From the NCBI GenBank assembly GCA_913041945.1, contig CAJWIT010000013.1, forward strand, positions 1-35,468: a stretch of DNA of 35,468 nt. Direction: 5' to 3'. Numbering within the stretch: position 1 is the stretch's first letter; the number at the start of each line of letters is the position of its first letter. A program made the position numbers and the translations under genes. Shown here piece by piece: positions 1 through 35,468 of the stretch. The DNA comes from an uncultured Fidelibacterota bacterium (GTDB lineage: Bacteria; Fidelibacterota; Marinisomatia; Marinisomatales; UBA8229). A model generated the notes under the pieces. It was not told the origin of the DNA. It searched no databases and saw only the letters and a program-made list of their open reading frames with translations.

Positions 1-3000
1 ATTTTGAAACGACGTTTTTCCTGATGGACAGCAGGGTGCATATACATTCCTCGTTCAGGATTCTGTTTATTAGCATCTACCTTGCCATCATGATCCAAAT
101 CTACAAGTGACATGTATCCAAAGAAATTTTCCTGTCCATCGCCAGCAGTGACTTCCCCATCACCGTTACTGTCAAATTGTGATATATACTGTTGTTGAAG
201 ATAATACCAGGTCACATCATTTACCTCTCTGAATCGTTGGAGGTTGAAGAGGTTAGTGATGTACATAAACAAGTTACCGTTGAATTTCCCTAATTTTAAT
301 TTATAGCTCAATCGCAGATTGGATGTCATGTACCATGGATAGGTTTCTGTGTTTTCAACGGGAATCCTCCCCTGATCAGGTTTTGTGTAGCGGGTTCCGC
401 TTCCATAGTTAAGAGCCATCGTTGTGAGTAAGCTTTTATAGGAAAGATTAACATTCGCATTAAACGTGTGGCGCTGGTCCCATTCCAGGTAAGATTCAAA
501 GGTTGGGACAATATTGCCAGACCATTCAGTGTTATAGCCCTGTCCTACTGAACTGCTCTTTCCCTTGGCAACTGAATACGTATAATTTAATTCGCCATAG
601 AATAACCCGGGCGGACGCCTTATCAGGACAATCTCAAATCCACGGACATTCCCGTAATCACGGTTGTAATACGTTGTGTACCAGTCACTGACTGTCCAGT
701 ATATCGGGCGTGTGTCCGTAAGTCCAAAAATATCCTTATAAAAGCCCTTGGCTTCAATCATTGAGAGTGTTGTAAGCTGCCGCCGTACTCCAACCTCATA
801 AGAAACAGTCAATTCCGGGTCAAGGTTCGTATAACCAACAATGGGAAAACCTCCGCCCATATTGTAGGTAATGTTCCTGAACATATATGCCAGTGCAGGG
901 CGTTGATAATATCGCCCATAATTAAAATACAGCATTGCTTTGTCAGTTATTGGATGAGAGATACCAAGCCGTGGTGCGAACACCAATTTATTTTTTGCTT
1001 TCTGAGGATCCTTGATTGGGCGGATCTCACGCCCGTGTTCATCGGTCTCCAGAAGACTGCGTTCGTATAAACCGGCAGCATCCATCCAGCCCTGATACTG
1101 TTCGGGTATCCCGTCTCCGTCCCAGTCATCATAATCATCGCTGGTCCAGGTTGGATCGGTCTCATCACCGGGATACTCGGAATTCGGCATAAAATACTCC
1201 ATACGGATACCGGCATTAACAATGGCACCTGGGTATTCCATTTTGTCACTCAAGTATAGCGAAAGTTCCCGCGGTTTTACAGTATAATATTCTGCGTACC
1301 CGTATCGATCTGGGGGCCAGAAATTGGTCAGGTTATAATCTTTTAATTCCAGACCGGTAGTGAGTTTATGATGAAGGGTGAATTGACTCACCAGATCGAA
1401 TTTCATGGTGGTTGTCACTTTTTCATCATAATGATAATGGTCCCTTGAAAAAGTATAAGGATGCGCGGAACCAACCCCATAGAAGTCACCAAGGGTATGT
1501 TTGAAACCCTCATCCGGAATATCTGTCCAGGGCATCCAAAAAAATCGCCTGTCATAATCATCCATAACACCGTCCCCATTCCAGTCCCGTTCTGATTCAT
1601 CAACATAGTTATTGCGATTAGCATCATGAAACATATCGCTCGGATCATCAAAACCGGTTATGGAATTATCCGGATTGTAGTTATCAAGAATGCCATTCCC
1701 ATTCAAGTCTTCATTTCTCTTGTCGCCGTCGCCTACGCCATCAACACCCTCCTCAAAGTTAATGTTTAGATCGTAGGTTTCATTACCATTAATATCGTAA
1801 TACCACTCTCCATCATCCCAATGACTGTTTCCATTTGTATCTTCAAAGGGTTCTGTTCCCCAGTAAATATCAAGGATACCATCACCGTCTGTATCTTCAT
1901 TCAGTCGCTCTATAATGTTCGATTCCAACATGGTAGAGTATTGGGCGATACGCAGAGTGTAGTAGGTGCGGTCTGACAGGGTATGAGTAAAACCGATGTT
2001 CCACATCTTGCTCATTCGATCCCAAAGCGGCAGTCGGTCAAACATTGAAAACTCTGTGAGACTCCCATTACGGTCAAGGTCTTCTGAATCAAGTACATTA
2101 TTGCCATTGATATCTTCACCCTCATCAAGCACACCGTTGCCGTTCAGATCTTCGGTATCCATTTGACCGTTACCATACCAAAAATCAGTAGTAGATTCGG
2201 ATTCGAGAATAAAGTTGCCGTTTTCATCTTCATTAGCCATATCTCCATCAGGTGTGATTAACTGGCCATCGTAATAGTCTACTTCAAAAGCTGAACCTGT
2301 CCAGCTTTCGCTATTATCAAGGTCTTCATACCATTCACCTTCATCCCACTGGCCGTTCCCGTTCCAGTCTGCATAAGGTTCATATTCGAAATACATATCG
2401 AGAACAAAATCTCCATCAATATCTTCGGTCTGAATCCCGTCCTGTGACCACCAGCTTCTATAGAATCCTGGAATTTCTTCATCCTGCATAATACCGTCAG
2501 CGATTTCGCCATATTCCCCGTCATAAACCTTCAGATAACTTGGAATATATTCTGTAAGCTTATCTTCACTCAATTGGTGGCTCCAGCTATATGAAAAACC
2601 ATCATTAAAATTGGAATGAGAATAAAGTCCGGAAAAGCTGAGTTTCATATGATCGGTTATATTCCATGAAAGCTTCCCGGTATAGTTGTTAAGATTGGAG
2701 AATTGGTTTGGAAGGTAACCGTAGTCTTCGTTTACCTCACCTGCAACAGAAAAGAAGGCTTTGTTCTTTAATATAGGGCCGCTGAGAAAGAACTCCGTAG
2801 CTTTGAAATTGTGAGGATTTTCCCCGGTGAGGGTTTCCGAGACTCCATTTGATGTAGAATAACGAATATCGCCAGCAAAGGTATTTCGCCCCTCTCTGCC
2901 AGTTACATTAATGACACCAGACTGAGCATTTCCGTAATCGGCACCGAATCCACCTGTTATTATGTTGGTTTCAGCTACAGCCATGATTGGAATATCGGAA

Positions 3001-3587
3001 TCGTTTGGATTCCCGGTAAGGGGATCCTTCAGCTGAATTCCTTCAAACTGGTAAACAATCTCAGATGCACGACCACCCCGGAGGTGGAGACTTCCTCCCG
3101 CATCTTCTACTCCACCGGCAGTATAAGCCACTGCGTCTTCAATAGAAGTTACTGCCATATCCTTCAGGTCATCGGAGGTGATTGTTCTACGACTGTCCGT
3201 CTTGTCCATCTGGATTAATTTACGCTCAGCTTCAACGACGATTTCTTCACCTTCAACTACGGTGGGGGTTAAAGCAAATTTTATGTTTGTGGTTAAATCG
3301 CCGGATACTCTCACATTGGTTATGGTCATGGCTGAATAGCCGATCATTTCTGCGCGGATATCATACAGGCCTGCAGGAACATTCAGGATTATAAAATATC
3401 CATTATCATCGGTAGCGGCTCCCATCGCCGTTTCTGATATGATTACATTGACACCCAGAAGTGGATCACCCATTTCTTGATCAGTTACGGCACCGGTAAT
3501 TTTTCCCGTATTCCCTGCATAAAGGATAAATGGAGTAAGTAATCCAACCAGAACAACAAAAAACATTTTGATTGTCTTTAACTTCAA
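1..3587 (-). CDS. TonB-dependent receptor with calcium-loop-rich insert (3' end off the window)
   Basis: Outer-membrane TonB-dependent receptor; the C-terminus lies beyond the left edge and about 1195 residues are visible. Start chosen at TTG 3587: GGAAAGG sits about 6 bases upstream, while the first ATG (3566) has no ribosome site. Order: signal peptide (residues 1-26, hydrophobic core MFFVVLVGLL), a carboxypeptidase-regulatory-like beta-sandwich (about 28-105), a plug domain with LHLRGGRASEIVYQFEG and GGFGADYGNAQSG (about 125-235), then the barrel. The barrel carries about fifteen Asp/Asn-Gly loops of the EF-hand/thrombospondin-3 kind (DWNGNGQWDEGE, DTDGDGILD, DLNGNGVLDEGE), mostly at residues 385-680, with two more near 1135-1170. 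These probably bind calcium in extracellular loops. The N-terminal sandwich is typical of SusC-like and related FCB receptors. No SusD-like partner is visible, so the substrate is unknown. The frame is open to base 1 without a frameshift. Confidence 0.9.
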   Translation of the reverse strand, partial: MKLKTIKMFFVVLVGLLTPFILYAGNTGKITGAVTDQEMGDPLLGVNVIISETAMGAATDDNGYFIILNVPAGLYDIRAEMIGYSAMTITNVRVSGDLTTNIKFALTPTVVEGEEIVVEAERKLIQMDKTDSRRTITSDDLKDMAVTSIEDAVAYTAGGVEDAGGSLHLRGGRASEIVYQFEGIQLKDPLTGNPNDSDIPIMAVAETNIITGGFGADYGNAQSGVINVTGREGRNTFAGDIRYSTSNGVSETLTGENPHNFKATEFFLSGPILKNKAFFSVAGEVNEDYGYLPNQFSNLNNYTGKLSWNITDHMKLSFSGLYSHSNFNDGFSYSWSHQLSEDKLTEYIPSYLKVYDGEYGEIADGIMQDEEIPGFYRSWWSQDGIQTEDIDGDFVLDMYFEYEPYADWNGNGQWDEGEWYEDLDNSESWTGSAFEVDYYDGQLITPDGDMANEDENGNFILESESTTDFWYGNGQMDTEDLNGNGVLDEGEDINGNNVLDSEDLDRNGSLTEFSMFDRLPLWDRMSKMWNIGFTHTLSDRTYYTLRIAQYSTMLESNIIERLNEDTDGDGILDIYWGTEPFEDTNGNSHWDDGEWYYDINGNETYDLNINFEEGVDGVGDGDKRNEDLNGNGILDNYNPDNSITGFDDPSDMFHDANRNNYVDESERDWNGDGVMDDYDRRFFWMPWTDIPDEGFKHTLGDFYGVGSAHPYTFSRDHYHYDEKVTTTMKFDLVSQFTLHHKLTTGLELKDYNLTNFWPPDRYGYAEYYTVKPRELSLYLSDKMEYPGAIVNAGIRMEYFMPNSEYPGDETDPTWTSDDYDDWDGDGIPEQYQGWMDAAGLYERSLLETDEHGREIRPIKDPQKAKNKLVFAPRLGISHPITDKAMLYFNYGRYYQRPALAYMFRNITYNMGGGFPIVGYTNLDPELTVSYEVGVRRQLTTLSMIEAKGFYKDIFGLTDTRPIYWTVSDWYTTYYNRDYGNVRGFEIVLIRRPPGLFYGELNYTYSVAKGKSSSVGQGYNTEWSGNIVPTFESYLEWDQRHTFNANVNLSYKSLLTTMALNYGSGTRYTKPDQGRIPVENTETYPWYMTSNLRLSYKLKLGKFNGNLFMYITNLFNLQRFREVNDVTWYYLQQQYISQFDSNGDGEVTAGDGQENFFGYMSLVDLDHDGKVDANKQNPERGMYMHPAVHQEKRRFK

Positions 3588-3695
3588 ATTAAACCTTTCC
3601 ATTCATGAAGGAAAACATCCGCTTTTTACAAGTCTAAAAAAAAGGGGTAGAACTTCAGAATAAACACTCATACAACTCAAATATAAAATTAATTT

Positions 3696-3733
3696 AAAAA
3701 AGGGATTTTTAAAATTCAGTGGAATTTTCCCCC
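3696..3733 (-). terminator. Candidate terminator after the isoaspartate methyltransferase
   Basis: On the minus strand a perfect 7-bp stem (AAAATTC, loop CACT, GAATTTT) is flanked by GGGGG on one side and CCC followed by six T on the other. It lies between the methyltransferase stop (3829) and the receptor start (3587). It would separate the two transcripts. The stem is AT-rich and asymmetric, so the call is tentative. Confidence 0.35.
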
Positions 3734-3828
3734 GATTCGAATTCGCCACTCCGTTAACAGATGACGAAATCATTCCTCCTTCTTAAATCAGAGCGTGAAG
3801 CAACCCCAGAAAAGCAAATTGCTATATA

Positions 3829-4596
3829 TTACGGACTACTGGAAGGTATGGATTGTGTCGGATGGACCATGGGAACAAACCGCACCGGTATAATGCTTTC
3901 TTCTTCTATGCCATCTTTTCCCTTGATGAACACTTTCAGCTCCTGGTAAAAACTGCCCACAGGGATGACCATCCTGCCGCCGATTTTAAGCTGTTCAATC
4001 AACGCTTTTGGGACCTGGTCCGGGGCAGCAGTCACAATGACACAATCAAAAGGAGCATGCTCGACCCAGCCTTCATAACCGTCACCCCATTTTACAGTCA
4101 CATTATCATACCCCAGCGTTTTGAGTAGTTTTCCTGCACCTTCAGCCAGTGACCGTACAATTTCAACTGTATAAATCTCTTTTGCCAAGGGTGATAATAC
4201 AGCCGCCTGGTAGCCGGATCCTGTACCGATCTCCAGCACTTTTTCATCTCCGGTGAGGTAAAGGAGTTCCGTCATCAGGGCGACAATGTAGGGCTGGGAA
4301 ATAGTCTGCCCTTCTCCAATCGGCAAGGGCCGATCACTATAAGCATTGCGTTCCAGGTATTCAGGAACAAACAGATGGCGGGGCGTTTCCTTCATGGTGC
4401 GCAGAACCAATGAATCCCTGATCCCTCTGGCATGGATCTGGTGTGTTACCATGTTGCCCGCTTCCTCCTGCCACCATTGTGTCTCCTGGGATTGACTCTC
4501 AGTGCTATCCCTGGAGAAATCAAACCCCTGCACAGAACTGCAGCAGACACTGATAAGGAACAGCAGATATATTTTAATGCTGATTTGTGGGATCAA
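3829..4596 (-). CDS. pcm: Protein-L-isoaspartate O-methyltransferase with signal peptide
   Basis: Repairs isoaspartyl residues in aged proteins by SAM-dependent methylation. 255 residues. The conserved core begins near residue 49 (MVTHQIHARGIRDSLVL). It is followed by PRHLFVPEYL, GEGQTISQPYIVALMTELL, the SAM-binding motif VLEIGTGSGYQAAVLS, and the C-terminal VTAAPDQVPKALIEQL and VIPVGS segments of the Pcm family. About 48 residues precede the core and start with a hydrophobic stretch (IYLLFLISVCCSSVQG) that looks like a Sec signal peptide, so the enzyme probably acts outside the cytoplasm. Start TTG 4596 has an AGAAGAA-type ribosome site and an in-frame TAG four codons upstream. If translation instead began at the internal ATG, the product would be a standard cytoplasmic Pcm. 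The family assignment is secure; the location is inferred. Confidence 0.9.
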   Translation of the reverse strand: MIPQISIKIYLLFLISVCCSSVQGFDFSRDSTESQSQETQWWQEEAGNMVTHQIHARGIRDSLVLRTMKETPRHLFVPEYLERNAYSDRPLPIGEGQTISQPYIVALMTELLYLTGDEKVLEIGTGSGYQAAVLSPLAKEIYTVEIVRSLAEGAGKLLKTLGYDNVTVKWGDGYEGWVEHAPFDCVIVTAAPDQVPKALIEQLKIGGRMVIPVGSFYQELKVFIKGKDGIEEESIIPVRFVPMVHPTQSIPSSSP

Positions 4597-4686
4597 AGTT
4601 CTTCTCTAAATAATATTCAACAGGTTCAGTAAAGAATATCACTCTGGCAATTGCAGTCAGAACATTGGAACGTACTGTAAAAACAA

Positions 4687-5559
4687 CTACTGCTTATATT
4701 TATCGGTTAAAGGTATTTCTTCCACTACCCCGGAAAAATAATCATCATAAATCACTTCAGTAAGCCAGTCTTTTTCCGTTTCAATTTCATCAAAATTCAA
4801 TTTCTTCCACCAATATTTATTTCCCCCGTCCCACTTATAATTATTCGCTTTTAAGGTGTCTTTTTTTTCGAAAGGACTTCTAATGGCCTTCATCTTATAA
4901 TAGGGTTTCCCGGAATTTTCGATCAATTCCAGGATGGGATGACCCTCCGTGTAACTGGAGTGGGTGACCAGGTGGATGAGGGCATTCACATCATTCATTG
5001 CCCGGTGGGATTCATAATAAAACCCGTGCCAAAAACAGAGGAGTTCCTGTTTCCCATTTGAAAAATTCCTTCCGGGCCAGTCAATATCTTCCAATGAACA
5101 GGCCCATATTTTCCTGGGAGAAACAGAAGAATGCTCATCAATGAACGCCCGGTCGAAGGAAGCGTTGTGGGCGACGATCACATCCGCCTTTTCAAGAATC
5201 CTGTCAACCTGGTTCCAGTCGATTGATTGTCCCATTATCATTTCATCTGTAATCCGGTTTACAAGGAAGGCTTCTTCCTTGATGGGGATTGTGGGCTCAT
5301 TATAAGATTCGTAACTTTCTTTTACGGAAGCGATAGAACAGGACGCCATGTCAAACAGGATTGTTTTAAGGGCGATTTCAATGATTTCGTCTCCCGTCCT
5401 GTCCTTCCCTGTCGTCTCCACGTCCAAAAAGCACAGTCTTTTCTGATTCGGTGTTTCAAGCTCAGACTCATCACCACTATTAGGTGCCAGCCCTTCACCG
5501 TCATATTTATAAAGGACTACCTTGTCATCAATTTTTTCAACAGTGGAAATAAAGGACAC
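4687..5559 (-). CDS. DEDDh 3'-5' exonuclease (DnaQ/epsilon-like)
   Basis: A 3'-5' exonuclease of the DnaQ superfamily, 290 residues. All acidic motifs are visible: FLDVETTG (Exo I, about residue 44), VIVAHNASFDRAFI (Exo II, about 130) and HRAMNDVNALIHL (Exo III, with the DEDDh histidine, about 187). After the nuclease domain comes a small C-terminal module with KANNYKWDGGNKYWWKKL, which resembles DUF5710-type modules. This layout occurs in stand-alone bacterial exonucleases rather than in the polymerase III epsilon subunit. Start GTG 5559 lies 6 bases after the stop of the upstream nuclease gene, so the two are co-transcribed. Probably DNA repair or processing; the substrate is not evident from sequence. 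Confidence 0.85.
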   Translation of the reverse strand: MSFISTVEKIDDKVVLYKYDGEGLAPNSGDESELETPNQKRLCFLDVETTGKDRTGDEIIEIALKTILFDMASCSIASVKESYESYNEPTIPIKEEAFLVNRITDEMIMGQSIDWNQVDRILEKADVIVAHNASFDRAFIDEHSSVSPRKIWACSLEDIDWPGRNFSNGKQELLCFWHGFYYESHRAMNDVNALIHLVTHSSYTEGHPILELIENSGKPYYKMKAIRSPFEKKDTLKANNYKWDGGNKYWWKKLNFDEIETEKDWLTEVIYDDYFSGVVEEIPLTDKYKQ

Positions 5560-5565
5560 GGTCTT

Positions 5566-6285
5566 CTATGTCCGGGCTTTCTGGTTCACCATGGAATGGA
5601 TGTGATCCTTCATGTAGGGAGTAACGATGCTGTGGCACCTGTCTTCAGTCAGGTGGGCAATCATCTGGTTAGATACAGGAATACTGTAATACTCTTCCAA
5701 AAGATACCTGTAAAAGGAAAGCTGGAGTGCATAATGGTTGAAATTACAGTCCTGGATATCTCTGGTTACGGGACTGGTCCCCACTTTTCCCCGATAGGAT
5801 TCCGTTTGAATTTTCTTACTCGACTTCCAGTCAATCAGCTCATAGTTTCCGGTCTTCAGGTCATGGGCCAGGATGTCTATTGTCCCTGCAATCTTTAATT
5901 CCATGCTGTATACCATCACCTCAGAAAGGATCTCAAAATCCGATTTCATTTTGAATTGTTCCAGCCAGTTCAGCCCAATTTTCGCTTTCGGCTCGGTAGG
6001 GGTTCTTCCCTCATAAATGAACAGTTCAATCTCTTCATGGATCCGGGTTCCCAGCCGGGAAGTTTCATTCCATTTGCCCATGAGCTCCTCAACAGTCATA
6101 CCGCTGTATCTGGGATTGTTTGTCACCAGGTTTTCAGCAATCCGGGGAGCATCAAAAATCTCAAAATGATCACCCACCACGGTGGTGACGCTTTGAAACT
6201 CCGCATCAGGATGGTCTTTATGGGAGTAGGTATGGGTTTCCTTATCCAGTGTAAACTGGGGATCTGAAAGTGTATTCAATGTCAT
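5566..6285 (-). CDS. PD-(D/E)XK superfamily nuclease (RecB/Cas4-like domain)
   Basis: 239 residues from ATG 6285, which has a GGA 5 bases upstream; a GTG at 6294 in the same frame would add 3 residues. The RecB-like nuclease signature is present: RLGTRIHEEIELFI (conserved His), IAGTIDILAH (first Asp), YELIDWKSSKK (D-x-K core) and YALQLSFYRYLL (the Q-x3-Y motif). The family includes phage-type exonucleases and the nuclease domains of RecB, AddB and Cas4. No helicase domain or CRISPR gene is nearby. The next gene, 6 bases downstream, is a DEDDh exonuclease, which suggests a two-nuclease processing unit. The superfamily is clear; the exact role is unknown. Confidence 0.8.
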   Translation of the reverse strand: MTLNTLSDPQFTLDKETHTYSHKDHPDAEFQSVTTVVGDHFEIFDAPRIAENLVTNNPRYSGMTVEELMGKWNETSRLGTRIHEEIELFIYEGRTPTEPKAKIGLNWLEQFKMKSDFEILSEVMVYSMELKIAGTIDILAHDLKTGNYELIDWKSSKKIQTESYRGKVGTSPVTRDIQDCNFNHYALQLSFYRYLLEEYYSIPVSNQMIAHLTEDRCHSIVTPYMKDHIHSMVNQKART

Positions 6286-6350
6286 TTTTTCCACAAAATT
6301 TGGTGTCCAATCTACCTCTTCAAGGCACAGAAAATCGATAATATTTCATA

Positions 6351-6370
6351 CCCAGAAGAATCAATTTGTA
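6351..6370. repeat. Short interspersed repeat, copy 1
   Basis: The 20-base stretch cccagaagaatcaatttgta differs from 9780-9799 at one base and recurs again at 10964-10983. It lies in the gap between the DUF3604 gene and the nuclease pair. Read on the minus strand it ends just before an ATGAAA, and only ten codons are open after that ATG. Confidence 0.6.
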
Positions 6371-6420
6371 GTATTCTCTCTCTCTTCTGCCGGCTGGCGC
6401 CGGAACCATCTGGTACGATA

Positions 6421-8844
6421 CTAATATGAGGAATAATCGACATAAATTGGAGATGACCACGCACGGGGTTCATCTATGGAAGCACACATGTCGAAATCTC
6501 TGGGATTTTTCCAATCCTGGGTACAGAGTTTAAATTTTTGACATCCGCCATGAGCATGACCTTCTGCAGAATCATGATCAGCACAGTGTGCACCCTTCAC
6601 ATTTATCTGAAGCGATGGTTCCTCAATAGCTCTCACATAATAACTTACATCTGTTTTCAGATCTGAGTACTCATTGTCAGTAAATGTATAACTACAGCCT
6701 GTTTGTGTCGTGTCGCAATAATGCGTTTTCCATGCATCCTGAATACGTTCATCCACTGGCTGATCTTCGTAAACCTGCGGCAAAACTCTTACAACTTCAA
6801 TACGCGTAATTTTATTTCTCTCATCAGAAGGATAATAGCACTCATCATAACAAAGCTGGTGCACTCTTTCTTCCCCTAAAGCACGGTATGCGTCCTCAGG
6901 GCAGCCGGGCTTCTGTTTAAAAGAGCCCATGGCTTTCGCTTCGAAAGTTGGATCATGTTTTAATGTGACTGCTGAACCCATAGGCTTTGTTACGTCTTTT
7001 GAACTTCCGTCATTCACTAAATTGAACCACAATAATATTCGAGGTCCGCTTGTTGCATAGGTTTCGTGCCGTTTCAAAGCTTCCCAAATTTGTTCTTTTG
7101 ACCTTCCTTCAGAATGCACTGCGGCCATTCCTCCTGTAGTATAGAATCCCCGTTGCCTTGCCCATTCAATGACATTGAACCCAAGACGTAATTCGTTAAT
7201 ATCAAATGCAACTGGCACATCATCTGCACTATAAGCTTTCCAGATTGGGCTTTCATATTCATCACCAAGATACACTCGCTCCATATGTAAAACTTTATCT
7301 TTAAACTCTGATTTAGGCCCGGATCCATCAACACTTGTTGCAAAAATCTCTTTATAACCGCTTCCAGCAGCAGCCTGGTGGTTATCACTGGATCCTATAA
7401 AGCCATAACGAAATCGATGTTTTACACCATCTTCACCAAATTTTGTCAGGGCAAGGCCGTATTGCGCGCTCCCTCCTGGAACATAATTCATTGCGGGACT
7501 GTAACAGTCTCTACACTGGCCAGCGTCCCCCTTTTCATCATCAGTAAAATTAGGTACTACATTTTGACCGGTACGTCCTCTGTCCACAACGAGCTGTCGG
7601 GTTTCAATCATCCTTCTTTCACATTCTTCCTTGGGGTTGTTCTCTGTAATGCATCTTTCATAAATTACTTCGCCTGCACGCCAGCATAACGGCACATAAT
7701 TATCAGATGGTTCAGGGCAAGACTGTGTTCCAATATCAAAAACAGCGTCCTCACCATCAACTTCCATGGTAAAAGTTCCCTGTTCAAAATCTAATTCACC
7801 CATTTGAAATGTAATAAACTGATCAAGAACAGGCTCACCATCACGAATAACATCTGCACTTCTCCATGATCGATACTCTTCTGAATTGCCGTGGCCGGAA
7901 TAGATTTCAAGCAGATCAAACTTTTCCGGATACCTTTTAGACAGCTCCAGACTTTTATCAAGGGTGTATCCCAGCGGGGTATACAAACCCCATGTCTGGC
8001 CATGAGGAATAATCAGATAATCTGATTCATACTCTTCAACTTTTTCAGCAAGTATAAGAGGATTGATTGCCTCTTCATGACAATCTTCCGGCAATTCTTT
8101 TGAGGGGATCCCTTCTTCACAAACTGGAACTTTCGTGGTTTCTTTATAATATCTGCCTATATCAATATATCGTTTTAGGTTTCTTAAATCTAGAAAAGGA
8201 AATAATACATTCGGCCATTCAGGTCTCTGAAGCATCGCATCTCTTGTGAGACTTTGAGAAGCAATTGCTCTCGCTGGAACCATATCATCTTGTTCTTCTT
8301 TCAAAATAACATTATGATGGCCCCAATGAGATCCCCTGTTTGGACCAACCTGGGTCCATTCGAAACCAAGAAAAGCAACACAGTCAGGATTATTTTTATC
8401 AATATTCAGTTCATTACATTGTCTGATTATCTCTTTAGTCTCCATCCATCTTTTTGGATTTGTTGCTTCGGAATGATCTGTAATTGCCCAAAAGTCCAGA
8501 GCAGAACAGTGCCGGGCAAAATCACAGGCATCTGCTACAGGGTGCACACCTGATCCCCCTGCAATTGGAAGACTCGCAATATGTGCATCAGCAGAAAATG
8601 TACTGTGAACATGAAAGTCTCCAAAAAGAATTTGTTTCGGGTTGGAAATATTTAAATCCTTTCTGGCAAGTTCTTGCCTTGCTTTTTTGTCAATAACAAA
8701 ATCTTGAGTATTAACCTTACCAGAAATCTCACCAGGGCCCAGGTTTTCACTAAAAATCCCTCTATCTACAATTACGACAACTGAAACTATAAACAGAAGC
8801 AATAAAGCTATAAAATAAGCGGATACGCGCAGTATCATATTCAT
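6421..8844 (-). CDS. DUF3604 family PHP-type metal-dependent protein, membrane-anchored
   Basis: 807 residues. An N-terminal membrane segment (about 8-27, YFIALLLLFIVSVVVIV) points to an anchored or exported protein. The DUF3604 core starts at residue 72 with ILFGDFHVHSTFSADA, then FWAITDHSEA (about 118-127), FLGFEWTQ and GSSDNHQAAAGSGYK, all PHP-like metal-binding elements. Several Cys-rich segments follow (CRDCYSPAMNYVPGG, a CYDECYYPSDE stretch near residue 670, and CxxH-like motifs near the C-terminus), possibly disulfides in an extracytoplasmic protein. Start ATG 8844 is preceded by a strong GAGGAGA ribosome site. DUF3604 proteins are common in marine bacteria. Their PHP-type core suggests hydrolysis of a phosphoester or related bond, but I know of no established substrate. 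The downstream neighbour is a nuclease operon with no visible link; the upstream one is a sulfotransferase. Confidence 0.85.
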   Translation of the reverse strand: MNMILRVSAYFIALLLLFIVSVVVIVDRGIFSENLGPGEISGKVNTQDFVIDKKARQELARKDLNISNPKQILFGDFHVHSTFSADAHIASLPIAGGSGVHPVADACDFARHCSALDFWAITDHSEATNPKRWMETKEIIRQCNELNIDKNNPDCVAFLGFEWTQVGPNRGSHWGHHNVILKEEQDDMVPARAIASQSLTRDAMLQRPEWPNVLFPFLDLRNLKRYIDIGRYYKETTKVPVCEEGIPSKELPEDCHEEAINPLILAEKVEEYESDYLIIPHGQTWGLYTPLGYTLDKSLELSKRYPEKFDLLEIYSGHGNSEEYRSWRSADVIRDGEPVLDQFITFQMGELDFEQGTFTMEVDGEDAVFDIGTQSCPEPSDNYVPLCWRAGEVIYERCITENNPKEECERRMIETRQLVVDRGRTGQNVVPNFTDDEKGDAGQCRDCYSPAMNYVPGGSAQYGLALTKFGEDGVKHRFRYGFIGSSDNHQAAAGSGYKEIFATSVDGSGPKSEFKDKVLHMERVYLGDEYESPIWKAYSADDVPVAFDINELRLGFNVIEWARQRGFYTTGGMAAVHSEGRSKEQIWEALKRHETYATSGPRILLWFNLVNDGSSKDVTKPMGSAVTLKHDPTFEAKAMGSFKQKPGCPEDAYRALGEERVHQLCYDECYYPSDERNKITRIEVVRVLPQVYEDQPVDERIQDAWKTHYCDTTQTGCSYTFTDNEYSDLKTDVSYYVRAIEEPSLQINVKGAHCADHDSAEGHAHGGCQKFKLCTQDWKNPRDFDMCASIDEPRAWSSPIYVDYSSY

Positions 8845-8919
8845 ATTTTATCTCCTCTTCATCTCTTCAATTTACCTCATCCCCACTTTTTTACAAAGAG
8901 GTGCAATCTTATTTATCTA

Positions 8920-9621
8920 TCATAAAACCGATATAAATATCATCACTAAAATAGCTGCCATCAATAAGATGAACACATATGGAAGCGATTTGATAAGAGC
9001 AAATTTTCGTAACATTTCGGCGGTGTCATTAACATTTGGAAAAGGGATGCTTTCAGGAATGTCAACATCAAGGAATTCACATAATGGTCCCCAGCCTTCA
9101 TTTACACGATAGATCAAAAGTCTATCGCTGGGGATTGTTTTTTTTACATTCTCTATATGTTCATAGTAAACTTTCCGGGTAAAATCTTTGTCGCCAAACT
9201 TATTTTTAAAGAGACCAACCCAGATCAGGTTAATCTGCATCTCTATAAAAATACGGATGGGGTAAACTATCATTTTGAACTGGTGTGGCAGGAGGGTAGG
9301 CACTTTATAGATTGTATTTGTCATGCTAGCGTACCACGAATCAAAATCTCTAACAGTTAAAATGAACTTTGCATCGGGGAATTCGTTTATTAGCTCCCCG
9401 TAGAATAAGCTTACTGGAAAATCAACAGCAGATTCAAATCTACCGAATACCCGGTTCCAGTTTATATTATCTCCACAGGATCTATTATACCATATTTTTA
9501 TATGAGATGGGCGCAAAACGATCTCTCTCATATGATAACATGGTCCCATACCCAATTTTTCCAGTGCAATTTTTAGTGACAATGTGCCTGTACGTCCAAA
9601 TCCTGTACCAATCACTTTCAT
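8920..9621 (-). CDS. Sulfotransferase family protein (Sulfotransfer_4 type) with C-terminal membrane anchor
   Basis: 233 residues. The PAPS 5'-phosphosulfate loop is at residues 5-15 (GTGFGRTGTLS), followed by LGMGPCYHMREI, and the 3'-phosphate-binding RDFDSWYASM is at 91-100. This pattern fits the Sulfotransfer_4 family, found in marine bacteria, fungi and algae. The last 25 residues (LPYVFILLMAAILVMIFISVL) form one hydrophobic helix, so the enzyme is probably held at the membrane by its tail. It would transfer sulfate from PAPS to an unknown acceptor. ATG 9621 is the natural family start, although no clear ribosome site precedes it. The gene is AT-rich (20 G/C in the 60 bases 9121-9180) and sits with other accessory genes. 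Confidence 0.8.
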   Translation of the reverse strand: MKVIGTGFGRTGTLSLKIALEKLGMGPCYHMREIVLRPSHIKIWYNRSCGDNINWNRVFGRFESAVDFPVSLFYGELINEFPDAKFILTVRDFDSWYASMTNTIYKVPTLLPHQFKMIVYPIRIFIEMQINLIWVGLFKNKFGDKDFTRKVYYEHIENVKKTIPSDRLLIYRVNEGWGPLCEFLDVDIPESIPFPNVNDTAEMLRKFALIKSLPYVFILLMAAILVMIFISVL

Positions 9622-9750
9622 TTAAGTTGAAAATCCATTCTTTTTTATTTCCATGGTAATAAAAAATTCAAATCAGTTATTAAATTATGCTCTTGGAAAG
9701 AATTAATCTTAGATATTGAATCAAGCCAATATCTAGGTCAACAACCTATC

Positions 9751-9797
9751 ATCCCACAAACAAAACTCTCTTCAATTTACCCAGAGGAATCAATTTG
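9751..9797. repeat. Repeat copy 2: decayed copy of the neighbouring gene's 5' end
   Basis: Bases 9771-9797 match 10955-10981 at 26 of 27 positions, and the match weakens but continues to 9751 (about 40 of 47). On the minus strand this stretch reads KLIPLGKLKRVLFVG and then stops. It mirrors KLIPLDKLKRLLFIA at the start of the protein encoded at 9790-11007. It therefore looks like the remnant of a duplicated signal-peptide-coding region directly downstream of that gene. The inner 20 bases are also shared with 6351-6370. Confidence 0.6.
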
Positions 9798-11007
9798 TAT
9801 TTAAGCCTTTATCCATTGGAATATGAAATATCAATCCAACCCTAAAATAATTAACCTCATTTGATATTCCAAAAAAATCTTCTTCCTCGGCATCATACGT
9901 AGAACCATATGTTAGGTCAATGTCATAATCTTGAGATTTATAAATACCACCAATAGTAATTATTTTCCTCTCATTAAAATCATTATCAAAGTTATAGTCA
10001 TTTAATGTTGTAGTTAATGAAAGTTCAAAGGAATCTGTTATGTAACACTGAACTCCTGCTGTTAGTATATTTTCTTCATAAGGATGTGAACTGTTTGATA
10101 CATATCCTTCACTATCAATATGAAATCCACCGATGGGGTCCCAAAATATCTTTTTAACATTAATTAAATAAGATATAGGATTATTAAAGCATGACACTCC
10201 GATACCCAATATGCTGGGAACATGATAATAAGTATATAAAGCATAATTAAGAATGGTATCATTTACTGTATCGCCCTCAGGGATATTAAAAGTATAAGGT
10301 AAATTAATAGTACGATATAAATTTTTACCATTTAAATACATCATACCAATATTACCAAAATTCTTATTATATAATAATCCTACACCCCAATAATCAACAT
10401 GGTCTTTAACTTCATAAGAATGGATATATTCTGAAGCCTTTTTAAATAATTTGTCTCTATTGTATTTAAAGCCTATTGTGATATTTTTATCTAATTCCTT
10501 CGAAAAGTTAACAGAATAAGTCTGAATTTTAAATTGGTCTTTAGTTGAAAATACTTCCCCTGTTCCATCAGGATACCATTCATTTGTAACCTCCATACGA
10601 TATTCCACTGTCCGATTATATTTCATATTACTACCAATACTAATACTCAAATCCCCAGGTATCAGTATACTCCACGACTCAAGCAACGGGTTATTAACTT
10701 TATAAAAATAATCTAATTCCTCAGAAAACAAAGAAAATCCAGCTGTAAAACCATTAGCATTTTTTAATAAAGCAGGATTAATATTTGTTATATTGTTGAG
10801 ATTTCCTTTAGTAATTCCTGCATGCCCGTATGTAGTCATATTTGTTGAATAATGGGTACTGTAATAATTAAGGGGATTTATAGTTACAACATCAGGCATA
10901 TCACCACCCTGTGGTAGACAGTATGATACTAACAATGCTATAAATAAAAGTCTTTTCAATTTATCCAGAGGAATCAATTTGGAGTTAATAATGAAAAAGC
11001 CAATCAT
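9790..11007 (-). CDS. Putative outer-membrane beta-barrel protein (FadL/PorV-like), AT-rich
   Basis: 405 residues from ATG 11007. A more natural signal peptide would begin at TTG 10959 (LKRLLFIALLVSYCLPQG), giving 389 residues; neither start has a good ribosome site. The mature N-terminus contains GHAGITKGNLNNITNINPAL. This resembles the 'many small strands, NPA' opening of FadL/PorV/OmpP1-type barrels. The rest alternates polar and aromatic residues (FKIQTYSVNFSKEL, NITIGFKYNRDKLF, FELSLTTTLNDY), as expected for transmembrane strands. Base composition is strikingly AT-rich (11 G/C in 60 bases at 10321-10380, 13 in 60 at 10441-10500), below every neighbour, which suggests recent acquisition. 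No precise function can be assigned; a surface or secretion-associated porin-like role is plausible. Confidence 0.6.
   Translation of the reverse strand: MIGFFIINSKLIPLDKLKRLLFIALLVSYCLPQGGDMPDVVTINPLNYYSTHYSTNMTTYGHAGITKGNLNNITNINPALLKNANGFTAGFSLFSEELDYFYKVNNPLLESWSILIPGDLSISIGSNMKYNRTVEYRMEVTNEWYPDGTGEVFSTKDQFKIQTYSVNFSKELDKNITIGFKYNRDKLFKKASEYIHSYEVKDHVDYWGVGLLYNKNFGNIGMMYLNGKNLYRTINLPYTFNIPEGDTVNDTILNYALYTYYHVPSILGIGVSCFNNPISYLINVKKIFWDPIGGFHIDSEGYVSNSSHPYEENILTAGVQCYITDSFELSLTTTLNDYNFDNDFNERKIITIGGIYKSQDYDIDLTYGSTYDAEEEDFFGISNEVNYFRVGLIFHIPMDKGLNTN
10935..10981. repeat. Repeat copy 3, within the signal-peptide region of 9790-11007
   Basis: This copy shares 26 of 27 bases (10955-10981) with 9771-9797, and the 20-base core (10964-10983) also matches 6351-6370. 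It codes for the segment around the signal peptide of the AT-rich outer-membrane-type protein. In the minus direction the core ends just upstream of a possible TTG start at 10959. Confidence 0.6.
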
Positions 11008-11026
11008 TTGAGTGAACCCATCATTG

Positions 11027-11899
11027 TTAATTTTGAACCCAGCTTACTTTGTATTCATAACCATCGTTTGGTACTTCTATTTTTGGATTAACAACATCCC
11101 ATTTCCCACGTTGGTTCTCTTCAAGCAGTGTGTTTTCAAGATGGCTCATGGCAATTCCTATATCCAGTCGTTGTAAATCTGCCCTGTTCGTTTTTTCTAA
11201 AAATGCCTGTTCTTTATATCCGGGAGTCCGGCATAAATAAAAATGAAAAACATCATCTATCTTAACAATTCTCCACGGTTGTTTGTTGGATGCAGATGGA
11301 GCTAATCGAACCATTTCCAGGGCAGTGTTCATAGCCTCACTGCCTGCATTTAAAAGTGGAGTTTGAAAATTGTTTTCAAAAAAGAGTTTTTTCCAGGGCT
11401 TCCGATGATCAGCTTTTGCAATTCGTCTAATTAATGTATCGGTAAATCCTCGTTTATTTGCAGGATTCCCAATAGCAATGACTGCAGGAAGTGTTTCATG
11501 TTTTTGTAAATCAATCATTTTACTAAATACGGACTTTCTAAATGTACCGCCCATCCAACATGTACCGAGCCCCAGCGATGTTGCTTTTAAGATGATATTT
11601 TCAAGTACACAGCCAAATTCTTCCAGCTCAAGATGCGATATATTTTGAGGCATGGCACCAACCAGGTATTCATCAGCTCCTTTAATAAAACCATAGGTAT
11701 TTAATCGTTTTAATATGGCACCACCCGATTCAATTACTCCAATTTTAAATCGAGAGAAAGTTCCAAATGGACCAGTATTATGGTTAGCCATAAATGTATT
11801 TAATTCACCTTTAATTTCTTCGCCAATTAGTGAATTGTTGAAACTTCTACAGGAATACCGGGATTGAATTACATTTACTATTGATTGTTGAGAAATCAT
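11027..11899 (-). CDS. Nitroreductase family protein (TM1586-like)
   Basis: 290 residues containing two related halves of the FMN-binding nitroreductase fold in one chain, as in the Thermotoga TM1586 type. First half: SRYSCRSFNN (about 13-22), then ENIILKATSLGLGTCWMGGT (about 99-118). Second half: MVRLAPSASNKQPWRIV (about 195-211), the usual nitroreductase 'APSxxNxQPWRF' FMN motif. A stand-alone NAD(P)H-dependent flavin reductase is likely; the substrate cannot be told. The gene ends 20 bases before the outer-membrane protein start and begins 28 bases after the PqqB-like gene, so it probably sits in one transcript with them. No Shine-Dalgarno site is visible upstream of ATG 11899. Confidence 0.8.
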   Translation of the reverse strand: MISQQSIVNVIQSRYSCRSFNNSLIGEEIKGELNTFMANHNTGPFGTFSRFKIGVIESGGAILKRLNTYGFIKGADEYLVGAMPQNISHLELEEFGCVLENIILKATSLGLGTCWMGGTFRKSVFSKMIDLQKHETLPAVIAIGNPANKRGFTDTLIRRIAKADHRKPWKKLFFENNFQTPLLNAGSEAMNTALEMVRLAPSASNKQPWRIVKIDDVFHFYLCRTPGYKEQAFLEKTNRADLQRLDIGIAMSHLENTLLEENQRGKWDVVNPKIEVPNDGYEYKVSWVQN

Positions 11900-11927
11900 A
11901 GTTAATGAAATGGCTTAAAGTTTTTTT

Positions 11928-12836
11928 CTACAGTTTGAATTTCTCATTCCTCCGGGCTGCCTTATATCCCTTAAGTGTCATGTTTTTTCTTTCGGAGGAT
12001 TCGCTGTGTAAAACCGGGTTTGTATGGTTGAGATGGATAAAACGTACTTTCGATTTTTCCTTTCCAGGTAAATTGCCGAAGCGTTCCATGCTTTCCACAA
12101 TAAAAGGATGGGGAATTCCCTCCATTGAGCGATTTGGTATCTCACCATCTCCGAAAAAAGTACCATCAATAAGTATATAATCATTTTCAAGGATTACTTC
12201 ATTTATATCTCTTTCCCAACGCTCCCATTTATCGATATCAGGAATGTATACCAGAGAGAATGATGGGCCCACCACTCTGTATCCCACTGTTTCGGAATAC
12301 TCATCCCTGTGAGGCACCTGGAACGGAATTACAGTGAGGCGATCATTAAGTGCCTGTGGAGATTCATTTTCCAGGAGTTTCAACTTGATTTGATCTAATG
12401 AAACCAGCTGGTCCCAGGGGCCATTGGATTCCAGGAAGGTCCTCATCCGGGGCATTGCATACACAGGCATGGATTTTGCCCCCATTACTTCCCGGCCCAG
12501 ATGCACAAGCCCGGTATAGTGCCCTATGTGAGCATGCGTGAGGAATATCCCCTTCAGGGTATGCTTCCCGTTTTGCGCCAGGACATGATACTGTTCCGGA
12601 AAATCAGGAGTGGCATCAATCATCCACACTTCATTCGTTCGAGGATCAACAATCCCTAAACACGAAACACTGAATTGTTTTTCAGGATCGTCCCATCTCT
12701 CTGCGCAGCAGGCTTTGGTACATCCGGCGTGTGGAGCACCTCCATCCTGTGCAATCCCAAGTACAATTACGTATGGAGTATCTTCAGCGGAAAATGCAGG
12801 ATTGGAAACTATCATGATTAAACTAAGAATCCACAC
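11928..12836 (-). CDS. Secreted PqqB-like metallo-beta-lactamase-fold hydrolase
   Basis: 302 residues from GTG 12836. A short signal peptide (ILSLIMIVSNPAFSA) is followed by the PqqB-like core. This includes IVLGIAQDGGAPHAGCTKAC, VDPRTNEVWMIDATPDF, the altered metal motif FLTHAHIGHYTGLVHLGRE (about residues 97-115; the usual Asp of HxHxDH is Gly), VPHRDEYSETVGYRV, YIPDIDKWERWE, LIDGTFFGDGE and FIHLNHTNP. Similar exported proteins are common in Bacteroidota and relatives. No other pqq gene is present and a PqqA peptide is not seen, so a role in PQQ synthesis is not supported. It is better described as an exported MBL-fold hydrolase of unknown substrate. GTG 12836 is 9 bases after the stop of the acetyltransferase gene, suggesting co-transcription. 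Confidence 0.8.
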   Translation of the reverse strand: MWILSLIMIVSNPAFSAEDTPYVIVLGIAQDGGAPHAGCTKACCAERWDDPEKQFSVSCLGIVDPRTNEVWMIDATPDFPEQYHVLAQNGKHTLKGIFLTHAHIGHYTGLVHLGREVMGAKSMPVYAMPRMRTFLESNGPWDQLVSLDQIKLKLLENESPQALNDRLTVIPFQVPHRDEYSETVGYRVVGPSFSLVYIPDIDKWERWERDINEVILENDYILIDGTFFGDGEIPNRSMEGIPHPFIVESMERFGNLPGKEKSKVRFIHLNHTNPVLHSESSERKNMTLKGYKAARRNEKFKL

Positions 12837-12845
12837 AATGAGAAT

Positions 12846-13286
12846 TCAAACCAATTGTTTTTCCATACAAAAATGAGGCAGTGTAACTGATTCAAATCTA
12901 TCCCCATAAACTGTATACCCTAATTTGGTGTAAAATGGAATCACATCCTCCCGGGAATGAAGCATCATTTTTTTAAATCCCTGTTCAATTGCAAACTTTT
13001 CCGCCAATTCAACCAGTTGTTTTCCAAAACTCTTTTTTTGATAATCGGAATGAACTGCTACCTGCCTCATTCGGATTGTTTCCTCATTTTGAGGGGAAAG
13101 AATTAACGTCCCAATCATAGTTTTATTACTGAATCCGGCAATATGAATGTCATCTGAGTCTTCTTTCAGCTCCTCCTGTGAAAATGATAAGTCCAGCGGA
13201 ACTCGAAGGACTTCATCACGAATCACTACTGCTTTTCTATAATCCTTTGAACCAAAAGCAATTTCTTTAATGCTGAGGGTATTCAT
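12846..13286 (-). CDS. GNAT family N-acetyltransferase
   Basis: 146 residues. The acetyl-CoA-binding motif A region is MRQVAVHSDYQKKSFGKQLV (about 73-92), where the usual Gly-rich Q/R-x-x-G-x-G/A loop is partly replaced (QKKSFG). Motif B follows as LHSREDVIPFYTKLGYTVYG. It would move an acetyl group from acetyl-CoA to an amine on a small molecule or protein; the acceptor is unknown. It is the first gene of the minus-strand group that continues with the PqqB-like hydrolase and the nitroreductase. The 147-base gap to the divergent prenyltransferase gene (13287-13433) must hold promoters for both directions. Confidence 0.82.
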   Translation of the reverse strand: MNTLSIKEIAFGSKDYRKAVVIRDEVLRVPLDLSFSQEELKEDSDDIHIAGFSNKTMIGTLILSPQNEETIRMRQVAVHSDYQKKSFGKQLVELAEKFAIEQGFKKMMLHSREDVIPFYTKLGYTVYGDRFESVTLPHFCMEKQLV

Positions 13287-13433
13287 CTATAGAGTAAATA
13301 GAATTATACAAAGAAGATATATAGCCTTTGTGTTTATTTTGTTTAATTTTACCGCCTTGTCAATGTTCAAATTATTGACAAATGATGGAATTGGAAAGAG
13401 TAAATAATACAAGGAGCAGAGCAGGCTAAAAAT

Positions 13434-14711
13434 ATGAATAAACAAATGAAGAGCGTTATTACATGTGACCTTGACGGCAAAATAGAAACGTACAGTGAAG
13501 GTGCCGAAAAACTTTATGGATATACACCGGAAGAAATAATTGGTAAAGGCCGGGTGAGTGATCTTAGTCCAGGCCAGGTGGTATTGGGCCATGTAGTCAA
13601 CTGGCTTGATGAAGCTGTAAAAAAAGGAGCCTGGGAAGGAGACACGGTTTTTCTGCACAAAGATGGCCATGAAATGCCCTGTCACATTAAAATCACACCT
13701 ACAAAAGGAAAAAATGGTGAGCATATAGGTTATTGCGGCGTGTCAAAGCTTTTAGAAACTAAGACACCGGATCAGATACGGCCCAAAATAAACCTGATGA
13801 CTAAGGTTTTTACCTGGCTCGTTATCATGCGCCTGCCCTTTTTAACTGCTACCATTGTGCCTATTCTCGTGGGCGCTGCTGTGGCAAACTTTATGGGCTA
13901 TGATGTCAGCTGGGGCTGGCTTGGATTAACGATTCTAGGCGGATCGCTCCTGCATATAGGAACCAACACTGCCAATGATTATTTTGACCACACCAGCGGT
14001 ACCGACAAGGCCAATTACAATTATATGGTGCCATTCTCCGGGGGCAGCCGCGGCATCCAGATGGGCCTCATTTCAGCAAAGGGGATGCTCACTGTGGCCC
14101 TGGTGTCATTTGCTCTCAGTGCGGTAGTTGGCATACCTTTAATCCTAAAAGCGGGTCTGCCGGTATTGTGGCTGGGGCTGATTGGGTTTGTTTCCGGATT
14201 CTTTTATACGGCACCACCCTTCAGGTTTTCTGCGTTGAAAGGCTTGGGAGAATTACTCATCGGACTCAATTTCGGGCCGCTCATGGTTGCAGGGAGTGCT
14301 CTTGTCCAGACCGGCAAGCTGCTGCCGGAGGCATTCCTGGCTGGAATTCCCATTGGTTTTCTAGTGGCAGCTATTGTTTACATCAATGAGTTCCCGGATC
14401 ATGATGGCGATAAGGCCACAGGAAAAAATACCTTGATCGTTGTATTGGGTCCGGAAAAAGCCAGAATCGGTTACGTACTGCTCATCGCAGGCGCCTTTGT
14501 GAGTATCGTTGTCATGGCTTTAAATGGAACCCTCCCCATGCTGAGCCTGATTGCTCTGGCGGCATGCTATTTTGGTGTAAAAGCTGTTAAAACGCTGTAT
14601 CAATACTACGATAATCGTCTTCTAAAACCTGCAAATGCCGGTACAATAAATATGCACTTTGTCGCAGGAATCCTTTTCTGCATCGGAATCTGGCTGGGAA
14701 CTCCTGTTTAG
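13434..14711 (+). CDS. PAS domain fused to a UbiA/MenA-type prenyltransferase
   Basis: 425 residues. Residues 6-105 form a PAS domain (VITCDLDGKIETYSEGAEKL, YGYTPEEIIGK, FLHKDGHEMPCHIKITPTK). A linker leads to an integral-membrane UbiA-superfamily enzyme from about residue 120. That part has the first Asp-rich motif NDYFDHTSGTD (181-191), the second NEFPDHDGDKATGK (318-331) and about eight or nine hydrophobic helices. The catalytic part most resembles MenA (1,4-dihydroxy-2-naphthoate polyprenyltransferase), so it probably makes demethylmenaquinone at the cytoplasmic membrane. A PAS sensor on this enzyme is unusual. It has no transmitter or receiver, so it may tune the enzyme by redox, heme or ligand sensing. 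The reading frame is continuous and both parts keep their motifs. AGG lies about 10 bases before ATG 13434. Confidence 0.88.
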   Translation: MNKQMKSVITCDLDGKIETYSEGAEKLYGYTPEEIIGKGRVSDLSPGQVVLGHVVNWLDEAVKKGAWEGDTVFLHKDGHEMPCHIKITPTKGKNGEHIGYCGVSKLLETKTPDQIRPKINLMTKVFTWLVIMRLPFLTATIVPILVGAAVANFMGYDVSWGWLGLTILGGSLLHIGTNTANDYFDHTSGTDKANYNYMVPFSGGSRGIQMGLISAKGMLTVALVSFALSAVVGIPLILKAGLPVLWLGLIGFVSGFFYTAPPFRFSALKGLGELLIGLNFGPLMVAGSALVQTGKLLPEAFLAGIPIGFLVAAIVYINEFPDHDGDKATGKNTLIVVLGPEKARIGYVLLIAGAFVSIVVMALNGTLPMLSLIALAACYFGVKAVKTLYQYYDNRLLKPANAGTINMHFVAGILFCIGIWLGTPV

Positions 14712-14725
14712 TTCCTGGTTCCCAG
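14694..14725. other. 8-bp inverted repeat spanning the prenyltransferase stop
   Basis: CTGGGAAC (14694-14701) pairs perfectly with GTTCCCAG (14718-14725) across a 16-base loop that contains the stop codon. There is no T-tract directly after it, so this is only a possible terminator or mRNA-end structure. Confidence 0.3.
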
Positions 14726-15167
14726 GATCCCGTTCAGCGCAATTCCATAGAAAGGTCCTTTTACTGGGGATTTTTGTAATATAACTACAGTGCATATTTG
14801 AATATGACAAATCGTATTTGAAATGCCATGATACAGAAAAAAATCTCTTCCCAGTTTATTGTATTACTTGTCAATTATCATTTTCGTAGTTTCGAATGAA
14901 GGAGAAAACAGAGTAAATTCAGTGACAGTATGCATAGAAAAAAAACTTTAAATGTGCCTTTCATTCTATAACCATTACTTATACCATTAACAAGAAAGTC
15001 CCAATAGAACGAGCCTTCTCAACATGCAACAGCAACACTATACACAGAATAAAAAAGAAAATGCCAAAATAGATTTCATTTTACTCCAAATCCCGATGAC
15101 ATTAAAGTTGACGTTTGTTTGCAATGTTCGGACACTCAAATTACAAGAATAGAAAAGGAAAATAACG
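14726..15167. other. Intergenic stretch upstream of citrate synthase
   Basis: About 440 AT-rich bases with no convincing gene. A 42-codon ORF at 15024-15152 lacks a ribosome site and is probably chance. TTGACG at about 15109 resembles a -35 box, but no good -10 follows at 17 bases, so no promoter is called. The segment just before 15168 carries AAAAGGA, the ribosome site of citrate synthase. Confidence 0.5.
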
Positions 15168-16466
15168 ATGAAGTTACAGGATAAGCTGAAAGAAATGATT
15201 CCGACCTGGAGGGAAGAAAAAAAGGAAGTTCTCTCCACCTACGGAAAAAAGAAGATTGCTGATGTAACTGTCGCTCAGGCTTTCGGTGGAATGCGTGGTA
15301 TTAAGGGTATGATCTGTGACACGTCTGTTGTTGAACCGGATAAAGGATTGATTATTCGCGGTCATCCGCTTTTAACAATCAAGGAGTTATGGCCTGAAGA
15401 AGTGTTTTATCTGTTACTCACCGGTGAAAAACCGGATAAAGAAGCCACCGCCGCCCTTCAGAAAGACTTGGCAGACCGAAGTGAAGTTCCCGGTTACATA
15501 TGGGATGTTCTGAAGGCGATGCCTGAAGATTCACATCCAATGTGCATGTTGGATACCGGGATACTTGTCATGGAAAGGGAATCTGAATACCGGAGAAGAT
15601 ATTCTGAAGGTATGCGGAAAACTGAGTACTGGGAACCCATGCTTGAAGATGCACTGAGATTGCTTGGTGTATTGCCGGGTATTGCAGCTGGAATGTACCG
15701 TATTCGGTATAAAAAAGGCGATGCCATCCCGTACGATAAGGATTTGGATTGGGGAGCTAATTACGCAAAAATGCTTGGAATCAACGATCCAACAGGTGAC
15801 TTTGCCAGACTTATCAGGCTCTACCTCATGTTCCATTGTGATCATGAGGGTGGTAATGTGAGTGCAAACACCTGTCATACTGTTGGGTCGGCACTTTCGG
15901 ATGCGTTCTATTCAGTGTCTGCAGGACTGAATGGATTATCTGGACCGCTTCATGGCTTAGCGAACCAGGAGTGCCTGGGATGGGTGCTGGAAGTCATGGA
16001 CAAATTTGGAGGAACTCCATCCGAAGAACAGATAGAAGAAATGGCGTTCGAGACTCTCCGGGCTGGGAAAGTAATTCCTGGATATGGCCATGCTGTATTG
16101 CGGGTAACCGATCCGCGTTTTACCGGTTTCAATGAGTTCGGCAAACAGTACCTGGCAGACGATCCCATATTTTTGACTGTAGACCGTGTGTTTAACATAG
16201 TACCAAAAGTACTTGAGGCTTTTTCAAAAGAACGGGTTGATGCAGGCAAAGCTCCGATTGCAAACTTCTGGCCCAATGTTGATGCCGGCTCAGGGGCATT
16301 GCTTTATCATTACGGTCTTACGGAATTCCAATACTATACCGTACTGTTCGCCGTATCTCGAACCATGGGAATGCTATCGCAATTAGTCCTGAACAGAGCC
16401 CTGGGGACACCGCTTACACGGCCAAAGTCAGTGAGTGCAAAATGGGTTAAAGAAAATATTCAATGA
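15168..16466 (+). CDS. gltA: Citrate synthase, mitochondrial (eukaryotic) type
   Basis: Condenses acetyl-CoA and oxaloacetate to citrate, the entry step of the TCA cycle. 432 residues. Catalytic elements are all present: NGLSGPLHGLANQE (His 262), VIPGYGHAVLR (His 308) and FWPNVDAGSGALL (Asp 372). The sequence follows the mitochondrial pattern (RGHPLLTIKELWPEEVFYLLLTG, HCDHEGGNVSANTCHTVGSA) rather than the hexameric, NADH-regulated E. coli type. Eukaryote-like citrate synthases are known in a limited set of bacteria, for example Geobacter. AAAAGGA lies 8 bases before ATG 15168. Malate dehydrogenase follows 121 bases downstream, so two consecutive TCA enzymes are adjacent. Confidence 0.93.
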   Translation: MKLQDKLKEMIPTWREEKKEVLSTYGKKKIADVTVAQAFGGMRGIKGMICDTSVVEPDKGLIIRGHPLLTIKELWPEEVFYLLLTGEKPDKEATAALQKDLADRSEVPGYIWDVLKAMPEDSHPMCMLDTGILVMERESEYRRRYSEGMRKTEYWEPMLEDALRLLGVLPGIAAGMYRIRYKKGDAIPYDKDLDWGANYAKMLGINDPTGDFARLIRLYLMFHCDHEGGNVSANTCHTVGSALSDAFYSVSAGLNGLSGPLHGLANQECLGWVLEVMDKFGGTPSEEQIEEMAFETLRAGKVIPGYGHAVLRVTDPRFTGFNEFGKQYLADDPIFLTVDRVFNIVPKVLEAFSKERVDAGKAPIANFWPNVDAGSGALLYHYGLTEFQYYTVLFAVSRTMGMLSQLVLNRALGTPLTRPKSVSAKWVKENIQ

Positions 16467-16489
16467 CAGTAGACCAATGCAGGTCAACT

Positions 16490-16519
16490 TGCATTATCTG
16501 AATTCACTCAGATAATGCA
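16490..16519. other. Perfect 12-bp hairpin between citrate synthase and malate dehydrogenase
   Basis: TGCATTATCTGA (16490-16501) and TCAGATAATGCA (16508-16519) are exact reverse complements around a 6-base loop. There is no plus-strand T-tract after it. It could be a weak terminator, an mRNA-stabilising end or a protein-binding palindrome. Confidence 0.6.
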
Positions 16520-16530
16520 CTAAAAACAAA

Positions 16531-16552
16531 TGTGTGATTGATTTTTCACACA
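16531..16552. promoter_or_regulatory. Palindrome TGTGTGA-N8-TCACACA upstream of malate dehydrogenase
   Basis: TGTGTGA (16531-16537) and TCACACA (16546-16552) are perfect inverted repeats with an 8-base spacer, ending 35 bases before the mdh start. The half sites look like CRP/FNR-family sites (TGTGA..TCACA), but the standard spacer is 6. A regulator site is possible and not proven. Confidence 0.35.
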
Positions 16553-16587
16553 GAAACAACGTACAAAATTATAAAAGGAGAAATACC

Positions 16588-17553
16588 ATGGCCATAAACA
16601 AGCTTGGTTTGATTGGCGGGGGAAATATCGGCGGCGTTCTCTTTGCCGAAGCGGCGAAAAGACGTTTGGCCAAGAGAATCGGTTTCATGGATATAAAACC
16701 TCCGGATTTAGCCAAAGGCAAGGCACTGGACATTGCGGAAGGAGCACCGACCATTTCCACCGATATTCATTACGACGCCGGGAAAGAATTCAACGTTTTG
16801 GAAGGTTCGGATATCGTGATCAATACGGCTGGCGTTCCGCGGACCAAGCGCCCTGACGGTACGATTCCCACCCGCGAAGAACTTTTGCAGACCAACATCA
16901 AGATCACCAAGTCAGTGGCTGAAGGCATTCAAAAGTATTGTCCGGATGCGACCATTATTTCGATCGCGAATCCGCTGGATGCGATAGTGTATACGCTGTA
17001 TAAGATTTTGCAACCCCCGAAAAATAAATTGATGGGTATGGCCGGTCAGTTGGACAGCGGCCGCTACCGATATTTCGTGGCTCAGGAAGCCGGGGTATCG
17101 GTGGAAAACGTTGAAGCCCTTGTTTTAGGCGGACACGGCGACAATATGGTTCCAATCCGGTCATGCTGCCGCGTCGGCGGTATGCCAGTGGAGGAATTCG
17201 TATCCAAGGAAGCTTTGGAGGCAATCGAAACCCGCACCCGTAAAGCCGGCGGCGAAGTTGTCGGTTTAATGGGCATTGGCTCCGCCTTTGTATCTCCTGC
17301 CTGGGCGGCATTGGATATGGCCGAAGCGATCATTTATGACAAGAACAAGATCATTGCCACCTGCGCATTTCTAGAAGGCGAATACGGGGTAAATGGTATG
17401 TTCGTTGGAGTACCAGCCATACTGAACAAAGACGGCGTGGCCAAAGTTATCGAAGCTGATTTGAATGCCGCAGAAAAAGAAGCGCTGGCGAAATCGGTGG
17501 CCGGCGTGCGCAATACCTGTGATGAAGTGGAAGCAATGCTAAAAACTATGTAA
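16588..17553 (+). CDS. mdh: Malate dehydrogenase (LDH-like type)
   Basis: Oxidises malate to oxaloacetate with NAD. 321 residues. ATG 16588 is chosen because AAGGAG precedes it by 7 bases and the Rossmann motif then falls where the family has it (LGLIGGGNIGG, residues 6-16); the longer frame from 16534 adds an unconserved leader. Asp 35 after the second strand (FMDIKPPDLAKGKALDI) fits NAD specificity. Substrate and catalytic residues: Arg in GVPRTKRPDGTIPTREEL (85-99, a few residues longer than the usual GVPRKPGMSRDDL), ANPLDAIVY, GQLDSGRYR (Asp 156, Arg 159) and GGHGDNMVPI (His 183). The gene is richer in G+C (roughly 50% in four 60-base blocks counted at 16681-16920) than the suf genes after it (24 of 60 at 18301-18360). 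A strong terminator follows. Confidence 0.92.
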   Translation: MAINKLGLIGGGNIGGVLFAEAAKRRLAKRIGFMDIKPPDLAKGKALDIAEGAPTISTDIHYDAGKEFNVLEGSDIVINTAGVPRTKRPDGTIPTREELLQTNIKITKSVAEGIQKYCPDATIISIANPLDAIVYTLYKILQPPKNKLMGMAGQLDSGRYRYFVAQEAGVSVENVEALVLGGHGDNMVPIRSCCRVGGMPVEEFVSKEALEAIETRTRKAGGEVVGLMGIGSAFVSPAWAALDMAEAIIYDKNKIIATCAFLEGEYGVNGMFVGVPAILNKDGVAKVIEADLNAAEKEALAKSVAGVRNTCDEVEAMLKTM

Positions 17554-17618
17554 GATCGTATCTTTGAATGGACGTAGAGGTCCGGAAACGGGCTGTAAAC
17601 CATAAATCTGCTTTCACT

Positions 17619-17650
17619 AAAAAGCCTTCAGGATCCTGAAGGCTTTTTTT
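17619..17650 (+). terminator. Strong intrinsic terminator after malate dehydrogenase
   Basis: A perfect 30-base palindrome (17619-17648) built on GCCTTCAG-GATC-CTGAAGGC ends in seven T. Because it is symmetric with A-runs on the left, it could also act on the minus strand. It closes the citrate synthase-malate dehydrogenase segment before the suf promoter. Confidence 0.9.
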
Positions 17651-17687
17651 AAACCTGAGTAATGTATGAAGCCATATAAATTGTCAC

Positions 17688-17716
17688 TTGTATTATATAT
17701 TTTTTCCCATTATATT
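17688..17716 (+). promoter_or_regulatory. Sigma-70-like promoter of the suf operon
   Basis: TTGTAT (17688-17693), a 17-base spacer and TATATT (17711-17716) make a good housekeeping-type promoter. Transcription would start near 17723, only about 17 bases before the rrf2 start codon. Confidence 0.5.
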
Positions 17717-17718
17717 AA

Positions 17719-17739
17719 ATACGACTAAAATAATCGGAT
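17719..17739. promoter_or_regulatory. IscR-like operator over the suf start site
   Basis: An imperfect inverted repeat (ATACGACTA-AAA-TAATCGGAT, 7 of 9 pairs) runs from just after the -10 box up to the ATG of the rrf2 gene. Its GACTaAAATaaTCgg core resembles type 1 IscR sites. The encoded Rrf2 protein probably binds here and represses its own operon when its Fe-S cluster is present. Confidence 0.45.
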
Positions 17740-18141
17740 ATGCTTAAATTAACCCGTAAATTAGAATATGCTCTTATTGCCCTGAGGCACATCCAGGGAC
17801 AAGCCACAGAAAAAATTGTAAGCACTAAGGAAATCGCTGAAACCCATCGGATTCCTCTGCAGCTGCTGGCAAAAACACTCCAGCAATTGGCCAAACATAA
17901 TATCATTGAGGCTATACAGGGAGCCCATGGAGGATATAGATTGAAAAAATCTCTGGATAATATCAACATGAACGCTTTGATCCAAATTCTGGAAGGTCCA
18001 ATTGGAATTATGGATTGTTCTGCAGATTCAAACTGTGTTCAGCTTGATATTTGCAATATCCGTAAACCCATCAACCGTGTAAATGAAGCCATCGTTTCCA
18101 TGTTCGATAATTTGACTTTGGCCGACATTACAAGACATTAA
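17740..18141 (+). CDS. Rrf2/IscR-family Fe-S-sensing transcription regulator
   Basis: 133 residues. The winged-helix opens with [18 protein letters not shown], then [20 protein letters not shown] (recognition region) and [13 protein letters not shown] (wing), the classic Rrf2 layout. Three cysteines follow with C-x5-C-x5-C spacing ([13 protein letters not shown]), the same as the [2Fe-2S] ligands of IscR. It is the first gene of the suf operon, with sufB starting 2 bases after its stop. A palindrome of IscR type covers its own promoter and start, so it most likely adjusts suf expression to Fe-S demand by autorepression. No clear Shine-Dalgarno site precedes the ATG; the leader is very short. 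Confidence 0.9.
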
Positions 18142-18142
18142 G

Positions 18143-19600
18143 ATGAAGAATACATTGAAAAAAGAAAATAGTATAATTGATGAAGCCATCAGCCAGGATT
18201 ATAAATACGGATTTGTCACGGATATTGAACAGGAAACAATTCCTCCGGGGTTGAGTGAAGATGTAATTCGGGTTATTTCCGCAAAGAAAGGTGAACCGGA
18301 CTGGCTCAGAGACTGGCGATTAAAGTCATACAAAAACTGGGGAAAAATGAAAAATCCTTCCTGGGCACATATCACATATCCATCTATTGATTATCAGTCA
18401 ATTAGCTACTATTCTGCCCCTAAGGAAAAAAAAGAATTAAAAAGCCTGGATGAGGTTGACCCGGAATTGCTGGAGACCTATAACAAATTGGGGATTCCCC
18501 TGCAAGAACAGAAAATGTTAGCTGGTGTTGCTGTGGATGCTGTGTTTGATAGTGTCTCAGTTGCTACAACCTTTAAAGAAGACCTAAAAAAACACGGTAT
18601 TATTTTCTGTTCATTCTCAGAGGCAGTTCACAACCATCCGAATCTTGTGAAAAAATATCTTGGATCGGTTGTACCTATGACTGATAATTTTTTTGCTGCG
18701 CTGAATTCCGCAGTTTTCAGCGATGGATCGTTTGTATACATTCCCAAAGGCGTTCGCTGTCCCATGGAACTGTCAACCTATTTCAGGATCAATGCAGCAA
18801 ATACCGGGCAATTTGAACGGACTCTCATTGTAGCAGATGAAGGCAGCTATGTGAGCTACCTGGAGGGGTGCACTGCTCCCATGCGTGATGAAAACCAACT
18901 CCATGCTGCCGTTGTTGAATTAATTGCTCATAAAGACGCTGAAATCAAATATTCCACTGTCCAAAATTGGTATCCAGGAGATAAAGACGGAAAGGGAGGA
19001 ATTTATAATTTTGTAACAAAGAGAGGTACATGTCTGGAAGACAATTCAAAAATCTCCTGGACCCAAGTGGAAACCGGGTCTGCCATTACCTGGAAATATC
19101 CCAGCGTCATTCTAAAGGGTGATAATTCAAAAGGAGAATTTTATTCCGTTGCGCTTACCAACAATCATCAGCAGGCCGATACGGGGACAAAAATGATTCA
19201 TTTAGGGAGTAACACCAGCAGCACAATTATCTCGAAAGGAATTTCTGCCGGCAAAAGCCAGAATACATACCGGGGACAGGTGAAGATTATGAAAAATGCT
19301 GAAAATGCCCGGAACTATTCCCAGTGCGATTCCATACTCATCGGAAGTGAGTGCGGAGCTCATACGTTTCCCTACATTGATGTTCGAAATCCAACTGCCA
19401 AAATGGAACACGAAGCTTCCACCTCCAACATTGGCGAAGAGCAATTGTTTTACTGCAACCAGAGAGGATTGTCTACGGAAAATGCAGTTTCTTTAATTGT
19501 GAATGGATTTTGTAAAGAAGTATTTAAAGAACTGCCCATGGAATTTGCAGTGGAAGCACAAAAACTTATGGAGGTCAGTTTGGAAGGAAGTGTGGGCTAA
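18143..19600 (+). CDS. sufB: Fe-S cluster assembly scaffold SufB
   Basis: Scaffold subunit of the SufBCD complex, on which new Fe-S clusters are built in the cytoplasm. 485 residues, the normal SufB length. Family markers include [55 protein letters not shown], the beta-helix segment [20 protein letters not shown] and the C-terminal [20 protein letters not shown] with its conserved Cys. The start is 1 base after the Rrf2 stop codon, and sufC begins 6 bases after its end, so translation is probably coupled. Confidence 0.96.
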
Positions 19601-19606
19601 TAGGCT

Positions 19607-20347
19607 ATGCTGGAAATAAAAAATCTTTGTGCTGCGGTTGAAAATAAAGAGATTCTTAAGGGGATAAACTTGAATGTGAAACAGGGAGAAGTTCATGCAA
19701 TAATGGGGCGAAATGGTTCAGGGAAAAGTACTCTGGCGAATCTCATTGCTGGCAAAAACAATTATTCTGTCACTTCCGGAGAGGTCTACTACAAAGAAAA
19801 AAATATTGCAGCTATTTCCCCGGAAGATCGTGCTTTAAATGGAATTTTTCTCTCATTTCAATACCCCGTTGTAATCCCTGGAGTAAACACCACCTACTTT
19901 CTTAAGGAGGCATTGAATGCAAAACGTCGCAACCGGGAAGAGGAAGAAATTAATGCGGCTGACTTCATGCGACTCATCAAGGAAAAACTAAAGGAAGTTG
20001 ATCTAGATGAAACCTACCTGAAGCGATCAGTAAATGACGGTTTTTCCGGCGGAGAAAAAAAACGGAATGAAATTTTACAAATGTTAATTCTAGAGCCGGA
20101 ACTGGCAGTTCTGGATGAAACCGATTCCGGTTTGGATATTGACGCTTTAAAAACCATTGCTCATGGAATCAATCAGTATCGCCGGGAAGACAGAGCTATT
20201 ATCTTAATCACACATTACCAGCGATTATTAAAATATGCTGTTCCAGATTATGTTCATGTCCTCATGAACGGCCAAATTGTGAAGTCCGGCGGAAAAGAAC
20301 TGGCGTTAGAATTAGAAGAAAAGGGTTATTCCTGGCTGGAAAAATGA
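19607..20347 (+). CDS. sufC: Fe-S assembly ATPase SufC
   Basis: ABC-type ATPase that drives conformational change of the SufB-SufD scaffold. 246 residues. Walker A is GRNGSGKSTL (about 35-44), the signature is FSGGEKKRNEILQML (about 147-161), Walker B is LAVLDETDSGLDIDAL and the switch His is in LITHYQRLL. The SGGEKKRNE form and the ETDSGLD D-loop are typical of SufC rather than of transport ATPases. Its last 4 bases overlap the sufD start (ATGA). Confidence 0.96.
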   Translation: MLEIKNLCAAVENKEILKGINLNVKQGEVHAIMGRNGSGKSTLANLIAGKNNYSVTSGEVYYKEKNIAAISPEDRALNGIFLSFQYPVVIPGVNTTYFLKEALNAKRRNREEEEINAADFMRLIKEKLKEVDLDETYLKRSVNDGFSGGEKKRNEILQMLILEPELAVLDETDSGLDIDALKTIAHGINQYRREDRAIILITHYQRLLKYAVPDYVHVLMNGQIVKSGGKELALELEEKGYSWLEK

Positions 20348-21600
20348 ATTATTTACAGCGTCAATTTCATGCATTGCTGGATCACTGTCTGGATGAGAGA
20401 AAAGAAATTCGATCATTGCGAAAAACAGCTTTTGACCGGTTTAATCAATTAGGGTTCCCCACGAAAAAATGGGAGGAATGGCAATTCACAGATTTTTCAG
20501 AAATTAGAAAAAATGAGTATCGTTTAGCATGGGGAAAAGATCTTCCGAAAATTCCAGATAAAATTCCGGGATTGATTCCCGACACTTATTCTATTATCAT
20601 CATTAACGGTCATTATCAACCACAGTTGACCAAATTACCTACGGGAGTTTCAGTAAAATCACATGAGGATTTTTCTCAGATAGACGGGGATGAATACAGC
20701 TTGAATGGCAATCAGAATCCTTTTTTGGCATTGAACACAGCCCTGATGAATTCAGAAATTTCACTGATAGTCGAACCGGATTCAATCATTGAAAAACCAA
20801 TTCAAATCATTCATCTCACAACTGCTCTTTCTGATCAATTCATGAACCATCCACGGCTTGTGTTTCAAATTGGAAGAAATTCTCAAGCTACACTTGTTGA
20901 GCATTATATAGGTGAAACGAAAATTCCTTACTTTGTCAATCCGGTTACACAGGTTTCAATTGATGAGAATGCTTCATTAAACTACATTCGAATTCTGGAA
21001 GAAGATATATTCGGGTGCCACACTGCCACAACTAATTACATCCTCAAAAATGATGCACGGTTAAACACAACCTCCTTTTCTTCCGGCGCTAAATTATTTC
21101 GTCACGACATAAAACTTGACTTTGCAGGCGATGGCGGTGAAGCTGTTTTCAATGGTCTTTGCCTGACAGAAGATCAACAACACCATGACCAACATGTGAT
21201 TGTGGACCACCAACAAAATTTCTGCCAAAGCCGACAATTGTTTAAATATATTTTAGCGGAAAAATCCTCCGGAGTTTTCAATGGAAAAGTTGTTGTCCGG
21301 AAAAACACAAAACAGACTGATGCTGATCAATCCAACCGGAATTTACTGCTAAGCCCCTCAGCATTGATGAATGCCAATCCGCAATTGGAAATTTTATCTG
21401 ATGATGTAAAATGTTCCCATGGATCCTCCACCGGCGAATTGGATGATGATGCTATATTTTACTTACAAACCAGGGGGATTGATTCTGAAACTGCCAAATC
21501 ACTATTAATTCATGGGTTCGCAAATGAAATCATCGAAAAGGTGAAACCAATTTCTATCCAGGATTATATCCATAACCAGTTCACTGATTGGCTCTCATGA
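20344..21600 (+). CDS. sufD: Fe-S cluster assembly protein SufD
   Basis: Partner of SufB in the SufB-C2-D scaffold; helps iron entry. 418 residues. N-terminal helical part contains FPTKKWEEWQFTDFSEI. The C-terminal beta-helix ends with CSHGSSTGELDDDAIFYLQT (the conserved His lies in SHG) and RGIDSETAKSLLIHGFANEI, the usual SufD end. It overlaps sufC and sufE by 4 bases at each side, consistent with tight translational coupling. Confidence 0.93.
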   Translation: MNYLQRQFHALLDHCLDERKEIRSLRKTAFDRFNQLGFPTKKWEEWQFTDFSEIRKNEYRLAWGKDLPKIPDKIPGLIPDTYSIIIINGHYQPQLTKLPTGVSVKSHEDFSQIDGDEYSLNGNQNPFLALNTALMNSEISLIVEPDSIIEKPIQIIHLTTALSDQFMNHPRLVFQIGRNSQATLVEHYIGETKIPYFVNPVTQVSIDENASLNYIRILEEDIFGCHTATTNYILKNDARLNTTSFSSGAKLFRHDIKLDFAGDGGEAVFNGLCLTEDQQHHDQHVIVDHQQNFCQSRQLFKYILAEKSSGVFNGKVVVRKNTKQTDADQSNRNLLLSPSALMNANPQLEILSDDVKCSHGSSTGELDDDAIFYLQTRGIDSETAKSLLIHGFANEIIEKVKPISIQDYIHNQFTDWLS

Positions 21601-22010
21601 AAACTATTCAGCAGGCTTTGGAGGAAATCAGTGCTGATTTTGAAATTTTACCGGATCCAAAAGATAAATTTGTCCAACTCCTGGATTTAGGAAAACAAAG
21701 TTCCGGACTTCCTTCCAAATTAAAAACAGAACAAAATAAAATTTATGGATGTATGTCCCAGGCATGGGTCGTAGGGAAAAAACAACCGGATCTGACTTTT
21801 GTTTTTCAAACTGATTCAGATGCACTGATTGTAAAAGGTTTGCTCCGGCTTTTGGAAATGGTACTGAACAACCGTATGCCGGAAGAAATTAAGATCATGG
21901 AAGCTGAATCTCTTCTGGAATCTCTGGGACTGGGATATTCAATTACCAGCCAAAGAACTCATGGCTTTGCGAGCGCTTTACATAAAATCAAGATGGAGAT
22001 ATTAAAGTAA
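21597..22010 (+). CDS. sufE: Sulfur acceptor protein SufE
   Basis: Takes persulfide sulfur from the SufS desulfurase and hands it to SufB. ATG 21597 gives 137 residues and forms an ATGA overlap with the sufD stop; the frame is also open to a TTG at 21588. The active cysteine is in KIYGCMSQAWVVG (about residue 47), equivalent to the GCxSQxW motif of SufE. The family end (SQRTHGFASALHKIK) is intact. The stop shares one base with the sufT start (TAATG). Confidence 0.92.
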   Translation: MKTIQQALEEISADFEILPDPKDKFVQLLDLGKQSSGLPSKLKTEQNKIYGCMSQAWVVGKKQPDLTFVFQTDSDALIVKGLLRLLEMVLNNRMPEEIKIMEAESLLESLGLGYSITSQRTHGFASALHKIKMEILK

Positions 22011-22552
22011 TGTTAGGAAATGAAGAACTAATAGTGAAACGGGATGTGGATGCACATCTTGTACCCTCCGGCGATAAAATTACTATAAAAAAAGGAGAAT
22101 CGGTCCAAATCACTCAAGCTCTTGGTGGAAGTTACACGGTGATAATCCGTGGAAACATGGCCCAAATCAACAGTGAAAATGCGGATGCATTAGGCAAAGA
22201 AAAAACGACTCCAAAAAAAACTGAAGCCATCCAGGGCGACTTTCATGAGGATCTGATCTGGGAACAATTAAAAACATGTTACGATCCTGAAATTCCTGTA
22301 AACATTGCAGAGTTAGGTTTGATTTACGACTGCCGACCCTTCGAACTGGAAGACGGTCAATGGAGAATTGAAATAAAAATGACCCTCACAGCTCCCGGAT
22401 GTGGAATGGGTCCCAGCATTGCGTCAGAAGTAAAAAGTAAAGTTGAATCCATCCCCGGTGTAGCTGAAGCCAATGTTGCACTGGTTTGGGAACCACCGTG
22501 GAATATGGAAATGATGTCTGAGGAAGCCTGGCTTCAGCTAGGCATGATGTAA
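22010..22552 (+). CDS. sufT: SufT-type Fe-S maturation factor (MIP18/DUF59 domain)
   Basis: 180 residues. A SufT-specific N-terminal part (residues 1-60: LIVKRDVDAHLVPSGDKITI and TQALGGSYTVIIRG) is followed by an MIP18/DUF59 domain. That domain carries DPEIPVNIAELGLIYDCRP and the conserved cysteine segment MTLTAPGCGMGPSIASEV. SufT proteins help mature Fe-S enzymes when demand is high. Its place between sufE and sufS in the operon supports this role. The start codon overlaps the sufE stop by one base. Confidence 0.9.
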   Translation: MLGNEELIVKRDVDAHLVPSGDKITIKKGESVQITQALGGSYTVIIRGNMAQINSENADALGKEKTTPKKTEAIQGDFHEDLIWEQLKTCYDPEIPVNIAELGLIYDCRPFELEDGQWRIEIKMTLTAPGCGMGPSIASEVKSKVESIPGVAEANVALVWEPPWNMEMMSEEAWLQLGMM

Positions 22553-22556
22553 AGCT

Positions 22557-23774
22557 ATGCTGGACATAGACTCAATCCGTAAGGATTTTCCATTCCTTGA
22601 AGCGGAAAACGGTGAAAATCCCTTAGTCTATTTTGACAACGCTTCCACAACACAAAAACCAATTCAAGTCCTGAATAAACTTGACCAATTCTACCGTAAA
22701 TCCAACGCCAATGTTCACCGTGGAGTGTACCGTTTAAGCCAGCAGGCAACAGACGCTTATGAAAACGCACGAAAAAAAATTGCGGGTTTTATCAACGCAA
22801 AAGATGACCGTTCCATAATTTTTACCAGGGGAACAACAGAAAGCATTAATCTAGTTGCCTACGCCTGGGCTCAGCAGCAGTTGAAACCAGGAGATGAAAT
22901 CCTGGTCACGGAAATGGAACACCATTCCAACCTGGTTCCCTGGCAGATTACAGCTGAACGGACCGGAGCGATATTAAAATACATTCCCCTCAATGATGAT
23001 TTGGAATTAGATCTGGAAAAACCTGAAAAATATTTTACTCCGAAGACAAAAGTATTTGCACTCATCCATAAATCAAATGCCCTGGGGAAACTCAACCCGG
23101 TGCAACAACTCATTCGCCATGCGAAAACCGTAGGCGCAATTACGGTGGTGGACGGTGCCCAGAGCGTCCCCCACACAACCGTAGATGTACAACAATTAGG
23201 GTGTGACTTTTTCGCATTTTCCGGTCACAAAATGCTGGGGCCAACCGGTGTGGGAGTTTTGTTCGGGAAACCGGAACTTCTGGAATCCATGGAACCGTTT
23301 CAGAGTGGAGGCGAAATGATTGAGAAGGTCACCATGACACATTCCACCTGGAACGACATCCCCTGGAAGTTCGAAGCTGGAACGCCCAATATTGCCCAGG
23401 CGGTTGGGTTGGGAAAAGCCATTGATTTTTTACAAAATATCAGTATGAAAAAAGTTGAGGAACATATAGGAGAACTGACTGAATACGGAATGAAAAACCT
23501 CAGTGAAATCAATGGAGTGCGTATTTACAATAAAAAGAATATTCACGGTGGGATAATCAGCTTCAATGTAGATGGAGTTCATCCCCACGATTTAGCGCAA
23601 TTTCTTGACCAGGATAACATTGCTATACGTACGGGACATCACTGCACCCAGCCCATCATGAAAAAGCTGGGAATCAGCGGCACCGCGCGAATCTCCTTTT
23701 ATATTTACAATACAAAGGAAGAAATTGATAAATTATGCGGTTGTATGAAATCAACCCTTAATTACTTTGCCTGA
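22557..23774 (+). CDS. sufS: Cysteine desulfurase SufS
   Basis: PLP enzyme that removes sulfur from cysteine, making a persulfide and alanine for Fe-S assembly. 405 residues, group II (SufS/CsdA) type. Landmarks: VYFDNASTTQKP near the N-terminus, EMEHHSNLVPWQ (the His that stacks on PLP), VVDGAQSVPH (PLP-contacting Asp and Gln), FAFSGHKMLGPTGVGVL (PLP Lys) and RTGHHCTQPIMKKLG (catalytic Cys, near residue 360). It starts 4 bases after sufT and is followed after 9 bases by the deaminase gene. Confidence 0.95.
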   Translation: MLDIDSIRKDFPFLEAENGENPLVYFDNASTTQKPIQVLNKLDQFYRKSNANVHRGVYRLSQQATDAYENARKKIAGFINAKDDRSIIFTRGTTESINLVAYAWAQQQLKPGDEILVTEMEHHSNLVPWQITAERTGAILKYIPLNDDLELDLEKPEKYFTPKTKVFALIHKSNALGKLNPVQQLIRHAKTVGAITVVDGAQSVPHTTVDVQQLGCDFFAFSGHKMLGPTGVGVLFGKPELLESMEPFQSGGEMIEKVTMTHSTWNDIPWKFEAGTPNIAQAVGLGKAIDFLQNISMKKVEEHIGELTEYGMKNLSEINGVRIYNKKNIHGGIISFNVDGVHPHDLAQFLDQDNIAIRTGHHCTQPIMKKLGISGTARISFYIYNTKEEIDKLCGCMKSTLNYFA

Positions 23775-23783
23775 CAATTACGT

Positions 23784-24212
23784 ATGACTGATACCCGAAT
23801 TTCCTGGAGAAAATATTTTATGAATATCGCCAACGAAGTGGCCACTCGTTCTACCTGTGACCGAAAGCATGTAGGCGCTGTAATCGTTCGGGATAAAACC
23901 ATCCTTTCCACAGGATATAACGGGAGTATCCGCGGTCTGCCCCATTGTGATGAAGTTGGCCATGAGATGGAAAACGACCACTGCATACGAACGATTCACG
24001 CGGAAGCGAATGCTATCGTGCAGGCGGCCCGTAACGGTGTTCAGATTGATAATACGGAAATCTTTATCACCGCTTCACCCTGCTATGATTGTTTTAAGAT
24101 GATCGCCAATGCAGGAATTAAAATAATTTACTATGGTGAATTTTATCGGGAAGAACGCATCATTACCCACGCAAAAGAACTGGGCATTGAGCTGGTTCAT
24201 CTGGAAGTATAA
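23784..24212 (+). CDS. dCMP deaminase family protein (ComEB-like)
   Basis: Zinc deaminase that converts dCMP to dUMP for dTMP synthesis in characterised members. 142 residues. Zinc ligands and the proton-shuttle Glu are in TIHAEANAIVQAA (about 71-83) and ITASPCYDCFKMI (about 92-104). The N-terminal STCDRKHVGAVIVRD, TGYNGSIRGLPHCDE and CIRTIHAE regions match the dCMP-deaminase subgroup rather than riboflavin or tRNA deaminases. It is the last gene of the suf run, 9 bases after sufS; no functional link with Fe-S assembly is obvious, so it may simply be carried in the transcript. Confidence 0.88.
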   Translation: MTDTRISWRKYFMNIANEVATRSTCDRKHVGAVIVRDKTILSTGYNGSIRGLPHCDEVGHEMENDHCIRTIHAEANAIVQAARNGVQIDNTEIFITASPCYDCFKMIANAGIKIIYYGEFYREERIITHAKELGIELVHLEV

Positions 24213-24244
24213 AATCGCGATAGTACTTCTTTGGAGAGACCAGG

Positions 24245-24268
24245 AATTGGAAATAGCAGATTCCAATT
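24245..24268. promoter_or_regulatory. Perfect 8-bp inverted repeat upstream of the importer operon
   Basis: AATTGGAA (24245-24252) and TTCCAATT (24261-24268) flank an 8-base spacer in the 83-base gap before livH. There is no T-tract, so a regulator site is likelier than a terminator. No known consensus is recognised. Confidence 0.35.
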
Positions 24269-24295
24269 GATAACAAAAGGGACACCTACTGAGTT

Positions 24296-25225
24296 ATGAA
24301 TGACGTGCTCACCGGTCTTCTACAGGAATCTGTAAGTGGTATTGCATTGGGCTGCATTTATGCTCTTATTGCATTTGGGTTTACCCTGATATATAGAGCC
24401 ACGGAAGTGGTGAACTTTGCCCAGGGTGAACTCATGATGGTAGGGGCTTATGTAAATTTCTTTTTTGTAACGCAATTCTCTGGAGTATTAGGTGGTGTAA
24501 ATTTTTGGGTCTACCTTTTCGCATTCGCCGGTTCAATCATTTTTGCCATTCTTTTCGGGATCTTGCTGGATTATATCATCAACAGGCCATTAAAAGATGA
24601 ACCTGTTTTTTCGGTCATTATGGCCACCATCAGTTTAGCCATTATTTTGCGTTCGCTTACCGCTATAATTGCCGGTCCTATCAGTCTTGTTCCCGCATCT
24701 CCATTTGGTGATAATACGTTTAATATTGGTTCGGTTGTTATTTCAATTCTTGATATTTCAATCATTATCTGGACAATTGTCTTGATGGCTATTTTCTATT
24801 TCTTTTTCAATAAGACACGTTGGGGTATTGCTATGAAAGCAACCTCAACTGATCCTGAAGCAGCCCAGCTCATGGGTATCCCTATCAAACAGGTCTATCG
24901 ATTTGTTTGGATTTTTGCTGCACTGGTCGGTGTAATCGGCGGTGTATTATTAGCACCCCGAATGGCGTTATTAGATACCAACATAAGCTATTTGGGTTTA
25001 AAAGCATTTCCTGCGGCGATATTGGGTGGATTCGGTTCAATTCCCGGAGCAGTAGTAGGCGGAATCATTTTGGGTATTATTGAAACCATAAGTATGGGAA
25101 CGCTTTCTTTCCATTTTGAATGGGTAAAAGAGATCAACGATATCATAGTCTGGATCGTGCTCATTGTAGTGCTGATGATCAGGCCCAATGGGTTATTTGG
25201 AATCGCAAAAGTGAAAAGGGTATAA
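24296..25225 (+). CDS. livH: Branched-chain amino acid-type ABC permease LivH
   Basis: First transmembrane subunit of a HAAT-family importer. 309 residues with about eight hydrophobic helices. Family marks include GIALGCIYALIAFGFTLIYRATEVVNFAQGE split over the first helix and loop, KATSTDPEAAQLMGI (the EAA-like loop that contacts the ATPases), AFPAAILGGFGSIPGAVVGG and the final MIRPNGLFG. The stop shares one base with the livM start (TAATG). The operon order livH-livM-binding protein-livG-livF-acyl-CoA synthetase suggests that the cargo is a carboxylate to be activated with CoA, as an alternative to an amino acid. Confidence 0.92.
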   Translation: MNDVLTGLLQESVSGIALGCIYALIAFGFTLIYRATEVVNFAQGELMMVGAYVNFFFVTQFSGVLGGVNFWVYLFAFAGSIIFAILFGILLDYIINRPLKDEPVFSVIMATISLAIILRSLTAIIAGPISLVPASPFGDNTFNIGSVVISILDISIIIWTIVLMAIFYFFFNKTRWGIAMKATSTDPEAAQLMGIPIKQVYRFVWIFAALVGVIGGVLLAPRMALLDTNISYLGLKAFPAAILGGFGSIPGAVVGGIILGIIETISMGTLSFHFEWVKEINDIIVWIVLIVVLMIRPNGLFGIAKVKRV

Positions 25226-26256
25226 TGAAAGGCCGTTACGACGATGAAAACCTGAAGTGGATACCTGTACTGATCCTGGCAATTTTTCTATTTCCATTTA
25301 TTCTTAAAGGTGCCACGTCCAGCTACAAATATTATCTTTATGTGTTAAACATCGCCGGTATTTACATGATTCTCACCATTGGGCTGGATCTGCTCAGCGG
25401 TTTTACAGGATTGATGTCACTCGGTCATGCTGCATTTCTTGCCATTGGTGCCTACTCTTCGGCAATTCTTGTTGATCAGGTGGGAATTCCCTTTGAATTA
25501 TCAATATTTATTTCTCCTGTCATTGCAGGTTTATTCGGCTTGGTTATTGGCTTTCCCGCCTTGCGGATTGAAGGAATGTATCTCGGTTTAACAACGATGG
25601 GATTTGGTTTTATTGTAAAACGTCTCATTATTGCACTAAGAGAATGGACAGGAGGTTCCGCTGGGATGCCTGTGTCTAAAGCAACCATCTTTGGGTTCAC
25701 AATTAATAATGATTGGGACAATTATTTTATGATCTATTCTTTTGTGATTATTTCTGTGATCATTGCCAGGAGAATAGTGATATCAAAACTGGGCAGGGCT
25801 TTTATGGCTATTCGGGATTCTGAACAGGCGGCACAAGCATCAGGCATTAATCTGGCAAAATACAAAATGCTGTCTTTTTTTATTTCCGGACTATTTGCCG
25901 GCTTCGCAGGCGTGTTATTTGCTCACACGAGCCATTTCATTTCTACTGATCATTTCGATATTTTACTTTCAATATATTTTATCGTAATGGTGCTTATTGG
26001 TGGAGCTGGATCAATCTATGGCGCTGTGCTGGGAACCTTGTTTATTGTGTTAATGGAAAATCTGTTTATTCCTTTATTTAAAGATGGATTGGCAAAATAT
26101 ATCCATTTGGAAGCTGGTGATTTTCAAGCATTCATTTTCGGTTTTATAATGCTGTTATTTATTATATTCCAACCGTTGGGACTGTATGGTATGTGGCTCA
26201 AAATAAGAATTTACTGGAAATTGTTTCCATTTAATCCGCGCAGGCGGTCCACCTAA
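25225..26256 (+). CDS. livM: Branched-chain amino acid-type ABC permease LivM
   Basis: Second transmembrane subunit, 343 residues from ATG 25225. The start is chosen for the one-base TAATG overlap with livH; the frame is open further upstream inside livH but that part is not conserved. Family segments: GLDLLSGFTGLMSLGHAAFL (about 52-71), FPALRIEGMYLGLTTMGF, the ATPase-contact loop AIRDSEQAAQASGINLAKYK and VLIGGAGSIYGAVLG. It pairs with LivH to form the membrane channel. A long hydrophilic N-terminus is absent, as in standard LivM. Confidence 0.92.
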   Translation: MKGRYDDENLKWIPVLILAIFLFPFILKGATSSYKYYLYVLNIAGIYMILTIGLDLLSGFTGLMSLGHAAFLAIGAYSSAILVDQVGIPFELSIFISPVIAGLFGLVIGFPALRIEGMYLGLTTMGFGFIVKRLIIALREWTGGSAGMPVSKATIFGFTINNDWDNYFMIYSFVIISVIIARRIVISKLGRAFMAIRDSEQAAQASGINLAKYKMLSFFISGLFAGFAGVLFAHTSHFISTDHFDILLSIYFIVMVLIGGAGSIYGAVLGTLFIVLMENLFIPLFKDGLAKYIHLEAGDFQAFIFGFIMLLFIIFQPLGLYGMWLKIRIYWKLFPFNPRRRST

Positions 26257-26271
26257 ACCAAGGAGGTAATT

Positions 26272-27438
26272 ATGAAGCGTTACGTTTCAATCATCATAAT
26301 GGCAGCTCTCGCATGGATACGCTGTGAAAATAGAGTAACCTCACCCGGTGTCACAGACACAGAAATTCTTATCGGTAATATCCAGGATTTAAGTGGTCCA
26401 ATTAAGGAGTTGGGGTTTTTGATTCCTTCCGGAACGAACATGTACCTAGATTATATCAATGCTCAGGGTGGTGTTCATGGTCGGCAAATAAAAATGCTTA
26501 TAGAGGATCATGGCTATAATCCCCAAAAAGCGGTTGTTGCAGCCAAGAAACTCATTGAAAAAGATCAGGTTTTTGCCCTCTATAATGTTATTGGGACTTC
26601 AACTACAGAAGCGATACGGCCAATTTTAGAAGAATCCGGTGTACCCCTGGTGGCACCGGCAACCATGTCCGGGACAATGTCTGATTTGTCCAGGAAAGCC
26701 GGCCATTTAATATTTCATACCGATGCTGGTTATGATGTACAGTCGAACGTGCTGGTGGATTATATCCTGGAACAAAATGCAAACGCGAAAATTGGTGTGG
26801 TTTACCAGGATGATGATTACGGTGCCAACGTACTAAAAGGCATTGCTGAAGCGGAAGAACGCCACGGGATCACGATCCAACGGGAAGCCTATCAGCGTGG
26901 TGCCACCGATTTTGTAGGTCAAACCGGGAATTTGATGAAAGGCGGCATAACGGATGTTATTATCGGCGGTATCGTACGTGAGCCTGTAACCATCATGAAA
27001 ACATCCCAAGCGATGAAATATTCACCGCACTTTTTCGGCCACGCCCCCACCGTTGATGCCCGTGTGGGCCTGTTAGCTGGAGATGCGGGTGAAGGTTTTA
27101 CATCCTGCTATTTTGCTTATCTTCCGGATTCTGATAAATCTGGTCCTGCTTTGTATAGAGAACTCTGTGAAAAGAATAATGTGCCGGAAAAGATGCGCGG
27201 TATCTATCATTATTATGGTTTTGCCACAGCTCATATTTTAGTAGAAGGATTAAGGCGTGCCGAGGAGTATCCAACACGTGAAGGTTTGATTAATGGCCTT
27301 GAAACTTTGAATAACTGGGAGAGCGGAACCTATCCGCCAATTACTTTTAACAAAAATGATCATGCCGGTGTGGAAAAAATAATGCTGCTTCAGATACAGG
27401 GCGGGAAACAGGTCGCCATTACCGGTTGGCTGGAATAA
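26272..27438 (+). CDS. Periplasmic substrate-binding protein of the HAAT importer
   Basis: Type I periplasmic binding protein (Peripla_BP_6), 388 residues. The N-terminus has a signal sequence (SIIIMAALAWIRCEN); the Cys at 18 could be a lipid site, although Arg at -1 breaks the usual lipobox. Core segments: TEILIGNIQDLSGPIKELG, YINAQGGVHGRQIKMLIED, YNPQKAVVAAKKLIEKDQVF, PLVAPATMSGT (ligand-contact loop) and VVYQDDDYGANVLKGIAEA. Start ATG 26272 has a strong AAGGAGG 7 bases upstream, better than its neighbours, fitting the need for excess binding protein. A terminator follows immediately, so part of the transcript should end here. The ligand cannot be told from sequence. Confidence 0.9.
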   Translation: MKRYVSIIIMAALAWIRCENRVTSPGVTDTEILIGNIQDLSGPIKELGFLIPSGTNMYLDYINAQGGVHGRQIKMLIEDHGYNPQKAVVAAKKLIEKDQVFALYNVIGTSTTEAIRPILEESGVPLVAPATMSGTMSDLSRKAGHLIFHTDAGYDVQSNVLVDYILEQNANAKIGVVYQDDDYGANVLKGIAEAEERHGITIQREAYQRGATDFVGQTGNLMKGGITDVIIGGIVREPVTIMKTSQAMKYSPHFFGHAPTVDARVGLLAGDAGEGFTSCYFAYLPDSDKSGPALYRELCEKNNVPEKMRGIYHYYGFATAHILVEGLRRAEEYPTREGLINGLETLNNWESGTYPPITFNKNDHAGVEKIMLLQIQGGKQVAITGWLE

Positions 27439-27462
27439 ATAAACGTAACGTAAACTGAATTT

Positions 27463-27515
27463 AATGTCACTGCGCATCTCCCCTATATGGGGGGACAATG
27501 CAGTGACATTTTTTT
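27463..27515 (+). terminator. Intrinsic terminator inside the importer operon
   Basis: AATGTCACTGC (27463-27473) pairs perfectly with GCAGTGACATT (27500-27510), with an inner stem TCCCC/GGGGGA, and ends in seven T (27509-27515). The livG start codon follows the last T directly at 27516. It should favour expression of the upstream genes, including the binding protein, over the ATPase and synthetase genes. Confidence 0.88.
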
Positions 27516-28277
27516 ATGAGTAATCTTTCGATTCAAAACCTGCATATTCATTTTTCAGGTGTCGTTGCCCTGGATGAAGTATCCTTCGATATAAAAGAAG
27601 GAGAAATATTTTCATTGATAGGACCAAATGGTTCCGGGAAATCCACATTATTCAATTGCATCAATGGGTTTTGTTCTCCTCAACGGGGTTCTATAAAATA
27701 TAACAATGTTGACCTTCTGGCCAGAAGACCTCATGAGATTGTTAAACATGGCATTTCCCGTACCTTCCAAAATCTCCAGAATGTTCCTTTTATGACTCTC
27801 CTCGATAATATTTTATTAGGTGCCCATCACAGGTTAACTATGAGGGATACATTCACTAGATGGATTTCACGAAAAGAGCGTGGAAGAGAAGAAGCGTTAG
27901 CCTTAGAAGTTATGGATTTTTTAGGGATTGCCAACTTTGAAAAGAAGTATTTGAGCGGGCAGCCATATGGTATTCAAAAATTGGTTGAAATTGCACGTGC
28001 GCTGATTTGTAAACCAAAATTGATCCTGATGGATGAACCTGCCGCGGGAATGAATGACCAGGAGACATTGGAAATTGGAAAAATTATTTCTGAAATAAGA
28101 GATATCCTGAACATAACTGTGTTAGTGGTAGAACATGATATGAATTTGGTCATGAATATTTCGGACCGTATCTGTGTTTTGGATTCCGGCAGGATTCTGG
28201 CAATGGGAGAACCGGAAGAAGTAAAAAATCATCCTAAAGTAATCAAGGTATTTCTTGGGGACGAAGTCCATGCTTAA
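27516..28277 (+). CDS. livG: HAAT importer ATPase LivG
   Basis: ABC ATPase, 253 residues. Walker A is GPNGSGKSTLF (about 36-46), followed by the LivG-type INGFCSPQRGSIKY and ISRTFQNLQNVPFMTLLDNI (Q-loop). The signature region is GQPYGIQKLVEIARAL, the degenerate form usual in LivG. Walker B is LILMDEPAAGMN, and the switch His is in VVEHDMNLVMNISDRICVL. The ATG lies directly after the U-tract of an intrinsic terminator, so no ribosome site is available except the hairpin itself; read-through mRNA may be translated poorly or by another route. It overlaps livF by 8 bases. Confidence 0.92.
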   Translation: MSNLSIQNLHIHFSGVVALDEVSFDIKEGEIFSLIGPNGSGKSTLFNCINGFCSPQRGSIKYNNVDLLARRPHEIVKHGISRTFQNLQNVPFMTLLDNILLGAHHRLTMRDTFTRWISRKERGREEALALEVMDFLGIANFEKKYLSGQPYGIQKLVEIARALICKPKLILMDEPAAGMNDQETLEIGKIISEIRDILNITVLVVEHDMNLVMNISDRICVLDSGRILAMGEPEEVKNHPKVIKVFLGDEVHA

Positions 28278-29010
28278 GATGGTTGGAGTAGAGACGTTTT
28301 ACGGAAAGATCAAAGCTCTCCATGGAGTTTCACTGGGCGTTGAAAAAGGACAGCTTGTTTGCATTCTTGGAGCCAATGGCGCAGGAAAAACAACCATTTT
28401 AAAAACGATCTGCGGCATTACTGAACCGGAATACGGCACCATCCATTTTAATGATGAACAAATCGATCATAAAGATCCTGAAGAAATCATCAAAATGGGC
28501 ATATCCCATGTACCTGAAAATAGACGCATTTTCCCGGAATTAACTGTTAATGAAAATTTGTTGATGGGTGGCTTCCTGATAAAAGATAAAGATCTGTTTG
28601 CAGAACGTTTTGAAAAAGTCACAGCCCATTTCCCAGTACTTTCAAAACGCAGCAGTCAGCAGGCTGGAACATTAAGCGGAGGGGAACAGCAGATGCTGGC
28701 TATTGCCAGAGCATTAATGCTGGAACCACAATTGTTATTATTGGATGAACCATCTTTAGGTTTGTCACCAAAACTCGTCCAGGAAATTTTCACAATTATT
28801 CAAGATTTACATCAAGCTGGAGTGACAATACTTTTGGTTGAACAAAATGTGAATCAAGCTCTTAAAATTGCAGACTATGGGTATGTTCTTACATCAGGTA
28901 AGATTTTTTTAAGCGGAACCTATGACGAATTATATGAAGAAGAAAAAGTGCGGGAAATGTATTTGGGTGAAGGGAAATATGTCCGCAGAGCACGTTTGTG
29001 GCGATCATGA
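28270..29010 (+). CDS. livF: HAAT importer ATPase LivF
   Basis: ABC ATPase, 246 residues from ATG 28270, which overlaps the livG end by 8 bases; ATG 28279 is an alternative three codons later. Walker A is GANGAGKTTILKTI, Q-loop region SHVPENRRIFPELTVNENLL, signature LSGGEQQMLAIARALM, Walker B LLLLDEPSLGLSP, switch His position occupied as LLVEQNVNQAL (Gln, as is usual in LivF). Its stop overlaps the start of the synthetase gene by 4 bases (ATGA), tying the synthetase to this transporter. Confidence 0.92.
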   Translation: MLKMVGVETFYGKIKALHGVSLGVEKGQLVCILGANGAGKTTILKTICGITEPEYGTIHFNDEQIDHKDPEEIIKMGISHVPENRRIFPELTVNENLLMGGFLIKDKDLFAERFEKVTAHFPVLSKRSSQQAGTLSGGEQQMLAIARALMLEPQLLLLDEPSLGLSPKLVQEIFTIIQDLHQAGVTILLVEQNVNQALKIADYGYVLTSGKIFLSGTYDELYEEEKVREMYLGEGKYVRRARLWRS

Positions 29011-30812
29011 GTAAACTTGACTTTAATATTTGCAATACGGTTCCTAAAGCATTCTTGCATCATGTGACTGAACAGAAACATGATATTTCAAACTGGTCTA
29101 AGGTAAAAGGAGTTTGGGAACCCCAAACCTGGGGTGAATACGGAGCAAATGCCAAAAAGATCGGCCAAGCCTTGCTGGCTTCTGGCATGAATCCCGGAGA
29201 TAAAGTTTCTATTCTATCGCAGACGCGGTTGGAGTGGGTCATGTGTGATATGGCTATTATGTGCATTGGGTGTGTCACAGCACCAGTCTATCATTCCAAT
29301 ACAAAAGAACAAGTTCATTATATAGCAGAGCATAGCGATGCACGACTCATGTTTATTGAGGATCAGGAACAACTTGATAAAATTTTAGGAATTTGGGATA
29401 GATTACCAAAAGTTGAAAAAGCTGTCGTATTTGATGCGTACCATCCCAAAGATCTTCCCAATGTGATTTCGTTTGCTGATTTTATTGAAACGGGCATAGA
29501 TGATGGTTCTTTTGAACAAAGGATCGAATCCAGTAAACCGGAAGAAGTGATAAGCTTTATTTATACATCCGGAACAACAGGACACCCAAAAGCTGGCGTC
29601 ATCAATAGTGACAATGTCATCTCCATGATCAAACATTTACCGGATCTGCTCGATATTCGAAAAGAGGATATCTCGGTAGCATATTTACCATTGGCTCATA
29701 TTGCAGAGCGACTCCTGGGGCATTTTTTGAAACTTGTTTCTGGTAATGAGACCGCCTTTGCTGAAAGTATTGAAGATATGCCGGATAATACGCGCCAGGT
29801 TGGACCAACCATCATGTTTGGTACTCCCCGTGTTTATGAAAAGTATTATGCACGGATTTCCACAGGGATTGGAGATGCAACATGGGTGCAAAAAAAAGTG
29901 TATAACTGGTCAGTTGAAACAGGTAGAAAACGATCCAAATTGTTATCTAAAAAGAAATCGATTCCCATTACATTAAAATTCAAATCAGCTATGGCCAAGT
30001 TTCTCATTTACAATAAGATCAAGGATATTTTTGGCGGTCGGATACGATTTATGATCTCAGGTGCAGCACCTATTTCACCGGAAATAATACACTATTTTAA
30101 ATGGATGGGCATCACTATTTATGAAGCCTATGGTATGACGGAGACAACTGGGGTTATATCCTGTAATAAACCTGGGTTTGTTAAAATTGGTTCCGTGGGA
30201 CAACTACTTCCTGAGACTGAAGTGAAGATTGCTGATGATGGTGAAATTTGTGCCCGTGCTCCACAAAATATAAAAAAATATTATAAAAACGAAGAGGCAA
30301 CTAATGAACTAATGAAACCTGGCAGCAACGGCAGCTTCTGGCTTCATACCGGAGATGTGGGTCATATTGATGAAGATGGTTATTTATTTATTACAGATCG
30401 AAAAAAGGATTTAATCATCACAGCTGGCGGAAAAAATGTGGCACCCCAAAATATAGAAAATCTTTTAAAGACCAGTCCTTACGTAAGCCAGGCCATGGTA
30501 TTTGGCGATAAAAAACCGTATTTGATTGCACTCATAACCATGGATGAAGACGAGATCGCCAAATTTGCCCGGGACCACAAACTTTTATACCAGGATTTGG
30601 CTGATCTTTCCAAAAAAAAGGAAGTCCACGAACTCTATCGCCAGGAAGTCCACAATAAGAATGAAAAGCTGGCTTCATACGAAACAATAAAGAAATTCTT
30701 TATATTGGAAGAAGATTTTGATCAGGACAAAGATGAGTTAACTCCTACATTGAAAGTCCGGAGAAAAGTGGTGACGGAACGGTATAGAGACATCCTGGAA
30801 AATTTGTATTAG
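29007..30812 (+). CDS. Long-chain-type acyl-CoA synthetase (AMP-forming)
   Basis: Activates a carboxylic acid to its CoA thioester through an acyl-AMP. 601 residues from ATG 29007 (ATGA overlap with livF; a GTG at 28998 is open but less likely). Motifs: FIYTSGTTGHPKAGV (P-loop, about residue 190), AYLPLAHIAER, GAAPISPEIIHYFKWMGITI, YEAYGMTETTG, WLHTGDVGHIDEDGYLFITD and RKKDLIITAGGKNVAPQNIE (hinge and C-terminal domain). The length and the LPLAHIAER and GGKNVAP forms place it with COG1022 long-chain synthetases. Being the last gene of the importer operon, it probably activates the imported carboxylate, trapping it in the cell. Its stop interlocks by 4 bases with the end of the convergent gene at 30809. 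Confidence 0.9.
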   Translation: MSKLDFNICNTVPKAFLHHVTEQKHDISNWSKVKGVWEPQTWGEYGANAKKIGQALLASGMNPGDKVSILSQTRLEWVMCDMAIMCIGCVTAPVYHSNTKEQVHYIAEHSDARLMFIEDQEQLDKILGIWDRLPKVEKAVVFDAYHPKDLPNVISFADFIETGIDDGSFEQRIESSKPEEVISFIYTSGTTGHPKAGVINSDNVISMIKHLPDLLDIRKEDISVAYLPLAHIAERLLGHFLKLVSGNETAFAESIEDMPDNTRQVGPTIMFGTPRVYEKYYARISTGIGDATWVQKKVYNWSVETGRKRSKLLSKKKSIPITLKFKSAMAKFLIYNKIKDIFGGRIRFMISGAAPISPEIIHYFKWMGITIYEAYGMTETTGVISCNKPGFVKIGSVGQLLPETEVKIADDGEICARAPQNIKKYYKNEEATNELMKPGSNGSFWLHTGDVGHIDEDGYLFITDRKKDLIITAGGKNVAPQNIENLLKTSPYVSQAMVFGDKKPYLIALITMDEDEIAKFARDHKLLYQDLADLSKKKEVHELYRQEVHNKNEKLASYETIKKFFILEEDFDQDKDELTPTLKVRRKVVTERYRDILENLY

Positions 30813-31324
30813 GAATTTCTTTCATGAAAAACCGTATGATTAAATGAACCTGTTATTAATGCTTTAGAAATCATTTTTCGAAACTCACCGATTTTTTTAT
30901 AGGAGTAAATCCTGAAATGCCTGGTGTAGCGCACCGTTCCAAATTCATCACTTTTTTGGTCAGTTCTTAATTTTTTCTTTCGGGGTTTTTCTTTCAGCCA
31001 ATCTTCATGCTAGGCAGCCACCACCGCCGTTTCATCCTGGTCACACTGAAGTGATAACCCTATTTCCCCTTTTTTCAATTTCCGTTCAAATTGCCCCAAT
31101 TCTTTAAAGGCAAATTTTCCTGATGTAAAATACCGGTCACGAATTTCCCAGTCAAAGGTTATTCGTTTCCCCGTCTTTGTATCCACAATCACGCCGTCAT
31201 CCCTGAAATTTTCAGTGTTATAAATTTGCATTACCAGACGGAGGTCGTCCTTGACATTATTAAATTTTTCAACAAATGCCTTCAAGCTGGCCTCATGCCG
31301 ATTGTACATGCTTGGGCGTTTCAT
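30809..31324 (-). pseudogene. Unknown small gene interrupted by an in-frame TAG
   Basis: ATG 31324 overlaps the carboxyltransferase stop by 4 bases. The frame runs 104 codons (MKRPSMYNRHEASLKAFVEK... QCDQDETAVVAA) to a TAG at 31010-31012. It then stays open in the same frame for 66 more codons (HEDWLKEKPRKKKLRTD, FGTVRYTRHFRIYSYKKIGE) to a TAA at 30809-30811. That TAA overlaps the stop of the convergent synthetase gene. The second part reads like protein, so the gene is probably 171 codons long with a nonsense change, a sequence error or read-through at the TAG. The family is not recognised. Acidic and lysine positions (ITFDWEIRDRYF, FAFKELGQFERKL) might hint at a nuclease-like core, but this is speculation. 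If the TAG is a true end, the product is a 104-residue protein. Confidence 0.6.
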
Positions 31325-33120
31325 CCGTCGACTGTATTTTGGGGTGAGCTGTCTTCTATTATTTCAACAATCTTCTGTCTGATATTTTCTGGTGTGACAA
31401 TTGTATCGGCATGCCCGTGCTGATGGAGCCACTGGGTTGTCTGAAAATCCCGTCCTAATTTGTGTCCCACATATTGTTCAATCACCCGCCGGCCGGAAAA
31501 ACCAATATTTCCGCTGTTGAGCTCAAACAACCTGATTCCCCGGGAGCCATAGCCAATTGCAACTCCTCCCAGCGTTGGATCGGTGATCAGGGTAATCACA
31601 GGTATCCCTTTTCGCTCTGCACGGGTGAGAGCTACATGTGCCTTGGGAATGCCAACCATGGAGGAACAACCTTCATGCATGCGGGCGCCTCCTCCGCAGG
31701 CTTGAAGAACCATGGGCAATCCTTTTGTGAAAGCAATTTCTGCTGCACGCCAGATCTTTTCTCCGGAACTCATACAGTAAGACCCGCCTAAAAATCCGAA
31801 TTCTGTCCCACAGTAAATAACTTCATTATTAAGAATTTTTCCCATCCCGGTGATTAGAGCGGAAGTCATTCCAGTTTTCAGGCGGGTTTCCTCCAATTTC
31901 TCACTATACCCGGGAAATCCTAAAATATCTTTATCCATAACATAGCGGGTTTCTTCATGCTCATTGAAGGAGCCTTGATCCAGGATCAAATCCATATAAT
32001 CCCAGGCGCTTGGTCTGACATACCTGTGGCCACATATATTGCAAACGTAATTGTTTTTTTTAAGGAGAGAACCATTCACAGGATCATAAACATGCTTCCC
32101 TGACTTTGAGTAGCAATCCTTGTGACGCTGTACGAACCCCTCCTTATTTATTATAGGAAGTCGGGATACTTTTTCCTGAATTAATCGAGGCCCGTTTACC
32201 GTTACCTCATCCCAATGACCAATCTTTTTCCAACGTTTGATTCGATCTTGAAAAAGTTTTTCGGCAGGAATTTTATTCAATTTTCCAATCCAATTTTTTA
32301 GAGCTGTCCCTGCGGCCTGGATTGCTTCAGCCGGATTGCGGTGTGCCGGCCCCGGCTCTTCAGGTACCATTTCATCTACAATGCCCAATGCAAATCCTTC
32401 CCGGGAAGTGATCTGGGAAACTTCCGCTGCTTCATTAGCTCGGTGACGGGTATGGAAAAGTATTGACGAACATGCCTCCGGGGTAATAACAAGATAGGTT
32501 GAATATTCCATAGCCAACACACAGTCGCATCCTGTTAACGCGATGGCTCCCCCGCTGCACCCGCGGTTAATAATCAGAGACAAAGTCGGAGTATCTGATT
32601 CAATTAATTTTTGAATTGTCTCCCCTATCCGCCAGGCAATGCCTCCCGCTTCTGATTCTTCCGTTGGATCAGCCCCCGGTGTATCCACAAAAGTAATGAT
32701 CAGCCGGTTTTCTTCATTCGCCGCATCAACAGCGCGGATTGCCCTCTCATAGGAAGCCGGAGTAGGCATTCCATGGTTCCAGTGTTTTACTTTTTCGCCG
32801 TCCTTCATCATTTCCAGCAGTTCCTTATAGCGGGAAGTGGGACCGGTCTGCTGACCGATTAACATAAGAGGAATTGAAGTGTCTTCAATGGCAATCTCTG
32901 CTCTATGAGTTTGAATCAGCCAGACGCCAAATTCATCGCTGGAAAAGCATTCTTCAACAGAATCAAATAATGAAAGATAATCAAGATATTTTGGACGCTC
33001 AGGATGAAAGGACAATTGATATTTTTCATATTCAGACAGTTGATCAATATCCTCCGCTGCATAACTGAAGTGCCCTTCTTGCTCAAAAGAATAGTAATAA
33101 TGGTTTGTGTGTTCAGTCAT
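31321..33120 (-). CDS. Fused acetyl-CoA carboxylase carboxyltransferase (AccA then AccD)
   Basis: Transfers the carboxyl group from carboxybiotin to acetyl-CoA (malonyl-CoA for fatty acids). 599 residues. Residues 1-300 are AccA-like: YQLSFHPERPKYLDYLSLF, GMPTPASYERAIRAV, IITFVDTPGADPTEE, INRGCSGGAIALTGCDCVLA and MEYSTYLVITPEACSSILF. Residues 320-599 are AccD-like: a zinc-finger region with CNICGHRYVRPSAWDYMDLI, GMGKILNNEVIYCGTEFGFL, GGGARMHEGCSSMVGIPKAH and TDPTLGGVAIGYGS. The first CxxC pair of the AccD finger is not present (HKDC instead). The A-then-D order is the reverse of the DA order in propionyl-CoA-type carboxyltransferases. No biotin carboxylase or biotin carrier gene is in the window. 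ATG 33120 overlaps the methyltransferase end by 8 bases. Confidence 0.88.
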   Translation of the reverse strand: MTEHTNHYYYSFEQEGHFSYAAEDIDQLSEYEKYQLSFHPERPKYLDYLSLFDSVEECFSSDEFGVWLIQTHRAEIAIEDTSIPLMLIGQQTGPTSRYKELLEMMKDGEKVKHWNHGMPTPASYERAIRAVDAANEENRLIITFVDTPGADPTEESEAGGIAWRIGETIQKLIESDTPTLSLIINRGCSGGAIALTGCDCVLAMEYSTYLVITPEACSSILFHTRHRANEAAEVSQITSREGFALGIVDEMVPEEPGPAHRNPAEAIQAAGTALKNWIGKLNKIPAEKLFQDRIKRWKKIGHWDEVTVNGPRLIQEKVSRLPIINKEGFVQRHKDCYSKSGKHVYDPVNGSLLKKNNYVCNICGHRYVRPSAWDYMDLILDQGSFNEHEETRYVMDKDILGFPGYSEKLEETRLKTGMTSALITGMGKILNNEVIYCGTEFGFLGGSYCMSSGEKIWRAAEIAFTKGLPMVLQACGGGARMHEGCSSMVGIPKAHVALTRAERKGIPVITLITDPTLGGVAIGYGSRGIRLFELNSGNIGFSGRRVIEQYVGHKLGRDFQTTQWLHQHGHADTIVTPENIRQKIVEIIEDSSPQNTVDG

Positions 33121-34711
33121 GAACGCTTCGGGCTTTTGATTCCCTTTTTTCCATGAGTGAACGAAGGAGAATCATGCACTCTTTTTGTTTTTCACCCATC
33201 CCAATGGCTTTAAAAATACGATCGTCTACCCGTTTTCTGTCTTCCTGTTCCAATTCTGTTCGCCAATTATAAATCGGTCGTTCTAAAAATCCTGAGAGAT
33301 TGGAAGGGAATTTTATATTAGCGAAAAGCGGAATCGGTAATTTAACGAGATCATTTTTTACCAAACGGACGGCGCCTCCTCCCAGCCCTCTCCTTCCAAA
33401 AAGCTCAACCATGAGCCACACCCAGGAAGAGTTCATTACGTAAGCCCATGCTTCCACATTTTTTCCATCCTTCGGATGCAAGCCGTAAAACGTATGTTCA
33501 AAGGGAAGATTATCCTGATTCCATATAACTACATGGCGACCACCTCGGAGGTCAATCCACAAGAGAGGCGCTTTTCTTATTGAAAAACCTGCCCCATTTT
33601 TTTGAATCCAGGATTGAACATCTGATTGGGTAAATCTTATGGAAGTTGTCTCCTTTGGGCTCCGGATGGCGGGAAGGGAGTTGTCTGTTTTTTGCTGATG
33701 GTAGTAGGCACGATTATTCCCGGTGATGATCCCGGAACAAACAGAGAATTCGTCACCGATTGCTCCTAACGCTTTGTTCTCTGTTATTTGTTTGAGAAGC
33801 CATGAAGGACACCTGAATAGAGATCCATGCCAGCCAAGGTCTAATAACCGTAACCTTTCCTGGGAAATTGATTTGCTCTTTTGATCCAAGTTTACAATTA
33901 TTTGATTATTTTTCGCAGGATTTTTACGAATGCCTGAGATAATCACTGTGTTGACTTCCTGCTTGAAGTGCCGCGAACCCGAATCAGTTATTGATAAAAG
34001 TTGAAATTCATCTCTGAACAGTGTCCTTAATATTTCTCCGTATGAATTGTCCATCCAGCTGTTTGGAATGATAAATGTGAACACTCCATTTTTATTCAAA
34101 TTCTTTAATACTTTCAGTAGAAAATAAATGTACAAATCACAGCGTACAGATAATTTTATACCGGGAAACTCAGGTTGAAATTGTTCAATGAGCTTTTGCT
34201 TATAATCTGAAGATAAATATTCCTGCCGTACATAGGGCGGATTAGCAATAATCACATCCACAGGTTTTTTTGGTTTGCTATTGAGATAATCACTGTGAAT
34301 CAAATGAGGAGAAAAGCTCATATTTCGTTTACAGGCTTCCAGAATTTTACTGTTAATTTCCCATCCGTGAACATGCTCTGCTTCCCATCCTCTTTTTATT
34401 TGATAATCATATTTTTTACAAAGGCCATATATCTCCCGGCAAAGTGTTTCAAGAAAAATCCCATCTCCTGCTGAGGGATCTTGAAATTGATACTCACAAA
34501 GGATGTTGAGAAAATTTTCGCCGGTTCTTCTCTCTGCTAATCCGGTTATGAACGTATGATATTGATCATGCGATACGTTTGGAAAATCCTGAACCAAGCG
34601 CCAGAAAATTGCTTCCCTGACCATGAATAGTGCATGCTCATTTGGGGTAAACACAACTCCTTCATCAGGATCTGCACGATTATTGAGATATTGGGAGGTT
34701 ACTTTTAGAAT
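33113..34711 (-). CDS. N6-adenine DNA methyltransferase (Eco57I/TaqI-like)
   Basis: SAM-dependent adenine methyltransferase. From the GTG at 34654 it is 513 residues; motif I is DPSAGDGIF (59-67), the catalytic motif IV is NPPY (138-141), then LYIYFLLKVLKNL, FIIPNSWMDNSYGEILR and a C-terminal target-recognition part (WIDLRGGRHVVIWN, LFGRRGLGGGAVRLVKNDLV). I place the start at 34711, an ATT codon 8 bases after AGGAGG. The upstream 19 codons are in frame and complete motif X (GVVFTPNEHALFMV), which the GTG start cuts. No restriction gene is recognised beside it, so it may be solitary. It overlaps the carboxyltransferase gene by 8 bases, an odd pairing. Confidence 0.82.
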   Translation of the reverse strand: MLKVTSQYLNNRADPDEGVVFTPNEHALFMVREAIFWRLVQDFPNVSHDQYHTFITGLAERRTGENFLNILCEYQFQDPSAGDGIFLETLCREIYGLCKKYDYQIKRGWEAEHVHGWEINSKILEACKRNMSFSPHLIHSDYLNSKPKKPVDVIIANPPYVRQEYLSSDYKQKLIEQFQPEFPGIKLSVRCDLYIYFLLKVLKNLNKNGVFTFIIPNSWMDNSYGEILRTLFRDEFQLLSITDSGSRHFKQEVNTVIISGIRKNPAKNNQIIVNLDQKSKSISQERLRLLDLGWHGSLFRCPSWLLKQITENKALGAIGDEFSVCSGIITGNNRAYYHQQKTDNSLPAIRSPKETTSIRFTQSDVQSWIQKNGAGFSIRKAPLLWIDLRGGRHVVIWNQDNLPFEHTFYGLHPKDGKNVEAWAYVMNSSWVWLMVELFGRRGLGGGAVRLVKNDLVKLPIPLFANIKFPSNLSGFLERPIYNWRTELEQEDRKRVDDRIFKAIGMGEKQKECMILLRSLMEKRESKARSVHD

Positions 34712-34717
34712 TTTGAA

Positions 34718-34727
34718 CTCCTCCTTT
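34718..34727 (-). promoter_or_regulatory. Strong ribosome site pointing to an AUU start
   Basis: AAAGGAGGAG on the minus strand is the best Shine-Dalgarno sequence in this gene group. No ATG, GTG or TTG lies 4-10 bases downstream; the only known start codon type there is ATT at 34709-34711, in frame with the methyltransferase. Confidence 0.55.
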
Positions 34728-34797
34728 ATTATATGGGAATTATAGACCCAAAGTGGCCAAAAATATCAGAATAATTGAATTTTTTCATGGAAAGTGA

Positions 34798-35468
34798 TCA
34801 TAAATTGACCCAGGCGGGTCCATCTCCTCCTTCGGGCGGGACCCAGTCAATGATCTGGTACGGATCTATAATATCACAGGTTTTGCAATGAACACAGTTC
34901 GAAAAATTGATTTGAAGTTTCCTGGTTTCTCCTTCTCCAACCATTTCATAGACATCAGCAGGGCAAAAATTTTCACATGGATTCCCAAATTCCTCTGGAC
35001 ATTTTGTTATACAGACATCCGAATCACGAACATGCAAATGTGGAATTTGATCTTCCTCATGGGCTGTAGCAGAATGGTAGACGTCAGTTACTTTATCAAA
35101 CAGATATTTTCCATCAAAACTTAATTCGTTATACCGGTTTTCAATTTTGCCTTTCTCCATCCTTAAATGTCCCGATTCACTGGACATTCGGTTTTTAAGT
35201 CCCCAGCCTCTTCCTCCTGTAACCAGTCCCATTCCGGCATTTATGAGCCCTCCAAATAATCCGTGGTCAAATGCCTGGTGAAAATTGCGAACCTTCCATA
35301 ATTCGTCTCTCAGCCAGCTTGAGTTTATCTTCTTCTCGAAATCTGAAAGTGTTTCATCAGAAAAATTATTTTCACTTAACGCACCCACAATTGTTTCTGC
35401 AGCCAGCATCCCCGATTTCATTGCAAGATGAATTCCTTTTAATCTTTGTCCATTCATAAAACCGGCGG
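34798..35468 (-). CDS. Electron transfer flavoprotein-ubiquinone oxidoreductase, C-terminal part
   Basis: Membrane-associated flavo-Fe-S enzyme that passes electrons from ETF (fed by acyl-CoA dehydrogenases) to the quinone pool. The 5' end is beyond the right edge; about 222 residues remain. The visible part begins AGFMNGQRLKGIHLAMKSGM, the FAD-domain end that the family shares. It finishes with the [4Fe-4S] ferredoxin-like domain: NPCENFCPADVYEM, INFSNCVHCKTCDIIDPYQI and WVPPEGGDGPAW. The four cluster cysteines expected for ETF-QO are present. It fits a cell that oxidises fatty or amino acids aerobically, in line with the acyl-CoA synthetase and quinone gene in this window. The frame is open to base 35468, so the ATG at 35457 is internal, not the start. 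Confidence 0.93.
   Translation of the reverse strand, partial: AGFMNGQRLKGIHLAMKSGMLAAETIVGALSENNFSDETLSDFEKKINSSWLRDELWKVRNFHQAFDHGLFGGLINAGMGLVTGGRGWGLKNRMSSESGHLRMEKGKIENRYNELSFDGKYLFDKVTDVYHSATAHEEDQIPHLHVRDSDVCITKCPEEFGNPCENFCPADVYEMVGEGETRKLQINFSNCVHCKTCDIIDPYQIIDWVPPEGGDGPAWVNL

Follow-up and report, generated by a model that had tools for sequence, protein, structure and literature searches.

A gene in the window, by which we mean the whole 35,468-nucleotide stretch of marine bacterial DNA that was analysed, was confirmed by domain searches and alignment to encode a MenA-type prenyltransferase with an N-terminal PAS domain. PAS domains have been described chiefly from signalling proteins. 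The fusion (PAS-MenA) is conserved over several phyla, mostly in genomes without either of the two known routes to menaquinone, a vitamin-K-type quinone. This pattern suggests a quinone enzyme under direct regulation in organisms whose quinone would come from a source other than these routes. Two findings go beyond the preliminary description of this gene: a second fusion, in which a PNPOx domain precedes the MenA-type enzyme (PNPOx-MenA), and the lack, in most carriers, of the pathways by which menaquinone is known to be made. We regard the association with genomes that lack known menaquinone pathways as more important than the regulatory reading of the fusion. PAS-MenA is a conserved protein family that is apparently undescribed; the preliminary description knew of no described example, and in agreement with this the open-licence literature yielded no paper on a fusion of PAS with UbiA or MenA.

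The window encodes a PAS domain and a complete MenA-type enzyme in one frame

The features of the gene are listed in Table 1. Pfam placed PAS_9 at residues 8-102 (1.4e-11), with PAS_3 and PAS_4 also over the cut-off, and UbiA (PF01040) at residues 141-393 (2.5e-32). Using NCBIfam, the protein scored 117.4 bits against the menA equivalog model TIGR00751 (cut-off 102.15) and 34.6 bits against TIGR00229 sensory_box (cut-off 22.9). Some relatives fall under the TIGR00751 cut-off, such as the fusion at locus L074 with 84.5 bits. The two Asp-rich motifs of UbiA enzymes serve Mg-diphosphate binding, and the motif residues N181, D182, D185, G189, D191, N318, D322 and D326 are invariant in 57/57 fusions. 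The claim of a PAS domain joined in frame to a complete MenA/UbiA enzyme was thus borne out for domains, boundaries and Asp motifs by Pfam, NCBIfam and the alignment. The best explanation of the protein is a predicted membrane enzyme for which a naphthoquinol-type ring would serve as acceptor of the polyprenyl chain.

Table 1. Features of the PAS-MenA gene, with positions in the window.
Feature	Positions	Strand	Basis
PAS-MenA fusion gene	13434..14711	+	Single ATG-started ORF spanning exactly these positions without interruption, 425 aa; full-length relatives
PAS domain, residues 6-105	13449..13748	+	Pfam/NCBIfam, AlphaFold2, Foldseek
PAS secondary structure: beta 7-12, 16-20; helices 22-28, 32-35, 41-44, 47-64; beta 67-74, 80-91, 97-106			
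PAS-subfamily signature, residues 40-59 (R-V-S-x-F-S-P/D-G-x-V-V-L-x-H-V-x-x-W-L)	13551..13610	+	Alignment, n=57
C11, strand A of PAS	13464..13466	+	55/57 fusions
H53, helix F of PAS	13590..13592	+	54/57 fusions
C101, final PAS strand	13734..13736	+	53/57 fusions
Variable linker and membrane-proximal helix, residues 106-132	13749..13829	+	Lowest conservation of the protein; helix from AlphaFold2
MenA-type membrane prenyltransferase of the UbiA superfamily with nine long helices, residues 134-421	13833..14696	+	Pfam, NCBIfam, AlphaFold2, Foldseek
First Asp-rich motif NTANDYFDHTSGTD, residues 178-191	13965..14006	+	
Second Asp-rich motif NEFPDHDGDKATGK, residues 318-331	14385..14426	+	

The full-length AlphaFold2 model, built from 57 aligned fusions, reached a pLDDT of 89.3 and a pTM of 0.85, and it runs from a canonical PAS through a linker and a short membrane-proximal helix to nine long helices. 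The PAS modelled alone reached a pLDDT of 89.5. In Foldseek the top match of the membrane part was UBIAD1 (8djk; target-normalised TM 0.76), and archaeal UbiA structures matched as well. The best structural match of the PAS was 3lyx (TM 0.83, rmsd 1.2-1.3 A), with further matches to the PAS domains of NifL, Aer, LOV proteins and DosP. The PAS fold that had been read from the sequence was therefore returned as canonical, with high confidence.

The C-terminal 300 residues of the fusion share catalytic motifs, length and membrane fold with MenA (1,4-dihydroxy-2-naphthoate, or DHNA, polyprenyltransferase; TIGR00751, UbiA superfamily PF01040), to which the fusion adds the N-terminal PAS; it also differs in that most carriers are without MenD, MenB and MqnA/D. 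UBIAD1, the human MK-4 synthase, is the closest solved membrane structure to the UbiA part, but the identity is ~21% and UBIAD1 has no PAS. UBIAD1 is controlled through HMG-CoA reductase binding.

PAS-MenA is conserved over several phyla

PAS-MenA was found in 16 of 61 Marinimicrobia genomes at 43-80% identity, all copies being full length but for one that is truncated. A scan of GTDB genomes recovered it at 45-51% identity from Marinimicrobia, Chloroflexota (Anaerolineae, SAR202 and Thermoflexus), Myxococcota, Lujinxingiaceae and Gemmatimonadota, with Myxococcota/Bradymonadales among the groups that hold the gene. The full-length fusions extracted numbered 90, of which ~80 were distinct after records fetched twice were dropped. 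Relatives in several phyla show a single fused gene rather than two, as the architecture first described for the window would have it, and such recurrence goes far beyond chance. That the fusion arose in assembly, or by misreading of two genes, has a negligible probability given these ~80 distinct fusions from independent assemblies in several phyla, and given that an independent contig (L026, 94% identical) keeps the order GNAT - PAS-MenA - citrate synthase - malate dehydrogenase. The conserved architecture together with this synteny rules out an assembly artefact. Ahead of the UbiA part no internal start with a ribosome-binding site was seen, Met122 included, which argues against a misreading of two genes and led us to reject the idea that the UbiA part is translated by itself.

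A maximum-likelihood tree built on the UbiA part places the PAS-bearing proteins in one group (support 91/94), within which the Marinimicrobia PAS-MenAs occupy two separate branches. The single group fits with the fusion having arisen once and having later been transferred or lost. Three congeners of the window genome (same genus, 87-89% complete) gave no match to PAS-MenA or to any other MenA. With these congeners giving no match and the window genome itself 87% complete, it is possible that members of the genus have lost the gene or that the window contig was mis-binned; the L026 contig supports the local synteny.

The PAS domain is a dedicated module under purifying selection

Among 37 divergent fusions, the mean majority-residue fraction was 0.75 for the PAS, 0.66 for the UbiA part and 0.54 for the linker (106-125), so that the PAS is more conserved than the enzyme outside the window's own group. 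Fourteen PAS residues are invariant in the 57 aligned fusions, D12, R40, W57 and F73 among them, and invariance within the signature extends to R40, S45, G47, V50, W57 and L58. The constraint is strongest on the signature segment plus D12, F73, P89 and G99/G102, which suggests that the PAS holds a specific pocket. In pairs permitting measurement, PAS dN/dS was 0.06-0.16, showing that the domain is under purifying selection. A PAS profile run against 20 carrier genomes recovered the fused copy in 20/20, and nothing else of full length matched at E <= 1e-12; the PAS of the fusion is therefore a dedicated module. The one exception to an otherwise single match was a remnant of the PAS subfamily (~36 residues, 53% identical), which lies in a 120-aa frame of one carrier genome, apart from the intact fusion (G010:C8:29028-29135).

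Candidate inputs to the PAS domain

Direct allosteric control of the enzyme by redox state, O2 or a ligand, as put forward in the preliminary description, is plausible. One candidate input is a naphthoate or quinone-like ligand, which would provide substrate or product feedback. Another is redox sensing via C11 and C101. Both cysteines are present in 51/57 fusions, and the six natural exceptions weaken this candidate and a strict Cys redox switch in particular. A third candidate is heme bound via H53 in helix F, similarly weakened by the 3/57 fusions without H53. In heme PAS domains of the FixL/DosP type the axial His lies in helix F; alignments to FixL end before H53. The natural exceptions at C11, C101 and H53 suggest that no single-residue chemistry is universal in the family.

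Flavin chemistry of the LOV type was rejected, as the reactive Cys (GxNCRFLQ type, helix E) is absent and the helix E region reads GKGRVSDLS. In FAD-binding PAS domains of the NifL/Aer type, the Asn of the VxNRRKDG strand is a flavin contact. This position is the invariant F73 in the fusion, with which the G-strand Asn of NifL aligns, and FAD binding of this type is disfavoured. The Fisher-Rich quinone-binding motif in helix F, which has been suggested for EvgS, was rejected because it matches 11/57 sequences.

The PAS domains of Colwellia CPS_1291 (3lyx), NifL (FAD-PAS, 2gj3) and Aer (8dik) have their fold in common with that of the fusion at 20-28% identity, but they sit on signalling proteins, whereas the fusion's PAS sits on a biosynthetic enzyme. 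In ArcB and EvgS, quinones act on PAS cysteines and the quinone redox state is the signal (PMC8174306). These PAS domains are cytosolic, lie beside the membrane and have two conserved cysteines; the PAS of the fusion would also be cytosolic and close to the membrane, and its Cys pair is complete in 51/57 sequences. In contrast, they control histidine kinases, and their Cys positions differ from those of the fusion's pair.

A PNPOx domain takes the place of PAS in other Marinimicrobia

In other Marinimicrobia a MenA-type enzyme is preceded by a PNPOx split barrel (PF01243, 2.5e-9 to 2.7e-6); such fusions are encoded at loci L018, L020, L022, L115, L134 and L136. In the tree of the UbiA part PNPOx-MenA forms its own clade (support 100/100), which branches next to the PAS clade, though this placement is only modestly supported (84/74). 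PNPOx-MenA was assigned to 16 of the 61 Marinimicrobia genomes from full-length frames and membership of the MenA clade, the domain being checked in four, and no genome carries both fusions. The two replace each other within families (G053 versus G036 in f9, G007 versus G019 in f5). Like PAS-MenA, PNPOx-MenA joins a MenA-type module to an N-terminal cytosolic domain, in the same phylum and mostly without MenD. It differs in its split barrel, in its separate and strongly supported clade, and in UbiE/MenG often lying directly downstream (L020, L022, L115 and L134).

Most carriers lack the known menaquinone pathways

Profile searches found MqnA/MqnD (PF02621) in 0/61 Marinimicrobia, while the positive controls were detected. 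A true MenD was detected in 1/32 Marinimicrobia with a fused MenA, PAS-MenA and PNPOx-MenA taken together, compared to 14/29 of the others, two fragments counted (Fisher P = 4e-5, shared ancestry ignored). The link between fused MenA and MenD loss is not complete, as 15/61 Marinimicrobia have neither. In a set of 24 PAS-MenA genomes, comprising 1 from Marinimicrobia and 23 from other phyla, 22 were without both MenD and MqnA/D by profile searches; the exceptions were G064, with MenD only, and G081, with MqnA/D only. MenB above the cut-off was found in 0/18 carriers tested, and MqnC was present in G081 and below the cut-off in G084. A known menaquinone pathway (MenD/MenB or MqnA/D) is absent from the window genome and most carriers, as judged by profile searches of genomes that are mostly incomplete MAGs.

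Late enzymes and quinone-dependent proteins were recovered. UbiE/MenG was found in the window genome and in about half of the carriers tested, and not in the rest; it directly follows PAS-MenA in L069, and a polyprenyl synthetase gene lies upstream of PAS-MenA in L077. The quinone-reducing complex I subunit NuoH is encoded in 20/20 carrier genomes tested. The window itself ends within a gene for the quinone-dependent ETF-QO, of which the C-terminal part is preserved (34798-35466, minus strand; PF05187, 6.5e-37). With complex I, ETF-QO and late enzymes present and MenD, MenB and MqnA/D mostly missing, the carriers appear to need quinone and to hold late enzymes without the known upstream ones. 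Plain MenA occurs in other settings. In L113 it lies within a Men cluster of MenF, MenD, MenB and others, recognised by eye. In L137 (7493-10813) and L133 (515-5340), both from Marinimicrobia, a plain MenA-like gene has as neighbours an NMT1-type ABC transporter and a gene resembling those of TonB-dependent receptors; judging from these neighbours, the two loci possibly encode a quinone-precursor uptake system.

The survey of Chobert et al. 2026 reported that no known quinone pathway is present in many lineages, most of all among Bacillota and Chloroflexota, and suggested undiscovered quinones (PMC13386864). PAS-MenA covers part of this gap only. In a Chloroflexota-wide sample, 2/111 genomes carry the gene, so the phylum as a whole is not explained by it and PAS-MenA was rejected as a general answer for Chloroflexota without quinone pathways. 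Outside the groups studied, Gloeobacter makes MK although no known pathway accounts for it. MK-7 has been reported for Bradymonadales isolates (PMC7188933). It was rejected as evidence on the PAS-MenA product, because in the class to which carrier G066 belongs only that genome showed PAS-MenA and most others had plain MenA.

Proposed working of PAS-MenA and alternative readings

The N-terminus and active site of UbiA enzymes are cytosolic. We propose that PAS-MenA acts late in the menaquinone pathway and has a ligand or redox input built into it, in organisms whose upstream pathway is either missing, so that the ring is salvaged, or undescribed. We give this proposal about an even chance of being right. 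The PAS would face the cytosol and bind a small ligand there, such as a naphthoate, a quinone-like molecule or a redox cofactor, and the ligand-bound PAS would gate prenyl transfer within the same polypeptide. The ring precursor would be either salvaged or made by an undescribed route, between which the data do not decide. The known control point of the classical pathway is feedback by DHNA on MenD (PMC9835592). Since MenD is mostly missing in carriers, a sensor on MenA, the remaining committed step, could assume the control otherwise exerted at MenD. It would be an equivalent control point in the same pathway, although feedback on MenD acts at the first committed step and through a site of MenD, not a fused domain. 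The built-in input is supported by the presence of both domains and Asp motifs, by the PAS and membrane folds, by PAS conservation and dN/dS, and by the dedicated nature of the module, together with the mutual exclusion of PAS- and PNPOx-bearing MenA in the 61 genomes, the quinone context (L069, L077 and the window genome), the missing upstream pathway and complex I in all 20 genomes. Against it, the ligand, cofactor and activity are predicted and the PAS could be structural; C11, C101 and H53 are not universal; a few carriers (G064, G081, G084) do have MenD, MqnA/D or MqnC, and roughly half of those tested gave no match to UbiE/MenG; three congeners are without any match, and the Marinimicrobia statistics ignore shared ancestry.

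The two sources of the ring can be weighed separately. Carriers may be menaquinone-precursor auxotrophs that import DHNA or some other naphthoquinone for prenylation by the fused MenA, the PAS capturing or sensing the imported ring. Most carriers are without MenD, MenB and MqnA/D, MenA-like genes adjoin transporter and receptor genes in L133 and L137, and Lactiplantibacillus plantarum, which has kept MenA and is missing other menaquinone genes, uses exogenous DHNA (PMC10746273). However, no transporter lies beside PAS-MenA at the loci inspected, and lasting reliance on a scavenged ring would be surprising for free-living respiring lineages of several phyla; we consider salvage possible, with the balance somewhat against it. 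That the carriers make their own ring precursor by a new pathway, with PAS-MenA as its terminal enzyme, strikes us as rather doubtful. The known-pathway genes are missing while complex I is present in 20/20 genomes tested and an ETF-QO gene lies in the window, and undiscovered quinones have been suggested for many lineages (PMC13386864), but no candidate upstream genes were found, the low frequency in Chloroflexota leaves that phylum as a whole unexplained, and most carriers are incomplete MAGs.

Two further readings, both of which we think unlikely, concern the individual domains. A purely structural PAS, serving in dimerisation or as a membrane-proximal scaffold with no sensory role, would fit with dimerisation being common among PAS domains, with 3lyx having been deposited without an assigned function and with the very different PNPOx fold in the same place in the sister clade. 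Yet the invariant residues, R40, S45, W57 and F73 among them, are concentrated in the sheet and in the segment between helices E and F that forms the pocket, under stricter constraint than the enzyme, and PAS and PNPOx both come from ligand- or cofactor-binding families. The UbiA part could also use an acceptor other than DHNA, an aromatic acid or a quinol, in which case MenA would be a misnomer. PRK06080-type models score far under their cut-offs (161.9 versus 264 bits), some fusions fall under that of TIGR00751, as noted for L074, and the usual DHNA-making enzymes are missing. On the other hand, the window protein exceeds the menA equivalog cut-off, its motif NDYxDxxxGxD is MenA/UBIAD1-like and its top structural match is UBIAD1, and UbiE/MenG adjoins PAS-MenA in L069.

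If the built-in input is taken together with PNPOx-MenA, a wider and improbable extension is that both fusions catalyse, under direct sensing, the last step of a naphthoquinone route distinct from Men and futalosine. The fusions would then be markers of those respiring Marinimicrobia, Chloroflexota, Myxococcota and Gemmatimonadota in which this route operates, with quinone synthesis controlled by an in-enzyme sensor. If a biosynthetic enzyme of the membrane carries a conserved PAS, the regulation of quinone synthesis would be direct and testable within one polypeptide. PAS-MenA and PNPOx-MenA would offer an enzyme-level entry into part of the quinone-pathway gap (PMC13386864), and finding their acceptor could answer whether salvage or a new route supplies the ring.

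Additional observations

A further clade of MenA-like proteins in Marinimicrobia, with the N-terminus MWGQALRIIP..., is encoded at L134:13628-14758, L138:945-1940 and L140:2078-2992; its gene in L134 lies near PNPOx-MenA and carB. Elsewhere in the window, a 599-aa protein (31321-33120, minus strand) carries AccA-like and AccD-like carboxyltransferase domains in one chain, alpha then beta.
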